In this document: piece after piece, positions 1 to 64,000 of the stretch | Layout: each line of letters starts with the position of its first letter | How positions within the stretch are numbered: the first letter of the stretch is position 1 | From: Oceanospirillaceae bacterium | GTDB taxonomy: Bacteria; Pseudomonadota; Gammaproteobacteria; Pseudomonadales; Balneatricaceae | DNA length: 64,000 bases | NCBI GenBank assembly: GCA_013215505.1 | Contig: JABSQZ010000008.1 | Span: 1 to 64,000, forward strand | Reading direction: 5' to 3' | The notes under the pieces: generated by a model | Seen by the model: the letters and a program-made list of their open reading frames with translations, nothing else | Told to the model about the DNA's origin: nothing | Database searches by the model: none | Translations under genes and position numbers: made by a program

Positions 1-411
1 GAGCGCAATGATTTTTTACACCGTGCCGAGCAGTTGCCGCACGTTGAAGCTATTACCTTTAGCCAACATTTAGAGCACTTAATGGCCAACGCTGAAGCGG
101 TAGTGGCGATGGGCGGTTACAATACTTTTTGCGAAATACTCTCCTTTGACCGCCCGGCACTGATACTGCCGCGCAGTAAACCTAGAGAAGAACAAATAAT
201 TCGCGCTCGCAAAGCACAAGCTCTAGGCCTGTTATCTATGTTGGAGCTGGAATCTGCTCGCCACTGCGAAGATATGGTGCAGGCCATCCAGCAGTTACTG
301 CAACAGCAAAAACCTAGCAGTCAGCCACTTAAACAACTATTAGGTGGTTTAGATTTTGTCACCGACCGCTTTGGCGAATTGGTCGGCACTAAACCCGAAA
401 AATTGCTGTAG
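1..411 (+). CDS. Glycosyltransferase, MurG-like (C-terminal part only)
   Basis: The reading frame is open from base 1, so this is the 3' end of a gene that starts outside the window; the in-frame TTG at 34 is internal. The visible ~136 residues form the C-terminal donor-binding half of a GT28/MurG-type glycosyltransferase: a stretch with VVAMGGYNTFCEIL followed by PALILPR and a basic/acidic PREEQ segment, the usual layout of the nucleotide-sugar pocket. The next gene has a related C-terminal half (SMAGYNTVMDLL), so the two are probably tandem paralogues acting in the same glycan pathway. The acceptor and donor sugars cannot be told from sequence. A gap of 145 bases separates it from the next gene. 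Confidence 0.75.
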   Translation, partial: ERNDFLHRAEQLPHVEAITFSQHLEHLMANAEAVVAMGGYNTFCEILSFDRPALILPRSKPREEQIIRARKAQALGLLSMLELESARHCEDMVQAIQQLLQQQKPSSQPLKQLLGGLDFVTDRFGELVGTKPEKLL

Positions 412-556
412 TTGGATGTAGCGGGCATTAGAAGAGCAAGCTCTCGATTGGATGACAACACCCCGTGAGCAAATAATGGCAGCAATTGCCTAACGCCCAC
501 TAACTGCCTAAACTAAGCGCAATTTTTTATCTATCCTCAGCGATCAGGTTTATGAC

Positions 557-1723
557 ATGCACCCTCCTCGAATAATTTTTTATGTGCAGTACCTATTAGG
601 TATCGGCCATGTGCGGCGCGCAACTTTAATAGTGCAGGCGCTGTGTCGCCAGGGTGCTAAAGTCGACGTCATCTTCGGTGGCATGCCGGTGCCCAGCATG
701 TCTTTTGGTGCTGCCACAGTACATCATTTAACCGCCGTCAAGAGCGCCGATGCCGCATTTAACGGTTTAGTTAAGGCCGATGGATCGGTATTCAGCAATG
801 CTGATAAAACTCAGCGCAGCCGGGAACTGCTAAATCTGTGCCAGCAGCTACAAGCGGACTTAATCGTCACTGAAACATACCCATTTGGTCGTCGACAGAT
901 GCGTTTTGAGTTACTGCCACTGCTGCAATGGGTCAAATCCCAGCCGCAGCCTCCGCTTTTAGTGGCATCGGTCCGCGATATTTTACAAAGACGCAGTGAA
1001 AAACGTGAACAGGAGTGCATAGCGCTGGTGCAGCAGCACTATCAACAGGTATTGGTCCACGGCGATCCGAATTTTTATCCACTGCAGCAAAGTTTTCCGC
1101 CAGCCGCCGCTATCAATGACAAGATCAACTACAGCGGTTACGTCTGTCCAGAGTTGCATCAAGCCAACGAGCAGCGCCCTGAAAATGGCAAGATTGTCGT
1201 CTCCATTGGCGGGGGAAGTGTCGGCAGGGAAATACTAGCCGCCGCTCTGACCTTATACCAGAGCGGCTTTGCCAGTGACCGGCAGTGGCTGTTAATAACC
1301 GGGCCTAATATGAGCCCTGCGGACAAAGCCTATTTTCACAGCCACAGCGATCAACGCTTGTCTGTCGTCGAGTTGGCCGACAATTTTCTACAGCAGCTCA
1401 GCAGCGCCTATGTATCAGTATCGATGGCCGGTTACAATACCGTCATGGACTTGCTGCTAACGAAAGTAGCAGCCGTAGTCATTCCCTTTGAAGGTGAAGG
1501 GGAGACCGAACAGCTGGCTCGCAGTGAAGTACTGGCTGAGGAAGGTGTTTTCGAAGTACTGCGCAACGGCCAGTTGAGCAGCGATAACCTACGCCTCGCT
1601 ATCAACAGCGCTACTAGCCAACCGGCCGGAGCTGTCAGCATAGATAGTGATGGAGCCGATAACAGTGCCCGCTTATTGATAGACTGGGCACTACAGCGAC
1701 GGAACTCAATAACAAATGTCTAG
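557..1723 (+). CDS. Predicted glycosyltransferase (MurG/COG4671-like)
   Basis: 388 residues. The N-terminus (IIFYVQYLLGIGHVRRA) carries the GxGH-type loop of GT-B enzymes, and the C-terminal half has VVSIGGGSVGREIL near residue 213 and SMAGYNTVMDLL near residue 290, the pattern of MurG-like nucleotide-sugar transferases. It has no membrane segments and is likely cytoplasmic or peripheral. It overlaps the downstream deacetylase-like gene by 8 bases, implying translational coupling. It is related to the truncated gene at the window start. The family assignment is good; the sugar and product are unknown. Confidence 0.75.
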   Translation: MHPPRIIFYVQYLLGIGHVRRATLIVQALCRQGAKVDVIFGGMPVPSMSFGAATVHHLTAVKSADAAFNGLVKADGSVFSNADKTQRSRELLNLCQQLQADLIVTETYPFGRRQMRFELLPLLQWVKSQPQPPLLVASVRDILQRRSEKREQECIALVQQHYQQVLVHGDPNFYPLQQSFPPAAAINDKINYSGYVCPELHQANEQRPENGKIVVSIGGGSVGREILAAALTLYQSGFASDRQWLLITGPNMSPADKAYFHSHSDQRLSVVELADNFLQQLSSAYVSVSMAGYNTVMDLLLTKVAAVVIPFEGEGETEQLARSEVLAEEGVFEVLRNGQLSSDNLRLAINSATSQPAGAVSIDSDGADNSARLLIDWALQRRNSITNV

Positions 1724-2459
1724 TTGGCAAGCTTTAAGCGAAGAAATCAATCAGTGGCCGCAGAGCGTACAATTCTGGTGGCGGGACGACGATGCGGTTG
1801 CCGACAGCGAACCGTTACAGAAAATGCTACAGCTGGCAAAAAGCTATGATATTGCGGTACACCTGGCTGTTATCCCCAATCTTTTAGAAACCAGTCTAGA
1901 TGTGGTAAAACACTCCGATAACCAGCCGTTTTGCTATGTATTGCAACACGGTGTAGAACATAAAAATTTCGCCCTGCAAGGGCAGCGTAAAATTGAACTC
2001 GGTGGCTCTCAAGATCTCCTGGCACTGCAGCAAAACCTCAGCGCCGGGCAGCGGTTGCTGCGACAGACTTTCGTCGATCAGTACTTAAGCATTTTAGTGC
2101 CGCCCTGGAACCGCATTGCAGAAGAGCTTATCCCCTGCCTGGATAACATGGGTTATCAAAAGCTGTCCGTTCTGGGTAAAGCTAAATTAGCCGAAACGAC
2201 ACTGCATTTAAATGTGCACATAGACATCATTAATTGGCGAGAGCGACAGTTTGCCGGTGAACAGCGGATTTTGCGCACAATCACCGAGCACTTACGGCAT
2301 AAGCGCCTATCCGGCAACAGTGCCAAGCCCTGTGGTCTGATGACTCACCACTTGGACCACGACCAGGACTGCTGGAATTTTTTAGACAAATTTTTTAGTT
2401 TTTGCCGGGATCACTCAAAGGTACAATGGGTTGCTGGCAATAGCTTGTATCAATATTAA
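1716..2459 (+). CDS. Polysaccharide deacetylase-like protein
   Basis: 247 residues, no signal peptide, so a cytoplasmic member. Motifs in order match a divergent NodB fold: FWWRDDDAV near residue 22 (paired Asp), a QHGVEHKNF block near residue 77 (histidine motif), LVPPWNRI near residue 125, and LMTHHLDHD near residue 205. In the family these residues bind a metal and remove N-acetyl (or other acyl) groups from sugars. It starts inside the end of the preceding glycosyltransferase gene and precedes two more glycosyltransferases, so it probably edits a sugar intermediate before or during assembly. Activity is inferred; the metal-site spacing is atypical. Confidence 0.65.
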   Translation: MSSWQALSEEINQWPQSVQFWWRDDDAVADSEPLQKMLQLAKSYDIAVHLAVIPNLLETSLDVVKHSDNQPFCYVLQHGVEHKNFALQGQRKIELGGSQDLLALQQNLSAGQRLLRQTFVDQYLSILVPPWNRIAEELIPCLDNMGYQKLSVLGKAKLAETTLHLNVHIDIINWRERQFAGEQRILRTITEHLRHKRLSGNSAKPCGLMTHHLDHDQDCWNFLDKFFSFCRDHSKVQWVAGNSLYQY

Positions 2460-2523
2460 GGCTGCTCGCAGTCGCAGATTCACCCCGCTCATTTAACTCA
2501 TATTCAAGTAAAAAAGGCCCGCT

Positions 2524-3756
2524 GTGAAGAAAATAGCACTAGTACTGAAAGGATATCCGCGTTTATCTGAAACTTTTATCGCTCAGGAAATCAGAGCTTT
2601 AGAGTTGCGAGGGTTTGAGATCAGCTTAGTTTCACTGCGCCACCCAACTGACACCAGCACCCACCCTATTCACCAGCAAATCAATGCCGCAGTGCTGTAC
2701 TTGCCCGAGTATTTGCACGTTGAACCGCTGCGGGTATGCAGGGCGCTATTTAAAGTGCTCGGTAAATATTCTCTGGGGAAAGTCTTTAAACAGTTTATTA
2801 AAGACTTTAAACGTGATCCCAGTCGTGGCCGGGTACGACGCTTTGGCCAAAGCATCGTCCTAGTCGCTGAAATGCCAGCGGGAATAGAGCAGATGTACGC
2901 GCACTTTTTACACACTCCTGCCTCTGTGACCCGTTATGCCGCGCTGATTAATCACTTGCCATGGTCATGCTCTGCCCACGCCAAAGATATCTGGACTTCA
3001 GCCGAATGGGACCTGCGGGAAAAACTGCAAGAGCTACAGTGGCTGGCCACTTGTACCAGTGCCAACCATCAATATTTGCAAAGTCTGGCCAGCGATCCGG
3101 ATAAAGTTCACTTGGTTTACCACGGTTTAGATTTTCAGCGTTTTGCCGCGCAACAACGTATTGCCCGGGCTGAGGTCGACGGCTCGGATCCCGAGCAACC
3201 GATTAGAATAATCAGCGTTGGCAGAGCAGTGCCGAAAAAAGGCTACGATGATTTTCTCCAGGCACTGGCACAACTGCCCGCTCGGTTACACTGGCGCTTC
3301 ACCCACATAGGCGGAGGCGAGTTGTTAACTAGCTTGCAGCAACAGGCGCAAACTCTGGGTATAGCCGATCGCATCGACTGGCTTGGCGCCCTGCCGCAAC
3401 TGCAAGTACTGCAAGCCTACCGTGAAAGTGATTTGTTTGTATTGGCCAGTAAAATTGTCGCCGATGGCGACCGGGATGGTTTGCCTAATGTATTAATGGA
3501 AGCCCAGAGCCAGAGCGTTTGCTGTTTAGCCACTGACATTTCCGGCATTCCGGAGCTGATTGACAGCGGCGACAACGGGTTATTAGTCAAGCCTAATGAT
3601 CCTCAGGGGTTAGCCGTAGCTTTGACTGAACTGATTAGCGATGGAGCCAGACGCGAACAGCTGGGCCTGCGCGGACAACAGCAGTTGCACCAACGCTTTG
3701 ATGTGAAAATCGGTATAGATCAACTGCAAAAGCTGTTTTTGCCTGACCATGCATAA
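2524..3756 (+). CDS. Glycosyltransferase family 4
   Basis: 410 residues from a GTG start. The N-terminus (LKGYPRLSETFIAQEIRAL) is typical of WcaL/colanic-acid-type GT4 enzymes; HAKDIW near residue 155, ISVGRAVPKKGYDDFL near residue 235, and PNVLMEAQSQ with DISGIPELI near residues 325-345 give the retaining GT-B donor site (the EX7E region). It overlaps the next gene by 8 bases. It likely transfers a hexose to a lipid- or protein-linked glycan at the inner membrane; specificity is unknown. Confidence 0.8.
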   Translation: MKKIALVLKGYPRLSETFIAQEIRALELRGFEISLVSLRHPTDTSTHPIHQQINAAVLYLPEYLHVEPLRVCRALFKVLGKYSLGKVFKQFIKDFKRDPSRGRVRRFGQSIVLVAEMPAGIEQMYAHFLHTPASVTRYAALINHLPWSCSAHAKDIWTSAEWDLREKLQELQWLATCTSANHQYLQSLASDPDKVHLVYHGLDFQRFAAQQRIARAEVDGSDPEQPIRIISVGRAVPKKGYDDFLQALAQLPARLHWRFTHIGGGELLTSLQQQAQTLGIADRIDWLGALPQLQVLQAYRESDLFVLASKIVADGDRDGLPNVLMEAQSQSVCCLATDISGIPELIDSGDNGLLVKPNDPQGLAVALTELISDGARREQLGLRGQQQLHQRFDVKIGIDQLQKLFLPDHA

Positions 3757-4939
3757 CAAAGACCCAATTAGCGGCGGTAATATTGCCTTTTACGCACCGT
3801 TAAAATCACCTGATCACCCGGTCCCCTCCGGGGACAGGAAGATAGCCAGGCTGTTTATCCAGGCACTGCAGCAATCCGGTTTTACCGTACAGCTGGTCAG
3901 CAGGCTGCGCAGTTTTGATCGGCGAGGAGAGCCGCTGCGACAACAGCGACTGATGGCTATCGCCAGCAGGGAAGCCGCACGCATCCTGCGCCGCTGGAAA
4001 AAACAGCAATACCGACCCAACGCCTGGTTTAGCTATCATTTGTACTATAAGGCCCCGGACCTAATCGGCCCGCTGATCTGCCGCCAGCTCAACATTCCCT
4101 ATATTGTGGCTGAAGCCTCCTGGGCCGGCAAAAGAGCGACAGGCCCATGGTCTCTATTTCATCATCAGGTAGACATTGCCCTTAAACAGGCCTGTAAGGT
4201 GATCTGCATTAATCCGGTGGATAAGATTGCCCTGGATAGTTATTTCCTGGCGCTACAGCGGCCTAAGTCTCAGGTCAAACTGTTAAAGGCCTTTATCGCC
4301 CCCTCAGAGCACAGTCATAACATTGAGCCCGCAGTGCAACGCCAACAGTTGGCCGGGCAGTTCGCCTTAAATCCGGCACAACCTTGGCTGATTGTCATTG
4401 CCATGATGCGCAGTGGCGATAAACACCAATCCTACCGGCTATTGGCAGAAGTTACCGCCAAGTTGCAGCAGCAGAGTCAGATACTGATAGTCGGCGACGG
4501 AGAAATGGCCGCAGCTGTTAAAGCTTTGTTTGCCGGTCAGAAAAATGTGTTCTTTGCCGGTAGTTTGGATAGTAAACAGATACTAATGCTGCTACCACAG
4601 TTTGAGCTGCTGATTTGGCCAGCGATTAACGAGGCACTGGGAATGATCTTTCTGGAGGCGCAACAAGCGGGAGTGGCTGTAATCGCAGGCAGGCAGGGAG
4701 GAGTCGATTCGCTGATTGCAGATGGACACAGTGGCAGATTAGTCACAGCTACAGATACCGATGCGATGGCCAGGACAGTAGACTCGTTGTTGGCTGATCC
4801 CGCACTGCTGAAAAAAATGCAATCTGCAGCAGCAACTTACGTACAAGAACAACACTCGCTGGCAACCGCAGCCAGCCAACTGCAACAAATTATCGGTAAC
4901 CTGAGATCAAGCCCGGCGACCTCTGAGGAAATTAAATGA
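3749..4939 (+). CDS. Glycosyltransferase (GT4-type)
   Basis: 396 residues. The N-terminus has FYAPLKSPDHPVPSGDRKIARL, a GT-B acceptor-side loop; the C-terminal half has ILIVGDGEMAAAV near residue 248 and INEALGMIFLEAQQAGVAVIAG near residue 290, the donor-site motif of GT4 enzymes, followed by GGVDSLI. The start codon lies inside the preceding gene and the end overlaps the phosphatase gene by an ATGA, so the whole series is translationally coupled. This is the second consecutive GT4 enzyme, implying at least two different linkages in the product. Confidence 0.78.
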   Translation: MHNKDPISGGNIAFYAPLKSPDHPVPSGDRKIARLFIQALQQSGFTVQLVSRLRSFDRRGEPLRQQRLMAIASREAARILRRWKKQQYRPNAWFSYHLYYKAPDLIGPLICRQLNIPYIVAEASWAGKRATGPWSLFHHQVDIALKQACKVICINPVDKIALDSYFLALQRPKSQVKLLKAFIAPSEHSHNIEPAVQRQQLAGQFALNPAQPWLIVIAMMRSGDKHQSYRLLAEVTAKLQQQSQILIVGDGEMAAAVKALFAGQKNVFFAGSLDSKQILMLLPQFELLIWPAINEALGMIFLEAQQAGVAVIAGRQGGVDSLIADGHSGRLVTATDTDAMARTVDSLLADPALLKKMQSAAATYVQEQHSLATAASQLQQIIGNLRSSPATSEEIK

Positions 4940-5520
4940 TTCACTTGTATTTTATTCGCCACGGGCAGACCCAGTGGAACAGCGAAAAAAAGCTCCAGGG
5001 GCGCACTAACATCCCCCTTAATCAGCAGGGTCGGGAGCAGATCAGCGGCTACCAGTTACCCGCACAATTGCAGCAACTGCAGTGGTTTAGTAGTCCGCTG
5101 CTGCGGGCCAGAGAAACCGCGGAATTACTCTGCGTGAATGCTGCCACAGAGAACCAGTTAATCGAAATGAACTGGGGGTCCTGGGAGGGAAAAACCTTGC
5201 AGCAACTGCGCAGCGTCGACCCTGAAAGTTTTGCCACTCTGGAAGCTCAGGGAATAGACTTGTGCCCCCCAGAGGGAGAGTCTCCACGCTTAGTCGGCGA
5301 GCGGATCAGTGACTGGGCCGAGCACTTACAGGCACTTAATGACACTCAGCAGTTAGGTTGCGTCAGTCATAAAGGTGTCATCCGAGCAATCTATGCACTG
5401 GCGGCGAACTGGGATATGCAACATAAAGCACCGCATAAACTGGATTACCACTGTGCGCAGCACTTTTGTTTTGATCATGGCCACTGGTCTATCGGTGAAT
5501 TGAATATCAAATTGAGCTAA
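4936..5520 (+). CDS. Histidine phosphatase family protein (phosphoglycerate mutase-like)
   Basis: 194 residues. The RHGQTQWN motif at residues 8-15 holds the phospho-accepting histidine; SSPLLRARETAE near residue 54 and CVSHKGVIRA near residue 145 supply the other arginine and histidine. In this family the reaction is usually phosphate-ester hydrolysis on a small metabolite. Its ATGA overlap with the glycosyltransferase gene suggests it removes phosphate from a sugar-phosphate or lipid-linked intermediate of the same pathway, but this is inference from context. It is the last gene of the cluster; a gap of 97 bases follows before argS. Confidence 0.75.
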   Translation: MIHLYFIRHGQTQWNSEKKLQGRTNIPLNQQGREQISGYQLPAQLQQLQWFSSPLLRARETAELLCVNAATENQLIEMNWGSWEGKTLQQLRSVDPESFATLEAQGIDLCPPEGESPRLVGERISDWAEHLQALNDTQQLGCVSHKGVIRAIYALAANWDMQHKAPHKLDYHCAQHFCFDHGHWSIGELNIKLS

Positions 5521-5617
5521 AACAGAAATAAATGTAAAAAACTCATTTTTCACACCCCATTAACAGGTAAAATACCCGGATATTTTTTGGCTGTATTAAT
5601 ACTTTTTGGCGAACCCG

Positions 5618-7366
5618 ATGAAAACACAGATACAACAGTTGCTACAACAAACCCTCGACGTCTTAATTACTAAGAAAATATTGCCAGAGGAGGGTGTCTA
5701 TCGTATTCAGGTTGATCGCACTAAAGATAAAGCCCACGGAGATTTATCTACTAACCTGGCGATGATGACCTGCAAAGCAGCAAAGAAGCCACCGCGTGAG
5801 CTGGCGCAGCTGATTATTGATAACATGCCCGCCTCGGAACTAGTGATTAAAGCGGAAATCGCCGGGCCAGGTTTTATCAATATCTTCCTCAACAGCAATA
5901 TTTTAGCGCAGCAGATTGAAGCGGCCCTGCTCGACGAGCGCCTGGGTATAGCAAAAGTGCAGCAGGTGCAGACAATTGTTGTGGATATGTCCTCACCCAA
6001 CTTAGCAAAAGAGATGCACGTCGGTCACTTGCGCTCTTCAGTCATCGGTGATGCCGTCACTCGCAGCTTAGAATTCCTCGGGCATAAGATGATACGCCAA
6101 AACCACGTCGGCGACTGGGGCACCCAATTTGGCATGTTACTCGCCTACATGGAAGAGCTCAGAGCTCAGGGGAAGAGTGGCAGTTCCAACTTAGCCGATC
6201 TGGAAGTGTTTTATCGCGCTGCTAAGGGCCGTTTTGACGAGAGTGAAGAGTTCGCCACCCGCGCCCGCAACTTAGTCGTTGAGCTGCAAAGTGGCAACCC
6301 GCAGTGCCTGGAACTTTGGCAAGAATTTAAGGATATCAGCATCGCTCACTGCCAGGAGATTTACGATCGCCTGGGAGTCGCACTTACCACAGCCGATGTT
6401 AAAGGTGAAAGCGCCTATAACGACGACCTCAAACAAGTGGTCGACGACCTTGAGGCCTGTGGCATTTTAGAACAGAGTCAGGATGCCAAATGTGTTTTCC
6501 TCGATGAGTTCAAGACTAAAACCGGTGAGCCACTACCGGTGATCATCCAGAAAAAAGATGGCGGTTTCCTCTACGCCACTACCGATCTGGCGGCAATGCG
6601 CTATCGACAAAACGTCCTTAAAGCCGACCGGGTTTTATACTTCGTCGACGCCCGTCAAGCACTGCACTTCCAGCAAGTGTTTATGGTGGCGAAAAAAGCC
6701 AAGTTTGTCAGTCAGCAAATCAGCCTGGAACATATGCCCTTTGGCACGGTGATGGGAGACGACGGCAAGCCGTTTAAAACCCGCTCCGGAAATGTCGCTA
6801 AACTGGCGGACTTACTCACTGAAGCACAGCAGCGAGCACTGGCATTAGTGCAGCAAAAAAGCCCCGAAAAAGACCCACAGGAGATGCGCCAAATTGCCGA
6901 TCTGGTGGGTATTGCCTCAGTCAAATACGCAGATCTGTCCAAGAACCGCACCAGTAACTATGTGTTCAGTTTCGATCAGATGCTTAAATTTGAGGGTAAC
7001 ACCGCCACTTATATGCTGTACGCTTATGCGCGTATCGTCAGCATCTTTAACAAAGCCGGATTAGACATGGCCAAACTAGAGGGATCTGTGGTTCTGGAGC
7101 ACGAAAAAGAGCTGGAGCTGGCCGGAAAACTCATGCAGTTTGACGAGGCGGTTAACGCCGTTGCCCGCCTTGGCAACCCGCACTTGCTGTGCAGTTATCT
7201 ATTTGAACTCGCTGGGATATTTTCCAGTTTTTACGAGGCCTGCCCGCTGATCAAAGCAGAGAGCGAAACACAGAAACAGAGCCGCTTTAAACTGGCGGCA
7301 CTGACCGCTAAGACCTTGCAACAAGGTTTAGATTTACTGGGAATTAAGACTTTAGAGCGTATGTAG
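5618..7366 (+). CDS. argS: Arginyl-tRNA synthetase
   Basis: Charges tRNA-Arg with arginine in the cytoplasm. From the ATG at 5618 the protein has 582 residues, close to E. coli ArgS (577); an in-frame TTG four codons upstream (5606) is a weaker start. The N-terminal tRNA-recognition domain is followed by the class I HIGH-type motif HVGHLRSS near residue 134, and [11 protein letters not shown] near residue 390 occupies the KMSKS region, which is degenerate in most ArgS. The C-terminal anticodon-binding domain ([11 protein letters not shown], then the LERM end) is complete. Confidence 0.95.
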
Positions 7367-7385
7367 ATAGCGGCTATTAATCACC

Positions 7386-7413
7386 GCGCTAGCGAGCTTG
7401 ACATCGCTAGCGC
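7386..7413. terminator. Inverted repeat between convergent argS and SnoaL-like gene
   Basis: Perfect 10-base arms GCGCTAGCGA (7386-7395) and TCGCTAGCGC (7404-7413) with an 8-base loop, followed on the plus strand by TGATTTT. It lies 19 bases after the argS stop and overlaps the stop codon of the convergent gene, so it could end transcription in both directions. The U-tract is short on the plus side and absent on the minus side. Confidence 0.6.
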
Positions 7414-7811
7414 TGATTTTGCACTAGTTGTTGCTGCAAGCTCTGCAAATCCCCCAGTACCCACAAGTCGATAACTTTTTCACCTTCAAAGGTAAACAGC
7501 GCACAGCCCTGCCAGCTCACTTTTACATCGGTAGCGGCGTAACCCATAAACTCATCCCGGTGAATACCAGAAAAGCACATCTTGGCAAAAACTTTATCGC
7601 CCTCTTGTACTAACTCTTCAATAGCACAGTGATAATCACCCAGCGCTTTATGCACCATATCCAGATATTCGGCAAAACCATCGTGGCCTTTTAACTGCTG
7701 ACCCAGCGAGCCTCTAAAGGTAAAGTCGCGGTGCAGTACCGAGGCGATAACTGTTTTATCATAGGCATCCCAAATTTTTTGATAAAACTTTCTTACTTGT
7801 TGCTTTTGCAT
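7407..7811 (-). CDS. SnoaL-like / NTF2-fold protein
   Basis: 134 residues from the ATG at 7811, which is preceded by GGAG at 6-base spacing; an upstream in-frame ATG (7874) lacks such a site. The sequence has the single-domain NTF2/SnoaL pattern: an N-terminal helix (VRKFYQKIWDAYDK), a FTFRGSLGQQLKGHDGFAEYL segment (like ester-cyclase-type proteins) and a closing strand with VIDLWVLGDL. Members range from polyketide cyclases to ligand-binding proteins, so no reaction can be given. It stands alone, convergent with argS. Confidence 0.65.
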   Translation of the reverse strand: MQKQQVRKFYQKIWDAYDKTVIASVLHRDFTFRGSLGQQLKGHDGFAEYLDMVHKALGDYHCAIEELVQEGDKVFAKMCFSGIHRDEFMGYAATDVKVSWQGCALFTFEGEKVIDLWVLGDLQSLQQQLVQNQR

Positions 7812-7880
7812 ACTTAGCTCCATTAAGTAATTTTTATTTTCAATTCTGCCAGGCTTGTTGATGGCTTTTAACAAATCACT

Positions 7881-8150
7881 GTGGCAATTTTCACAGCAGT
7901 TGCCTACAACCTACTGCATGTCGTGACAAGTTTCCATGACCAGTTTGCACAGCCCTGGCGATCCAGAAAAAAACTGCTGCTGTTTTGTGGGTTTTTCACA
8001 GCGATTTTATGGTTCAGCTCTGTTAGCCACTGCAGCTGCGATTGTCCGAATCAAATGCACCCAGAGGTCGCTGTGCAGCACACTAAAAAAGCATCCACAG
8101 TAGCCCCTGCCTATCTCTCGACGCCGTTACCGCTGAATTTATTAAGTTAA
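7881..8150 (+). CDS. Doubtful small hypothetical protein with one hydrophobic segment
   Basis: An 89-codon open frame from a GTG. It has a basic stretch (RSRKK) followed by a hydrophobic segment (LLLFCGFFTAILWF) that could be a membrane helix, then a Cys-rich CSCDC. There is no recognisable ribosome-binding site before the GTG and no family I recognise. It lies in the divergent gap between the SnoaL-like gene and the peptide transporter operon, and may be chance. Confidence 0.22.
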   Translation: MAIFTAVAYNLLHVVTSFHDQFAQPWRSRKKLLLFCGFFTAILWFSSVSHCSCDCPNQMHPEVAVQHTKKASTVAPAYLSTPLPLNLLS

Positions 8151-8177
8151 TGATAACTTAAGATTTTTATCCATTTT

Positions 8178-8276
8178 GCCAATTATTGGCTAAAAGCCTC
8201 TCCCGGTAGTGCATTAGCCGCTAAATATCCCTAGTCCTGAGTATTATTTGCACTTTTATACTTTGCCAATCGGCAA
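8178..8276 (+). promoter_or_regulatory. Two TTGCC-type palindromes upstream of the peptide transporter operon
   Basis: GCCAATTATTGGC (8178-8190) is a perfect palindrome around a central T. TTGCCAATCGGCAA (8263-8276) has perfect 5-base arms. Both share the half-site TGCCAAT and lie about 85 bases apart, 105-205 bases before the ATG at 8382. A TATACT hexamer at 8257-8262 abuts the second palindrome, so a protein bound there would cover a possible transcription start. The pairing suggests operators for one dimeric regulator. No clear -35 box was found. Confidence 0.4.
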
Positions 8277-8381
8277 CAGTACTGTCATTATCTGGCCTTA
8301 TGATTGAGTTATTTATACTTAATCGCATACAACAAAAATAATATTACGATATTGCTGCTCTATAAGCTCCGGGATTATCGA

Positions 8382-10238
8382 ATGAATGATACCAATACCC
8401 CTTTAGTTGAAGTCAAAAACCTGGCAGTGACGTTCAAAGTTCATGATTCAGATATGACTGTGGTAAAAGATGTCAGTTTTAGCATCCCTCAGGGAAAAAC
8501 TGTCGCCATAGTCGGTGAATCAGGTTCGGGAAAATCTGTCACTGCTCAAGCTATTCTAGGCATACTACCCAGCAATGGTCGCATTTCTGGCGGCCAGATA
8601 AACTATTATAAAGACCAGCAAGTTATTGATATCGCGCAATTGCCAGTGCGCAGCAAAGAGATACAAGCGCTGCGCGGCAATGAGATCAGTATCATCTTTC
8701 AGGAGCCCATGGTTTCGCTGTCTCCAGTACATACTTTGCTAGATCAAATTGGTGAGGCACTAAAATTACACCGCAAAGTAACCAAAGCGCAAGTGCGTGA
8801 AAAAGTTCTGCAGATGCTGGAGAAGACCGGTTTTCCCCACCCGGAAAAAGCCCTAACTCAATATCCCTTTGAGCTATCTGGCGGACTGCGGCAGCGGGCG
8901 ATGATTTCCATGGCATTAATCTGCCAACCGGCACTGTTAATAGCCGATGAGCCAACCACCGCTTTAGACGTCACTATTCAAGCGCAAATTTTACAGTTAA
9001 TTAAATCTCTGCAACAAGAATTTGGCATGTCTGTGTTATTAATCACCCACGATCTCGGAGTAGTAGCCAATATGGCCGATGATGTCGTGGTGATGTTCCA
9101 CGGTGAAGTGGTAGAGCGCGGGCCAATACAAGCGCTGTTTAACGATCCGCAGCACCCCTATTTAAAAGCGCTGTTTGCCGCGATGCCGAGTTTTAATATG
9201 ACCGCCGGGGACCGGTTAACTGCCCTGCGTCCAGCCAAACACGATACTCAGGCACTGATGGAACGACGGGTACACTGGACCAAAGAGCAAAAAGCCCAGG
9301 GACCGCACTTATGTATCAAAGGATTACATCGTGAATTTAAATCCCGCCACGCTAAATGGCAGGGGGATAAACACGCCACTGTGGCGGTTTGTGACTTCAA
9401 TTTAGACATTGCAGTCGGAGAGTCATTTGGTCTCGTTGGCGAGAGTGGCTGCGGCAAAACCACCTTAGGTAAACTGCTGATGCAGGCTCTGACCCCCACC
9501 AGAGGCAGTATCCAGTACAATGACAAAGGAAATATTTTAGATCTGTGCGCGACCAAAGATGAGCAATTGCGAGACTTTCGTCCAAAAATGCAGTTTGTCT
9601 TCCAGGACCCTTTCAGCTCCTTAAGCCCACGTATGACAGTGCTGGATATACTGCGTGAACCTTTTATTATTCACGGCATCGGCGATGTAACATCACAAAC
9701 TGAACGCGCCCGTGAATTGATGAGAATGGTCGGCCTGGACGAACTCTTCCTGAGCCGCTATCCGCACAGTTTCTCCGGGGGGCAACGCCAGCGAATCAGC
9801 ATCGCCAGGGCGCTGGCTCTGGAACCCGATTTGTTGATACTGGATGAGCCGGTTTCAGCACTGGATGTATCAGTGCAGGCGCAGATCTTAAATTTACTTA
9901 AAGAGTTACAGCAAGAACTCGGCTTAACTTATCTGTTTATCAGTCACAATTTAGCAGTAGTTGATTATATCGCCGATAGGATCGGCGTTATGTGCCAGGG
10001 CCAGCTGGTGGAGATTGCACCCCGGGAAATACTCTTTAACGACCCCAAACACCCTTATACACACGCCCTGTTAGCCGCTATCCCCTTCGCTGATCTGAAT
10101 AACTTACTCGACCACTCACAGTTGGACAGGAGGCACATGGAGCCACACTACTGGCCGCAGCCCTACCGGCTGGAAGAAGGTAATATGGGTGTTTTGAAAG
10201 TTTGTGGTGAACAACATTTTGTCAGGGAGAGCAGCTAA
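8382..10238 (+). CDS. Peptide-type ABC transporter, fused double ATP-binding protein
   Basis: 618 residues from the ATG at 8382; a 26-codon upstream extension of the frame is AT-rich and lacks coding character. Two complete nucleotide-binding domains are joined in one chain, as in YejF and related proteins: Walker A GESGSGKS (about residues 45-52) and GESGCGKT (about 352-359), signatures LSGGLRQR and FSGGQRQR, Walker B LLIADEP and LLILDEP. Each domain ends with the oligopeptide-type region ([24 protein letters not shown]). It powers import through the two permeases downstream. Its stop codon overlaps the start of the binding-protein gene by one base (TAATG). Confidence 0.9.
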
Positions 10239-12133
10239 TGCAGAAGTTCTACAACTTATTAGTCAGTGCATTAGCGATCAGCCTGATCACTGTGAGCCCG
10301 GCCAATGCAGCTTCGGAAGTGCCCTCACTGCTAAAATTGGTCGAGTCCGGCGCCCTGCCTCCCCTAGAGCAACGCCTGCCACTAGTGCCCGCCACGCCCT
10401 CCTTTGAAGGAAAGCAGATAGGCGAATACGGTGGCAGTATCAGGATGCTGATGGGCAAAGCTAAAGATATCCGACAGATGGTAGTCTACGGCTACTCTCG
10501 ACTGGTAGGCTACGACGACAAATTAAAACTACAGGCCGATATTCTGGAAAAAATTGAGGTTGAAGAAGGTCGCATCTTTACTTTGCACTTGCGACCCGGA
10601 CACCGCTGGTCGGACGGCGTCCCCTTTACCTCAGAAGACTTTCGCTTCTACTGGCAAGACAAAGCCACTCACCCGGTACTGGCCCCCTACGGTCCTCCAA
10701 AGTCGATGATGCGCAGCGATGAAATCCCGCGCTTTAAAGTGATAGATACTTACACTGTGCGCTACACCTGGAAAAAACCCAACCCGTATTTTCTTCCCGC
10801 TCTCGCCGGTCCCAGCCCTCTTTTTATCTATATGCCGGCTCACTATATGAAGCAGTTCCACGCCGACTACATGAGTAAAGAGGAGATGGAAGCAAAAATA
10901 GCTGCAGCGAAAAAGCGTAACTGGCGAGGGCTGTTTGTCGATAGAGGTCGACAGTATAAGTTGACCAACCCTAAGCTGCCGACGCTGCAACCTTGGATGA
11001 ATACTACCAAGCCCCCCTCGGAGCGCTTTGTCTTCAAACGCAACCCCTACTTTCACCGGGTTGATCCCAAGGGCCGTCAGCTGCCTTATATAGACGAAGT
11101 TATCATCAGCATTTCCTCCAGTGGCCTAGTACCGGCAAAGGCCGGATCAGGAGACGCGGATCTCCAAGCGCGCTATCTGCGCTTAGACAATTTCACTTTC
11201 CTCAAAGCCGGTGAAGAGAAGAACAACTTCAAGGTCAAGATATGGGGGACCGGGCGCGGTGCCCATGTAGCGCTCTACCCCAATTTAAATGCCAAAGACC
11301 CTAAGTGGCGAGCATTGTTGCAAAACCCCGATTTTCGTCGGGCGCTGTCGGTAGCGGTGAACCGTGAGGAAATCAATCAAGTTGTATACTTCGGCCTGGC
11401 TATTCCCATGGCTAACACACTGCTGCCTCAGAGCCCGTTATACAAAGAAGAATACGCCAGTGCCTGGTCTCAATATGATCCAGCTCTGGCTAACCAATTA
11501 TTGGATAATATCGGCTTAACTGAAAAAAATTCGCGAGGTATCCGCCTGTTTGCCGACGGTAGTCCGGTGGAAATGATCGTCCAGACCGCCGGTGAGAGTA
11601 CCGAAGAAACCGATGTCCTGGCACTGGTCAAAGACAGCTGGCACCGGGTCGGCGTTCAGATCTACGTCAAACCTATTCAGCGGGAGGTATTTCGCAACCG
11701 AGTATACTCCGGGGCTGCGCTGATGAGCACCTGGTTCGGCTTACCCAATGGCCTGCCGGTTGCCGGGATGAGCCCACAGCAGATGGCGCCTACCCGACAA
11801 GATCAATACCAGTGGTCGCAGTGGGGCAGATATTTTGAAACTGGCGAGGGTGACCCACCTTCTCTGCCAGAAGTACAAGAGCTAATCCGCTTAAACGATG
11901 CCTGGGCCCTGGCCAGCAACGAGGCTCAACAGACTGAAATCTGGCATAAAATGTTAGCTATTCACGCCCAGCAAGTGTATTCCATAGGCTTAATCAGTGG
12001 TATTTTACAGCCAGTAGTGGTTAATAAAGACTTGCGCAACGTACCCGAGAAAGCCTTTTACAATTGGAATCCCGGCGCCTTTTTCGGCATTTATAATATG
12101 CCGAGCTTTTGGTACCAAAAGGAGGCTGAGTAA
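10238..12133 (+). CDS. Periplasmic solute-binding protein, family 5 (peptide-type)
   Basis: 631 residues with a signal peptide (hydrophobic core at residues 7-20, Ala-X-Ala site at 22-24). RPGHRWSDGVPFTSEDF near residue 122 is the hallmark of SBP_bac_5 proteins that bind peptides, nickel or opines. It is longer than OppA/DppA (about 540), with insertions around residues 215-270, so the ligand may not be a simple di- or oligopeptide. It is coupled to the ATPase gene (TAATG) and to the first permease gene (TAATG at 12131-12135). Confidence 0.88.
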   Translation: MQKFYNLLVSALAISLITVSPANAASEVPSLLKLVESGALPPLEQRLPLVPATPSFEGKQIGEYGGSIRMLMGKAKDIRQMVVYGYSRLVGYDDKLKLQADILEKIEVEEGRIFTLHLRPGHRWSDGVPFTSEDFRFYWQDKATHPVLAPYGPPKSMMRSDEIPRFKVIDTYTVRYTWKKPNPYFLPALAGPSPLFIYMPAHYMKQFHADYMSKEEMEAKIAAAKKRNWRGLFVDRGRQYKLTNPKLPTLQPWMNTTKPPSERFVFKRNPYFHRVDPKGRQLPYIDEVIISISSSGLVPAKAGSGDADLQARYLRLDNFTFLKAGEEKNNFKVKIWGTGRGAHVALYPNLNAKDPKWRALLQNPDFRRALSVAVNREEINQVVYFGLAIPMANTLLPQSPLYKEEYASAWSQYDPALANQLLDNIGLTEKNSRGIRLFADGSPVEMIVQTAGESTEETDVLALVKDSWHRVGVQIYVKPIQREVFRNRVYSGAALMSTWFGLPNGLPVAGMSPQQMAPTRQDQYQWSQWGRYFETGEGDPPSLPEVQELIRLNDAWALASNEAQQTEIWHKMLAIHAQQVYSIGLISGILQPVVVNKDLRNVPEKAFYNWNPGAFFGIYNMPSFWYQKEAE

Positions 12134-13131
12134 TGCCTAGCTATATCATAAAACGCATCTTGACCATGATACCGACCTTGATCGTTATCAGCATTTTAGT
12201 GTTTATCATTATCCAGTTGCCACCGGGAGACTATCTGGAGAGTCACATCGCTGAACTGGAGAGCCAGGGTGAAACTGTCGATCCGCAGCAAATTGCTTTC
12301 TTGCGTGAAGAATACGGTTTGGACAAGCCTATGTGGGAGCAGTATATTGTCTGGATCAGCGGTTTTGTGCAGGGTGATTTGGGGTTTTCGTTTGAATACA
12401 ACTTGCCGGTTTCTGAAGTGGTAGGCGATAGAATGTGGTTAACTATCTTAGTCTCATTCTTCACTATTTTAGTGACTTGGCTAATCGCCTTCCCAATCGG
12501 CATGTACTCTGCCACCCATCCGTACAGCTGGGGAGATTACGGCCTCACCTTCCTCGGTTTCCTCGGACTCGCCATCCCTAATTTCCTGTTGGCGCTAGTG
12601 CTGCTATACCTGGCCAATCAATATTTTGGCACCTCCATCGGCGGTTTAATGGACAGTGAATTCATCGACCAGCCCTGGAGTTGGGATAAGTTCGTTTCAG
12701 TTTTGGAACACTTGTGGATTCCGGTATTGGTCATAGGTACCTCGGGAACTGCCGGGATGATCCGCAGGTTGCGCGCCAATTTGCTGGACGAGTTGCGCAA
12801 ACCTTATGTGGTCACTGCCAGAGCGAAAGGCATGGGTGAGTTCAGACTGTTAACTAAATATCCACTGCGGCTGTCGCTGAACTTCTTTATCGCCGATATT
12901 GGCAGCTTGCTGCCGAGTGTTATCTCAGGTGCAGAAGTGGTGGCGGTGGTCTTATCACTGCCGACCACTGGCCCAATTTTACTGGCGGCACTACAGAGCC
13001 AGGATATGTACTTAGCCGGTTCTTTCCTGATGTTTTTAGCCATACTGACAGTAGTCGGAGTGCTGGTGTCTGATATCGCCTTAGCTATGTTAGACCCACG
13101 AATTCGCTTACATGGGGGGATTGAAAAATGA
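12133..13131 (+). CDS. ABC transporter permease, OppB/DppB type
   Basis: 332 residues. The first membrane helix (TMIPTLIVISILVFIII) is followed by a periplasmic segment and the conserved LREEYGLDKPMWEQYI, then five further helices; the ATPase-coupling loop is ARAKGMGEFRLL near residue 233. It is the first of two inner-membrane subunits of the peptide-type importer. The stop overlaps the start of the next permease gene (ATGA at 13128). Confidence 0.9.
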   Translation: MPSYIIKRILTMIPTLIVISILVFIIIQLPPGDYLESHIAELESQGETVDPQQIAFLREEYGLDKPMWEQYIVWISGFVQGDLGFSFEYNLPVSEVVGDRMWLTILVSFFTILVTWLIAFPIGMYSATHPYSWGDYGLTFLGFLGLAIPNFLLALVLLYLANQYFGTSIGGLMDSEFIDQPWSWDKFVSVLEHLWIPVLVIGTSGTAGMIRRLRANLLDELRKPYVVTARAKGMGEFRLLTKYPLRLSLNFFIADIGSLLPSVISGAEVVAVVLSLPTTGPILLAALQSQDMYLAGSFLMFLAILTVVGVLVSDIALAMLDPRIRLHGGIEK

Positions 13132-14276
13132 ATAAACACTGGGTCAGCGACAAACCTTTTAATCCCTATGTCAGCGAAGAAATTACCGCGGAGCAGGAAA
13201 AATTTTTCCTCGCTTCCCAGTGGACTTTAATCTGGTGGAAGTTTAAAAAACACAAAGTGGCAATGTTCTCAATGTTTTTCTTAGTGGCGATCTACTTTGT
13301 GGCTGCATTCGCAGAGTTCTTCGCTCCCTATGCTCTGGAGAGCCGAAACACCCAAAAGATCTACTCGCCGCCGCAACAAGTGCATTTCTTTGCCGATGGC
13401 AGTCTCACCCGGCCCTATGTGACTGGCTGGGATTACAAGCTGAATCTGCAGCAGTTACTGCGCGAATACAAAGAAGATCCGAGCAAGCGCTACCCAGTGC
13501 AGTTTTTCTGCCAGGGAGATGAATATAAACTCTGGGGAATGATTAACGCCTCTACGCACCTGATGTGTGTCGACAGCCCCGGTACTTTGTATATTTTGGG
13601 TACCGACCGGCTAGGGCATGATATGTTGTCGCGGATTATCTACGGCGCCAGGATATCTCTGACTATCGGCCTGATTGGTATCTTGCTCAGCTTCACATTG
13701 GGATTGACACTCGGCGGACTCGCTGGTTTCTACGGCGGCTGGATAGATCACGCGGTACAGAGAACCACAGAAGTTATCCGCTCATTCCCGGAGCTACCAC
13801 TGTGGATGGCGCTTTCGGCGCTGTTGCCACTGACCTGGAGTCCGCTGTGGATCTTCTTTGGTATCACCTTGATACTGGCAATGATGGACTGGACCGGACT
13901 GGCCAGGGCGGTGCGCGCTAAGATACTGTCACTGCGTGAGGAAGATTATACTTCAGCGGCACTGCTGATGGGCGCAACTCCAGCACGGGTCATCAGAAAA
14001 CACATGATGCCGAGCTTTTTCAGTCACCTGATCGCCTCGGCATCGCTGTCGATTCCGGCGATGATACTTGGCGAGACTGCACTGTCGTTTTTGGGCCTGG
14101 GACTGCGACCGCCTATCACCAGTTGGGGGGTGCTCTTAAATGAGGCACAAAACATCAACAATGTCGCTGTCTACCCCTGGCTGATGCTGCCGGTGGTACC
14201 CGTCATTATTGTCATCCTCGCTTTCAACTTTATGGGCGATGGGCTGCGCGACGCCGCCGACCCCTACCACCACTAA
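13128..14276 (+). CDS. ABC transporter permease, OppC/YejE type
   Basis: 382 residues. An N-terminal helix (near residues 42-62) is separated from the remaining helices by a periplasmic insertion of about 100 residues, as in YejE-like permeases. The core begins with LGTDRLGHDMLSRIIYGARISL near residue 160, and the coupling loop has AALLMGATPARVIRKHM near residue 282. It ends with DGLRDAADP, the usual C-terminus. It is the last gene of the four-gene importer operon (ATPase, binding protein, two permeases). Confidence 0.9.
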   Translation: MNKHWVSDKPFNPYVSEEITAEQEKFFLASQWTLIWWKFKKHKVAMFSMFFLVAIYFVAAFAEFFAPYALESRNTQKIYSPPQQVHFFADGSLTRPYVTGWDYKLNLQQLLREYKEDPSKRYPVQFFCQGDEYKLWGMINASTHLMCVDSPGTLYILGTDRLGHDMLSRIIYGARISLTIGLIGILLSFTLGLTLGGLAGFYGGWIDHAVQRTTEVIRSFPELPLWMALSALLPLTWSPLWIFFGITLILAMMDWTGLARAVRAKILSLREEDYTSAALLMGATPARVIRKHMMPSFFSHLIASASLSIPAMILGETALSFLGLGLRPPITSWGVLLNEAQNINNVAVYPWLMLPVVPVIIVILAFNFMGDGLRDAADPYHH

Positions 14277-14285
14277 GGTAGCAGC

Positions 14286-14329
14286 AAGATGCGAACAAGT
14301 CCGCAGGGTCTCTGACTTATTCGCATCTT
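14286..14329. repeat. GCGAAYAAGTC palindrome (REP-like), copy 1
   Basis: Arms AAGATGCGAACAAGTC (14286-14301) and GACTTATTCGCATCTT (14314-14329) pair with a single C/A mismatch around a 12-base loop. It lies 10 bases after the permease stop codon and could act as a transcript-stabilising hairpin or a weak terminator (no T-run). The same core recurs at 21386-21425 and at both ends of the element at 31114-31489. Confidence 0.7.
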
Positions 14330-14599
14330 CCTCCAGCAACCGCACAAGCTTCAACTATACTGAAGTTATTGTCGGTGCAGCGGCTGCATCTTATCCTACC
14401 ATTGCGAGCAATTGAGCTGTGACTGCTCGGCTGGTAGATACTCAATATTAATCTGCATGATTGTCTAATTGGCTGGCGTGGGAGTGCCCCCACTACCCTC
14501 GTCACCAGCACAAAGGAGCAGACTATTCCACTTCCACCCTTAGACACCCGTGGGCTGGGCCCAATTGTAAGGCTTCGCGCTGCCATCATTGAGAAATGG

Positions 14600-15346
14600 G
14601 TGGCCAGACGCAACCGCATTGCCGAGGAAAAACTCAAAGCAATCCCCAACTTGTGGTCTGAGATGTTGCAGTACACGCATAGCTCCGACGTAACTGGCGC
14701 CTCAATGTCAGATTTCCTGACCCTCTATGAGTATGTGCGAATTCACAAACCTACCGAAATTTTAGAGTTTGGTACTGGGGTAAGCAGTGTAGTGCTGGCA
14801 CATGCACTACTGGAAAATGCCGCCGATGGCCATTCGCTGGGACGTATTACCTCGATGGAGGAGGATTTGTACTGGCACCGCAAAGCCGCTGATAATTTGC
14901 CAGACAAACACAGACAGATCATAGACTTAGTGCACAGCCCTAAAGTGGACGGATTTTATAAACTGTTTCGCGGTGTCCGATACAATGAAATCCCCGATCG
15001 CCCCTACGATTTCGTATTCTCAGATGGGCCGGAGCGTCACTCACCGATTAATAATGACAAACTTTTTGACTTGGATCTGATTCTCATCGTACTGCGCTCA
15101 AACAGACCTATTTACGCTATTGTCGATAATCACTACCTGACATTTTATATATTGCAAAAAGTATTCGGCCTTAAACACGCTCGCTACAGTGTCTCTCACC
15201 GGCTGATGTTCGTCGGACCGGTCAACGCAGATCAGGCCCGGCATTTACGCAAGGAAAACTTTGTCCCAGATCTGAGGCTCTTTAGCCGTACGGAGCTGAA
15301 GCTGCGTATGGCTCTCGATGAAGAGGCACCGCTGCACAGAGACTGA
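14600..15346 (+). CDS. SAM-dependent methyltransferase-like protein
   Basis: 248 residues from the GTG at 14600. ILEFGTGVSSVVLAHAL (residues 54-70) is a Rossmann motif I, SMEED follows as the post-I acidic strand end, and YDFVFSDGPERHSPIN near residue 139 occupies the motif IV position, so this resembles class I methyltransferases of the Methyltransf_24 type. The frame stays open upstream to 14438 and looks protein-like back to about 14525 (LDTRGLGPIVRLRAA), where AAAGGAG precedes an ATT codon at 6-base spacing; no ATG, GTG or TTG occurs in that extension. The true start may therefore be non-standard. The substrate is unknown; it lies between the peptide importer and pepB. Confidence 0.6.
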   Translation: MARRNRIAEEKLKAIPNLWSEMLQYTHSSDVTGASMSDFLTLYEYVRIHKPTEILEFGTGVSSVVLAHALLENAADGHSLGRITSMEEDLYWHRKAADNLPDKHRQIIDLVHSPKVDGFYKLFRGVRYNEIPDRPYDFVFSDGPERHSPINNDKLFDLDLILIVLRSNRPIYAIVDNHYLTFYILQKVFGLKHARYSVSHRLMFVGPVNADQARHLRKENFVPDLRLFSRTELKLRMALDEEAPLHRD

Positions 15347-15564
15347 GATATTTGCCAATAAGCCCGGCAGAATTGTTGCCAATACGCCGCAACAACTTTC
15401 TCAGCTAAGAGTAAATACTCTCACTTACATGCCTAAAACCCGATATATTCAGACACCTTAGAGCAAATAGTTGCAGATACAACTTACTTTCTCAGTACAC
15501 TGGACATCTTTAAATCTAATACTTATGCTCTACAACTTCACAACATATTTTATAGGACATTATT

Positions 15565-16863
15565 ATGAGCCGGGTACTAGAAGTTTCTCTCTCTACTGAA
15601 CAAATTGACGCTATTTGGGGCACTGATAATCATATTGCCTTCAACGGCGCAGGCGCCACTATTCATTTAGCAGATCTTACAGATAACACCGCCAATGTAG
15701 AAAAGATCCAACAGTGCGCCCGCGCTATCACTAAGATGAAGATTACCGCGATTAAACTCAGTGGCGATTGGTCTCTGGAAGCTCAGTGGCACTTCTGGCA
15801 GGGAGCCTACGACGCTAAAGGAACCCCTGAAATTGATTTTGCTGCACTGCCGGCAGCACAGAGCCAGGCACTGCAAGACAGAATCAGCGTCTACAACTGG
15901 GTCAAGCAGATAGTCAACCAGACTCCCGAAGAGCTGTCGCCGATGAAGCTAGCGGAGCAGGCGGCAGAATATTTGACCAGTTTAGCGCCGGCGGCAGTCA
16001 GTTATAAGATCATCAGTGGTGAGCAGTTACAGCAACAAGGCTATGTTGGCATTCACGGTGTCGGCCGCGGCAGCGACCGGCCCCCTGCCCTATTAGAGCT
16101 CGATTACTGCCCGGCTGGCTGTGCAGAAGATGTCCCTGCCGCCGCTTTAGTTGGCAAGGGCATCACCTTTGATACCGGCGGCTACAGCATGAAATCTTCG
16201 CTGGGCATGTTGAATATGAAATGTGATATGGGTGGCGCCGCCACCGTCACAGGTGCCCTGGCACTAGCGATACTCAACGGTCTGCAAAAGCGCGTCAAAC
16301 TGTACTTGTGCTGTGCAGAGAACATGGTAAGCGGCCACGCCTACAAGCTCTCGGACATTTTAGAGTACCGCAACGGGGTCAGCGTTGAAGTCGTCAATAC
16401 CGACGCTGAAGGTCGCCTGGTATTGGCCGATGGCCTGATCGATGCCAGTGCCTCACTGGCGCCGATTATCATAGATGCAGCGACTTTGACAGGTGCAGCG
16501 TTGACCGCCATGGGCGATGAATACAACGCGCTATTTTGTATGGACGACTCTCTGGCGCAGCAATTTGATGCTATCGCCAAGCGTGAATACGACCTGACCT
16601 GGCGCCTGCCACTCACCGCTAAACATGCATTCAAATGCCCATCTGACTACGCTGATACTGCTAATAGCCGCGCAGTACCCGGTGGCGGCACAGGTGGTGC
16701 CAGCAATGCTGCGGGCTTCTTGTCGCGCTTTGTACAAAGACCCGACACTTGGATCCACCTCGATCTGGCCGCCTGCTTTGTCCCCAGTGCCAACAGTTTG
16801 TGGTCAGCCGGTTCCAACGGCCGCGGGGTTCGCAGTATTGCCGCTTTTCTAAATCAGCTCTAA
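15565..16863 (+). CDS. pepB: Aminopeptidase B (peptidase family M17)
   Basis: 432 residues, close to E. coli PepB (427). The M17 signature NTDAEGRLVLADGL near residue 276, the metal-ligand segment GKGITFDTGGYSMKSS near residue 195 and CDMGGAATVTGALA are intact; the N-terminus (LSTEQIDAIWG) and the GYVGIHGVGRGS block match PepB rather than PepA. It is a cytosolic two-metal exopeptidase that releases N-terminal residues. Its position after a peptide-type importer fits use of imported peptides as nutrients. The start is preceded by TATAGGACATT. Confidence 0.93.
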   Translation: MSRVLEVSLSTEQIDAIWGTDNHIAFNGAGATIHLADLTDNTANVEKIQQCARAITKMKITAIKLSGDWSLEAQWHFWQGAYDAKGTPEIDFAALPAAQSQALQDRISVYNWVKQIVNQTPEELSPMKLAEQAAEYLTSLAPAAVSYKIISGEQLQQQGYVGIHGVGRGSDRPPALLELDYCPAGCAEDVPAAALVGKGITFDTGGYSMKSSLGMLNMKCDMGGAATVTGALALAILNGLQKRVKLYLCCAENMVSGHAYKLSDILEYRNGVSVEVVNTDAEGRLVLADGLIDASASLAPIIIDAATLTGAALTAMGDEYNALFCMDDSLAQQFDAIAKREYDLTWRLPLTAKHAFKCPSDYADTANSRAVPGGGTGGASNAAGFLSRFVQRPDTWIHLDLAACFVPSANSLWSAGSNGRGVRSIAAFLNQL

Positions 16864-16881
16864 TTAATTTCAATCCATAAG

Positions 16882-16932
16882 TACCCAAGATACTTGCTAT
16901 GCAACCTGAAAATATGTGACTTATCTTGGGTA
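16882..16932 (+). terminator. Hairpin downstream of pepB
   Basis: Perfect 11-base arms TACCCAAGATA (16882-16892) and TATCTTGGGTA (16922-16932) enclose a 29-base loop, starting 19 bases after the pepB stop. There is no strong T-run after it, so it is either a weak terminator or a 3'-end stabiliser. Confidence 0.45.
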
Positions 16933-17177
16933 TTATCTAGCCGATTTATCCGTCATTCGCTGCCCTTTTGATTATTTAATAATCTACTTCTCTAAAAATA
17001 GTTTGAATTTTAATCAGCTCAGATTACCTTTTAACAGTAAACAGCTGCAGGAATATTTGTTGCTACAGCAACTACTTTTCCCTATTATCCCTATACTGGC
17101 TCTCTTAAACCGCATAAAATCGCTTTTTGTGCTATTTTTAAGCAGCAGATATTGACTCTATTTTATCCACTAATATG
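16933..17177. other. AT-rich gap, no gene supported
   Basis: AT-rich intergenic sequence between the pepB hairpin and the regulatory region of the next operon. A 79-codon frame (16916-17155) is Leu/Ile/Phe-rich in line with base composition, begins inside the pepB hairpin and has no ribosome-binding site; I do not count it as a gene. Confidence 0.5.
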
Positions 17178-17276
17178 CCCGCAAACGCAAAAGGGGCTTG
17201 CATTTGCAGGTTAAAAAAGTTTCAATGCGAAACTTGTCTTGCAAAATGCTTTATACTTAAAACAGTTTGCATTTTT
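17178..17276 (+). promoter_or_regulatory. Leader region with two hairpins before the amino-acid importer operon
   Basis: First hairpin: 13-base arms at 17178-17190 and 17198-17210 (CCCGCAAACGCAA / TTGCATTTGCAGG) with two mismatches. Second hairpin: AAGTTTC (17217-17223) and GAAACTT (17229-17235), perfect with a 5-base loop. A TATACT hexamer at 17252-17257 could be a -10 box. TTGCA recurs in the first hairpin (17198), at 17239 and at 17267, a spacing that could be regulator half-sites. Which elements act as operator, terminator or leader structure cannot be settled by eye. Confidence 0.35.
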
Positions 17277-17358
17277 AAGAGGTTCTACAAGAGCCGATAA
17301 AAATATCCATAATAATAAAGGCTAAAGCTCTGCATTAATTCACTGTTCCCTACAAGGG

Positions 17359-18201
17359 ATGAGTAATGCGCCAAAAGAGAGTTGCCACACAGGAGATTAT
17401 TCCTTGATCAAAGTCGATGCTATTTCCAAGCATTTTGGCGGTGTTCGAGCAATCGATAATGTGAGCTTTGAAATTAAAAAAGGCTCTATTACCGGTTTAA
17501 TTGGCCCTAACGGTGCCGGAAAAACCACGATGTTCAATACTATTGCCGGCCTGCACAAACCTACTCACGGCCGCATCTTACTCGATAATGAAGATATGGA
17601 AGGCTTAGAGCCGCACCAGCTTTTCGATCGAGGTTTACTGCGCACCTTCCAGCTCGCCCATGAATTTTCCACTATGACCGTGCTAGAGAACCTAATGATG
17701 GTTCCAGCTAATCAGTTGGGTGAAAAGTTAGTCAATACCTGGATTCGCCGCAGCGCAATCAAAAAACAAGAGCGCGAGATTCGCCAAAAAGCCGAAGAAG
17801 TCATAGATTTTCTGAAGATTGGTCACATGGCCCGGGAATTAGCGGGTAACCTTTCAGGTGGTCAAAAGAAACTCTTGGAACTGGGTCGCACTATGATGGT
17901 CGATGCCAAAGTCGTATTGCTCGACGAAGTGGGCGCCGGGGTCAACCGCACCTTACTCGCCGAGATCGGTGACGCTATCATTAAACTCAATAAAGAGCGC
18001 GGCTACACTTTTTGCATGATAGAGCACGATATGGATTTTATCGCCAGACTCTGTGATCCGGTGATAGTCATGGCGGACGGCAAAATTTTAGCGCAGGGCA
18101 CTGCTGAGGAAGTCACCAGCAATGAAACAGTGATCGAAGCTTATTTGGGCACGGGTTTGAAAAACAAAAAACCAGCGGCTGACAGCGAGGCCAGATCATG
18201 A
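17359..18201 (+). CDS. Branched-chain amino acid-type ABC transporter, ATPase LivG-like
   Basis: 280 residues from the ATG at 17359. Walker A GPNGAGKTT near residue 50, signature LSGGQKKLLELGRT near residue 165 and Walker B VVLLDEVGAGVN near residue 185 (DEV where DEP is usual). The ATG has AAGGG directly abutting it, too close for a good ribosome site, whereas an in-frame TTG at 17404 is preceded by AGGAG at 8-base spacing and gives a start at LIKVDAISKHFGG, as in most LivG proteins; either may be used. It overlaps the LivF-like gene by 4 bases. It is the first gene of a five-gene importer. Confidence 0.88.
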   Translation: MSNAPKESCHTGDYSLIKVDAISKHFGGVRAIDNVSFEIKKGSITGLIGPNGAGKTTMFNTIAGLHKPTHGRILLDNEDMEGLEPHQLFDRGLLRTFQLAHEFSTMTVLENLMMVPANQLGEKLVNTWIRRSAIKKQEREIRQKAEEVIDFLKIGHMARELAGNLSGGQKKLLELGRTMMVDAKVVLLDEVGAGVNRTLLAEIGDAIIKLNKERGYTFCMIEHDMDFIARLCDPVIVMADGKILAQGTAEEVTSNETVIEAYLGTGLKNKKPAADSEARS

Positions 18202-18902
18202 GTTATTTAGTAGGCAAAAATCTCTGCGGCGGCTACGGTGGCCCCGACATTCTTAAAGACTGCAATATCGAAGTCGCTAAAGGCGAAGTTGTTGTTATCG
18301 TCGGCCCCAACGGTGCTGGCAAGTCCACTGCGATGAAAGCCTTTCTCGGCATGTTGCAGATGACCGGCGGCAGCATCACTCTCGGTGGTGAAGACATTAT
18401 GCATATGTCCCCACAACAGCGGGTTCGCCAGGGTATCGGCTTTGTACCGCAAACGCACAACGTATTTACCGGCCTGACAGTCGAAGAAAACTTAGAAATG
18501 GGTGCCTTTATCCGCGATGACGATATCTCCGGCACTATGGAAGAGATTTACGAGCTGTTCCCCATCTTAAAAGAAAAGCGCTTCCAGGCTGCAGGCGAGT
18601 TGTCCGGTGGACAGCGCCAGCAAGTGGCAGTGGGCCGGGCAATGATGACCCGCCCCTCAGTATTGATGCTGGATGAGCCTACCGCCGGTGTATCACCTAT
18701 CGTCATGGATGAGTTATTCGACCGTATTCTGGAAGTTAAGGCCAGAGACGTTGCCGTGCTGATGGTTGAGCAGAATGCACGCCAGGCGCTGGAGATAGCA
18801 GATAAAGGTTACGTGTTGGTAATGGGCGAAAACCGCTTTACCGGTACCGGCGCCGAACTGTTAGCTGATAATGATGTACGCAAATCTTTCTTGGGGGGAT
18901 AA
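18198..18902 (+). CDS. Branched-chain amino acid-type ABC transporter, ATPase LivF-like
   Basis: 234 residues, the normal LivF length. Walker A GPNGAGKST near residue 36, signature LSGGQRQQVAVGRAMM near residue 135, Walker B VLMLDEPTAGVSP. The start overlaps the LivG-like stop (ATGA). It forms a heterodimer with the LivG-like ATPase to drive import through the LivH/LivM-like channel. Confidence 0.9.
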   Translation: MSYLVGKNLCGGYGGPDILKDCNIEVAKGEVVVIVGPNGAGKSTAMKAFLGMLQMTGGSITLGGEDIMHMSPQQRVRQGIGFVPQTHNVFTGLTVEENLEMGAFIRDDDISGTMEEIYELFPILKEKRFQAAGELSGGQRQQVAVGRAMMTRPSVLMLDEPTAGVSPIVMDELFDRILEVKARDVAVLMVEQNARQALEIADKGYVLVMGENRFTGTGAELLADNDVRKSFLGG

Positions 18903-18905
18903 AAC

Positions 18906-19928
18906 ATGCCTGAATTTATCGATATTTTAAACGCCCTTGTATTGATGACCAACTACGTTATCTTACCGGCGCTAACTTACGGATCTCAACTGGCACTCGG
19001 GGCACTCGGTGTCACCCTGGTCTTTGGCATCTTACGTTTTTCCAATTTCGCCCATGGAGATACCATGGCCTTTGGCGCTATGGTGACTATTTTGATTACC
19101 TGGTGGTTCCAATCCATGGGTATCAGTTTTGGAGTACTGCCGACCGCACTTTTAGCACTGCCGTTTGGCATCGCTTTAACTGCAATGTTCCTACTCTTTA
19201 CCGATCGTTATGTCTACAGGCACTACCGCGGCATCGGTGCCAAACCTATCACTTTTGTGATGGTGTCAGTCGGTGTGATGTTTGTCATGAACGGCTTAGT
19301 GCGTTTTGTTATCGGCCCACAGGATCAACGTTTTGCCGATGGCGAACGCTTTATCTTTAAGGCCCGCGAGTTTAAAGACTGGTCCGGACTGGCGGAGGGA
19401 CTGGCACTGCGCAGCTCTCAGGTAATTACTATCGTTATTGCTATCGCCCTAGTGGCAGCGCTGTTCTGGTTCCTGCAAAAGACCAAAACCGGTAAGGCCA
19501 TGCGCGCCTTTTCCGACAACGAAAACCTCGCCTTACTGTCCGGTATAGACCCGGATAAAATCGTCCGTATCACCTGGATTTTGGCCGCTATATTAGCCAC
19601 GGTTGCCGGGGTCTTATACGGCCTGGATAAAAGTTTCAAACCCTTTGTCTATTTCCAACTACTGCTACCCATCTTTGCCGCCGCTATTGTCGGAGGCTTA
19701 GGAAAACCAGTAGGGGCAATTGCCGGAGGCTTTATTATAGCTTTCTCTGAAGTGGCAGTTACCTACGTCTACAAAAAGTTTTTAATCTATCTACTACCGA
19801 CCGATATGGAACCTGACAGCTTAGTGCAACTACTGGCAACAGAATATAAATTCGCGGTTTCCTTCGTCATCCTGGTGCTAGTCTTACTGGTTAAACCTAC
19901 CGGATTGTTTAAAGGGAAAGTAGTATGA
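18906..19928 (+). CDS. Branched-chain amino acid-type ABC transporter, permease LivH-like
   Basis: 340 residues with about eight hydrophobic segments. LGALGVTLVFGILRFSNFAHGD near residue 32 is the typical LivH/UrtB membrane entry, and GLGKPVGAIAGGFII near residue 262 is the coupling region (compare GLGSxxGA). It starts 3 bases after the LivF-like stop and overlaps the LivM-like start by 4 bases. Family is certain; the substrate (branched-chain or other amino acid, amide or urea) is not. Confidence 0.9.
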   Translation: MPEFIDILNALVLMTNYVILPALTYGSQLALGALGVTLVFGILRFSNFAHGDTMAFGAMVTILITWWFQSMGISFGVLPTALLALPFGIALTAMFLLFTDRYVYRHYRGIGAKPITFVMVSVGVMFVMNGLVRFVIGPQDQRFADGERFIFKAREFKDWSGLAEGLALRSSQVITIVIAIALVAALFWFLQKTKTGKAMRAFSDNENLALLSGIDPDKIVRITWILAAILATVAGVLYGLDKSFKPFVYFQLLLPIFAAAIVGGLGKPVGAIAGGFIIAFSEVAVTYVYKKFLIYLLPTDMEPDSLVQLLATEYKFAVSFVILVLVLLVKPTGLFKGKVV

Positions 19929-21304
19929 ATATTTTAACCAATAGCACACTGCGCCCCTACCTGGCCTTCACTATCATGGCGGCGCTGCTAGTATTTGTCG
20001 GCACTACCCAGTCCTGGGGGGTAGCGCTGACGCTGATCAACATGTGCATTATCTCAGCGATTATGGCCTTAGGGGTCAATATTCAATGGGGTTACGCCGG
20101 CCTTTTTAACGTCGGCATCATGGGCTTTTGTGCCTTGGGCGGTGCCGCGGCGGTGCTGGTTTCCAAAGCACCGGTCACTGAAGCTTGGAGTGCCGGTGGC
20201 GCAGGTATGGGCCTGGCTCTGTTATCTCTGGTCGGCGGCTGCAGTTTTGTCTTTATCCTCAACAAACTTTGGGGAAAGAGACCACTGCGCAAAACCGCAA
20301 CTTTCCTGGCCGCTTTAGCCGTGTACTTTTTAGCACGACATTTTTACGACCCGGCCAGTGCTGCTATTGAAGCAGTCGACCCGGCTAAAACCGGCTACTT
20401 AGGAGGCATGGGTCTACCTATTGTATTCTCCTGGCTGGTCGGTGGTCTGTTTGCCGCAGGCGCCGCCTGGCTGATTGGTAAAGTGACTCTAGGTCTGCGT
20501 ACCGATTATCTGGCGATTGCCACACTGGGTATCGCGGAAATCATAGTTGCGCTACTAAAAAACGAAGACTGGCTAACCCGTGGGGCAAAAAATGTCACCG
20601 GCTTACCCCGCCCGGTTCCCTTTGAAATTGACTTGCAACAAACGGGTTGGTTTATCGATCTGGTGCAGAACTTAAATTCAGGTGCACTGGCTAATCTGGC
20701 GACAGATGAACGTGCAGCAGCCCTGAAATCACTGGTTATGGATGCCTCAGGCATTTTTGTCAAACTCTGTTACGCCGGGTTATTTTTAACCGTATTAGTG
20801 ATTTTATTTACGCTCTGTCAGCTAGCACTGAATTCTCCCTGGGGTCGTATGGTCCGTGCTATCCGCGACAATGAGACAGCCTCTGCGGCCATGGGTAAAA
20901 ACATCAAGGCCCGACACTTGCAGATTTTTGTCATCGGCTCGGCGGTAGTGGGAATTGCCGGCGCGATGATGACGACTCTGGACGGGCAATTCACTCCTGG
21001 CACTTACAATCCACTGCGCTACACTTTCCTTATCTGGGTGATGGTAATCGTAGGGGGCTCCGGGAATAACTTAGGCTCCATCTTAGGCGGCTTCTTAGTC
21101 TGGTTTGTCTGGATCGAAGCTGAGCCGTTGGGGACCTGGTTGATGAGCATGGTGACATCGGGAATGGACCCGGCCAGTGATCTGCGAGCGCACCTGATAG
21201 GCAGTGCACAATATATGCGCCTGATGGTAATGGGAGCCGTATTACTGTTGGTGATGCGTTTTACCCCGGGCGGGATCCTGCCGGAAAAATCCGGGCATAA
21301 TTGA
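19925..21304 (+). CDS. Branched-chain amino acid-type ABC transporter, permease LivM-like
   Basis: 459 residues, about 40-100 longer than typical LivM. MALGVNIQWGYAGLFNVG near residue 41 and GLRTDYLAIATLGIAEI near residue 188 identify the family, and VIVGGSGNNLGSILGGFLVW near residue 375 is the ATPase-coupling region. The extra length comes from two insertions, at about residues 115-150 (between helices) and 210-275 (a probable periplasmic loop). It ends the membrane/ATPase part of the operon; three hairpins follow before the binding-protein gene. Confidence 0.88.
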   Translation: MNILTNSTLRPYLAFTIMAALLVFVGTTQSWGVALTLINMCIISAIMALGVNIQWGYAGLFNVGIMGFCALGGAAAVLVSKAPVTEAWSAGGAGMGLALLSLVGGCSFVFILNKLWGKRPLRKTATFLAALAVYFLARHFYDPASAAIEAVDPAKTGYLGGMGLPIVFSWLVGGLFAAGAAWLIGKVTLGLRTDYLAIATLGIAEIIVALLKNEDWLTRGAKNVTGLPRPVPFEIDLQQTGWFIDLVQNLNSGALANLATDERAAALKSLVMDASGIFVKLCYAGLFLTVLVILFTLCQLALNSPWGRMVRAIRDNETASAAMGKNIKARHLQIFVIGSAVVGIAGAMMTTLDGQFTPGTYNPLRYTFLIWVMVIVGGSGNNLGSILGGFLVWFVWIEAEPLGTWLMSMVTSGMDPASDLRAHLIGSAQYMRLMVMGAVLLLVMRFTPGGILPEKSGHN

Positions 21305-21311
21305 TTAAGCG

Positions 21312-21385
21312 CTCAGCCCCAGTTAAGTCACACACTCGGGCTGAGTACTTAGCAAACATAGCCAGTAACATATTGAACTGGCTAT
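21312..21385 (+). terminator. Two successive hairpins between the LivM-like and binding-protein genes
   Basis: CTCAGCCC (21312-21319) pairs with GGGCTGAG (21338-21345), and ATAGCCAGT (21358-21366) pairs perfectly with ACTGGCTAT (21377-21385). Neither has a T-run. A third, REP-like palindrome follows at once. Such stacks often stop or attenuate read-through and protect 3' ends, which would help set a different expression level for the separately promoted binding protein. Confidence 0.5.
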
Positions 21386-21425
21386 AGGGGGATATGCACG
21401 AGTCGAACTTATTCATATCTTCCCT
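21386..21425. repeat. GCGAAYAAGTC palindrome (REP-like), divergent copy 2
   Basis: An imperfect inverted repeat: GATATGCACGAGT (21391-21403) opposes ACTTATTCATATC. Read on the minus strand, the right arm is AAGATATGAATAAGTTC, which aligns with the AAGATGCGAATAAGTC arm of the palindrome at 14286-14329 with a few changes. It directly follows the second hairpin after the LivM-like gene. Confidence 0.5.
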
Positions 21426-21497
21426 GATTAAAGGCGGGCAGTTATTTTAATTAAGTGCCTGTTATTTAAGCGCAGTCTGTGTAAAATGCCATGACTG

Positions 21498-21503
21498 TAT
21501 AAT
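21498..21503 (+). promoter_or_regulatory. Putative -10 box of the binding-protein gene
   Basis: A perfect TATAAT, 79 bases before the ATG, in AT-rich sequence. The -35 region at the right distance (GTCTGT at 21475-21480) matches the consensus poorly. An own promoter would allow the binding protein to be made in excess over the membrane parts, which is common for such importers. Confidence 0.45.
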
Positions 21504-21581
21504 GATAATAAAATTAAAAATGGTATTAGTTGCCTGACAAAATATTCGCAGGCACTACATCAGAAAAATTGGAGAATACCG

Positions 21582-22775
21582 ATGAAAAAGCATCTTTTGA
21601 CCGTCGCTCTAGCAGCTGCATTAGCTACATCTGGTTTGGCTACCGCTGGCGATAACATCAAAGTAGGCGTTATCTTAGGCTACACAGGTCCTATTGAATC
21701 ACTGACACCTGACATGGCTGCCTCTGCAGAGCTGGCTTTTAAAGAAGCTTCTGACTCTGGCATGTTACTAGGCGGCAGCACTATCGAATCTATCCGCGCC
21801 GACTCAACTTGTATCGATGCCTCAGCTGCGACTGCCGCTGCAGAACGTTTAATCACTGCTGATAAAGTTGTCGCTATCATGGGCGCTGACTGCTCTGGTG
21901 TAACAACGGCTATCGCTAACTCAGTTGCTGTACCCAATGGTGTAGTGATGGTTTCTCCGTCTGCGACTACCCCGGCACTAAGTACCATTGAAGATAAAGG
22001 TTTGTTCTTCCGCACCGCCCCCTCTGACGCTCGCCAAGGTCAAGTACTGGCTGACGCTGTATTTGAAGCCGGCACTACCAACATCGCTGTTACTTACACT
22101 AACAACGACTACGGCAAAGGTTTATCCGACTCTTTCGTTGGCGCATTTAAAGCTCTGGGCGGAAAAGTATCCATCGTCGCTGCGCACGAAGATGGCAAGG
22201 CTGATTACTCAGCTGAAGTTGCTGCACTTGCAGCCTCTGGTGGTGAAAGGCTAGCGGTGCTTGGTTACTTAGATCAAGGTGGTAAAGGTATCATTCAGGC
22301 CTCTATAGATACTGGTGCTTTCGAAACTTTCGCCCTGGGCGATGGCATGATAGGCCAGTCTCTGGTAGACGCTTTCGGCGCTGATATGGTTGATACTATC
22401 GGTACCTCTCCTGGTGGAGAGAGCGATGCGATGGACAACTTTGTGAAGATGGCTAAAGCTAACAAAATCGGTGGTGAAGGCCCGTATGACGGAACTTCTT
22501 ACGATGCTGGCGCTTTAATCGTACTGGCTATGCAAGCTGGCGGTTCTGCAGATCGCGCTTCTATCCAGGCAAACATGATGTCAGTAGCTAACGCTCCAGG
22601 TACTAAAATCTACCCGGGCGAGCTGAAGAAAGCGCTGGAAATTCTTGCCGGTGGCGGTCAGGTCGATTACGTTGGTGCCACTAACATTGAATTCAATGAC
22701 GTTGGTGAAGTTAACGGTGTATACCGTCAGCTAGAAATCAAAGACAACAAATTCTCACTGGTTAAAGTTCGCTAA
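21582..22775 (+). CDS. Periplasmic binding protein, LivJ-like (Peripla_BP_6)
   Basis: 397 residues with a clear signal peptide (MKKHLLTVALAAALATSG, cleavage after ATAGD-type Ala near residue 23). The mature part begins with IKVGVILGYTGPIESL, the type I periplasmic-binding fold for amino acids and amides, and keeps SPSATTPAL and TYTNNDYGKGLSDSF. The start has GGAG at 8-base spacing. It delivers ligand to the LivH/LivM-like channel encoded upstream. Ligand identity cannot be read from the sequence. Confidence 0.9.
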   Translation: MKKHLLTVALAAALATSGLATAGDNIKVGVILGYTGPIESLTPDMAASAELAFKEASDSGMLLGGSTIESIRADSTCIDASAATAAAERLITADKVVAIMGADCSGVTTAIANSVAVPNGVVMVSPSATTPALSTIEDKGLFFRTAPSDARQGQVLADAVFEAGTTNIAVTYTNNDYGKGLSDSFVGAFKALGGKVSIVAAHEDGKADYSAEVAALAASGGERLAVLGYLDQGGKGIIQASIDTGAFETFALGDGMIGQSLVDAFGADMVDTIGTSPGGESDAMDNFVKMAKANKIGGEGPYDGTSYDAGALIVLAMQAGGSADRASIQANMMSVANAPGTKIYPGELKKALEILAGGGQVDYVGATNIEFNDVGEVNGVYRQLEIKDNKFSLVKVR

Positions 22776-22825
22776 ACACTGTTGTCAGTATCGGCTAGCT
22801 GCTTCTAGCTAGTTAGCCAACACGG

Positions 22826-22860
22826 AAAGCCAGTATATTCATGTATACTGGCTTTTTTTT
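22826..22860 (+). terminator. Intrinsic terminator of the amino-acid importer operon
   Basis: AAAGCCAGTATA (22826-22837) pairs perfectly with TATACTGGCTTT (22844-22855) around a 6-base loop and runs into eight T residues. It is a textbook Rho-independent terminator, 50 bases after the binding-protein stop. Confidence 0.92.
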
Positions 22861-22932
22861 CGACTAAATTACTGCTTTAAGCAGGAAATACCTATAGTTT
22901 TAGCTGCCTACTTTAAGGCACCGGGGATAACC

Positions 22933-23826
22933 TTGAGCGATAATCAGAACCTAAAAGCGGCCGCTATCATGATGTTCTCAATGGCAATGTTCACCACCGG
23001 CGATGCCATTATTAAATTTCTCAGTGACGACTTACCTATAGGCCAAATATTGTTCCTGCGCGGCGTTATGGTCTGCCTGCTATTTGTCATTTTATTAAAA
23101 AAGCAGCGACAGCAACTACTGCCAAAAGAGGGCTGGAACCGCTGGAACATACTGCGCGCCATGTTTGAGTTAATGATCGCCGCCAGTTACTTAGTGGGCC
23201 TGATCCTACTGCCCTTAGCCACTGCTGTGATACTGGTTTTCTGTGGCCCTATTATGCTAACTATCCTCGCCGCCACCGTGCTCAAAGAACAAGTTGGCTG
23301 GCGCCGTTGGAGTGCCGTACTGCTAGGCTTTGTCGGGGTAATTTTGGTGGCGGACTTAGAGCAGGCCTCGCTCACTTCCTGGGCAGTACTACTACCACTA
23401 CTGGCGGCTTTTCTAACCGCCTTGCGGGACATATTTGTGCGCAATATCCCCAATGTCCTCAGCTCGACCCAAATCGCCTTTACCACCGCCTGGATCGTCA
23501 CTATAGGTGGGCTATTAACTGTTCCCTTTGGCTGGAATACCGTCTCTAGCGAACACGCTGGGTTACTGGCTCTGGGCAGCGTCTTTATCATGGCCGCCTA
23601 TCTCAGTTATGTGGTCACCACCAGGATTGGCGAACTGTCGTTTGTCGCCCCGTTTAAATACACTTCAATCCCACTGGCGATGCTGATCGGCTATCTGATT
23701 TGGGGGGATGTACCTAGTGCTAGCTCTTACTTGGGAACGGCGATTATAATTGGCTCGGGGATGTTTATATTTGCCCGCGGCAAGAAGAGACAGGCTAATA
23801 AAGCAGTCGTGAGGCGTGAGGCGTGA
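22933..23826 (+). CDS. EamA/DMT-superfamily transporter
   Basis: 297 residues from a TTG start preceded by GGGGA. Ten hydrophobic segments form the two EamA repeats, with the N-terminal MMFSMAMFTTGDAIIKFLSD typical of the RhaT/YdcZ-like drug/metabolite transporters; TALRDIFVRNI marks the loop in the second half. It sits in the inner membrane and probably exports a metabolite; the substrate is unknown. The last codons and the stop lie inside a 7-base tandem repeat. Confidence 0.8.
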   Translation: MSDNQNLKAAAIMMFSMAMFTTGDAIIKFLSDDLPIGQILFLRGVMVCLLFVILLKKQRQQLLPKEGWNRWNILRAMFELMIAASYLVGLILLPLATAVILVFCGPIMLTILAATVLKEQVGWRRWSAVLLGFVGVILVADLEQASLTSWAVLLPLLAAFLTALRDIFVRNIPNVLSSTQIAFTTAWIVTIGGLLTVPFGWNTVSSEHAGLLALGSVFIMAAYLSYVVTTRIGELSFVAPFKYTSIPLAMLIGYLIWGDVPSASSYLGTAIIIGSGMFIFARGKKRQANKAVVRREA

Positions 23827-23862
23827 GGCGTGAGGCGTGAGGCGTGAGGCGTGAGGCGTGAG
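23809..23862 (+). repeat. Heptanucleotide tandem repeat (GTGAGGC, 7 copies plus a partial)
   Basis: Seven exact units of GTGAGGC (23809-23857) plus GTGAG. The array begins in the last six codons of the EamA transporter gene and contains its stop codon (TGA, 23824-23826). Because the unit is not a multiple of three and contains TGA, all frames close within three units, so copy changes would hardly affect the protein. Confidence 0.97.
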
Positions 23863-23925
23863 TTAACATTGTAAAAATTTTATTAATTTATTTTTAATAA
23901 TTTAAATTAATATAATTGAAGTGCA

Positions 23926-24134
23926 GTTTCGCCTGCGGCGAGTTCATTTCTTTTAAATGGGCCAAAAGAAACGGAACCAAAGAAAACTCCACCCTATATC
24001 GCCGAAAGACTCCTCCGCTCTGAGCTAAATGATTGGCCGCTCATCAGCGCCATCCATGGCGCATTCGCTCTTCGCATCATCCTGATGCTACGCTTCAATC
24101 ATTTACCTCAGAGCTCCGGCGGCACTATCAAGGG
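23926..24134 (+). repeat. Structured intergenic repeat, copy A
   Basis: About 209 bases with a regular fold. A short hairpin TCGCC-TGC-GGCGA is followed by TTTCTTTT/AAAAGAAA, the unpaired block GCCGAAAGACTCCTCC (24001-24016), and a long stem GCTCTGAG/CTCAGAGC plus AAATGATTG/CAATCATTT that carries two tip hairpins (GCGCCAT-CC-ATGGCGC, GCATCA-TCC-TGATGC). It ends in GCTCCGGCGGCA and CAAGGG. A second copy in opposite orientation lies at 24272-24470; there the same helices have different sequence but still pair. No open frame of note. Confidence 0.85.
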
Positions 24135-24271
24135 AACTGGGCAGCTCTGTATTTAGCTTCTGTATTTGTGTTCTGTTCCCATTTATTGTTCTAGTGATCG
24201 TCATATTCTCTGATATACACTAATAAATAAACTCCTAAAGCTGCGTTTTAACTACGGAGTTACTTCCCCCC
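24135..24271. other. Spacer between the two structured repeats
   Basis: 137 AT-rich bases with no gene or recognised motif. At the junction with copy B is a run of nine C (24266-24274). Confidence 0.6.
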
Positions 24272-24470
24272 CCCTTGGATTGCCGCCGGAGCTATTTGTT
24301 AAATTGACGAAGCGGAGCGACAGGATGTCGCGCAGAGTGAGTGGGACAGGGATGTCCCTATGAGCGGCCGGCAATTTAGCAAATAGCGGAGGAGTCTTTC
24401 GGCAATCTTGGGCGAGCTTTTTTGGTTACTCTTTTGCACGAGCAAAAAAGTAACTCGTTGAAAACGAAAC
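24272..24470 (-). repeat. Structured intergenic repeat, copy B (inverted)
   Basis: About 199 bases, the same element as copy A read on the minus strand. The blocks GCCGAAAGACTCCTCCGCT, GGCCGCTCAT and AGCTCCGGCGGCA are identical in both. Helices are conserved as pairs, not as sequence: TCGTT-TTC-AACGA replaces TCGCC-TGC-GGCGA, GCTATTTG/CAAATAGC replaces GCTCTGAG/CTCAGAGC, and the tips become GGGACA/TGTCCC and GCGACA/TGTCGC. The second hairpin (GTTACTTTTTTGC opposite GCAAAAGAGTAAC) is longer than in copy A. Confidence 0.85.
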
Positions 24471-24612
24471 ATCCCTTCAAGACCAATTAAATTTCAGCAC
24501 ATCAATATGTTAAATCAACCGCCTCTAAAGACGAATCTTAAAAGAAAAATCAGTCAAAAAAGAGAATTACCATCTTAATGGTATGATATCCAAAGAACAT
24601 ATCTGCAGGCAC

Positions 24613-24636
24613 AAAAAAAGCCCTCTCGGGCTTTTT
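24613..24636 (-). terminator. Intrinsic terminator of fba
   Basis: AAAAAGCCC and GGGCTTTTT arms around CTCTC... on the plus strand; read on the minus strand it is AGAAAAAGCCCGAGAGGG followed by CTTTTTTT, a strong Rho-independent terminator 18 bases after the fba stop. A T-run on the other strand would also let it act from the left. Confidence 0.9.
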
Positions 24637-24653
24637 CTAACAGCGACTAATGC

Positions 24654-25703
24654 TTAGTAAGTACCGTTCTCATAACCGTCGGCCATATCTTCAAGGCTGA
24701 TAGCTTTAAGCTTGCTGGCCTGGCCAGCAGCATTAAACGCCTCATAGCGTGCTATGCTGATATCACGCATCGCCACTGTGGCCACTGCCAGGAACTTACG
24801 TGGATCAAATTCAGTCGGGTTTTGCGCCAGGAAGCGACGTACCGCACCGGTGGAGGCTAAGCGTAAATCAGTATCAATATTGATCTTGCGCACTCCGTGT
24901 CTGATGCCTTGAACTATCTGCTCAACCGGCACACCGTAAGTTTCAGGAATTTTGCCACCAAATTCATTGATCACTGCCAGCCACTCTTGAGGCACTGAAG
25001 AGGAACCGTGCATGACTAAATGGGTATTGGGAATGCGGCTGTGGATCTTCTTAATTAAATCGATAGACAGAATATCGTCAGTCGGTGGACGACTGAATTT
25101 GTAGGCACCATGGGAAGTACCGCAGGCAATTGCCAGTGCGTCTACTTTGGTTTTAGCGACAAAATCAGCAGCTTCGTCAGGATCCGTAAGCATTTGCTCC
25201 ATAGAGAGCTTGCCCTCTGCACCTACGCCGTCTTCCTCGCCCGCTTCACCAGTCTCCAGAGATCCCAGGCAACCCAGTTCGCCTTCCACTGAAACGCCAC
25301 AGGCGTGGGCCATTTCCACAGTGCGACGGGTGACGTCGACGTTGTATTCGTAAGTTGACGGGGTCTTACCGTTTTCCAACAGCGATCCATCCATCATCAC
25401 CGACGAGAAACCCATGGCAATAGAGCGCTGACAAATAGCCGGGGAAGTACCGTGATCTTGATGCATACAGACGGGAATGTGTGGGAATTCGGCGATAGCC
25501 GCCAGAATCATATGTCTTAAAAAATTTGATCCGGCGTACTTTCTGGCGCCCGCTGATGCCTGTACTATAACTGGGGAATCCGTTTTATCTGCGGCTTCCA
25601 TTATCGCCCGCATCTGCTCTAAGTTGTTTACGTTAAAGGCGGGAATACCGTAGTCATTTTCCGCTGCATGATCCAGCAGTTGGCGCATCGAGATTAATGC
25701 CAT
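24654..25703 (-). CDS. fba: Class II fructose-1,6-bisphosphate aldolase
   Basis: 349 residues from the ATG at 25703, preceded by ACAGGT; an ATG nine codons upstream (25730) is possible but the family begins at [22 protein letters not shown] near residue 80 carries a zinc-binding histidine and the catalytic aspartate, and [24 protein letters not shown] and [11 protein letters not shown] are the later zinc- and phosphate-binding strands. It belongs to the Calvin-cycle-type class IIA subgroup (CbbA/FbaA-like), which cleaves or forms fructose bisphosphate in glycolysis and gluconeogenesis. It lies downstream of aspA on the same strand, 198 bases away. Confidence 0.93.
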
Positions 25704-25901
25704 GTCATAATACCTGTCAATTTCAGTCATTATTAAACGACAGTTAAAAGCTCATATTTAACTGCCATCGATTTTCAGCGGCATTCTAACAGACAGCGTC
25801 CGATAAACATAAAATTCTGCAAAACTTTCACCTTTAGCGCTGGGAAAATCCTGACGGACCGCTATTTTCTCAGCATTGCAGCATTGCTTAATGCCCCTGC
25901 G

Positions 25902-27323
25902 TTATAACCCCAGCATATTCTCGGGCTTCAGGGCATTGACTAACACTTCCTCACTGAGCAGCTTTTCCCGGCGAATTAAATCCAGGACACTACAATTCTC
26001 TGCCAGTGCAGTTTTGGCAATGCGGGTGGCTGTTTCATAGCCCAGTAGTGGCGTCACAGCGGTGATCACACCTATGCTACGATTGACTTGCGCCAGGCAC
26101 ACTTCTCGATTGGCGGTGATGCCGACCACACAGCGCTGCTTAAACATTTGCATCGCCTTCGTCAGCATGCGAATAGACTCTAAGGTATTGAAGGCGATCA
26201 GTGGCTCCATGGCATTGAGCTGTAGCTGCCCGGCCTCTGCGGCCATAGTGATGGCTAAATCATTGCCTATTACCTGATAGGCGACCTGATTGACCGCCTC
26301 GGGGATCACCGGGTTTATTTTGCCCGGCATAATCGAGCTGCCCGGCTGTTGCGCCGGTAAGTTAATTTCATTAAGGCCACAGCGCGGCCCCATACTGAGC
26401 AGCCGCAGATCGTTAGCTATTTTCGATAACTTGACTGCCAGACGCTTCAACATACCGGAGAATAAGACAAAAGCGCCCATATCCGAGCTGGCTTCAATCA
26501 GATCACTTGCCTGTTGAAACTTAATCCCGCTTAGTTCGGATAGGTGCCCTACCGCCAGTGCTGCGTATTTTGCATCGGTATTAATAGCAGTGCCTATGGC
26601 AGTGCCGCCTAAGTTGATTTCCTTTAACAGTTCAGTTAAGCCGGCGATGCGCTGCACATCCTCAGCTAAAGTCGAGGCAAAAGACTGAAACTCCTGGCCT
26701 AAGGTCATAGGCACTGCATCTTGTAATTGAGTGCGGCCCATTTTTATCACATCGCTAAACTCACCAGCTTTTACCGCAAAGGCTTCGCTCAGTTGTGACA
26801 GCGAGCTGACTAATTCACTGTGTTGCAACAAGATGGCGAGACGCACTGCAGTGGGGTAGGCATCGTTAGTAGACTGTGACATATTGATATCGTTGTTGGG
26901 GTGCAGGTAGTGATAACTGCCTCTGCTTTTACCGAGAAATCCCAGGCCGATGTTGGCAATCACCTCATTGGCATTCATATTGGTGGAAGTGCCGGCACCT
27001 CCCTGAATCATGTCCACCACAAATTCACTGTGGTATTGCCCGGCCAAAATGCTCTGCACCGCCTGTTGTATGGCCACTAATTTAACTTCGGGCAACAACC
27101 CCAATTCGGCATTTGCCTTAGCACAGGCGAGTTTAACCAGCGCCAGGGCAATTACTAATTGCGGAAAATGGTGTAAAGGTACACCGCTTAGATCAAAATT
27201 TTGCAGTGCCCGCTGAGTTTGGATACCGTAAAAAGCTGCCTCGGGCACTACTGCCACACCCAATAAATCGGCTTCTTCTCTGCCAGCGGTTAATTCGGCA
27301 GCGGCGGTGGATAATTCTGTCAT
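25902..27323 (-). CDS. aspA: Aspartate ammonia-lyase
   Basis: 473 residues from the ATG at 27323 (an upstream ATG at 27392 adds 23 non-family residues). It belongs to the aspartase/fumarase superfamily: the catalytic loop GSSIMPGKINPVIPE near residue 320 and the NPVIPEAVNQVAYQVIGND continuation favour aspartase over fumarase C, as do VDMIQGGAGTSTNMN and SQSTNDAYPTA. It converts aspartate to fumarate and ammonia in the cytoplasm. Its place right after a DctB/DctD-type pair suggests joint control with C4-dicarboxylate use. Fumarase activity cannot be fully excluded. Confidence 0.85.
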   Translation of the reverse strand: MTELSTAAAELTAGREEADLLGVAVVPEAAFYGIQTQRALQNFDLSGVPLHHFPQLVIALALVKLACAKANAELGLLPEVKLVAIQQAVQSILAGQYHSEFVVDMIQGGAGTSTNMNANEVIANIGLGFLGKSRGSYHYLHPNNDINMSQSTNDAYPTAVRLAILLQHSELVSSLSQLSEAFAVKAGEFSDVIKMGRTQLQDAVPMTLGQEFQSFASTLAEDVQRIAGLTELLKEINLGGTAIGTAINTDAKYAALAVGHLSELSGIKFQQASDLIEASSDMGAFVLFSGMLKRLAVKLSKIANDLRLLSMGPRCGLNEINLPAQQPGSSIMPGKINPVIPEAVNQVAYQVIGNDLAITMAAEAGQLQLNAMEPLIAFNTLESIRMLTKAMQMFKQRCVVGITANREVCLAQVNRSIGVITAVTPLLGYETATRIAKTALAENCSVLDLIRREKLLSEEVLVNALKPENMLGL

Positions 27324-27419
27324 AGTGTTAGGTCTCTTAGTCTCTGCAAAGTGCTTGCTAGATATAACTAAGGGGGGACAAAATAACAACATTATTCTTT
27401 TAAAAACAATATATTACAA

Positions 27420-27440
27420 TATGGAATGAATTATTCCATA
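27420..27440. promoter_or_regulatory. Perfect palindrome upstream of aspA
   Basis: TATGGAAT (27420-27427) and ATTCCATA (27433-27440) are perfect 8-base arms with a 5-base spacer, centred about 107 bases upstream of the aspA start and 38 bases after the dctD stop. The symmetry and spacing fit a dimeric regulator site, possibly an activator site for DctD itself, though it could also be a 3' hairpin of dctD. Confidence 0.4.
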
Positions 27441-27467
27441 CAGTAATACCCGTATTCTGTCAGTGAC

Positions 27468-28841
27468 TTAGGGCTTGTAATCCTTTTTATCTAAGCCGTA
27501 TTTCTTCATTTTGTCATACAAGGTTTTACGCGCTAACTCTAAGCTATTTTGCGTATCTTGGATCGAGCCACCACATTTACCCAATTCGCTGTGGATCAGC
27601 ATCTTTTCGAACTGCGCCACTTGCTCTGCCAAGTTCAGACCTGACTCTTCCTGGGGAATCAATTTATTGTCAAAATCGAAGGTGCAGTTTTCGCCCAAGA
27701 GTACATTGCGCTCGGCAATGTTGCGCAACTCGCGGATATTGCCTGGCCAATCATGACTCATCAACGCGGCCATCCGCTCTCGGGACAGCTCTTCTACATC
27801 GCGACCATATTGAGTGGAGGCGATAATAGAAAAGTGCTGGAACAACAGCACAATATCATCCTTGCGGCGACGCAGCGGTGGTATTGTCACTTTCACCACA
27901 TTCAGCCGATAATATAAATCTTCTCTAAACAACCCTTGCTCCGCCAGTGCCTTAAGGTCAACTTTAGTGGCCGCTATGATGCGTAAATCTAGATGTATAG
28001 ACTCATTGGAGCCGAGCCGTTCGATGCTTCGATCTTCGATCACCCTGAGTAACTTTACCTGTAGCACCAGCGGCATACTCTCGATTTCATCGAGAAACAA
28101 GGTACCGCTGTCTGCGTATTCAAACTTGCCGATACGCCGTGCTTTGGCATCGGTAAAAGCACCTTTTTCATGGCCGAACAGCTCACTTTCGATCAAGCTC
28201 TCGGGCACTGCCCCACAGTTGATCGCCACAAATTTATGCTCGCGCCTGTTGCTGTGTTCGTGAATATAACGCGCCAGCAGGTCTTTGCCGGTACCGGTTT
28301 CCGCCTCTATTAATATATCGGTAGGGGTGTCTGCAACACTGGCCACTAAGCGCCGCAGCTGCACTATTTCGGCGCTGTTACCAATGATTCGCGGCCCCAG
28401 AGCCACTTGAGTTTCCAATTCGTTGCGCAGCCGATGGTTCTCTAAACTCAAGGCGCGTTTTTCACTGGCGCGGCGAATAACATCCAACAGTTTATCGGGA
28501 GAGAAAGGTTTCTCTAAAAAATCGTAGGCACCTTGCTGAATCGCCGCCACCGCCATAGAAATATCCCCGTGCCCGGTCATTAAGATCATCGGAATTTCGC
28601 TATCGATGCTGGATATCTGACTCATTAATGTCATACCATCCATGTCCGGCATACTGATATCCGACACTATCACCCCATCCCACTGCGCGCGTAGTTTCTC
28701 CAGTGCCTGCTCAGCACTGGCACAAGTTATGACTTCAAAACCTGCCAGCTCTATGCTTTGCGCCAGCGACATCCGAATAGATTTTTCGTCGTCGACCAAC
28801 AGAACTTTATTAGATAACTTACTACTTTTGGGCTGCTGCAT
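27468..28841 (-). CDS. dctD: Sigma-54-dependent response regulator, DctD-like
   Basis: 457 residues in three parts: receiver (VLLVDDEKSIR, phospho-acceptor Asp in IVSDISMPDMDG near residue 61), AAA+ sigma-54 activator domain (Walker A ETGTGKD near residue 182, GAFTDA loop near residue 225, FLDEIESMP), and a Fis-type helix-turn-helix at the C-terminus (SIQDTQNSLELARKTLYDKM). It activates sigma-54 promoters when phosphorylated by its partner kinase, whose gene ends 3 bases upstream. In characterised bacteria DctD controls C4-dicarboxylate uptake; here aspA is the next gene and no transporter gene is visible. Confidence 0.88.
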   Translation of the reverse strand: MQQPKSSKLSNKVLLVDDEKSIRMSLAQSIELAGFEVITCASAEQALEKLRAQWDGVIVSDISMPDMDGMTLMSQISSIDSEIPMILMTGHGDISMAVAAIQQGAYDFLEKPFSPDKLLDVIRRASEKRALSLENHRLRNELETQVALGPRIIGNSAEIVQLRRLVASVADTPTDILIEAETGTGKDLLARYIHEHSNRREHKFVAINCGAVPESLIESELFGHEKGAFTDAKARRIGKFEYADSGTLFLDEIESMPLVLQVKLLRVIEDRSIERLGSNESIHLDLRIIAATKVDLKALAEQGLFREDLYYRLNVVKVTIPPLRRRKDDIVLLFQHFSIIASTQYGRDVEELSRERMAALMSHDWPGNIRELRNIAERNVLLGENCTFDFDNKLIPQEESGLNLAEQVAQFEKMLIHSELGKCGGSIQDTQNSLELARKTLYDKMKKYGLDKKDYKP

Positions 28842-28844
28842 ATT

Positions 28845-31058
28845 TTACTTTGATCCTATGTTAAGCCATACATTAAACTCAGCACCTGTGCACATTGCCT
28901 CAGAATCGCTACTGCTATAATTTTTCGCCGATAGCTGCCCACCTACATCCTCGATTATCCGCTGTGAAATAGATAACCCTAAACCTAGCCCCTGGCCCTC
29001 TTTTTTGGTGGTGAAAAAAGGTTCAAATATCTGTGGCAGCTGCTGTTCATCAATACCCGGGCCGTTATCGCGCACTCTGATTATTAATTGCTGGTTTTCT
29101 GCCAACTGCACAGTGATGTCTATTGCTGGTCTCTCTTCTGCTTCAACGGCCTGCATGGCGTTGGTAATCAGATTGACCATAACTTGCTCCAGGCGCAGCA
29201 AATCGCCAGAGACACAGTAATCCTGTGATGATTCTGGCCAGTCAACTTCGACCTTAGACTTTTCCAGGCGTGGATACAAAATAGCCAGCACTCCAGTGCG
29301 CAGCGCTGATACCGGCACCAATTGTGACTGACCACTACTCTTGCGGGAAAATTCTTTTAGCGGGTGCAATATTTTTGCCATGCGCTCTGTCAGTTGCGCT
29401 ATTTCATCTAAATTCTCATCAACGGTACACTCTTTATTCAGCTTCAAGAATTTTCTGGCGTTATCGGCATAGCCACGAATTGCCATCAACGGCTGATTTA
29501 ATTCATGATTAATACCCGCGGACATTTGTCCTATCACCGCCAGTTTGGCCGTTTGAATTAACTCGTTCTGCGTTTGACTGTGCTGTTTAATCTCGTTTAG
29601 CAAGCGCTCATTGGCATTGGTCAGCTCTAAGGTACGCTGCTCAACCCGGCTTTCAAGTAACGCCTTGGATTGATCTAGTTGCGCTTCGTACTCTTTGCGC
29701 TCGGTAATATCCTGCACTGTGATCAAGAAATGCAAATCCCCTTGCTGGCGCATTTTACCGACCACAAATTCAATCGGTATTTGCCTGCCATCACCACAGA
29801 GTACTCTCCCTGCTATCAGTGTCTCTACGCTGGCCGAGCGCTGCTGATCGATCTGCTGCAAATACAGCTGCAGATCGACATCTAACAACAACTGAAAGAA
29901 CTCCCTGCCGGTTAATTCATCTTCAGAGTAGCCAAATAGTTTTTGCGCCGTGACATTCATCGACTCTATGCAACCTTTGGTATCTAAGGTTATCAATCCG
30001 GCCCAAGTGTTATTGATGATCGCTTTTACCTTAGCTTCACTGCTCTCCAGTGCCTGTAATTCGCGCAGTTCAAACTGACTGCGCTGTTTGGCAATTCTGC
30101 GCCGGGCAATGATCACCATCACTAACAGCACTACCGCAATGTACACAGTTCCCACATAGAGCAATATCGCCAGTACTTGCCGCTGCACGCTCTCCAGGTC
30201 CGCTAAAATAGAGACATTCAGATCACTGTTGCCGACTATGCCACTTTGCATCAAGTACCGCTGTTCAGTTTTGCCGCCACTGGCCTCGCTTAGCGTTATG
30301 ATCTGGCTGTTAGCACCACTGGGCTGCCACTGAGTAATATTAAGCGGCACTAATTGCCTGTCCAAGTAACGTTTACTGCGTTGAATACGCTGCAAATCAT
30401 TCTTGGTCAGTGGTTTCAAGGTTTTAAAAATCCAGTCTTTGCGCGTCGAGATAAAGATCACCCCATCTTCATCAGACACTAATAGCTTAATGTCTTTCTC
30501 GTTCCAGTCCCGCTCTATCTCGTTGAGATCAATTTTTACCACAATCACCCCGAGTATCAGATCTTTATGCCGCACCGGGTAAGAGTAGAAAAATCCACGT
30601 CTTTTAGAGGTAGTACCCAATGCAAAGTATTGGCCTAACTGGCCGGTAATGGCAGTTTTAAAGTAGGGTCTGTAGTTGAAATTTCCGCCGATAAATGAGC
30701 GCTCGCTGGCCCAGTTGCTGGAGGCAACCGTTAGTCCATCGCCATTCATTAAGTAACTGTCGCGGGTACCCAGTATACGATTGACCTCAGTCAACAGCCG
30801 GTTGGCGCGCAGCAAATCATTAGAATTGGACTGTTTACGCAGCATCCGCACTAAATCAGGGTGTTTAGAGAGTAGCTGCGGAATATCACGAAAACGCGCC
30901 AGTTTCTGCCGCATAGTCAATATATAGCGATTTAAATCGGCGTGGGTGCGCTGCTGTAATTCACTAATGGCTTTTTGCTGTGAATATTGTGAGACTAAAC
31001 TGAGCAGGACAACCAGCCCTAAACTCAACAGTATGGTAATAAATGAACGCTTAAACAT
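28845..31058 (-). CDS. dctB: Sensor histidine kinase, DctB-like with an additional PAS domain
   Basis: 737 residues. A first membrane helix (residues 7-24) is followed by a periplasmic sensor of about 270 residues of the DctB double-Cache type (RGFFYSYPVRHKDLILGVIVVKIDL), a second helix (near 295-318), a cytoplasmic PAS domain (AIINNTWAGLITLDTKG), a coiled coil, the H-box NHELNQPLMAIRGYADNARK near residue 517 and the ATPase domain (NLITNAMQAV, VRDNGPGID, GLGLGLSIS). Known DctB proteins have about 600 residues and lack the PAS, so this one probably integrates a second, cytoplasmic signal. It is coupled to dctD. Confidence 0.85.
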   Translation of the reverse strand: MFKRSFITILLSLGLVVLLSLVSQYSQQKAISELQQRTHADLNRYILTMRQKLARFRDIPQLLSKHPDLVRMLRKQSNSNDLLRANRLLTEVNRILGTRDSYLMNGDGLTVASSNWASERSFIGGNFNYRPYFKTAITGQLGQYFALGTTSKRRGFFYSYPVRHKDLILGVIVVKIDLNEIERDWNEKDIKLLVSDEDGVIFISTRKDWIFKTLKPLTKNDLQRIQRSKRYLDRQLVPLNITQWQPSGANSQIITLSEASGGKTEQRYLMQSGIVGNSDLNVSILADLESVQRQVLAILLYVGTVYIAVVLLVMVIIARRRIAKQRSQFELRELQALESSEAKVKAIINNTWAGLITLDTKGCIESMNVTAQKLFGYSEDELTGREFFQLLLDVDLQLYLQQIDQQRSASVETLIAGRVLCGDGRQIPIEFVVGKMRQQGDLHFLITVQDITERKEYEAQLDQSKALLESRVEQRTLELTNANERLLNEIKQHSQTQNELIQTAKLAVIGQMSAGINHELNQPLMAIRGYADNARKFLKLNKECTVDENLDEIAQLTERMAKILHPLKEFSRKSSGQSQLVPVSALRTGVLAILYPRLEKSKVEVDWPESSQDYCVSGDLLRLEQVMVNLITNAMQAVEAEERPAIDITVQLAENQQLIIRVRDNGPGIDEQQLPQIFEPFFTTKKEGQGLGLGLSISQRIIEDVGGQLSAKNYSSSDSEAMCTGAEFNVWLNIGSK

Positions 31059-31113
31059 CGATGTACTAACACCTGACAGATAAAAATGTGTCTATATACT
31101 ACGCGATTGTTTA

Positions 31114-31489
31114 AGGAATATGCGAATAAGTCCGGTATCTTCTCTGCGGTCTTAATCCGATTCGCTGTGTGGCAGACAACCCAGTGGAATGGCCAGCCCC
31201 TTCCCAGTTGCTCAACAAAGCTGCCGCGTCCTGCTATCGCCCCTTAGCTACATCCCATAGGCAAAACAGCCAACCGCTTTAGATACCGCCCGAAGCGGTT
31301 CACAGAGCACCCCAGTCTTGTTGTTATCAACTTTCGTCAGGCACCGACTTTCGCTCCATGTAAAGTCTAAGTAGCTACTTCCATGTAGGCAACCAGCATG
31401 CCTTTAGTTAGTATGCCCTTTGGGTACGATGCCTGGATCTTGGAGTGCTCTGTAAGCCAGAGGCGCACCGGACTTGTTCGCATACTCCT
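31114..31489. mobile_element. Inverted-repeat-bounded intergenic element of unknown class
   Basis: 376 bases bounded by 24-base inverted repeats (31114-31137 and 31466-31489) that agree at 21 positions; the shared core is TATGCGAAYAAGTCCGGT. Inside, ACAGAGCACCCCA (31299-31311) can pair with TGGAGTGCTCTGT (31441-31453). No open frame of useful length. The end core is the same as in the palindromes at 14286 and 21386, so this may be a larger relative of those repeats (MITE-like) or a decayed mobile element. No transposase is present. Confidence 0.5.
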
Positions 31490-31604
31490 AAGCCACTGAA
31501 ATACCAGGTTCAGGGCAAAAAAAACAGAATAATACTCGCAACCACCGCACTGCAGTTTATAATCTCGGCTGTGTATTTATCTCTGTATTTTGGAACTCGC
31601 CGCA

Positions 31605-33788
31605 ATGGATATCGCTCAACAGATCGCCAGCCAATTAGACATTAAAAAAAGCCGTGTAGAAGCAGCTATACAGTTACTTGATCAAGGCGATACGGTGCCT
31701 TTTATCGCCCGCTATCGCAAAGAGGCCACCAGCGCTTTAGACGATATTCAATTGCGCCACCTGGCAGAGCGATTAGAGTATTTGCGTCAGCTGCAACAGC
31801 GTCGGCAGAGCATCTTAAAAAGTATCGCAGAGCAGGGAATGTTAACTGAAACACTGAGAAAGGCCATAGACAACTGCCAGCATAAAACCACTCTGGAAGA
31901 TTTATATCTACCCTTTAAAGCCAAACGTAGCACTAGAGCGCAGAGTGCCATAGAAGCCGGACTAACCGCTCTGGCAGATGCCTTAGTGGCCCAGACAAGT
32001 GTCAACCCCGACTACATTGCCAGGCCTTTTATCAAACCTGAGAAACAAATATTCACGCTCGAGGATGCACTGCAAGGGGCCGCAGACATTCTGATGCAGC
32101 GATTAGCTGAAGATGCACCACTATTGGGACAGCTGCGCAACTGGCTGAATACTAATGCTCTACTGGAAGTCAATGCTAAACGCGGTAAAGCGGATCAACA
32201 GAGCAAGTTTCGCGATTATTTTAACTATAGCCAGCTACTCAACAAAGTACCGGCGCACCGCGCCCTGGCAATCTTTCGCGGTATCAAAGAGGGAGTTTTA
32301 AAACTGGCGATACTGCCACCCGCGCATAATCTACTCTACCCGCAGCGATTGATTGAACAACATTTACACATAGGCACACGAAGGACTCAGGATTATTGGT
32401 TGCGACAGCTGGCCCAGAGCGCCTGGAGTGATAAACTGCAACCGCATTTGCAAACTGACCTGGCCAAAGCTCTGCGCGAGCGCTCAGAAACAGACTCCAT
32501 TGAAGTGTTCGCCAAAAATTTAAGCGACTTATTGCTGGCAGCTCCGGCGGGTCAAAAAGTCACTTTGGCTTTAGATCCCGGCCTGCGCAGCGGGGTAAAA
32601 GTTGTGGTTTTAGGCGCTAATGGTGAGCTGCTGGCAGAATCTGTGATCTATCCTCACGCCCCGCAAAAGCAGTGGAAACAGGCATTGGCCAGCTTACAAA
32701 TACTAGTGGAAAAATATTCAGTCGCCCTGATTAGCATAGGTAATGGCACCGCCTCCCGGGAGACAGAGCAATTAGCCAAAGAACTGCAGCAGCAGACCCA
32801 GGTAGCTTTCACTCAAGTGGTTGTCAGTGAGGCGGGAGCTTCTGTGTACTCGGCATCAGAGCTCGCCAGTAACGAGTTCCCGGATGTCGATGTGAGTATT
32901 CGCGGCGCCATCTCAATCGGCAGAAGACTGCAAGACCCGCTGGCAGAACTGGTTAAAATTGAGCCCAAGGCGATAGGTGTTGGCCAGTACCAGCACGATG
33001 TCAATCAAAAGGCCCTGGGGTTAAAGCTGGCAGCCGTGGTTGAGGATTGTGTCAATAAGGTCGGCGTTAACTTAAACAGCGCCTCTGTGCCATTATTGAC
33101 CCAAGTTGCAGGTATCAACCAGAGTATCGCCGAAAATATTGTGAGCATGCGCGAGCAGTGCGGCGGCTTCAACAATCGCCAGTCGTTGCTCAAAGTGCCC
33201 AGGCTCGGGGCAAAAGCTTATCAGCAGTGTGCCGCTTTTTTGCGTATAAATAACCCTGCTCAGCCGTTGGATAACAGTGCCGTGCACCCGGAGAGCTACC
33301 TTTTAGTAGAGAAAATGGCCGCTAGCGTGAAAGCGACTAGCGCCCAGTTAATCGGCAACCAAAATTTACTGCAACAGATTGATATAGAACGATTAGGCAA
33401 CCAGTATGGCCACTACACAGTGGCAGACACTATTGCCGAGCTGGCGAAACCCGGACGCGATCCGAGACCGGAGTTTGCCAGCGTCAATTTTTCTGCCACT
33501 GTCACCAGGATCCATGACTTATGCTCTGATATGCAGCTTGAAGGAATAGTCACTAACGTCACTAACTTCGGTGCTTTTGTCGATATCGGCGTTCATCAGG
33601 ATGGCTTAGTGCACATCTCTCAGCTGGCCAATCAGTTTGTCAAAGATCCACACTCCCTGGTGAAGACCGGGCAAATTGTGCAAGTGCGAGTGCTAGAAGT
33701 CGATGTGGCGAGAAAACCTATTGCATTGAGTATGAAATTACAGCTGTTGTGGCTTGGATTAGCAGAGCTGCTAATCCTCCTGCAGTGA
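31605..33788 (+). CDS. tex: Tex, RNA-binding transcription accessory protein
   Basis: 727 residues from the ATG at 31605. Domains in order: the helical N-terminal part with VPFIARYRKEAT near residue 28, a YqgF/RNase H-like domain (LALDPGLRSGVKV near residue 322), helix-hairpin-helix motifs (VAGINQSIAENIV near residue 500) and a C-terminal S1 domain (LEGIVTNVTNFGAFVDIG near residue 645). It binds RNA and affects transcription in the bacteria studied. The disordered tail that follows S1 in E. coli Tex (773 residues) is nearly absent, and the gene's last 18 bases overlap the convergent pilU gene. Confidence 0.92.
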   Translation: MDIAQQIASQLDIKKSRVEAAIQLLDQGDTVPFIARYRKEATSALDDIQLRHLAERLEYLRQLQQRRQSILKSIAEQGMLTETLRKAIDNCQHKTTLEDLYLPFKAKRSTRAQSAIEAGLTALADALVAQTSVNPDYIARPFIKPEKQIFTLEDALQGAADILMQRLAEDAPLLGQLRNWLNTNALLEVNAKRGKADQQSKFRDYFNYSQLLNKVPAHRALAIFRGIKEGVLKLAILPPAHNLLYPQRLIEQHLHIGTRRTQDYWLRQLAQSAWSDKLQPHLQTDLAKALRERSETDSIEVFAKNLSDLLLAAPAGQKVTLALDPGLRSGVKVVVLGANGELLAESVIYPHAPQKQWKQALASLQILVEKYSVALISIGNGTASRETEQLAKELQQQTQVAFTQVVVSEAGASVYSASELASNEFPDVDVSIRGAISIGRRLQDPLAELVKIEPKAIGVGQYQHDVNQKALGLKLAAVVEDCVNKVGVNLNSASVPLLTQVAGINQSIAENIVSMREQCGGFNNRQSLLKVPRLGAKAYQQCAAFLRINNPAQPLDNSAVHPESYLLVEKMAASVKATSAQLIGNQNLLQQIDIERLGNQYGHYTVADTIAELAKPGRDPRPEFASVNFSATVTRIHDLCSDMQLEGIVTNVTNFGAFVDIGVHQDGLVHISQLANQFVKDPHSLVKTGQIVQVRVLEVDVARKPIALSMKLQLLWLGLAELLILLQ
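33756..33777. terminator. Perfect palindrome in the overlapping ends of tex and pilU
   Basis: GGATTAGCAG (33756-33765), AG, CTGCTAATCC (33768-33777). It is encoded within the last codons of tex and covers the pilU stop codon, so one sequence is both coding and a hairpin for both convergent transcripts. There is no T-run on either side. Confidence 0.5.
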
Positions 33789-34883
33789 GAACTGATAATC
33801 TGTCACTGCAGAGTCTATCTGGGTATCGACACTCAACTTAATCATCAGCCGCAAATCATTGGCGGAGTCCGCATGACTGAGCGCCGATTCATAGCTAATT
33901 TCTCCGTGCAGGTACAGTTGATACAGTGATTGATCGAAGGTCTGCATGCCGAGATTGCTAGATTTTTTCATCGTATCTTTAATATCGCCAAAGCGGCCTT
34001 TGCTAATCAACTCACTCACCAGTGGGGTGTTGAGTAATATTTCGGTCGCCACTCGCCGGCCGTCGCCATTTTTTGCCGGTATTAACTGTTGGGCAATAAT
34101 CGCCTTTAAGTTCACTGACAGTTCCATGCGCAGTTTTTCATGGTATTCGGCGGGGAACATATTGATGATCCGCGCCAGCGCCTGGTCGGCATTGTTAGCG
34201 TGCAATGTGGCCAGACACAACTGTCCGGTCTCCGCGAAAGTTAAGCCATAACGCATCAGTTCAAGATTGCGGATCTCACCCATCAATATAACATCCGGAG
34301 ACTGGCGCAGACTGTTGTGCAATGCCTGCTCAAAAGATTCAGTGTCGATGCTGACTTCACGCTGAGTAATGATGCTCTGTCGGTGCGAGTGAATAAACTC
34401 GATAGGATCTTCAATAGTAATAATGTGCCCGGCACTGTTGGCGTTGCGGTAGTCGATCAGAGATGCCAGGGAAGTACTTTTGCCGGTTCCAGTAGCCCCG
34501 ACAAACAGAATCAAACCGCGCTTTGACAGAGACAGCTCTTTCAGCAGCTCCGGCAATTGCAACTCTTCCAGGGAGGGGATCTCAGTATGAATACGCCTCA
34601 GCACCATCGCCGGGGTACCACGCTGAAAGTAAGCACTTACTCTAAAGCGGCCAATCTCACCACTGATGGCAAAATTGCACTCTTGTGTCTGGGAAAATTC
34701 TTCTCTCTGTCTGCTATTCATCGCACTGTGAACTAACAACCGCACTTGATCAACGCTCAGCGGTTGCTCCGAAATAGCGCTCAACTGACCACTAATTCTG
34801 AGGCTCGCTTTAGCATCGGCCACTAAAAACAAATCCGAGGCCTTTTGCCTGACTAACTCTTCTAGCAGATGATTAAGATTCAC
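33771..34883 (-). CDS. pilU: Type IV pilus retraction ATPase, PilU
   Basis: 370 residues, slightly shorter than P. aeruginosa PilU (382). Walker A GATGTGKS near residue 128, Asp box TIEDPIEFIHSHR, Walker B ILMGEIRNLELM and the His box CLATLHANNADQAL are all present. The N-terminal MNLNHLLEELVRQKASDLFLV and the AEYHEKLRMELSVNLKAII block match PilU rather than PilT. It is a PilT-dependent retraction motor for twitching and DNA uptake. It follows pilT on the same strand after a 277-base gap. Confidence 0.9.
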   Translation of the reverse strand: MNLNHLLEELVRQKASDLFLVADAKASLRISGQLSAISEQPLSVDQVRLLVHSAMNSRQREEFSQTQECNFAISGEIGRFRVSAYFQRGTPAMVLRRIHTEIPSLEELQLPELLKELSLSKRGLILFVGATGTGKSTSLASLIDYRNANSAGHIITIEDPIEFIHSHRQSIITQREVSIDTESFEQALHNSLRQSPDVILMGEIRNLELMRYGLTFAETGQLCLATLHANNADQALARIINMFPAEYHEKLRMELSVNLKAIIAQQLIPAKNGDGRRVATEILLNTPLVSELISKGRFGDIKDTMKKSSNLGMQTFDQSLYQLYLHGEISYESALSHADSANDLRLMIKLSVDTQIDSAVTDYQFSLQED

Positions 34884-35125
34884 AGATTGACCTTTATTTA
34901 CGCAGTTAATTGTTATCCCGCGACAAACTCCCTGTTCATCAACAAACTAACATCCTACAGTACCTGAACGACTTTTTCTCTAACTTAAATGCAAATATTA
35001 TTCAGTGAAAGGTGCAGCTGTGTTAGCGGGCTAGACAGTGAAATGATGCCGGCCAGGAACAGATAATCTGTCTGTTTATCAGGAGATAACTAAGAAAAAC
35101 TTAGTCTGACTTCAATCGTAGAATA

Positions 35126-35149
35126 CAGCTGAACTTATGAGTTCAGCTG
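35126..35149 (-). terminator. Hairpin just downstream of pilT
   Basis: CAGCTGAACT (35126-35135) pairs perfectly with AGTTCAGCTG (35140-35149) around a 4-base loop, 11 bases after the pilT stop. No T-run follows, so it may only partly stop read-through into pilU or protect the pilT 3' end. The rest of the gap (34884-35125) has no gene. Confidence 0.55.
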
Positions 35150-35160
35150 CTGCTTTGTAC

Positions 35161-36195
35161 TCAAAAAGCACTGGGGACTTTAGCTTTTTCTCTGGCGGCT
35201 TCACGGGTAATAAGACCGTTGCGCACTAATTGGGTGAGCGATTGATCTAAAGTGGTCATGCCCACCGCGGAGCCGGTCTGAATAGATGAGTATATCTGGG
35301 CACTTTTTGCCTCGCGGATCAAATTGCGAATCGCCGGAGTGCCGATCAATATCTCATGTGCCGCCACCCGTCCGCCGCCGATTTTTTTCAGCAAGGTTTG
35401 CGAGATAATGCCTTCCAGAGACTCAGAGAGCATCGCTCTGACCATCGATTTCTCTCCCGCTGGAAATACATCAATGATTCTGTCCATGGTCTTGGCCGCA
35501 GAGGTCGTATGTAAAGTGCCAAAAACTAAGTGACCCGTTTCCGCGGCAGAAATAGCCAGGCGGATAGTTTCCAGATCGCGCATTTCACCCACCAGAATCA
35601 CATCCGGATCTTCGCGCAGCGCCGAGCGCAAAGCGGCGCTGAAACTTCGGGTATCACGAGAGATTTCGCGTTGATTTATTAAGCTTTTTTTACTTTCGTG
35701 AACAAATTCAATCGGGTCTTCCAAGGTTAAAATATGGTCGGCGCGGGTTTCGTTGATGTAGTTAACCATCGCCGCCAAAGTGGTACTTTTACCTGAACCT
35801 GTGGGGCCGGTCACTAGCACTAAACCACGGGGTTTATTGGAGAGCGTTTCAAAAATTGTTCCCATACCCAGATCCGACATCGACAGTATCTCGCTGGGGA
35901 TAGTACGAAATACCGCCGCCGCACCGCGGTTTTGATTAAAGGCATTGACACGAAATCTGGCCAGTCCCGGCACTTCGAAGGAAAAGTCAGCTTCCCAGTT
36001 CTCCTCGTAATCTTTGCGCACTCTATCACTCATTATGTCGTATATCAGCGTCTGTACTTCTTTGTCTTCGAGGGAAGCCATCTTAATTCGGCGGATTTCA
36101 CCATCAACCCGTATCATTGGTGGCAATCCCGCGGTAATATGCAAATCTGATGCTTTCTGCTGCACGGAAAAAGATAATAACTCGGTAATATCCAT
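35161..36195 (-). CDS. pilT: Type IV pilus retraction ATPase, PilT
   Basis: 344 residues, the exact PilT length. MDITELLSFSVQQKASDLHI at the start, Walker A GPTGSGKST near residue 130, Asp box TLEDPIEFVHES, Walker B ILVGEMRDLETI and the His box LVFGTLHTTSAAKT; the AIRNLIREAK segment is the PilT-specific AIRNLIRE motif near residue 290. A hexameric cytoplasmic motor that retracts type IV pili. It is divergent from yggS with a 160-base gap, the same arrangement as in Pseudomonas. Confidence 0.96.
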   Translation of the reverse strand: MDITELLSFSVQQKASDLHITAGLPPMIRVDGEIRRIKMASLEDKEVQTLIYDIMSDRVRKDYEENWEADFSFEVPGLARFRVNAFNQNRGAAAVFRTIPSEILSMSDLGMGTIFETLSNKPRGLVLVTGPTGSGKSTTLAAMVNYINETRADHILTLEDPIEFVHESKKSLINQREISRDTRSFSAALRSALREDPDVILVGEMRDLETIRLAISAAETGHLVFGTLHTTSAAKTMDRIIDVFPAGEKSMVRAMLSESLEGIISQTLLKKIGGGRVAAHEILIGTPAIRNLIREAKSAQIYSSIQTGSAVGMTTLDQSLTQLVRNGLITREAAREKAKVPSAF

Positions 36196-36355
36196 AGCTT
36201 ATATTCTCGTAAGTGATTTTAAAATACTGCGTCCAGACGCAAAGGCATCAGCTCTTATATACTGGCTTCGCCTATACTAATGTTAAAAATCACAGAGTTA
36301 CAGTGATTAATAGGTATATATACAATACCCGATCAACAACCCGAACTTACTACAT

Positions 36356-37057
36356 ATGATAAGCATAGCAAACAATTTCACTCAGGTTCGCAGCGAGATT
36401 GCCAACGCCTGTCAGAGGGCTAACAGGCCCATCGACGCAGTGCAATTACTGGCAGTCAGCAAGACCAGAACTGCGGCGCAACTACTTGAGTTACATAGCT
36501 CGGGGCAAAATCATTTTGCCGAAAATTACTTGCAGGAAGCACTGGATAAGATTACCGCACTGTCAGAACTGCCACTGATCTGGCATTTTATCGGGCCGAT
36601 ACAATCCAACAAGACCCGTGCCATCGCCGAAAATTTTAGCTGGGTACACAGCGTTGATCGTATTAAAATAGCCAGGAGACTGGCTGAACAGCGGCCACAG
36701 CACTTACCGCCTTTAAATATCTGTATCCAGGTAAATATATCCGCAGAAGCTAACAAAGCGGGCTGTAGTATTGAACAGACGGCGGATTTAATAGAGCAGA
36801 TAACCCAGTTGCCTAACCTTAAACTGCGCGGTTTAATGGCCATTCCAAAAGCGACCCAAATCACAGCCGAACAACAACGAGCTTTTGCAGCTCTGGCAGA
36901 GCTTTTATCTCAGTGTCAGCAGCAGTACCCGGCGCTCGATACTCTCTCTATGGGAATGTCAGCAGATATTGTTCCCGCTATAGAGCAGGGAGCGACTATT
37001 GTCAGAGTGGGAACAGCACTGTTTGGGCCGAGAAATTATCCTAATTCATCCGTTTAA
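36356..37057 (+). CDS. yggS: Pyridoxal-phosphate homeostasis protein YggS (PLPBP)
   Basis: 233 residues. The PLP-binding lysine is in LLAVSKTR near residue 36, FAENYLQEALDK follows, and the phosphate-binding end is LSMGMSADIVPAIEQGATIVRVGTALFG. It is a single-domain alanine-racemase-like fold that carries PLP and balances vitamin B6 and amino-acid pools without known catalysis. It begins an apparent operon with proC (28-base gap), as in many gammaproteobacteria. Confidence 0.94.
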   Translation: MISIANNFTQVRSEIANACQRANRPIDAVQLLAVSKTRTAAQLLELHSSGQNHFAENYLQEALDKITALSELPLIWHFIGPIQSNKTRAIAENFSWVHSVDRIKIARRLAEQRPQHLPPLNICIQVNISAEANKAGCSIEQTADLIEQITQLPNLKLRGLMAIPKATQITAEQQRAFAALAELLSQCQQQYPALDTLSMGMSADIVPAIEQGATIVRVGTALFGPRNYPNSSV

Positions 37058-37085
37058 ACCAGCCAACTTTTTATAGAGAGTTATT

Positions 37086-37901
37086 ATGCACGCTACTATC
37101 GCCTTCATCGGTGCCGGAAACATGTCCAGAGCTATTTTTGGCGGTATGTTAAAGAATGGCTACCCTGCAGAACAAATATTTGCCACCGGGCGAGATCTGG
37201 CAAAGTTAGCCGATCTGGCTGAGATGGGAATTAAAATTGGCACTGATAATGCGCAGGCCATGGCTGAATCCAGTGTAGTGGTACTGGCGGTAAAACCGCA
37301 GCTGATGCAGGCAGCCATAGTTCCGCTGGCTGAAGTGGCACAGCAACATCAACCACTGATTATTTCTGTTGCGGCCGGCATCACCGCTGCCAGTATCGAA
37401 AAATGGCTGGGTGGCAACTTGTCAGTAGTGCGCTGCATGCCCAACACCCCTGCGCTGGTACAGCTTGGCGCCAGCGCACTGTGTGCCAATAAAGAAGTCA
37501 CTGGAGCACAAAAGCAACTCGCTGAAACCATTATCGGCAATACCGGACTGGCGGTATGGGTTGATACTGAAGAACAATTAGATGTGGTGACGGCGCTTTC
37601 AGGATCGGGACCCGCTTATTTTTTCCTGTTGATGGAAGCCATGATAGACGCGGCAACTAAACAGGGGTTGAGCAGAGAAGTTGCCGAACAACTGGCTTTG
37701 CAAACCGCCACTGGAGCTGCGGCAATGGCCCAGCAAAGCGACCTGCAACCAGCACAGTTGAGACGCAGAGTCACTTCCCCTAAAGGAACGACCGAGCAGG
37801 CCATACTCAGTTTCCAGGGCGCAGGTTTTGCAGAAATTATTGAACTTGGCATGCAAGCCAACATCAATAGATCTAAACAATTAGCCATAGAGTTGGCTTA
37901 A
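37086..37901 (+). CDS. proC: Pyrroline-5-carboxylate reductase
   Basis: 271 residues. The Rossmann motif GAGNMSRAIFGGM at residues 8-20, MPNTPALVQLGASAL near residue 118 and the C-terminal signature with RRRVTSPKGTTEQAI near residue 226 are complete. It performs the last step of proline synthesis, reducing pyrroline-5-carboxylate with NAD(P)H. AGAGAG precedes the start. Confidence 0.95.
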   Translation: MHATIAFIGAGNMSRAIFGGMLKNGYPAEQIFATGRDLAKLADLAEMGIKIGTDNAQAMAESSVVVLAVKPQLMQAAIVPLAEVAQQHQPLIISVAAGITAASIEKWLGGNLSVVRCMPNTPALVQLGASALCANKEVTGAQKQLAETIIGNTGLAVWVDTEEQLDVVTALSGSGPAYFFLLMEAMIDAATKQGLSREVAEQLALQTATGAAAMAQQSDLQPAQLRRRVTSPKGTTEQAILSFQGAGFAEIIELGMQANINRSKQLAIELA

Positions 37902-38037
37902 ACGAGTAATTTTCATACATTTAGCCCTATTGAATGCTAAACTTTAGCTTGGAAAATACCGACAATTCAGATATAAATTTGGCCTGTTGCTATCTCCCTG
38001 ACAGACTCAGAACCATAACTAATTAGGCAGTTTACCT

Positions 38038-38568
38038 ATGGAAGCAAACCCTCTTTTACTAATAATTCGCACATTGGGCGACCTCTACATTTTCATATTA
38101 CTGCTGCGGGTGATCTTGCAGCTAGTTCACGCCGATTATTACAACCCTATCTCTCAGGGGGTGGTACGCATTACTCAGCCTGTCATTAATCCACTGCGAA
38201 AAATGATACCGAAAATAGCCAACACCGATATATCCCCGGTGGTCTTTGCCCTGCTGCTAAAAGCGCTTTTTATCTATCTATTATCAAGCCACGCTATCCC
38301 GCTGCTGTGGATAAGCATATTAGCCTCAGCCGGGGTGCTCTACACCTTCCTGGATATCATTTTCTACGCGGTGCTGGGCTCAGTCATTATCAGCTGGGTA
38401 GCTCCTGGCAGCCCGCATCCCGCGCCACAATTAATTATGCAAGTGACTGCGCCTTTCTATAAATTGATGCAAAAGTTTATTCCCCCTATCGGCGGCTTCG
38501 ATTTATCCCCTATAGTGATCATTATCTCCATTCAACTGATTCAGTCTCAACTGCGACCTTTTATCTAA
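38038..38568 (+). CDS. yggT: YggT family membrane protein
   Basis: 176 residues with two YGGT repeats: helices at residues 6-28 and 60-95 carry the repeat with INPLRKMIPK, and the second repeat has VISWVAPGSPHPAPQLI and MQKFIPPIGGFDLSPIVIIISIQLIQ. It is an inner-membrane protein of unsettled role (linked to osmotic or division-related functions in other bacteria). It lies downstream of proC after 136 bases. Confidence 0.92.
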   Translation: MEANPLLLIIRTLGDLYIFILLLRVILQLVHADYYNPISQGVVRITQPVINPLRKMIPKIANTDISPVVFALLLKALFIYLLSSHAIPLLWISILASAGVLYTFLDIIFYAVLGSVIISWVAPGSPHPAPQLIMQVTAPFYKLMQKFIPPIGGFDLSPIVIIISIQLIQSQLRPFI

Positions 38569-38792
38569 GACAATGCCTGCCTGACCAGTGCCGCTAGTCG
38601 CGGCGCTGCTGCAATATCTGTCAGGACTGCCAATACTATAATTTAGTAGAGCGGTTTGCGCCGGCAAAGCGCATAATTGAACAGTTATCGAATAGCTATG
38701 CCACCGCTTTATTGAGGTTGAGTTTGTAACTTGTTGCTGTAAACAAAATCAAGATCACTGTTCAGCAATCCATTCAGAACCGGAGAAATATC

Positions 38793-39227
38793 ATGAAAAC
38801 TCTTTTCAATGCCATCTTTCTGTTGCTGTTCAGCACTGCAGTTATGGCTCAGCAAATTGTAGAAACCCCTGGCTATATAGTTCATTACAGTGCTTTTAAC
38901 AGCACGTTAATTGATGCGGACGCCGCAAAAAAGAATAAGTTAGTGCGCAGTAAATACACTGCCATGTTAAATATTTCAGTGTTTGCAAAAAATGCCGACG
39001 GCTCTACCCATGCGGTGAAAAGCTTTAACAGTGGCACGGTGGAAAATTTATTAGGCCAGCAGCAGCAATTAGAGTTTGTCACTATTGCGGAGGGAAAAGC
39101 TGTTTATTACATCGCCAGCTTCCGCTTTGCCGATGAGGAAGTGATGAATTTTAAGGTTTCGGTACAACCTGACCCTAACCAACAGCCAATTGCCGTGAAT
39201 ATATCGCAAAAATTCTACGTCGAGTAA
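38793..39227 (+). CDS. DUF4426 periplasmic protein
   Basis: 144 residues with a signal peptide (MKTLFNAIFLLLFSTAVMAQ, cleavage after Ala-Gln-type site near residue 19). The mature part (GYIVHYSAFNSTLI, RSKYTAMLNISVF, SFRFADEEVMNFKVSV) is the beta-rich DUF4426 domain of unknown function. GGAG precedes the ATG at 8-base spacing. In Pseudomonas this gene sits between metW and rdgB; here it follows yggT directly. Confidence 0.85.
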   Translation: MKTLFNAIFLLLFSTAVMAQQIVETPGYIVHYSAFNSTLIDADAAKKNKLVRSKYTAMLNISVFAKNADGSTHAVKSFNSGTVENLLGQQQQLEFVTIAEGKAVYYIASFRFADEEVMNFKVSVQPDPNQQPIAVNISQKFYVE

Positions 39228-39278
39228 CTTTGCGAATAGCAACTTCAAAGACTCAGGATTCATCACACAGAGAAGCCA

Positions 39279-39890
39279 ATGATAGATAAGATAGTGCTAG
39301 CCAGTTCCAACCAAGGCAAACTCAAAGAGTTCCACCAAATATTTAGCGCCATGGATATCCAGATACTGCCACAGAGCGAATTCAAGGTCAGCGATGCCGA
39401 TGAAACCGGACTTACTTTTGTGGAAAACGCTATTCTTAAAGCGCGACACGCTTGTGCCGCCACGGGTTTGCCGGCGCTGGCCGATGATTCAGGTTTGGAG
39501 GTAGACGCACTATTAGGAGCCCCGGGGATATACTCTGCAAGGTTTTCAGGGGCAGGAGATGCCGCCAATAATCGCAAACTGCTGCAGCAGCTAGAGCAAG
39601 TACCGAGCGCACAGCGAACCGCCAGATACCGCTGTGCTTTAGTCTTTATGCGTCATGCAAAAGACCCTACGCCACTTATCTGTCAGGGAACACTAGAGGG
39701 CAGTATCCTGACATCCCCAAGAGGCGAGTTTGGCTTTGGCTATGACCCGCTGTTTTTAGTAGACCCTGAACTGCTTGAAGGTCGATCACTGGCGGCTGCT
39801 GAGCTCTCTGCAGGACAAAAACATAAAATCAGTCACCGCGGCCAGGCCGTCGCCGATTTTGTAAAGTTAATCGAGAACTATCTACGCTAA
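39279..39890 (+). CDS. rdgB: XTP/dITP pyrophosphatase (RdgB/HAM1)
   Basis: 203 residues. LASSNQGKLKEF at residues 6-17, ETGLTFVENAILKARHA near residue 46, the catalytic ADDSGLEVDAL near residue 70, and GEFGFGYDPLF near residue 149 are the family blocks. It hydrolyses deaminated purine nucleotides to keep them out of DNA. The stop overlaps the hemW start by one base (TAATG). Confidence 0.95.
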   Translation: MIDKIVLASSNQGKLKEFHQIFSAMDIQILPQSEFKVSDADETGLTFVENAILKARHACAATGLPALADDSGLEVDALLGAPGIYSARFSGAGDAANNRKLLQQLEQVPSAQRTARYRCALVFMRHAKDPTPLICQGTLEGSILTSPRGEFGFGYDPLFLVDPELLEGRSLAAAELSAGQKHKISHRGQAVADFVKLIENYLR

Positions 39891-41044
39891 TGTCACTCGT
39901 TCAATCACTGCCGCCACTGGCCCTGTATATCCATATCCCCTGGTGCATTCGCAAATGTCCCTACTGTGATTTCAACTCCCATGCGGTGCGTGGAGAGATC
40001 CCCGAACAGCAATATGTGAAAGCGCTACTCGCCGATTTGAACGCGGAGAAAAACGCCGCCCAGGGGCGTGAGATCAGTAGTATCTTTATCGGTGGTGGTA
40101 CTCCCAGTCTGTTCAGTGCCAGTGCTATCGCCGAAATCCTCAATGGCGCGCAACAGATTATCCCCTTTGCCAGCGATATTGAGATAACCATGGAGGCCAA
40201 CCCCGGAACTTTCGAACGCGAGCGCTTTGCCGGTTTTAAAGCGGCCGGAGTCACCCGCCTGTCAATTGGTGTACAGAGTTTTAATACTGAGCATTTACAG
40301 CTACTGGGCAGAATTCACTCAGGTGATGAGGCGATCAAAGCGATCAGTGCCGCTGGCGAAATCGGCTTTGCGCACATCAATATCGATCTGATGCACGGCC
40401 TCGCCAAACAGAGTCCAAAGCAGGCTCTACAGGATTTAAGTACCGCGATTGCACTGGGTACTGACCATTTGTCCTGGTATCAACTAACTATTGAACCCAA
40501 TACCGAGTTCCACATCCGCCCGCCGACGCTACCAGATATCGACAGCTTATGGGATATTCAGCAGCAGGGCCAAGAGCTGATCGCCAGCGCCGGTTTTAGC
40601 CAGTATGAAATTTCCGCGTACGCCCGGGAAAATGCTCAGGCCCGGCACAACATCAATTACTGGCAGTTTGGCGATTATTTTGGCATCGGCGCCGGGGCCC
40701 ACGGTAAATTGAGTTTTTATCAGCAAGACACTGGCGCTTTAGAAATAGTCAGGCGCTGGAAAAAACGCTCGCCTAAAGCATATCTAGAAAGTGTCGACCC
40801 ACTTGGAGGGCAAAACATCATCGCTGCGGATGAACTTCCGTTTGAATTCATGATGAATGCCATGCGCTTAATTGACGGAGCCCCCACTGCATATTATGCG
40901 CAGCGCACCGGACAGCCACTGAGCAGTATCGAGATGCAACTGGCAGCCGCCTCTGCCAAAGGGCTGCTCAGTGTTGCCAATAGAATAACCCCGACCCGAC
41001 AGGGATCGTTGTTTCTCAATGATTTACTCGAGTATTTTATCTAA
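39890..41044 (+). CDS. hemW: Heme chaperone HemW (radical SAM)
   Basis: 384 residues. The radical SAM cluster motif is CIRKCPYCDF at residues 18-27 (CxxxCxxC), preceded by YIHIPW; GGGTPSLF and EANPGTFE follow. The YCDFNSH form matches HemW rather than the oxygen-independent coproporphyrinogen oxidase HemN, and such proteins transfer heme rather than oxidise porphyrinogen. It is translationally coupled to rdgB, as in Pseudomonas. Confidence 0.92.
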   Translation: MSLVQSLPPLALYIHIPWCIRKCPYCDFNSHAVRGEIPEQQYVKALLADLNAEKNAAQGREISSIFIGGGTPSLFSASAIAEILNGAQQIIPFASDIEITMEANPGTFERERFAGFKAAGVTRLSIGVQSFNTEHLQLLGRIHSGDEAIKAISAAGEIGFAHINIDLMHGLAKQSPKQALQDLSTAIALGTDHLSWYQLTIEPNTEFHIRPPTLPDIDSLWDIQQQGQELIASAGFSQYEISAYARENAQARHNINYWQFGDYFGIGAGAHGKLSFYQQDTGALEIVRRWKKRSPKAYLESVDPLGGQNIIAADELPFEFMMNAMRLIDGAPTAYYAQRTGQPLSSIEMQLAAASAKGLLSVANRITPTRQGSLFLNDLLEYFI

Positions 41045-41066
41045 TTACTGCAGCCCTGACACCTCG

Positions 41067-41777
41067 TTAATCAGCCTCTGCTACTATGTTGGCAACAGCT
41101 GCCGGCAAATCACTGATGCAACTAATCTGCTGATCGGCCTGAAATTCATGCGACCACTGCTGCGGCAGTACATTTACCCAGATAGTTGCCATGCCCAGTT
41201 GTTGAGCTCCGAGCACATCGGCAATAGGGTTATCGCCAATATGAATCACTTGCTCGGGCGCTAGTTGCAGGTGCTCTAGCATCAACTTAAAAATTACCGG
41301 ATCAGGTTTTTCGACCCCCGCCTGGTGGGCATTAAATTGAAAATCGAAGTGTTTGCTCAGCCCTACTTTATGGATATCTGCATTGCCGTTGCTAATTGCC
41401 CCCATGATATATCCCTGCGCCTTGAGCTGATCTAGCACTTGCCATACGTGGGGAAAATAAGTGACTTGCTGTCGCGCCACAATTGCCACTGCGAAGGCTT
41501 CTATCGATAGTTGCCGGGCTCGCCCAGGAGAATAACCCGCTCGGCTCAGCCCGACTTCTAAACACTTCAGCCTGATACTAGTCACACTGTGAGCTATCTT
41601 GGGAAATTCTGTGACTACATGGGAGCGCAAGTGCGAAAAATTGCCAATATCGAACTGTTCCGCATAGGCGGGCGCATTTTCTGCCAACCACTGATAGAGT
41701 TTCAGGTCCATATTTTTTATCACTGGCGAGACATCCCATAAGGTGTCATCCAAATCGAAAGTCAGACATTTTATCAT
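41067..41777 (-). CDS. HAD-family hydrolase (YigB-like)
   Basis: 236 residues from the ATG at 41777; the upstream frame runs back into the preceding gene. HAD motif I FDLDDTLWD at residues 6-14, motif II in GAISNGNAD, motif III lysine in GVEKPDPVIF, motif IV IGDNPIADVLGA. In E. coli YigB is a flavin-precursor phosphatase; the position after xerC is the same. The substrate here is inferred. It starts 7 bases after the xerC-like stop. Confidence 0.85.
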   Translation of the reverse strand: MIKCLTFDLDDTLWDVSPVIKNMDLKLYQWLAENAPAYAEQFDIGNFSHLRSHVVTEFPKIAHSVTSIRLKCLEVGLSRAGYSPGRARQLSIEAFAVAIVARQQVTYFPHVWQVLDQLKAQGYIMGAISNGNADIHKVGLSKHFDFQFNAHQAGVEKPDPVIFKLMLEHLQLAPEQVIHIGDNPIADVLGAQQLGMATIWVNVLPQQWSHEFQADQQISCISDLPAAVANIVAEAD

Positions 41778-41784
41778 AGTGCTC

Positions 41785-42693
41785 TCATCGCTTCTTGGCC
41801 CTGGGGTGGGCGCTATTATAACTCGCCAGTAACTGCTGTATGTCACTCGCTTGCTGGTTTGACTGACCGCTGCTGCTAACGGTCTTACCTAAATGCCGGC
41901 TGATAGTCTCTATATTCACTTCTGCCGCTATTAATTGCTGGCTGTATGCTCGCCTTAACTGGTTGGCGCTGAGCGCGGCCAGACCTAGCTGCCGCCCTCT
42001 GGCGTGGATCCGTTGTTGTATAGCTCTGATACTCAATCGACGTCCTGATTTTGCTATAAACAGCGCCGGCTCCATGGCCAGTTGCGCAGAGCGATAAGTG
42101 AACCAGGCTTTAACTGCCTCTAAGGTACTTTTGGAAATGGGGATGATAACTGCAGGGTGATTTTTTCGCTCTATACGCAAAGCCCGCTGGGCAAAGTCTA
42201 CTGAAAACAGATCCAGCGCTGCCACTTCAGCGACTTTGATGCCGCTACTGCAGATCAACGCCAACAGTGCCCGGTCTCTGGTGGAGAGGAAATCATCCGC
42301 TGCTATGTCCAATAGCCGATCTATATCTACCGCTGCAGGGTGAGTACTGATGGTGGACGGTGCTGGCAACTGCAGCCCCAGCAGCAAATCTGTATCGAGT
42401 ATTTTCTGGCGTCGCAAGTAACTAAAAAAACCCTTTATACAGCTGACTAAACGGGCAGTGCTGAGCGCACTGCGCTGCTGGAGTTGTCGGTCACTGACAA
42501 ATGCCTGAGTCTGTTTAGCGCCCAGTTGCCGCCAGTGGGTGATGCGGTAATCTGCCACAAAGTGGCCAAGAGCCCGCAAGTCACTGCGGTAGTTAGCTAA
42601 GGTATTAGCCGCTAACTGGCGGTCGCTTTGTAAGTGTTGCAAGTACCGCTCTATCGGCTGGCTTAATTGTTCACCAACTTCAAAGGAAGCCAT
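41785..42693 (-). CDS. xerC: XerC-like tyrosine recombinase homologue with lost catalytic residues
   Basis: 302 residues, full XerC length, with an intact N-terminal core-binding domain and the XerC C-terminus (SYNSAHPRAKKR against the E. coli AHPRAKRGK end). The operon position (dapF-DUF484-xerC-HAD) is that of xerC. Aligned with E. coli XerC, the catalytic set is mostly replaced: Arg I by Lys153 (SSGIKVAEV for GAGLRLSEL), the HxxR His by Asn244 (ANQLRR), the LGH His by Lys270 (RHLGKTV) and the nucleophilic Tyr by Asn279; only Lys177 and Arg247 remain. No frameshift or stop is present. Strand cleavage is therefore not expected; it may be a regulatory or structural partner of XerD, or a relic. 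Confidence 0.85.
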   Translation of the reverse strand: MASFEVGEQLSQPIERYLQHLQSDRQLAANTLANYRSDLRALGHFVADYRITHWRQLGAKQTQAFVSDRQLQQRSALSTARLVSCIKGFFSYLRRQKILDTDLLLGLQLPAPSTISTHPAAVDIDRLLDIAADDFLSTRDRALLALICSSGIKVAEVAALDLFSVDFAQRALRIERKNHPAVIIPISKSTLEAVKAWFTYRSAQLAMEPALFIAKSGRRLSIRAIQQRIHARGRQLGLAALSANQLRRAYSQQLIAAEVNIETISRHLGKTVSSSGQSNQQASDIQQLLASYNSAHPRAKKR

Positions 42694-42738
42694 GCATAAC
42701 TCGCAGCAACCGCTGTCTATAGACCGACCCGGCCAAAC

Positions 42739-43446
42739 TTAATCAGGCCTATCTGATGGTTGCTGCAATATGCGGCTAGCGACCCGACTCAGTACTTCAC
42801 CGACGTAACTTAAAAACATGGTGCCCTGACTGCTCTGAAAATAATCTGCATCGTAGCTGCCGATGCCCAACAAACCAATAGTCTCTCCTTGCACCAGCGG
42901 TATAACTGCAGCAGATTGTATCAGCGAGGAGCGACCTTCAAACAAAAAGTGATTCTCAGCCGCAGATAAATTGCCACAGCTTGGCTCACAGCTGAGCATC
43001 AAGGGTTCGACTATCCCGGCCATCTCTCTGGGCATCATGCGCCGATTGTTTACTGTCAGTTGATTATCTGCAAATAAAATCAGCGACGTTGCATCGCCGT
43101 AAAAATCCCGGCACAAACTCTCCTCTAACGCATCTCCCAAATCATCAAGAGTCTGCGCATCTAACAGCGCCAGTACCATGCGTTTAGTTTTTTCGAACTG
43201 GGTATCATTGTGTCTGGCGGCATCACATAAATCAGACAAGTGCACCGTGAGCATTTTGTTTTTATCTTTTAACAGCGATGATTGACGCTCAACCAATGAT
43301 ACGGCTGCACCTGAAGGGTGTGGTACGGCCAGCACTTCCAACAAATATTGATACTCCAGGAAGAAGTTGGGATCTTTTTGTAAAAAAGCCGCCACTTGTT
43401 CCCGGGATAACTTTTCAGTAGTCACTTGCTTCTCTGAGTTACTCAT
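42739..43446 (-). CDS. DUF484 family protein (GAF-like)
   Basis: 235 residues. The N-terminal part has VAAFLQKDPNFFLEYQYLLEVLAVPHPSGAAVSLVERQ, the hallmark of DUF484, followed by a short coiled coil and a GAF-like domain ending in GLLGIGSYDADYFQSSQGTMFLSYVGEVLSR. Its function is unknown; it always sits between dapF and xerC in gammaproteobacteria. The start overlaps the dapF stop by 4 bases. Confidence 0.9.
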   Translation of the reverse strand: MSNSEKQVTTEKLSREQVAAFLQKDPNFFLEYQYLLEVLAVPHPSGAAVSLVERQSSLLKDKNKMLTVHLSDLCDAARHNDTQFEKTKRMVLALLDAQTLDDLGDALEESLCRDFYGDATSLILFADNQLTVNNRRMMPREMAGIVEPLMLSCEPSCGNLSAAENHFLFEGRSSLIQSAAVIPLVQGETIGLLGIGSYDADYFQSSQGTMFLSYVGEVLSRVASRILQQPSDRPD

Positions 43447-44276
43447 ATAAACATCTTTCCTTCAAATACGTTGGTCGCAGGGCCGGTCATTATTACCGGG
43501 TCTTCAGAGCCTCCCTGCCAAAATACTTCCAGGGCACCACCGGTCACATTGACTTTCACCCGCTCGCTCAACAAACCTCGCAACCGCCCTGCCACTACGG
43601 CGGCACAGGCACCAGTGCCACAGGCGAGTGTCTCACCCACCGAGCGCTCGTAGACCCGCAAGTTTATCTCTGCCTCACTGACAATTTGCATAAAACCTAT
43701 ATTGGCGCCACTGGGAAAACAGTCCAGGCTCTGCACCGCAGGTCCCAGTTCCCCCACTGCTGTGGTATGTACGTCGTCGACCACTATTACCCCATGCGGG
43801 TTGCCCATTGATACAGCACTGATCTCTAACTGTTGCTCTAATACCTGTTGCATATAAGTAACTTGCTGGCTCGAAGCAATAAAGGGGATCTCAGCGGGGG
43901 CTAATATCGGCGCCCCCATGTCGACTTCTACCTGGCGGTCTTCTCGGATAGTTAGCAACATCTTGCCTTTGGCGGTTTCAACTTTCAGCTGCTTCTTAAC
44001 GCTCAGGCGCTTATCCCTGACAAACTGGGCAAAACAGCGGGCACCGTTCCCACAGTGTTCTACTTCAGAGCCGTCGGCATTAAATATTCGATAGCGAAAA
44101 TCCATATCGGGATCAGTGGGGATTTCGATAATAAGCAACTGGTCGAAACCTACTCCGAGTTTTCGATCACCGAGGCGTTTTACCATCTGCGAATTAAATT
44201 TATAGCGTTGTGTGACTAGATCAACAACCATAAAATCATTGCCTAACCCATGCATTTTGGTAAAACGTAATAACAT
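43443..44276 (-). CDS. dapF: Diaminopimelate epimerase
   Basis: 277 residues from the ATG at 44276, just after GGAAAG; a TTG four codons upstream is less likely. FTKMHGLGNDFMV at the start, the first catalytic cysteine in HCGNGARCFAQF near residue 74 and the second in ETLACGTGACAAVVAG near residue 218. It converts LL- to meso-diaminopimelate for lysine and peptidoglycan. It follows lysA in the same operon after 60 bases. Confidence 0.96.
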   Translation of the reverse strand: MLLRFTKMHGLGNDFMVVDLVTQRYKFNSQMVKRLGDRKLGVGFDQLLIIEIPTDPDMDFRYRIFNADGSEVEHCGNGARCFAQFVRDKRLSVKKQLKVETAKGKMLLTIREDRQVEVDMGAPILAPAEIPFIASSQQVTYMQQVLEQQLEISAVSMGNPHGVIVVDDVHTTAVGELGPAVQSLDCFPSGANIGFMQIVSEAEINLRVYERSVGETLACGTGACAAVVAGRLRGLLSERVKVNVTGGALEVFWQGGSEDPVIMTGPATNVFEGKMFI

Positions 44277-44336
44277 CTTTCTTTCCAACTGTTGTTTATT
44301 GGCTGTCTATCAAGCAATGCTTAGCAGTCGCTTGCA

Positions 44337-45596
44337 CTAATCATTGGGCAGTAACTCTTCGCCTCTGATCAGATCTGCGAAGGTCTCACGAGCCCGAATT
44401 TGGTAGATTTTATTATCATCGACCATCACTTCTGCAGCGCGGGTTCGGCTATTATAATTAGAGCTCATGGTAAACCCATAGGCTCCTGCTGAGCAGACAG
44501 CCAGCAGATCACCCGCTGTAATACTGAGTTGACGGTCTTTACCCAGGAAGTCACCGGTTTCGCACACGGGGCCCACCACATCATACTTTTGTAACTCTTG
44601 GCTGTCACTGATCTGCAGCGGTAGTATATCTAAGTAAGCACTGTACAGTGCCGGTCGCAACATATCATTCATCGCCGCATCGACAATCGCAAAATTTTTG
44701 CTCTGATTATGTTTTAAGTACTCTACTTCGGTCAACAGCACTCCGGCATTGGCGACGATAGATCGACCTGGCTCAAAGATGAGCTTTATTTTCCTATCGC
44801 CAATCTTGTCTAATACTGCGCTAATATACTGCTGCGGGGTTGGCGGCACTTCATCGCTGTAACAAACTCCCAAACCGCCGCCCAGATCTAAGTGTTTAAT
44901 ACCGATTTCCAGAGTTTGCAAATGATCAATCAGCGCTAATAATTTATCCATGGCATCCATAAAGGGTGCTATTTCAGTTAATTGACTGCCTATATGACAG
45001 TCCATGCCGATGATGTTTACATGCTTTAAGCTAGCTGCCCGTTGATAGATACGCGGAGCATCTTCAATGGCAATACCAAATTTGTTTTCTTTTAAACCTG
45101 TGGAAATATAGGGATGGGTGCCGGCATCTACATTGGGATTCACCCTGAAGGAAATAGGTGCCAGCATCTGCAATTGCCCGGCGACAGCATTAATGCGCAC
45201 TAATTCTGCCTCAGATTCAATGTTAAAACAGTGAATACCGGCTCTCAGGGCATGACGAATTTCACTGGACTGTTTGGATACCCCAGAAAAAACCACTCGT
45301 TCAGCGCGCCCGCCAGCGGCTAAAACACGCTCCAGCTCTCCCTGAGAAACCACGTCAAAGCCCGCACCTAAGCGTGCCAGTATATTCAATACCGCCAGAT
45401 TACTATTTGCCTTAATCGCAAAACAGACCATGTCATCCCTGTCTTGCAGGGCATTGTCATATGCCAGGTAGGCCAGTTCAATGGCATCTCTTGAGTACAC
45501 ATAGGTCGGGGTACCAAATTCTGCTGCTACTTTACTGAGCAGTACATTTTCACAGTGGAGCCTATTGTCGCGGTACTCAAAACTATCCATAAACAT
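44337..45596 (-). CDS. lysA: Diaminopimelate decarboxylase
   Basis: 419 residues from the ATG at 45596, preceded by AGAGG at 5-base spacing; a further ATG 12 codons upstream lacks a site. The PLP lysine is in CFAIKANSN near residue 50, HIGSQLTE, a glycine-rich DLGGGLGV, EPGRSIVANAG, and the substrate-binding GPVCETGDFLG near residue 328. It makes L-lysine from meso-diaminopimelate. Upstream is lptM, downstream dapF, the conserved gammaproteobacterial order. Confidence 0.96.
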   Translation of the reverse strand: MFMDSFEYRDNRLHCENVLLSKVAAEFGTPTYVYSRDAIELAYLAYDNALQDRDDMVCFAIKANSNLAVLNILARLGAGFDVVSQGELERVLAAGGRAERVVFSGVSKQSSEIRHALRAGIHCFNIESEAELVRINAVAGQLQMLAPISFRVNPNVDAGTHPYISTGLKENKFGIAIEDAPRIYQRAASLKHVNIIGMDCHIGSQLTEIAPFMDAMDKLLALIDHLQTLEIGIKHLDLGGGLGVCYSDEVPPTPQQYISAVLDKIGDRKIKLIFEPGRSIVANAGVLLTEVEYLKHNQSKNFAIVDAAMNDMLRPALYSAYLDILPLQISDSQELQKYDVVGPVCETGDFLGKDRQLSITAGDLLAVCSAGAYGFTMSSNYNSRTRAAEVMVDDNKIYQIRARETFADLIRGEELLPND

Positions 45597-45655
45597 TTTC
45601 GCCTCTGCTCTGTAATTGTCTGCCACGGTCATATAATCAGTGGCTATAATCGCTG

Positions 45656-45808
45656 TTATTCGTTTGTGGCAGGTTGTTCAACCACTTCCCCACTGCTATT
45701 TTTTGCACTGCTGTCTTCCAGGTACAACGGACCTTTCTGGCCGCAGCCAAAGAGCATTAAAATACTGGTAAAAACACTGAGCTTCAATAATAGTTTGTAA
45801 ATTTTCAC
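45656..45808 (-). CDS. lptM: LPS-assembly lipoprotein LptM (YifL)
   Basis: 50 residues from a GTG at 45808 preceded by AGAGG at 7-base spacing; an upstream ATG extension is unneeded. A short lipoprotein signal (KIYKLLLKLSVFTSILML) ends in the lipobox LFGC, followed by the diagnostic GQKGPLYL. LptM assists maturation of the LptD-LptE outer-membrane LPS translocon. Its place ahead of lysA is the usual one. Confidence 0.88.
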   Translation of the reverse strand: MKIYKLLLKLSVFTSILMLFGCGQKGPLYLEDSSAKNSSGEVVEQPATNE

Positions 45809-45933
45809 TGTTAAGCCTCTGGGCAATTTATCTGCTGATCTCATCACTGAGTATCAAGGTTGATGTTATGGTCATTTAAACTATTTCACTGCAAAGCCAA
45901 AGACCGGCAGCGCATTTAAGCCTGCTCCATTAC

Positions 45934-47232
45934 TCATTTTTTCAATAGTAGCGACTGTATTTGTTGCAATAGTATTGTCGTCGCCCCGCGCTGAGATAGA
46001 AAATACTTTTCTGCCCGCACACCCATTTCTTGCATCAGCTGCGGGGCTGCCAGTAGCCTCTGCAGTTGCTGCAAAAGCTGGCGGTAATCACTACAGCTAT
46101 ACATACCTTGAGCCGCTTCCAACTGCGGGCAAATGACCGAAAAATTGTACTGTTGCGGCCCCATCAGCACCCCTTTAGCAACGCTGGCGGGTTCTAGCGG
46201 ACTCTGTCCACCAACAGCGACAAAACTACCGCCGACGATTGCCAGATCTGCCACTGCATATAACATGGCCAATTCGCCCATAGTGTCGCCAATGTATATT
46301 TGGCACTGGGGATCAAACGCTCCGGCACTGCGTCTGACGACTTTGTCTGAATACTTACGCGCCAGGCTTGCCACTTCCTCAAAACGCTCCGGATGGCGCG
46401 GCACAATGATCAATAATAGCTCAGGGAATTGCTGCCATAATTCTGCCAGCAACTCTAACACGCCCTGCTCTTCTGTCTTGTGACTGCTGCCTAAAATCAG
46501 TACCGCCCTGCTGCCTATTTGCTGGCGTAACTGCGCCGCTTCCGGCAAGGTTCGATCTGCAATTTGCAGATCGAATTTAATACTGCCGCTTATCAGTAGT
46601 TTTTCTGCTGCCAGCCCCAACTGCAGAAAACGTTCACCATCACTAGGGTATTGCGCCACCAGCAAGTTCAAATGCTGTAACATCTGCGCGGTTAAACGGC
46701 CAACTTTTGCGTAACCTCTGGCGGATTTATCGGACATTCGCGCATTCGCTAACAGCACTGGAATATTATTGCTGCTGCACTGTGCCAACATATTGGGCCA
46801 CAGCTCCGTCTCGACAATCAGCAACCCCAGCGGTTTATGACTGCGTAAAAATCGGGCCACTGAGCCCGGCTGGTCGTATGGACAATACTGGTGCCAGACC
46901 TGCTGGTAGCTGGCAAATAACTTGGCAACCCGATCGGCACCAGTGGGAGTGGAAGTTGTCACCAGAATAGAGAGTTGCGGATACTGTGCCAATAACTGTT
47001 TTAATAGCGGCGCAATGGCAACACATTCACCGACCGAAACTGCATGTACCCACAGTGGAGCGGTGTCTGATACTTTTGAGGCAAAACCAAAGCGCTCGCC
47101 AATGCGCTGCCGGTAAGCAGGAGATTTTCGACCACGCAGCCACAATTTAAATAACATCACGGGTGTCAGTAGGTAAAAGATACAACTATAGATGGCTCTC
47201 AAGGGATAGTTCACCGCTAATTTTTTTGTCAT
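45934..47232 (-). CDS. waaA: Kdo transferase
   Basis: 432 residues with an N-terminal membrane anchor (residues 13-28). The catalytic segment is LWVHAVSVGECVAIAPLL near residue 60, with the glutamate at residue 69; the acceptor loop VTTSTPTGADRV and the CMP-Kdo site in GGSFVAVGGQSPLEPA near residue 335 are intact. It adds Kdo from CMP-Kdo to lipid IVA at the inner membrane. It is divergent from gmhA with a gap of about 77 bases. Confidence 0.95.
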   Translation of the reverse strand: MTKKLAVNYPLRAIYSCIFYLLTPVMLFKLWLRGRKSPAYRQRIGERFGFASKVSDTAPLWVHAVSVGECVAIAPLLKQLLAQYPQLSILVTTSTPTGADRVAKLFASYQQVWHQYCPYDQPGSVARFLRSHKPLGLLIVETELWPNMLAQCSSNNIPVLLANARMSDKSARGYAKVGRLTAQMLQHLNLLVAQYPSDGERFLQLGLAAEKLLISGSIKFDLQIADRTLPEAAQLRQQIGSRAVLILGSSHKTEEQGVLELLAELWQQFPELLLIIVPRHPERFEEVASLARKYSDKVVRRSAGAFDPQCQIYIGDTMGELAMLYAVADLAIVGGSFVAVGGQSPLEPASVAKGVLMGPQQYNFSVICPQLEAAQGMYSCSDYRQLLQQLQRLLAAPQLMQEMGVRAEKYFLSQRGATTILLQQIQSLLLKK

Positions 47233-47309
47233 TACGCTGCTTTTGGCTGCTATTGTAGTTTATCCCGGGCAGCAGATCAGTTAGAATTTCATTAAATTTA
47301 TCAAGGTTG

Positions 47310-47900
47310 ATGCCTATCATGTCCACTTATCTAAATGCGCTACAACGCCATCAAGATCTTTTTCAAAAAATGGCCCAGTGTGAATCTATTCTGGCACTAT
47401 TAGCCCAACAGATTGACCACTGTTTCGATGCCGGCGGCAAGCTATTCTTTATGGGCAACGGTGGCAGTGCCGCTGACAGTCAACATCTGGCGACTGAATT
47501 TGTAGTCCGCTACAAAGCCGAGCGCGCACCTCTGGCTGCCATCGCTCTGACCACAGATACCTCACTGCTGACTGCCCATGCCAACGATTTTTCATTTGCC
47601 ACTGTGTTTAGCCGTCAAGTCGCAGCGCTGGCAAAGCCAGAAGACATCATCATCGGTATATCCACTTCCGGTAACAGTGAAAATATCATCGATGCAATCC
47701 AAACCGCACAACGTATTGGGGTAAAAACCTGGGCCTGGACCGGCGAGAGCGGCGGCAAGCTTGTCGATATTGCCGACCACACTCTGGCAGTTCCCGCCAC
47801 TGAAACGGCACGGGTTCAAGAGGCGCATATTTTTGCCGGCCACTGGCTCTGTGAGGACGCCGATCGGCGCGCCCTGTGCAAAGCTGCAGCAGAGAAATAG
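47310..47900 (+). CDS. gmhA: Sedoheptulose-7-phosphate isomerase
   Basis: About 196 residues from the ATG at 47310; the ATG at 47319 (MSTYLNALQRH) is equally plausible, since AAGG at 47303 is 3 bases from the first and 12 from the second. SIS domain with FMGNGGSAADSQHLATEF near residue 49 (zinc His and Glu), ISTSGNSENIIDAI near residue 113 and VQEAHIFAGHWLCE near the end (zinc Gln and His). It makes D-glycero-D-manno-heptose 7-phosphate, the first step toward the LPS core heptose. It is the first gene of a four-gene plus-strand operon. Confidence 0.92.
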   Translation: MPIMSTYLNALQRHQDLFQKMAQCESILALLAQQIDHCFDAGGKLFFMGNGGSAADSQHLATEFVVRYKAERAPLAAIALTTDTSLLTAHANDFSFATVFSRQVAALAKPEDIIIGISTSGNSENIIDAIQTAQRIGVKTWAWTGESGGKLVDIADHTLAVPATETARVQEAHIFAGHWLCEDADRRALCKAAAEK

Positions 47901-47907
47901 TTGCGCT

Positions 47908-48456
47908 ATGCCAATCAAACTAGTCATTCTCGATCGCGATGGGGTCATTAATCTCGATTCTGATAACTACATCCGCACACTGCAGCAGTGGATAGCGATT
48001 CCCAGCAGCATTCAGGCGATTGCCGAGTTATCTCGCAGTGGCTATAGCATAGCTGTAGCCACTAATCAGTCGGGTATTGGCCGCGGCTACTACGACCTGG
48101 CAACCTTAGAGGCAATGCATCAAAAAATGATCGCGCTGGTAGAAGCCGAGGGCGGAAAAATTGACAAGATAGTATTTTGTCCGCACCTTGACGAAGATCA
48201 CTGCCACTGCCGCAAACCTAAGCCCGGCATGTTACAGCAAATACTCAATGAGTTTGGGGCGCAACCAAGCAACACATATTTTGTCGGAGATTCTCTGCGT
48301 GATCTGCAAGCCGCCTGGGCTATTAACATGCCCGCCGCCCTGGTAAAAACCGGTAAGGGCCAGCGAACTTTGGATAAAACAGCACTGCCTGAATCAACCT
48401 TAGTGTTTGAAGATTTGGCCGATTTCAGCCGCCACTTATTAGCTGCGAATTGCTAG
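47908..48456 (+). CDS. gmhB: D-glycero-D-manno-heptose 1,7-bisphosphate 7-phosphatase
   Basis: 182 residues from the ATG at 47908. HAD motif I ILDRDGVIN at residues 6-14, the zinc loop CPHLDEDHCHCRKPKPGM near residue 91 (three Cys and a His) specific to GmhB, and VGDSLRDLQAA near residue 128. It removes the 7-phosphate between the kinase and nucleotidyl-transfer steps of HldE. It starts 7 bases after gmhA; 47 bases separate it from the next gene. Confidence 0.95.
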   Translation: MPIKLVILDRDGVINLDSDNYIRTLQQWIAIPSSIQAIAELSRSGYSIAVATNQSGIGRGYYDLATLEAMHQKMIALVEAEGGKIDKIVFCPHLDEDHCHCRKPKPGMLQQILNEFGAQPSNTYFVGDSLRDLQAAWAINMPAALVKTGKGQRTLDKTALPESTLVFEDLADFSRHLLAANC

Positions 48457-48503
48457 CAGCCAAACTGGCAACCTTAGTTCTAGAGAGATATTAGAGAGTT
48501 CAT

Positions 48504-49697
48504 ATGAGAGAAATAAACACTGACATCGTTATAGTCGGCGCTGGCGTCGCCGGGTTATGGATGCTCAATTCCCTTAGCAAGCAGGGATATGATGTACTGT
48601 TGTTGGAGGCTAATAGCATCGGCGGCGGTCAGAGTGTCAGATCTCAAGGCATTATTCACGGCGGCATCAAATATGCCCTTAACGGCGTTCTGTCTCAGGC
48701 CTCCGACGCCATCAAAGGGATGCCAGCGCGCTGGAGAGCGTGCCTCAAAGGTGAGGGAGACATAGATTTACGGGCCGTGACCACCCTCAGCGATGCGCAC
48801 TATTTGTGGTCACAGGGCTCACTGGCCGCCAAAATAACCTCTTTTTTTGCCAAGAAGGCCATGAGTGGACGGGTCGACAACATGGCCAAAGTTGATTATC
48901 CGGAAATTTTTCAGCACCCCGACTTCAAAGGTAACTTATACAAGCTCAACGAAATTGTTATCGACGTCCCCTCGCTTCTCAAAGTGCTGAGCGCCCAGCT
49001 GCAACAACGTATAGTACAAATAGACACAACCGACTGCAGCTGGAACAAAGATTCCGCTGGAAATATCATGTCTGTCAGCTGCTCTGAACAAGCTATTCAA
49101 ATAAACGCCCAGCGCTTCATCTTTGCCGCAGGCCAGGGCAATGCGTCAATATTAGCCCAGCTCAACATCGACAAGCCGCAAATGCAGTTGCGCCCGCTGC
49201 ACATGGTCATGGTGACGCACACTACTAATTTGCCGGTTTATGCTCACTGTATCGGTGCCAGCAGTAAACCACTGGTGACTATTACACATCATATCAATAG
49301 CGATGGCAGCTATACCTGGTATTACGGTGGCGATATTGCCGAGACAGGAGTGCAGCGAGACAGGGGCCAGCAAATTGCTGCAGCCCAGCAGCTCACGGCT
49401 AAAATATTACCTTGGGTAAAATTACAAAACGCCCATTGGAGTACCTTACACATCAGCCGGGCAGAGCCTAAACAAAGTGCTCTGAACCGTCCTGATGCTG
49501 CCTATTACCACAGTGAAAACAACTACCTGGTGACTTGGCCGACGAAGCTGGCACTGGCTCCAGATCTCAGCGATCAAGTCTGTGAACTTTTCAGCCAACA
49601 ACAGCTCGTGGCACTCAACAAAGCGGACTTGAATATAACTGCAAATCTTAAAACTCCGCCCCTCGCCGAACCCGCCTGGAGCAAAACAGGCCAATGA
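48504..49697 (+). CDS. FAD-dependent oxidoreductase (DAO family), function unknown
   Basis: 397 residues. The N-terminal dinucleotide fold is DIVIVGAGVAGLWMLNSL at residues 6-23, with LLLEANSIGGGQSVRSQGIIHGG next, a pattern like glycerol-3-phosphate and 2-hydroxyacid oxidases of the DAO family. The protein lacks a signal peptide and later contains ITHHINSDGSYTWYYGGDIAE, a substrate-face strand. I do not recognise a characterised orthologue. It lies in the gmhA-gmhB operon and overlaps the aldo/keto reductase gene by 4 bases, so the two redox enzymes are expected to work together, possibly on an LPS-core or heptose-linked sugar. Confidence 0.75.
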   Translation: MREINTDIVIVGAGVAGLWMLNSLSKQGYDVLLLEANSIGGGQSVRSQGIIHGGIKYALNGVLSQASDAIKGMPARWRACLKGEGDIDLRAVTTLSDAHYLWSQGSLAAKITSFFAKKAMSGRVDNMAKVDYPEIFQHPDFKGNLYKLNEIVIDVPSLLKVLSAQLQQRIVQIDTTDCSWNKDSAGNIMSVSCSEQAIQINAQRFIFAAGQGNASILAQLNIDKPQMQLRPLHMVMVTHTTNLPVYAHCIGASSKPLVTITHHINSDGSYTWYYGGDIAETGVQRDRGQQIAAAQQLTAKILPWVKLQNAHWSTLHISRAEPKQSALNRPDAAYYHSENNYLVTWPTKLALAPDLSDQVCELFSQQQLVALNKADLNITANLKTPPLAEPAWSKTGQ

Positions 49698-50494
49698 ACT
49701 GTAAAGCCGTCGCCGACACTGGCGTCAAAGTCAGTCCTATAGGTCTGGGCACGGTTAAAATTGGCCGTGATCTGGGAGTAAAGTATCCTAATGCTTTCAC
49801 TATCCCCGACGACCAGCAAGTACTTAAATTACTCAGCATCTGCCGAGAGTTAGGGATTAACTTGCTGGATACTGCACCCGCTTATGGCAACAGTGAACAA
49901 CGTCTGGGTCTGTTGCTGAAAGCCGTCGAACGACAACAGTGGATCATCAGCTCTAAAGCTGGTGAAGAGTTCGACCCCCGAACCGGGGCCTCCCGTTACG
50001 ATTTCAGTGAGCGAGCGATCACCGCCAGTGTAGAGCGCAGCTTACAGCGCTTAAAGACCGACTATCTGGACATTGTGATGATTCACTCCAACGGCGATGA
50101 CTTACAGATTATAGAGCAGCACCTGGCCTTACAGACCTTAGCTAACCTTAAACAGCAGGGAAAAGTTCGCGCCATCGGCATGTCCACTAAAACTATCGCT
50201 GGCGGTATTGCAGCGCTGCAACAGTCAGACTGTGCCATGGTCACTTATAACTTAGTACAAAGAGAGGAACTGGCTGTCATTGAGTACGCCCAACAGCACA
50301 ATAAAGGCATCTTTATCAAGAAAGCCTTCGCTTCTGGCCACCTGCAACAACAGCCAGACAGCGACCCGATCCTCTCCAGTTTAAAACTTATATTTTCTCA
50401 GCCGGGAGTGAGCAGCGCGGTGATCGGCACTATCAGTGAAAAGAATTTACGTGCCAATGTGCAAAAATACCAGCAGGTCATCGACACTATCTAA
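49694..50494 (+). CDS. Aldo/keto reductase, function unknown
   Basis: 266 residues, a compact AKR barrel. The catalytic tetrad is in place: Asp and Tyr in LLDTAPAYGNSEQRLG near residue 55, Lys in WIISSKAGEEFD near residue 86 and His in DIVMIHSNG near residue 130; the NADPH end is SAVIGTISEKNLRANV near residue 240. It probably reduces a carbonyl on a sugar or small metabolite with NADPH. Translational overlap with the FAD enzyme suggests an oxidation-reduction pair, such as epimerisation through a keto intermediate; that is inference. Confidence 0.78.
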   Translation: MNCKAVADTGVKVSPIGLGTVKIGRDLGVKYPNAFTIPDDQQVLKLLSICRELGINLLDTAPAYGNSEQRLGLLLKAVERQQWIISSKAGEEFDPRTGASRYDFSERAITASVERSLQRLKTDYLDIVMIHSNGDDLQIIEQHLALQTLANLKQQGKVRAIGMSTKTIAGGIAALQQSDCAMVTYNLVQREELAVIEYAQQHNKGIFIKKAFASGHLQQQPDSDPILSSLKLIFSQPGVSSAVIGTISEKNLRANVQKYQQVIDTI

Positions 50495-50529
50495 GTGAAA
50501 ACCGCACCGACGAATAGCCGCTATTTAAA

Positions 50530-50556
50530 TCAGCAGCTATTCAACCGAGCTGCTGA
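50530..50556. terminator. Inverted repeat between convergent aldo/keto reductase gene and hldE
   Basis: TCAGCAGCT (50530-50538) pairs perfectly with AGCTGCTGA (50548-50556) around a 9-base loop, midway in the 86-base gap between two convergent genes. There is no T-run, so if it terminates it does so weakly in both directions. Confidence 0.5.
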
Positions 50557-50580
50557 CTCGCATTGGCAGTGAATAGCTCA

Positions 50581-52014
50581 CTATGATTTATCTTCCCGTA
50601 TCTGCTCGACAATGGCTGTGGTTGAACAGTTATCCAGCAGTGACAACACTTGCACATCGCCTCCGTAACTGCGTACAAAATCGCCGCCTACTACGCCTTC
50701 TATGCCATAGTCACCGCCCTTCACTAACACTTCCGGTCGGATTTTCTGCAGTAAATGCTCAGGAGTCGGTTGATCGAAGCACACCACCCAATCAACCACT
50801 TCCAACCCCGAGAGCACCACCATCCTGCGGTCTTCTGTATTGATCGGTCGCCCTTCACCCTTGAGCGCTTTCACTGAGCGATCGCTGTTAATCGCTACCA
50901 CTAATCTGTGTCCTAACAAGCGCGCCTGCTCCAGATAGCCAACGTGACCTGCATGTAAAATATCAAAACAGCCATTGGTAAAGACAATCTTCTCCCCAGC
51001 TAACCTGGCATCTTCGATCGCAATCATTAACTGTTCTTCGTTGACTACCCCACGAGCACTGCGCTGGGTGGCGGCGATCTCTTTTCTGATTTCCGGACCG
51101 CTGATGGCATAAGTGCCGAGTTTACCAATGGCGATACCCGCCGCCATATTGGCAATAGCGACCGACTGCTGCATCGGAGTTCCCGCACCCAGCGCCGCTG
51201 CCAAGGTCGATATCACAGTATCACCGGCGCCGGTCACATCAAAGACTTCATGGGTTCGCGCCGGGAAGTGCACCTCAGTGCCCTCTTTTTGCAGCAGTGT
51301 CATGCCTTTTTCACTGCGGGTGATCAGCAGGCACTCAAGCTCTAGTTCAGCGATTAAGGCCGTGCCACGCTCGATGATCTGCTCTTCAGTGTGGCATTTA
51401 CCCACCACCGCCTCAAACTCTGCCATATTCGGCGTCAATAAAGTCGCACCTTTATAATGACGATAATCGCTGCCTTTCGGGTCGACTAAAATTAGCTTTC
51501 CCTTAGCTTTAGCCATCGCTATCAGAGTTTTACAATCAGTCAGGGTGCCCTTGTTATAATCTGAGAGGATGATGACATCCGCCTGGTCAATTTGTGCCGC
51601 TAAGCCACTGCTAATCTGGGCTGCATAACGATCGGCAAAGCGTTCTTCAAAATCCATTCTCAACAGCTGTTGGTTGCGACTGATTGCCCTGAGTTTAGTG
51701 ATAGTGGGCTCGCTATCGGCAACACAAAAATGACAGCCGACACCTGCAGCTTTTAGGCTGCTCTCTACTACAGAGGCCGCCTCATCCCGACCGACTATGC
51801 CCAACAGCAAGGTCTGTGATCCCAGGGCAGCGGTATTCAATGCCACGTTGCCTGCGCCACCGGGTCTGTCATCTTGTTTACTGACGGTAATAACCGGTAC
51901 CGGAGCTTCGGGAGAGACTCGTTCAGTCGCCCCGTGCCAGTATCTATCCAGCATGATATCGCCAACAACTAAGACACAGGTTTTGTTAAATTCTGGCATG
52001 GTTATATCAAGCAC
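50581..52014 (-). CDS. hldE: Bifunctional heptose-7-phosphate kinase / heptose-1-phosphate adenylyltransferase
   Basis: 477 residues, the E. coli HldE length, from a GTG with AGGAG at 9-base spacing. The N-terminal ribokinase-like domain (VLVVGDIMLDRYWHG, DRPGGAGNVALN, and VTGAGDTVISTLAAAL near residue 258) phosphorylates the heptose at O-1. The C-terminal domain, from about residue 340, has FTNGCFDILHAGHVGYL, a nucleotidyltransferase HxGH motif, and forms the ADP-sugar. With gmhA and gmhB it completes most of the ADP-heptose pathway within 5 kb. It is 18 bases downstream of msbA. Confidence 0.95.
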   Translation of the reverse strand: MLDITMPEFNKTCVLVVGDIMLDRYWHGATERVSPEAPVPVITVSKQDDRPGGAGNVALNTAALGSQTLLLGIVGRDEAASVVESSLKAAGVGCHFCVADSEPTITKLRAISRNQQLLRMDFEERFADRYAAQISSGLAAQIDQADVIILSDYNKGTLTDCKTLIAMAKAKGKLILVDPKGSDYRHYKGATLLTPNMAEFEAVVGKCHTEEQIIERGTALIAELELECLLITRSEKGMTLLQKEGTEVHFPARTHEVFDVTGAGDTVISTLAAALGAGTPMQQSVAIANMAAGIAIGKLGTYAISGPEIRKEIAATQRSARGVVNEEQLMIAIEDARLAGEKIVFTNGCFDILHAGHVGYLEQARLLGHRLVVAINSDRSVKALKGEGRPINTEDRRMVVLSGLEVVDWVVCFDQPTPEHLLQKIRPEVLVKGGDYGIEGVVGGDFVRSYGGDVQVLSLLDNCSTTAIVEQIREDKS

Positions 52015-52032
52015 AGATGATTACTCCTAAAA

Positions 52033-53796
52033 TTAACTTTTGCTTTCGCATATTTCACTGGCCGGTATTTTCTGCTCAAAGCCCTGCTGATAGAGCTTTG
52101 CATACAAGCCATTTTGTTCAAGTAGCTGCCGGTGATTACCGCGCTCAACGATCTCGCCGCTTTCCATCACCAGTATAATATCGGCATTTTTCACCGTAGA
52201 GAGCCGGTGGGCAATCACCAGGGTGGTTCTATTTTGCATTACTCTCTCCAGCGCTTGTTGTATGTAGCGCTCAGAGTGATTATCTAAAGCAGAAGTCGCT
52301 TCATCCAGAATCAGCACCGGGGCATCTTTTAACACTGCTCTGGCAATCGCCAGGCGCTGCCGCTGACCTCCAGATAACATCAGACCTTTTTCACTGAGTT
52401 GGGTTGAGATTCCCTGAGGCAACTTTTCGACAAATTCACTGGCATTGGCTATTTCCAGTGCCTGCTGCACTTGTGAGTCACTTTTTTCACTCAAGCTACC
52501 ATAGGCGATATTGCCTTTGATGCTGTCGGCAAATAACACCACTTGCTGATTTACTATGCCAATTTGCTCGCGCAAGTTAGCTAATTTGTATTGCTGTAGT
52601 GGCACTCCGTCTAATAGTATCTCTCCACTGCTGAGATCAAAGAAGCGCGGTAGCAGATTAGCCAAGGTACTTTTGCCACTGCCCGAGCGACCGACGAGTG
52701 CCACTGTCTCTCCCGCATTCACAGTGAAGTTTATATCTTTTAATACTAATTCTTCGGCGTAGCTGAAATTGACATTTTTAAACTCTAATTTACCTGTCGC
52801 TCTGCTAGTACTGACAGTGCCAGTATCTTTTTCCGGCTCGCCATCTATTACTTCAAAAACGCTCATTGCTGCAGTGATACCCCGCTGCAGTGGCCCATTT
52901 ATCTCGGTCAGCGCCCGCAGCGGTTTAGCAATCAGACCTGCTGTGATCAAAAATGCGATGAATTCACTGGCAGCCATTGGCTGCATCAGTCCAGGATAGA
53001 GTGCGACGAAAACTAACAGCGCCAGTGCTGATGAGACCAGAAACTGCACAATAGGGGAATTTAATGAAGCAGTTACCGTCATTTTTAACGACTGTCGTTT
53101 AAAGTCCTCGCTGGCCTGCTGAAATTTCAGCAGCTCTGAAGCATAGCCTCCAAAAGTCTTCACCACCTCATTGCCCTGCAAGCTCTCCGATGCTCTATGA
53201 GTAATATCAGCAACCGAGTTCTGCATGTTTTTTGCCAGCCGCCGAAAGCGTTTTGAAGCGTAACTGATCACTATTGCTATAAAAGGGCTGGCGGCAAAAA
53301 ACAGTAGCGAGAGCTGCCAATTTAAGTAGAACAGATAGCCGATCAGACCTATAACAGTGGCACCTTCGCGAATCAGGGTGCGCACTGCCGAAGTTGTCGC
53401 CGCAGTTACTTGCTCAACGTTGTAAATCAGAATCGCCAGATAGTGGCCTGAATCATGCTGCAGATATTGCTGTCTGGGCAACTGCAGAATTGAGGAGAAT
53501 ATTTGGCTGCGCAACTCATTGACTATACTAAAGGCCACTCTATCTAAGCAGTAAGTGCCGATAAAACCGCCAACGCCTCTGGCCAGAGTAATTGATATAA
53601 TCGCCAGCGGTAAAAAAATGTAGGCCTTTGCTGAAGGCGCATCCATTTCAGCGACTATGCGCTCCATCAGCACCGCAAAAGCCGTCTGAGTTAAGGCGTA
53701 CAAAATATAGCCAAAGATACTTAACAGAAAAAAACCCAGGTAAGGTTTAAGGTAACTTAAGAGTCTCTTGTATATCTGCCAGGCATTCAAATTCAA
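52033..53796 (-). CDS. msbA: Lipid A export ABC transporter MsbA
   Basis: 587 residues, typical for MsbA (582). Six membrane helices fill residues 20-310; the ATPase has Walker A VGRSGSGKSTLANLLPRF near residue 375, signature LSGGQRQRLAIARA near residue 480 and Walker B VLILDEATSALDNHSE. The family flips core-lipid A across the inner membrane as a homodimer. It lies between hldE and the acyltransferase gene in the LPS region; a divergent 122-base gap separates it from the latter. Confidence 0.93.
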   Translation of the reverse strand: MNLNAWQIYKRLLSYLKPYLGFFLLSIFGYILYALTQTAFAVLMERIVAEMDAPSAKAYIFLPLAIISITLARGVGGFIGTYCLDRVAFSIVNELRSQIFSSILQLPRQQYLQHDSGHYLAILIYNVEQVTAATTSAVRTLIREGATVIGLIGYLFYLNWQLSLLFFAASPFIAIVISYASKRFRRLAKNMQNSVADITHRASESLQGNEVVKTFGGYASELLKFQQASEDFKRQSLKMTVTASLNSPIVQFLVSSALALLVFVALYPGLMQPMAASEFIAFLITAGLIAKPLRALTEINGPLQRGITAAMSVFEVIDGEPEKDTGTVSTSRATGKLEFKNVNFSYAEELVLKDINFTVNAGETVALVGRSGSGKSTLANLLPRFFDLSSGEILLDGVPLQQYKLANLREQIGIVNQQVVLFADSIKGNIAYGSLSEKSDSQVQQALEIANASEFVEKLPQGISTQLSEKGLMLSGGQRQRLAIARAVLKDAPVLILDEATSALDNHSERYIQQALERVMQNRTTLVIAHRLSTVKNADIILVMESGEIVERGNHRQLLEQNGLYAKLYQQGFEQKIPASEICESKS

Positions 53797-53918
53797 TGTA
53801 TAACAACCTTTTAATCTTAAAATCTGTGGCGGTATGAAGTTTTCAACACTAGTGATAGCGCCTGCCCTGTCATCTGCCTATAATGATTTTTAATTGTAAC
53901 TTAAATATGTAACTAGCT

Positions 53919-54821
53919 GTGAATGATCTAAAAAATAATTGGCCCGCCCTACTCACTTTATCCTTAATACGCGCCCTGGCAAAACTGCCCTTTAAACGAG
54001 GCATATTTGTGGGAACTTTACTGGGCAATCTACTGCGGCTGCTAGCGGTAAAAAGGCGCAGAGTCACTGAAGTTAATATCAAACTCTGCTTTCCAAATAT
54101 GGACCACAAGCAGCAACAACAGTTTCTCAAAGATGTATTTATCGCCAACGGTATTGGCATAGTAGAGACCGCCTGGGCCCATTATGGCGATCGGCAGATG
54201 TTCGCCGATAAAATTGAAATCCGCGGCCAGCCGCTGCTAGATGCCGCATTAGCACAAGGGCGGGGAGTGGTATTAGTGGGCGCGCATTTCAGTACTCTGG
54301 ATTTAGGTGGGCTGTTGTTTTCATTTACCGAAACACCCCTTAATACTTTGTACCGCAGACACAACAACCCACTATTGGATACCGCCATCACCGCCGGGCG
54401 CTCTAAATACTGCCAGCCGATAGAGCGCAAAAATATGCGCTTAGTGATCAAAAAACTGAAACAGAATCAGTGTGTCTGGTTTGCTCCGGATCAGGACCTG
54501 AACAGTAAAGGCTGTGTTTTTGTCGAATTCTTTGGCCAATGCGCCTCGACTATCACCGCCACTTCCAATCTGGTGCGCTTTAACAGTTCCGCTATTTTAA
54601 TGCTGGCTCACTACAGAAAGCCCGATAATAGTGGTTATATCCTGGAGTTCTCTGCAGTACCGAGCTGCGACAGCAATGACAAGGCCGCTTTTGCCCAAGT
54701 GATCAACGACAGCATTGAGAAGGCAATAAAAAAGCAACCTGACCAGTACATGTGGATGCACAAAAGGTTCAAAACCCAACCCGACGGCGAGCAAAAACTC
54801 TACGCAGCGGCGAAGTGCTGA
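53919..54821 (+). CDS. Lipid A late acyltransferase, LpxL/LpxM-type
   Basis: 300 residues from a GTG. The HX4D catalytic motif is in VGAHFSTLDLGG near residue 115; LYRRHNNPLLD near residue 145 and VWFAPDQDLNSKGCVFVEFFG near residue 187 are the family's later blocks. It transfers a secondary acyl chain to Kdo2-lipid IVA at the inner membrane. Whether it is LpxL (lauroyl) or LpxM (myristoyl) cannot be settled from the motif. Its context beside msbA and the waa genes fits. Only 2 bases separate its end from the convergent ligase gene. Confidence 0.85.
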   Translation: MNDLKNNWPALLTLSLIRALAKLPFKRGIFVGTLLGNLLRLLAVKRRRVTEVNIKLCFPNMDHKQQQQFLKDVFIANGIGIVETAWAHYGDRQMFADKIEIRGQPLLDAALAQGRGVVLVGAHFSTLDLGGLLFSFTETPLNTLYRRHNNPLLDTAITAGRSKYCQPIERKNMRLVIKKLKQNQCVWFAPDQDLNSKGCVFVEFFGQCASTITATSNLVRFNSSAILMLAHYRKPDNSGYILEFSAVPSCDSNDKAAFAQVINDSIEKAIKKQPDQYMWMHKRFKTQPDGEQKLYAAAKC

Positions 54822-54823
54822 AA

Positions 54824-56086
54824 CTAAGGTTGCCCGGCCAGTTCTTTCTCGCTATTGAGCATCAGTGAGACAAGAATAATCAACAATCCTGTGTACATGA
54901 TCGTGCCGCTATTATGAGCAAAAAATACTTGGGTGATATTGGCAAAGATAAAAAACCAACCGAATATGATTAGAGCAACAGCTGGCGCCCTGCTACTCTG
55001 AGCATTTTGTCTGAACTGTTTATGACCTATGTAGACGGGGTAGAACATCAGCGCCAGCAGTATCATTAATCCGACCATGCCGCGCCGCGCACTGGCGTAC
55101 ACGTAGGCATTATGAGAGTGAGTGTATCTCCTTACCGAGGGGGCTAACTTACCCGCTTCCACCAACGCTTCTTTTTCAGCGACATAGGCTGTCACTCCGG
55201 CACCAAAAACCGGGTTATTGATAGTAACCAAAACAGCCGCTTTCCATAATTCCAACCTCACTCCCACTGAACCCGTTGCCACACCCTGACTGAAATATTG
55301 TTCAGTATCTGCTACTCCCGAGCTGAGCCTGCTCATTATACTGGATTCCGGGATCAGCGCTGCTCCAGTCAAACTTAACAAACAAGCCACGAATACTGCT
55401 TGTTTTACATGTTTTCGCAATTGTTTGCGATAGTAACAGCCGCTAATCGCCAGCAACAGCGGCACGAATATCAACGCTCCTCTGGTCTGAGTATAAAGTA
55501 CTGTAATCAGCGCCAAAGCACCGCATACGATCAACAATATCGCCAGCAGCCTGCCTTTAGCTCTGTTGATGGAGTAGCAGTAGGGAGCCAAAAGCAAAGA
55601 TAATATAGCATAGGCAAAAGCGACATAGCCCAGTTGTATCGCACTTATGGAAATCCCCACTCTAGCGACACCCAGATAATATCTGTCATAACAAGCCAAG
55701 ATAAACAGGCCTAATGCGCCAACCCCTATCCCTAAAACAATCACAGAAGAGCTAATCCTGACGGCGTTTAACAAGAAAATTAAAGGGATAAACAGCAAAA
55801 TTTTACTTTCGGGGTCTATCATCCTGATAGGAACCCCGTAGCAGATGACTTCTAATAGCACTGAAAGCAGAAACACCAATAATACTGCTATTAATCCTTT
55901 TTCAGCTGCAGATAAGGCTATTTGCCTTCTGACTTCGCCGCTACAAAGAAACAGATAGCTGGAAATAATAATGGGCCCAGTAATCCCGTAACTACCGTCG
56001 AAAGATACTGACAGAGCCAAAAATAAAAACACACTGAAACTGACATAATATCTGGCTATGCTCAGAATAGACTGATTTAAAAACAC
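54824..56086 (-). CDS. waaL: O-antigen ligase family protein (WaaL/Wzy-type)
   Basis: 420 residues from a GTG at 56086 with AAGGA at 6-base spacing. An upstream ATG (56179) would overlap waaC by 74 bases and adds hydrophilic residues that do not fit the family. About ten to twelve hydrophobic segments surround a periplasmic loop; the diagnostic THSHNAYVYASARRGMVG (near residue 327) is the ligase/polymerase signature. In an LPS core cluster this is most likely the ligase that joins O-polymer to core, but Wzy polymerases look alike. Confidence 0.75.
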   Translation of the reverse strand: MFLNQSILSIARYYVSFSVFLFLALSVSFDGSYGITGPIIISSYLFLCSGEVRRQIALSAAEKGLIAVLLVFLLSVLLEVICYGVPIRMIDPESKILLFIPLIFLLNAVRISSSVIVLGIGVGALGLFILACYDRYYLGVARVGISISAIQLGYVAFAYAILSLLLAPYCYSINRAKGRLLAILLIVCGALALITVLYTQTRGALIFVPLLLAISGCYYRKQLRKHVKQAVFVACLLSLTGAALIPESSIMSRLSSGVADTEQYFSQGVATGSVGVRLELWKAAVLVTINNPVFGAGVTAYVAEKEALVEAGKLAPSVRRYTHSHNAYVYASARRGMVGLMILLALMFYPVYIGHKQFRQNAQSSRAPAVALIIFGWFFIFANITQVFFAHNSGTIMYTGLLIILVSLMLNSEKELAGQP

Positions 56087-56105
56087 TAATAATCCTTGGG
56101 GAAAT

Positions 56106-57095
56106 CTATTGGTTAAATAATTGGCAAAATTCTTGCCAGACTGTCTGTGGTAATAATGGCCGAAAAACCGCTGGCTCAACCTGAGAATTGTTTTTCAAAA
56201 AACTGGCTGCCAACAGTGACTGTTGATTGTGACCGTAGCCTCCGACTAATCCCGGATCGGTAGGGCCAAACAAGGTAATGTTAGGTTTGTTCAGCGCCGC
56301 ACTTAAATGCGACAAACCGGTATCTACCGAGATACAGCCCGCTGCATTGGCTAATACTTGTGCCACTTGGCACAGCGATAACTTAGGCAATACTTCGACC
56401 TTTGCGTTGCCTTGGGCCAAGCGCTGGGCACGATCTCTCTCCAGTGCATTACCCCAGGGGAGCTTAATTCTCCAGCCATTTTCGGTTGCCAATTGGATCA
56501 ATTGCAGCCAATAGACTTCAGGGTAATGTTTATCAACTCTGGTGGTACTGTGGTTGAACACCAGGTAATTTCTATCCTCTGACTGTTCAAAGTGCTCACT
56601 TATCGAAAAATCACCCTGTTGCGCAGGCACTTGATAGTTAAGCGCTTTAGCAAAAAGCTCTCTGATACGCTCTACCGCATGTTGCTCTTTAGCCACCGCT
56701 ATCGGATGTGTGTAACACTTGCTAGCCCATGGCTCTCTGGCGCTGTTTTTGTCTAAACCAAAACTCGGACCCCGGGCATAGCGGACGATTAAACAGGCAC
56801 TTTTCAGTAATCCCTGAGCGTCGATCACCGCGTCGTACTCACGCATTTGCAAATGCTCTTTAAAAGCTTGCCATTCGCCACTGCGCCAGGTACTTAAAGG
56901 GGACTTCCGCCAGCGTCGAATTGCCACCGGGATCACTCTGTCCACCGCACTGTGCCATTGCGGAATCTCTTTAAAACCCTCTTCAACCACCCAGTCGAAG
57001 CGGATCCCCTCTACGGCGTTCATGGCGTCAGTCAGAGCGGGCAGAGTGTGGATAACATCACCCATTGAGGATGTTTTAACCAGCAGCACTCTCAT
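56106..57095 (-). CDS. waaC: LPS heptosyltransferase I
   Basis: 329 residues. MRVLLVKTSSMGDVIHTLPAL and FDWVVEEGFKEIPQWH match E. coli WaaC nearly residue for residue, with VIPVAIRRWRKS, DAVIDAQGLLKSA near residue 95, SVDTGLSHLSAALNKPNITLFGPTDPGLVGGYG near residue 260. It adds the first L-glycero-D-manno-heptose to Kdo. It overlaps the waaF gene by 4 bases. Confidence 0.95.
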   Translation of the reverse strand: MRVLLVKTSSMGDVIHTLPALTDAMNAVEGIRFDWVVEEGFKEIPQWHSAVDRVIPVAIRRWRKSPLSTWRSGEWQAFKEHLQMREYDAVIDAQGLLKSACLIVRYARGPSFGLDKNSAREPWASKCYTHPIAVAKEQHAVERIRELFAKALNYQVPAQQGDFSISEHFEQSEDRNYLVFNHSTTRVDKHYPEVYWLQLIQLATENGWRIKLPWGNALERDRAQRLAQGNAKVEVLPKLSLCQVAQVLANAAGCISVDTGLSHLSAALNKPNITLFGPTDPGLVGGYGHNQQSLLAASFLKNNSQVEPAVFRPLLPQTVWQEFCQLFNQ

Positions 57096-58117
57096 TTTGC
57101 CACCATTTTCAGTAGCCTCTCAAAGACCATTTGCGGCTGGATGTCTATCATACTCTGATGATAGCCTTGCTCAGTTCTAGTGCGGCGCAGTTTTAGATAG
57201 CCATCGATTAAACGGATAACTTCCGCCTTGTCACTCAGCGGCGGGGTGAAGTCGGGACTGGTAGGTCCGTACAGCGCCAGCAACGGAGTATTAACTGCGG
57301 CACCTATGTGCATCAGCCCGGAATCGTTGGAAACAATAGCGGCACATTGATCCAATATGTCAATCGCCTGAGTTAAATCAGTGCGCCCGGAGAGATCTAC
57401 AAAGCTCTGTTGTTCAGTATCACTGAGCAGAGCTTTTATCGCCATGATCGCCGCTGTGTCTTTAGCAGAGCCCAGACAGATAATCTGTTTACCTGCACCA
57501 ATTAAACAACTGGCGAGGGTGGCGAAGTGGTAATGTGGCCAGCGCTTTGCCGGACCAAACTCCGCTCCGGGACAAAAGGCAATGGCATTTTCAGTGGCTA
57601 GCGCATATTTTTTGAACATAGCCGACTGCTGATCTCTATCAACCTGCAGTGCGGGCTCTAACAGTGCTTTGAGCTCTGTTGCCGATTGTTTCACCGGCTC
57701 TGCCAGAGCGATATAACGCTGCACCATCAGCGGGAATGCCTGCTTGTCTAACTTGCGCATATCATTCAGCAAACCGTAGCGCATTTCTCCGCGCCAGCCA
57801 ATACGCTGGGGAATATTTGCCATCCAGGGGATCAGTGCCGATTTTAACGAGTTGGGTAAAATAATGCTCTGCTGGTAGTTATTAACGGCTAACGCAGTGG
57901 CGACTTTTTTTCTGCTACTCCACTGCAGTGCACCGTGCCCAACCGGCATGGCGATCGCCTGGTGCACTTGAGGCATTCTGGCCAGTACCGGGCGACACCA
58001 GTCAGGTGCCAGCACATCAATCCGACAATCTGGGTTATCAGACTTCAATCTAAGCAGCAAAGATTGGCTCATCACCATATCGCCGACCCATGAGGGTCCG
58101 ACTACTAATATATTCAA
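57092..58117 (-). CDS. waaF: LPS heptosyltransferase II
   Basis: 341 residues from a TTG at 58117, chosen because GGAGG lies 7 bases ahead and the protein then begins MNILVVGPSWVGDMVMSQSL like E. coli WaaF; upstream ATGs (58141, 58165) have no such site. IILPNSLKSALIPWMANIPQRIGWRGEMRYGLLND near residue 93 and SNDSGLMHIGAAVNTPLLALYGPTSPDFTPPL near residue 262 are family blocks. It adds the second heptose of the inner core. Its 3' end overlaps waaC. Confidence 0.94.
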   Translation of the reverse strand: MNILVVGPSWVGDMVMSQSLLLRLKSDNPDCRIDVLAPDWCRPVLARMPQVHQAIAMPVGHGALQWSSRKKVATALAVNNYQQSIILPNSLKSALIPWMANIPQRIGWRGEMRYGLLNDMRKLDKQAFPLMVQRYIALAEPVKQSATELKALLEPALQVDRDQQSAMFKKYALATENAIAFCPGAEFGPAKRWPHYHFATLASCLIGAGKQIICLGSAKDTAAIMAIKALLSDTEQQSFVDLSGRTDLTQAIDILDQCAAIVSNDSGLMHIGAAVNTPLLALYGPTSPDFTPPLSDKAEVIRLIDGYLKLRRTRTEQGYHQSMIDIQPQMVFERLLKMVAK

Positions 58118-58430
58118 CTCTTTCCCTCCGCGCAAAGTCATTATTTCTATTGAACGGCACATCATACTAAAATTTGCAGCTTTATCTCCCGTTTAATCAA
58201 AAAAACTGGATATTTTTCGCCCTGACTAATTCCTTTTTCATTCACTGGTGATTACAATCAGGCGGGAAGAAGTCTGTTCGGCGGTTAAGGTGTAACTCTG
58301 CACGAATTTCTTACCGGTATTAGCTGATGAGTTACCGAAGTGCGAAAAAGCACATTCGACAATAAATTTTCTTCAGTTTAAATGCCTTTATCCTTTTTAA
58401 GTCACACTTATATATTTTTTGAGGTTACAG
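58118..58430. promoter_or_regulatory. Divergent waaF/ilvE intergenic region
   Basis: A gap of 313 bases between two divergent genes, so it must hold promoters for both. I see AT-rich stretches near 58405-58418 (a CTTATATAT block ahead of ilvE) but no convincing -35/-10 pair, no tRNA and no open frame of note. Confidence 0.3.
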
Positions 58431-59426
58431 ATGGCTGCGTTTGGTACAGTTTTTATGCCGCAAATGGCAATTTCTCGTTTTGATGGATCCACTTGGAGCC
58501 AGGCTGAAATGGTGGCTAGTGACAGTATTCAACTGCATCCTGGCGCCCACGTTTTACACTATTCCAGTACTTGTTTTGAGGGATTAAAGGCTTTCAAACA
58601 ACCTGATGGCTCTATCAAATTATTCCGAATGGATAGGAATATTGCCCGCTTCGCCCAGAGCAGCGAATTATTGTCGCTACCGGCGATCGATAAAAGCGCC
58701 ACCGCGAAAATGATTACTGATTCAGTAGCCATGTATGCCGGTGATGTACCTGAACCCCCGGGTTCTATGTATATAAGACCGACCCATTTTGGTATCGACC
58801 CGGCAATCGGCAAGGCGGCAGCACCATCGCTGACTTCACTGCAGTACATTTTATTATCACCGGTGGGCGAGTATTTCACTAGCGATGCCGGAACGCTACG
58901 CTTGCTGCTTGACGAAACCGGCATGCGCTGCGCACCTCACAATGGCATGATAAAAAGTGGCGGCAACTACGCCAGTGCGCTGCGCCCTATCATGCAAGCG
59001 CGGGATAAGTACCAGGCCGATCAAGTGCTGTTCTGCCCCAACGGTTTTGCCCAGGAGACAGGAGCAGCCAACTTTTTACTGATTGATGATGGTGAAATCA
59101 TTACCAAAGCATTAGATGAAAGCTTTTTACACGGGGTCACCAGAGACTCTATATTAACGTTAGCTGCAGATATGGGGCTAACTGTCTCAGAGCGTGAAAT
59201 TTCAGTGGATGAACTGCTCGAGCGCGCTGCCAAACCAGGCTGTGAGGCCGCTCTTTCCGGTACCGCTGCAGTTCTTGCTCCTGTGGGCACATTTATCCAC
59301 AATGACCGGGAACACAAAGTTGGCGGTGGCACCGAGGGGCCTGTCACTAAGCAGTTACGTCAGGCAATGAACGATATCCAATGGGGTCTGGCGGAAGATA
59401 AACACAACTGGTTGTTCGACGTTTAA
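58431..59426 (+). CDS. ilvE: Branched-chain amino acid aminotransferase
   Basis: 331 residues from the ATG at 58431, with GAGG at 6-base spacing; a TTG four codons earlier is less likely. The PLP lysine is in GMIKSGGNYASALRP near residue 183, followed by NGFAQETGAANFLLIDDG and LHGVTRDSILTLA; SGTAAVLAPVG near residue 280 is the phosphate-binding loop. It transfers amino groups to and from leucine, isoleucine and valine. Placement between glnE and waaF is as in Pseudomonas. Confidence 0.93.
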   Translation: MAAFGTVFMPQMAISRFDGSTWSQAEMVASDSIQLHPGAHVLHYSSTCFEGLKAFKQPDGSIKLFRMDRNIARFAQSSELLSLPAIDKSATAKMITDSVAMYAGDVPEPPGSMYIRPTHFGIDPAIGKAAAPSLTSLQYILLSPVGEYFTSDAGTLRLLLDETGMRCAPHNGMIKSGGNYASALRPIMQARDKYQADQVLFCPNGFAQETGAANFLLIDDGEIITKALDESFLHGVTRDSILTLAADMGLTVSEREISVDELLERAAKPGCEAALSGTAAVLAPVGTFIHNDREHKVGGGTEGPVTKQLRQAMNDIQWGLAEDKHNWLFDV

Positions 59427-59454
59427 AGCCAGCAGCCGGCAAATATCCGCCTTC

Positions 59455-59491
59455 TAACAGCTACTGCATTCCCCGGATGTTGTAGCTGTTA
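59455..59491. terminator. Inverted repeat between convergent ilvE and glnE
   Basis: TAACAGCTAC (59455-59464) pairs perfectly with GTAGCTGTTA (59482-59491) around a 17-base loop, 28 bases after the ilvE stop and 60 bases from the glnE stop. It is a plausible bidirectional terminator without a clear T-run. Confidence 0.5.
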
Positions 59492-59551
59492 TATTTAAGC
59501 ACTGATTGACAACATCCAGCTCGCTAGTTTTGGCGCCCCCACAGCCCCATG

Positions 59552-62455
59552 TCAGGCAATCTCAGCTCTGATATAGCGCCCCCAGAGAGCACTCACTCCC
59601 TCCCGGTATTCACTCAACATTTGCGGGTCTATGCTCAGGGACTTTTCCTGCATCGCCTGACGATGACCTACGGCTCTATAGGCCTTGTATGCCTCTCGAA
59701 GTAAAGTTGCATCCCCAGCACTTAATAAACCTCGCTGTTCAATGGCATCTAAGATGCGAATATTATCGGTATAGCCGATCAAATCGCCATGCTGCGCCGC
59801 ATAAGCCAGGCAGAAGTACTGCACTAAAAATTCAATGTCGACCACACCACCGGCATCTTGCTTTAAATTAAACTGATTCTGCAATTGCCTCTCTGAGGAG
59901 CCTAAGTGCGAGCGCATTTTCTCGCGCATATCGCTGACAGCAAGCAATAACTGTTGTCGGTCTCTGCTCTGTGCCAACACTTTGCTACGCACTTGGGAAA
60001 ATTCTCTGGCAAGTGAGTCGCTGCCGGTTATCACCCTGGCTCGCACCAGCGCCTGATGCTCCCAGGTCCAGGCCTCTTTTAATTGGTAAGTTTCAAAAGC
60101 CGCTAAAGTGCTGACCAACATGCCTGAATTACCCGCCGGTCGCAAACGCATGTCTATTTCATACAACTGTCCACTGCTGGTATAGGTATTGAGGATGTGG
60201 ATAACTCGCTGGCCTAATCGGGTGAAAAACACTGAGTTAGCGATGGCCTTGTCACCATTGGTGAAAGCGTTGGAATCGGTACCGTGCAGAAACACCAGAT
60301 CCAAATCCGAAGCGTAGGAGAGCTCAATACCACCCAACTTGCCATAGGCGACCACAATAAAGTTACGCCCTTGCTCCTCACCAGCACTGTTGCAGGGAAC
60401 CCCGTGTTTTTCTACCAGACCCCGCCACGCCATATCCAGCACTTTCTCCAAAATTGATTCTGCCAGCCAGGTAAGATAATCACTGACTTTCATAAGCGGC
60501 AGTACCCCAGTGATATCACTGGCAGCTACCCGCAGTAGATGCGCGTGTTTAAAGTAGCGCAAGCTATCCATCAGCTGCTCTTCGTCATCTTCGGGGATAC
60601 GTAACATCTGCTGATTGAGCTCTGAATTTAACTGCAGCTTATCCGGGGGGGCATACAACGTTTGTGGAGTGATCAGCTCATCGAGCAATACCGGTTGTCT
60701 GGTCAGTATATCGGCGAACCAGGCACTGGCGGAACAGAGCTTTACCAACTGCTGTAAGGCACTGGGATTTTCCGCTAACAACACTAAATAAGCTGAGCGA
60801 CGAAGTATCGCGGCAATTAACTTTAGTACCCTTGCCAAGGTCTCAGTACTATTACTACGCTGCGAAATTTGCTGCAGCAGTTTCGGCACAACCAACTTTA
60901 AGCGCTCTAAAGTAATAGGCTGTAGCATCCTCACTGCCTTAGATTGCAGCATGTCCCTTATTAATTTACTGGCAGCTAGCGGTTGATCAAAGCCTAACTT
61001 ACTACACAAATCCACAGCTTCGAGCTCTGCTAAGCTCGAATCCCACAGCAGTAACCACTCGCTATCTTCGCAGACTGTCTCCTGCTCACCTTCGGCCGGC
61101 GCCAATATCTCTGCAAAGTGCTTGCTGACATTTTGTCGGTGCTGTTCCAGGGCCGAGCTGAAACTCTGGTTGTCTGAAAAACCCAGACTACAAGCTATGC
61201 GCAATAAAGCATGCTCATCAACAGGTAACTCCTGAGTCTGTCTATCCGCTATCGCCTGAATCGCATGTTCTGTATTGCGCAAAAAGATATAGCTATCAGT
61301 CAGCTCTTTTACAACTTGGCAGGGCATAGCGACCGCCTCAGGCAATAGTGGCAATATATTCAGTAGCTCGCGCTGTTGCAGTCGCTTGTCTCTGCCACCG
61401 CGAATCAGTTGGAAAGCCTGGGCGATAAATTCAACCTCGCGTATGCCCCCGGAGCCCAGCTTGACATTATTCGCCAGCCCCTTGCGCCGCACCTCGCTGT
61501 TAATCATTGCCTTCATCTCGCGCAGCGATTCAAAGGCGCTGTAGTCGATATATTTTCGATACACAAAAGGTTTTAAATCTAACATCAATTGTTGCGCTTG
61601 AGGACTATCGCCAGCCACTATGCGGGCTTTTATCATCGCATAGCGCTCCCACTCGCGTCCGTGCTGCTGATAGTAATTTTCCATCGCATTGAAACTACAA
61701 GCTAGTGGGCTGATAGAGCCAAAAGGCCGCAGCCGCATATCCACTCTAAAGACAAAACCGTCGGCGCTGGGGGCATCCAACGCCTGAATTAACTTTTTAC
61801 CTAAGCGGATAAAAAAATCCTGGTTATCTATGCTCTTTTTCTGACCGCAGGTCTCACCATTTTCACCGTAGCAAAACATCAAGTCGATGTCCGAGGACAA
61901 ATTCAGCTCGTTCGCCCCCAGTTTACCCATCCCTAATACCACCAAATATTGCTGTTCAGCTTTACTTTCGGCCGTTTCCAGAGAGTGAGGTACTCCCCAG
62001 CGCTGGCAGAGAAAGTCGTATAATATATTGGTGCTCTGCTCGATACAGGTATCCGCAAGAGCACTCAGCTCAGCAGTTGTCTGTCGCACATCAGAGTAGC
62101 GATTTAAATCGCGCCAAATTATACGTACCATCTCACGCTGTCGAAACAATCGCAGTTGACGCCCCAGAGTAATTTCATCCTTTACCGCTGCAATTAACTC
62201 TGCCAGCTTCAGCGCATAGGCTTTGCGACAGTATGTCTTATGCAAATCTTTACTGGCAATAAGCTCTGCCAGCATTGCCGGCTTTCTGACTAATTGCTCT
62301 ACTACAAAGTCACTGCCAGCGACGACTCTTGTCAGGGCAAGCAATTGATCAGTGGATAACTCTACGTCTTGCATAGATTCCGCCAATCTCAGCCATTGTT
62401 GCTGCACATACTGACGCAGTGGCTGCGGGATATTACTGAGCTGCGCTTTATACAT
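59552..62455 (-). CDS. glnE: Glutamine synthetase adenylyltransferase/deadenylase
   Basis: 967 residues, similar to E. coli GlnE (946). Two nucleotidyltransferase domains: the N-terminal (deadenylylation) domain with LGKLGANELNLSSDIDLMF near residue 183, and the C-terminal (adenylylation) domain with YGKLGGIELSYASDLDLVF near residue 708, joined by a long helical linker; both keep the paired aspartates. It modifies glutamine synthetase in response to PII and glutamine. It is followed by ilvE on the other strand and preceded by the CYTH gene. Confidence 0.95.
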   Translation of the reverse strand: MYKAQLSNIPQPLRQYVQQQWLRLAESMQDVELSTDQLLALTRVVAGSDFVVEQLVRKPAMLAELIASKDLHKTYCRKAYALKLAELIAAVKDEITLGRQLRLFRQREMVRIIWRDLNRYSDVRQTTAELSALADTCIEQSTNILYDFLCQRWGVPHSLETAESKAEQQYLVVLGMGKLGANELNLSSDIDLMFCYGENGETCGQKKSIDNQDFFIRLGKKLIQALDAPSADGFVFRVDMRLRPFGSISPLACSFNAMENYYQQHGREWERYAMIKARIVAGDSPQAQQLMLDLKPFVYRKYIDYSAFESLREMKAMINSEVRRKGLANNVKLGSGGIREVEFIAQAFQLIRGGRDKRLQQRELLNILPLLPEAVAMPCQVVKELTDSYIFLRNTEHAIQAIADRQTQELPVDEHALLRIACSLGFSDNQSFSSALEQHRQNVSKHFAEILAPAEGEQETVCEDSEWLLLWDSSLAELEAVDLCSKLGFDQPLAASKLIRDMLQSKAVRMLQPITLERLKLVVPKLLQQISQRSNSTETLARVLKLIAAILRRSAYLVLLAENPSALQQLVKLCSASAWFADILTRQPVLLDELITPQTLYAPPDKLQLNSELNQQMLRIPEDDEEQLMDSLRYFKHAHLLRVAASDITGVLPLMKVSDYLTWLAESILEKVLDMAWRGLVEKHGVPCNSAGEEQGRNFIVVAYGKLGGIELSYASDLDLVFLHGTDSNAFTNGDKAIANSVFFTRLGQRVIHILNTYTSSGQLYEIDMRLRPAGNSGMLVSTLAAFETYQLKEAWTWEHQALVRARVITGSDSLAREFSQVRSKVLAQSRDRQQLLLAVSDMREKMRSHLGSSERQLQNQFNLKQDAGGVVDIEFLVQYFCLAYAAQHGDLIGYTDNIRILDAIEQRGLLSAGDATLLREAYKAYRAVGHRQAMQEKSLSIDPQMLSEYREGVSALWGRYIRAEIA

Positions 62456-62506
62456 ATAGAACCTATTTAAAATATACTAATACTGATATTACTGACGCAG
62501 AGGAGC

Positions 62507-63133
62507 TTAACTATATTGTTGCAGCAACTGGTAGCCTCGGGCCGCTTTGGAGACATCACAAGCTCTAAGTTCTGGGCACTGTGCTGTTAATATGGCGGCT
62601 ATTTCAACCAGTGCCGTGGCACTGCCCTCGAGTAACTCTAATTCTAGTTCACAGATAGGCAACTGCTGTTTGATAGCCGGCGCTGCTACTAAGCCTCTAT
62701 CCAGAGCCATTTCTATAGATGATTCAACACCATTGGCATCAATATGCTGAAAATACCACAGCTGACGGCTAAAGTTAGTAGAGAATAGCGCTTGCAGGTC
62801 GCTGCCGGCTATTTCTGCCGGCCAGTGTTGTTCAGGTAATAGCGTCAGATCCAACTGCGGCTGCTGCAGATTCCACTCCCACTCAAACCTCTTATGTAAC
62901 CCATTATTACTTGAACCTTTAGTCTTTAAGGTCTGGATAAACCGCCCATCACTATCGCGCACCCGCAGGGCTATCCGGCGCTTGTTAAGCTGCCAATCAC
63001 TAGTGTCGTAATAAGTATTTTTGAGTATTTTTTGTTCAACCTTGGCGCTAATAGAAGTAAAAAAACCACATCCAAGTAACTTTTCTACTCGCTCTGCAGC
63101 AATTTCCAACTTTATTTCAATCTCTTTTTTCAA
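62507..63133 (-). CDS. CYTH-domain protein (inorganic triphosphatase-like)
   Basis: 208 residues. The CYTH signature EIEIKLEI at residues 4-11, then YYDTSDWQLNKRRIALRVRD near residue 41 and FIQTLKTKG near residue 65, ICELELELLEG near residue 163. These acidic and basic strands form the triphosphate tunnel. E. coli YgiF, which joins CYTH to CHAD, is the nearest named relative and hydrolyses tripolyphosphate; this protein lacks CHAD. It lies 51 bases upstream of glnE on the same strand, an arrangement also seen with ygiF in E. coli. Confidence 0.82.
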   Translation of the reverse strand: MKKEIEIKLEIAAERVEKLLGCGFFTSISAKVEQKILKNTYYDTSDWQLNKRRIALRVRDSDGRFIQTLKTKGSSNNGLHKRFEWEWNLQQPQLDLTLLPEQHWPAEIAGSDLQALFSTNFSRQLWYFQHIDANGVESSIEMALDRGLVAAPAIKQQLPICELELELLEGSATALVEIAAILTAQCPELRACDVSKAARGYQLLQQYS

Positions 63134-63288
63134 AGGACAAACTCCAATTTATCAACAACATAGCTTAAAACGACAACAGTATAACTTTATAGTCACTAAT
63201 AAATATGCCAAAAGTATAACTTTTCACTACAATTTAATGACACCAGCACTTATACTTCGCGAAAATATAGCCACTGAGGTTTGGGATT

Positions 63289-63969
63289 ATGGTCTCTACT
63301 AATCCTTTTATGCAAATGTTTGCACGTTCTCCGTTCAAACCTATGCAAGAACATATAGCAAAAGCACAGCAATGTGCCGGACAACTGATTCCCTTCTTTC
63401 AGGCATCTTTTGACAATGACTGGGTTCTGGCAGAACAGTACCAGCGACAAATTACCGATCTGGAACACCAGGCCGATGATATCAAAAGAGAAATACGCCA
63501 ATCACTCCCCAGCAGTTTATTCCTCCCGGTGCCGCGCACCGACCTGCTCAACCTATTGCGCATGCAAGACAAAATCGCCAACCGCGCTAAAGACATTTCC
63601 GGATTAATGCTCGGCAGACAAATGTCTATCCCCGCGCTGATCCAAACTGAAATGTTAGATTTTGTAAAAACCGCGGTAAAAACTTCCGAGCAGGCACTGA
63701 CCGCTCTGAATGAATTGGATGAATTAATTGGCGCGGGCTTTCGCGGCCGCGAAGTCGATGTAGTAGAAGCTATGATTCACAAACTCGACGACCTGGAACA
63801 CCAAACCGATGAACTGGAACGTCATATTCGTTACTCCCTCTTCAAAGTAGAAAAAGATCTCGATCCTATCGATGCCATGTTTCTCTACAAGATCATCTCA
63901 TGGATTGGAGAGCTCGCTGACCGCGCACAAGATGTGGGCGGAAGACTTCAATTACTGCTCGCTCGTTAG
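63289..63969 (+). CDS. DUF47/PhoU-like protein (TIGR00153 family)
   Basis: 226 residues. MFARSPFKPMQEHIAKAQQCAG near the start, HQADDIKREIRQSLPSSLFLPVPRTDLLNLLRMQDKIANRAKDIS near residue 64, and repeated acidic helices that form the PhoU-like metal-binding bundle. In other bacteria this gene precedes a low-affinity phosphate (Pit) transporter and is thought to regulate it. GAGG lies 9 bases ahead of the ATG. A possible next start (ATG, 63995) follows at the window edge. Confidence 0.88.
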   Translation: MVSTNPFMQMFARSPFKPMQEHIAKAQQCAGQLIPFFQASFDNDWVLAEQYQRQITDLEHQADDIKREIRQSLPSSLFLPVPRTDLLNLLRMQDKIANRAKDISGLMLGRQMSIPALIQTEMLDFVKTAVKTSEQALTALNELDELIGAGFRGREVDVVEAMIHKLDDLEHQTDELERHIRYSLFKVEKDLDPIDAMFLYKIISWIGELADRAQDVGGRLQLLLAR

Positions 63970-63994
63970 CAGCGGAATCTAAGAGTTACAATAT

Positions 63995-64000
63995 ATGAAT
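63995..64000 (+). CDS. Possible start of next gene, cut off by the window end
   Basis: ATGAAT at the very end, 26 bases after the DUF47 stop, with AAGAG at 63981-63985. By family context a phosphate (Pit) permease is expected, but two codons cannot identify it. Confidence 0.3.

Follow-up and report, generated by a model that had tools for sequence, protein, structure and literature searches.

The window analyzed here, a stretch of DNA of 64,000 nucleotides, carries two facing copies of a structured repeat, and the question raised by this locus is what kind of molecule the structure serves, and on which strand. The original prediction had described two convergent copies with stems that pair in each of them; reading of the sequence bears out both the positions and the stems. 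The explanation that we favor, with moderate confidence, is a dispersed, TwoAYGGAY-like repeat that encodes an RNA on the complement of the originally described strand, spread as a transposon and probably acting as a decoy for CsrA. Under this model, the two copies would be members of a dispersed RNA-encoding repeat that is read from the complement strand, and the RNA would consist of a TwoAYGGAY-like core followed by a pseudoknotted 3' domain, closed by a short terminal hairpin. Comparison of copies shows the family as such, the covariation, the strand asymmetry, the GGA loops, the pseudoknot and the wide occurrence of the 3' domain. The further steps are conditional: the RNA would be made in this organism, pairs of GGA hairpins would bind a CsrA dimer, and the many copies may act as CsrA decoys, or else the element may use CsrA for its own persistence. 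The parts of the two copies are listed below (window coordinates; strand of the putative RNA; R1 is a covariance model of the repeat and RF01731 the Rfam model of TwoAYGGAY).

23990..24134, minus strand: RNA core of copy A, RNA 5' end at 24134, with basal stem, GGA/GGA internal loop, long stem and two GGA-loop hairpins; 166.9 bits with R1, scored on the strand of the original prediction
24130-24004, minus strand: RF01731 match of copy A, full length, 41.2 bits
24074..24088, minus strand: tip 2 of copy A, hairpin GCAUC-AGGAU-GAUGC, loop at 24083-24079
24047..24062, minus strand: tip 1 of copy A, hairpin GCGCC-AUGGAU-GGCGC, loop at 24057-24052
23926..23989, minus strand: 3' domain of copy A, with pseudoknot strand, T-rich/A-rich hairpin and terminal TCGCC/GGCGA hairpin; this is the AACCAAAGAAA region of the original prediction
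24135..24271, no strand: spacer between copies A and B, from which the RNAs of both copies diverge
24272..24414, plus strand: RNA core of copy B, RNA 5' end at 24272; 168.3 bits with R1
24275-24400, plus strand: RF01731 match of copy B, full length, 36.5 bits
24317..24331, plus strand: tip 2 of copy B, hairpin GCGAC-AGGAU-GUCGC
24343..24358, plus strand: tip 1 of copy B, hairpin GGGAC-AGGGAU-GUCCC
24410..24467, plus strand: 3' domain of copy B, with GGGCGAGC, a hairpin at 24425-24454 (GTTAC..GTAAC) and a terminal hairpin at 24455-24467 (TCGTT/AACGA), assigned by eye
24468..24554, plus strand: A/T-rich 3' tail of copy B, ending ..CTTAAAAGAAAAATCAGT

The RNA of copy A would run from 24134 down to 23926, and that of copy B from 24272 up to 24470. 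The predicted folds have energies of -67.6 kcal/mol for copy A (z = -4.46 compared to shuffled sequence) and -69.2 kcal/mol for copy B (z = -6.45). The GCCGAAAGACTCCTCCGCT block occurs exactly twice in the 64-kb window, compared to 0.02 occurrences expected when up to three mismatches are allowed. Within the spacer, the sequence that flanks copy B upstream (AACTCCTAAAGCTGC..ACTACGGAGTTAC) is also seen next to other copies; a scan of 24135..24271 for sigma-70-like promoters found none. A second repeat, GCGGTAGCTCC..GGAGCTACCGC or GTAACTCC..GGAGTTAC, often accompanied by AGTGCGTTTACGCTTTCTCTATTC, lies directly upstream (in the RNA sense) of several copies in the window genome (loci L091, L096, L097 and the window spacer at 24228-24268); it sometimes occurs as a tandem of about 65 bp.

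The two copies belong to a large family. A BLAST search of the own genome with copy A gave 38 matches, and R1, which was built from 21 copies of this genome and then searched against the same genome, gave 32 matches at E <= 1 and 28 at E <= 1e-10. When 57 genomes of relatives were searched at E <= 0.01, with stricter filters that lose weak matches, the window genome and all six other genomes of the genus were positive (4-32 matches in each of the six), none of the 29 genomes from other genera of the family was, and one of the 21 genomes from other families of the order (G055) had a marginal match (E = 0.0096), at a site that coincides with a TwoAYGGAY match above the cut-off (45.4 bits). The originally proposed search with a covariance model thus finds further copies, in the genome as well as in the genus. 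The alignment used below comprises 86 copies, i.e., the matches at E <= 1e-10 in 58 stretches from six genomes, which is a subset of the genus copies with genome G006 absent. No exact match to the GCCGAAAGACTCCTCCGCT block was found in viral contigs. The strong copies may be clustered: contig C12 (272 kb), less than 5% of the genome, carries 10 of the 28.

The changes in the stems are truly compensatory. Using a structure of 41 pairs in the 86 copies, we found 89.6% of cells paired, compared to 77.4% after shuffling, and changes on both sides in 28 pairs and 388 cells, compared to shuffled means of 20.6 and 109.6; none of the 500 shuffles reached the observed fraction of paired cells or the observed counts of both-side pairs and cells. 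When the partners were slid by 1-3 columns, the both-side cells dropped to 16-75. One measure is contrary: the number of further standard pair types was 57, fewer than the 63.1 in shuffles, which in our reading exceed it by creating wobble types absent from the real copies. Together with the many copies in genome and genus, the covariation sustains one of the possibilities originally raised, that of a structured non-coding RNA family.

From the synteny table we chose 12 pairs of copies that share their flanks between sister species; the flanks are the sole basis of orthology. In these, 51 base pairs changed on both sides and were kept, and 21 changed by one wobble; 37 were broken on one side, and nine changed on both sides and are unpaired. 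Thus, 46 of the 118 changed pairs are unpaired in at least one copy, which counts against the favored explanation, and the more divergent of the 12 pairs may reflect replacement by another copy.

The type of mismatch that is tolerated points to the strand. Counted on the originally described strand in 39 pairs of the 86 copies, there were 2939 Watson-Crick cells, 200 A·C, 9 G·T and 152 others, where the count omits two loop-closing pairs with 43 G·T cells and G·T is 52 if these are included. Shuffling of the 3' letters gave means of 281 A·C and 129 G·T, with a minimum of 112 G·T in 500 shuffles; the depletion is about fourteen-fold for G·T and less than a third for A·C. Since A·C on this strand is G·U on its complement, the mismatches that are tolerated correspond to G·U wobbles in an RNA transcribed from the complement strand. 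Therefore, the strand was probably misassigned originally, and the molecule under selection is probably an RNA transcribed from the opposite one. In agreement with this test, 15 of 15 TwoAYGGAY matches in the own genome are on the complement strand. Fold energy was discarded as a test of strand: the complement folds better in 85 of the 86 copies; however, single-letter shuffles show nearly the same difference (-12.0 vs. -13.2 kcal/mol), so it is an effect of composition. Counting A·C against G·U in paired columns is a simple test for the coding strand of a structured repeat, and it also helps to tell selection on RNA from selection on DNA.

The structure could also belong to DNA. An element that acts through hairpins or cruciforms in single- or double-stranded DNA, either REP/BIME-like or a transposon recognized as a folded single strand, would be dispersed and palindromic, as the repeat is; the copies avoid genes (none of the 86 overlaps a gene predicted by a simple hexamer-scored ORF caller), and the DNA strand folds well, too (z = -5.31). 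However, such an element should treat G-T and A-C more alike, whereas the ratio is 200 A-C to 9 G-T compared to 281 to 129 after shuffling, and the fixed GGA loops and the pseudoknot described below are RNA-like. We consider a DNA-level element improbable; the chromosome-architecture element that was initially among the candidates loses its footing with the same asymmetry, which points to RNA.

The covariation could, in principle, also arise without any selection on structure. Template-switch or gene-conversion repair in quasi-palindromes is a known process in principle; it copies one arm from the other and yields compensatory changes for free, and the scarcity of one-side intermediates on the strand as first written would fit it. 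The Watson-Crick pairs that it produces are alike on both strands, however, so that tolerance of G-U on one strand is unpredicted, and it predicts neither conserved loops nor a loop that covaries with a strand not adjacent to it. Arm-to-arm repair as the whole explanation is, in our estimate, very improbable.

Returning to the RNA read from the complement strand, its core has a regular layout, i.e., a basal stem, a symmetric GGA/GGA internal loop, a long stem and two GGA-loop hairpins. The internal loop is exactly GGA/GGA in 55 of the 86 copies. GGA is present in tip 1 of 81 copies, in tip 2 of 81 copies, and in both tips of 78 copies. Among copies without an insert in tip 1, its loop is AUGGAU in 35 and AGGGAU in 16, with relatives including AUGGAC; the loop of tip 2 is AGGAU in 43 and AGGAC in 32 (together 75 of the 86) and AUGGAU in four. 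The first two GGA loops are mostly 26-36 nt apart (mostly 27, 29 or 34). At least two GGA-loop hairpins were found in 78 of the 86 genus copies, compared to 54 of 430 single-letter shuffles, and at least three in 43 copies. Some copies have inserted modules, and those inspected form GGA hairpins, too. An insert of about 50 bases is found in tip 1 of L008, L016, L018 and L029, with a GGA hairpin (RNA sense) in most of the four; that of L018 carries AGGAGGTAGAATAATG, which in the RNA sense resembles a ribosome-binding site and a start codon.

The best Rfam hit for both window copies is RF01731, matched at full length on the complement strand with E-values of 5.6e-5 for copy A and 6.5e-4 for copy B (1001 bases searched). 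These scores are under the curated cut-off of 43 bits, by 2-7 bits, and a scan of the window with Rfam gave no match at gathering level. In the own genome, a filtered search, in which copy B is absent from the matches, gave 15 RF01731 matches at E <= 0.01, one of them above the cut-off (46.1 bits). In the class, 24 of 369 genomes had matches at E <= 0.001, 15 of them above the cut-off, and often in multiple copies; these are lower bounds, as at most seven candidates per genome were scored, and two matches were found here in this way, compared to 15 in the own-genome search. The repeat resembles TwoAYGGAY in having two GGA-loop hairpins on one long stem, in its gamma-proteobacterial occurrence and in being often multi-copy. 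It differs in that tip 2 is usually an AGGAY pentaloop, whereas TwoAYGGAY has AYGGAY, in the extra 3' domain with pseudoknot and terminal hairpin, which lies outside of the 168-position Rfam model, and in its occurrence as tens of dispersed copies. Since the window copies score below the RF01731 cut-off, we place the repeat outside of the filed family, as a divergent relative that has an additional domain.

Weinberg et al. (2010) discovered TwoAYGGAY and list it as a probable RNA of the human gut, gamma-proteobacteria and Clostridiales (PMC2864571). A study of motifs predicts that it binds CsrA (PMC4333381), and the passages of PMC11701678 and PMC7657543 that name TwoAYGGAY mention it for added base pairs only. 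The original statement that no function has been described is right in part, as a CsrA-binding prediction for the closest family is in print. For the orphan TwoAYGGAY RNA, the analysis adds further architecture, a signature of strand-specific evolution and, for one lineage at least, a way to spread. The CsrA-binding prediction, now about ten years old, can be tested directly in Methylobacter, Lysobacter and similar hosts.

The extra domain consists, in order, of GGGNNNNNN, a T-rich stretch, a hairpin GTTACTTTCTTT-loop-AAAGAAAGTAAC and the short terminal hairpin. The bases that follow GGG are complementary to the hairpin loop, in different sequence versions (GCGAAA/TTTCGC, GTGCCC/GGGCAC, GGTGAG/CTCATC, CGTGC/GCACG and others), i.e., they form a pseudoknot. 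We compared the complementarity of each copy to its own loop with that to swapped loops, both in the genus and in 80 stretches from distant genomes. It was 12.38 compared to 9.59 +- 0.28 in the genus (76 of 86 copies parsed) and 12.53 compared to 9.88 +- 0.27 in the far loci (75 of 80 parsed). A strong helix (score >= 13) is present in 39 of 76 genus copies and 35 of 75 far loci, compared to 13.9 and 14.4% after swapping. A narrow-loop version of the test is weaker but has the same direction (3.75 vs. 2.83 in 68 copies; 3.92 vs. 3.18 in 76 far loci). These comparisons show the pseudoknot as a property of the family that is absent from some copies. In the window, the 3' domain of copy A was assigned from its sequence and from the like domain in far relatives. 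Its pseudoknot pairing is short (GGG/CCC by eye, covariation being tested over the family), and that of copy B is weak (CGAGC vs. GCACG by eye, with one mismatch; the narrow-loop test scored CG/CG only).

The 3' domain is found far beyond the genus, in beta- and gamma-proteobacteria: a scan of named genomes for the hairpin pattern gave at least 115 stretches. The 80 stretches that were analyzed come from Lysobacter, Pseudomonas, Methylobacter, Methylophilus, Comamonadaceae, Thiobacillus, Rhodanobacter, Dyella, Kangiella, Psychromonas and others, including metagenome bins named Ruminiclostridium (two stretches) and Aphodosoma (one); they are not independent, with several per genome in Methylobacter marinus (M. 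marinus), M. methylotrophus and others. The scan supports the remark, in the original prediction, on similar dispersed repeats with the AACCAAAGAAA block in other proteobacteria, this block being the 3' domain read backwards. The strict repeat pattern is present in 15 of 369 genomes of the class, which is a lower bound. No Rfam model was found that covers the 3' domain. For a census of GGA hairpins, we used those 68 of the 80 far stretches that extend far enough upstream: two or more GGA-loop hairpins are present in 37, one in nine and none in 22, compared to two or more in 60 of 680 single-letter shuffles. A different apical module, TGTTTGAGC..GAGTT, is present in 11 of the 68, and none of the 11 has two GGA hairpins. 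These loci, L176, L208, L209, L210 and seven others, are mostly from beta-proteobacteria, and the apical region of L176, L209 and L210 matches no Rfam family at gathering level. When 18 far loci were scanned with Rfam, the only matches at gathering level in the region were two to TwoAYGGAY. Conversely, among 19 far RF01731 loci, a like 3' domain is present in 12 and absent in seven, as judged by eye.

The GGA hairpins bring in CsrA, and capture of this protein is, on the sequence evidence, the best-supported candidate function. The own genome has one CsrA gene. In this genome, the CsrB model has no match at E <= 1, and the RsmZ model has a single sub-threshold match of 19 bits, located away from the repeat copies. 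The upstream activating box of the GacA type is TGTAAG-N6-CTTACA; a search of 86 upstream stretches of up to 160 nt, with spacers of 5-7, found no good match, one match with one mismatch and two with two. Thus, the repeat is like CsrB, RsmY and RsmZ in its multiple GGA motifs in hairpin loops, in a genome with a CsrA gene. It is unlike the sRNAs that sequester CsrA/RsmA, which are encoded by one to few genes, in being present as tens of dispersed copies, without a good GacA-type box upstream and without a CsrB or RsmZ match. It should be noted that CsrA binding cannot account for every branch of the family, since 22 of the 68 far loci have no GGA hairpin and 11 have the other module. If the decoy reading holds, transposable elements seed genes for regulator-titrating RNAs across genomes.

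The RNA could instead be a device in cis, i.e., a leader or 3' UTR element that controls the attached gene. In the simple ORF prediction, 43 of 85 copies share their strand with the upstream gene (RNA sense), which would allow read-through for some; this is the chance expectation, as the other 42 upstream genes are on the opposite strand. Of the 84 copies with a gene on the downstream side, 59 have it on the opposite strand; therefore, the element is usually not the leader of the next gene. RF01731 is entered as Cis-reg in the copy of Rfam used, against the table of its discoverers, where TwoAYGGAY is not cis-regulatory (PMC2864571). We hold control of an attached gene to be unlikely.

How a repeat encoding such an RNA may spread is best seen in Methylobacter marinus A45, where the RNA is the body of at least seven elements of 314-338 bp (typically about 317 bp) with 13-bp inverted repeats, ACTGATGTTACGC. 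The corresponding 14-mer, with at most one mismatch, occurs 43 times forward and 43 times reverse in this genome, compared to one and zero for the reversed control. We delineated 18 non-overlapping elements, less than half of the about 43 suggested by these counts; a nineteenth was left out because of an overlap (L297). Of the 18, 13 have exact target duplications of 5-6 bp. The RNA is present in eight of the 18, and six of the eight have a target duplication. In this species, the repeat has thus moved as a small element that is bounded by inverted repeats and flanked by target duplications. The original prediction had considered a mobile element that moves through a folded single strand: mobility stands, at least in M. 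marinus, whereas inverted repeats and target duplications are those of ordinary DNA transposition, and these ends also argue against the DNA-level element discussed above.

One RNA-bearing element (L293) is 1903 bp long and has a nested insertion, an insertion sequence at 918-2511 of the locus with a DDE transposase (PF13701), the ends of which form a 20-bp inverted match. We discarded this transposase as the autonomous mobilizer: it has its own inverted ends inside the repeat and looks like a passenger. Elements with the same inverted repeats, a different interior and no RNA (L297, L301, L304 and others) are also present in M. marinus, so the inverted-repeat family and the RNA are separable.

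In the genus of the window, the comparison with miniature inverted-repeat transposable elements (MITEs) such as those of M. marinus gives one end only. A recurring RNA-3' end, ..AAATCAGT, follows 56 of the 86 copies with at most one mismatch, compared to about 20 by chance, whereas its partner repeat was not found: a ACTGATTT-like word is upstream of 15 of the 86, no more than background. Mobility in this genus is therefore proposed by analogy. The copies have a long history here. Several stand beside the same genes in sister species and are therefore old. At the orthologous site of the window in the congener G003, with flanks 85 and 89% identical, both cores are missing and a tail like that of copy B remains; we rejected it as a clean empty site, since the retained tail fits a lost or decayed copy better. 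Elsewhere, a degenerate copy in the window genome (L103, 33.2 bits) faces an intact copy in G003 (L113, 141.7 bits). Thus, the copies are old in part, and they are being lost as well as kept.

Such turnover, with copy numbers that vary and copies that decay (L103 vs. L113; the G003 site), would also be expected of a selfish transposable element, the RNA of which serves its own spread or maintenance, e.g., by stabilizing or regulating transposition, without benefit to the host. The inverted repeats and target duplications in M. marinus are consistent with this, as is an apical module that varies between lineages while the 3' domain is constant. However, compensatory change in same-flank copies suggests selection after insertion, unless copies were replaced; no mobilizing enzyme was identified, as the L293 transposase looks like a separate nested insertion. 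We consider a purely selfish RNA rather unlikely. The favored explanation of a transposon-spread CsrA decoy can be extended, as a tentative proposal that we find doubtful in this breadth, to a widespread class of beta/gamma-proteobacterial mobile elements, the body of which would be a large regulatory RNA, with a conserved, pseudoknotted 3' domain and an exchangeable apical module, a CsrA-titrating GGA pair being the version in gamma-proteobacteria. If true, DNA transposition spreads the elements and genomes gain tens of dispersed genes for CsrA decoys; the element would be kept, or would keep itself, by titrating a global post-transcriptional regulator.

The open-access literature on dispersed structured or CsrA-binding repeats contained nothing recognizable as this repeat. 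The nearest is BRE of Bordetella, a dispersed, mostly intergenic beta-proteobacterial repeat that overlaps a transcribed sRNA, bprJ (PMC3110155); compared by its description only, it differs in being about 90 bp long with 69% G+C. The TAACTGA repeats of Beggiatoaceae (PMC4679880), as described there, are a different thing and were set aside. Finally, an array of the seven-base repeat GAGGCGT is located in the window at about 23808-23862; the G003 genome has it, too, at the orthologous site and in other places. Other seven-base arrays (ACTTCCG, CTCGCTA, AACTCCC) are close to several copies of the element elsewhere.
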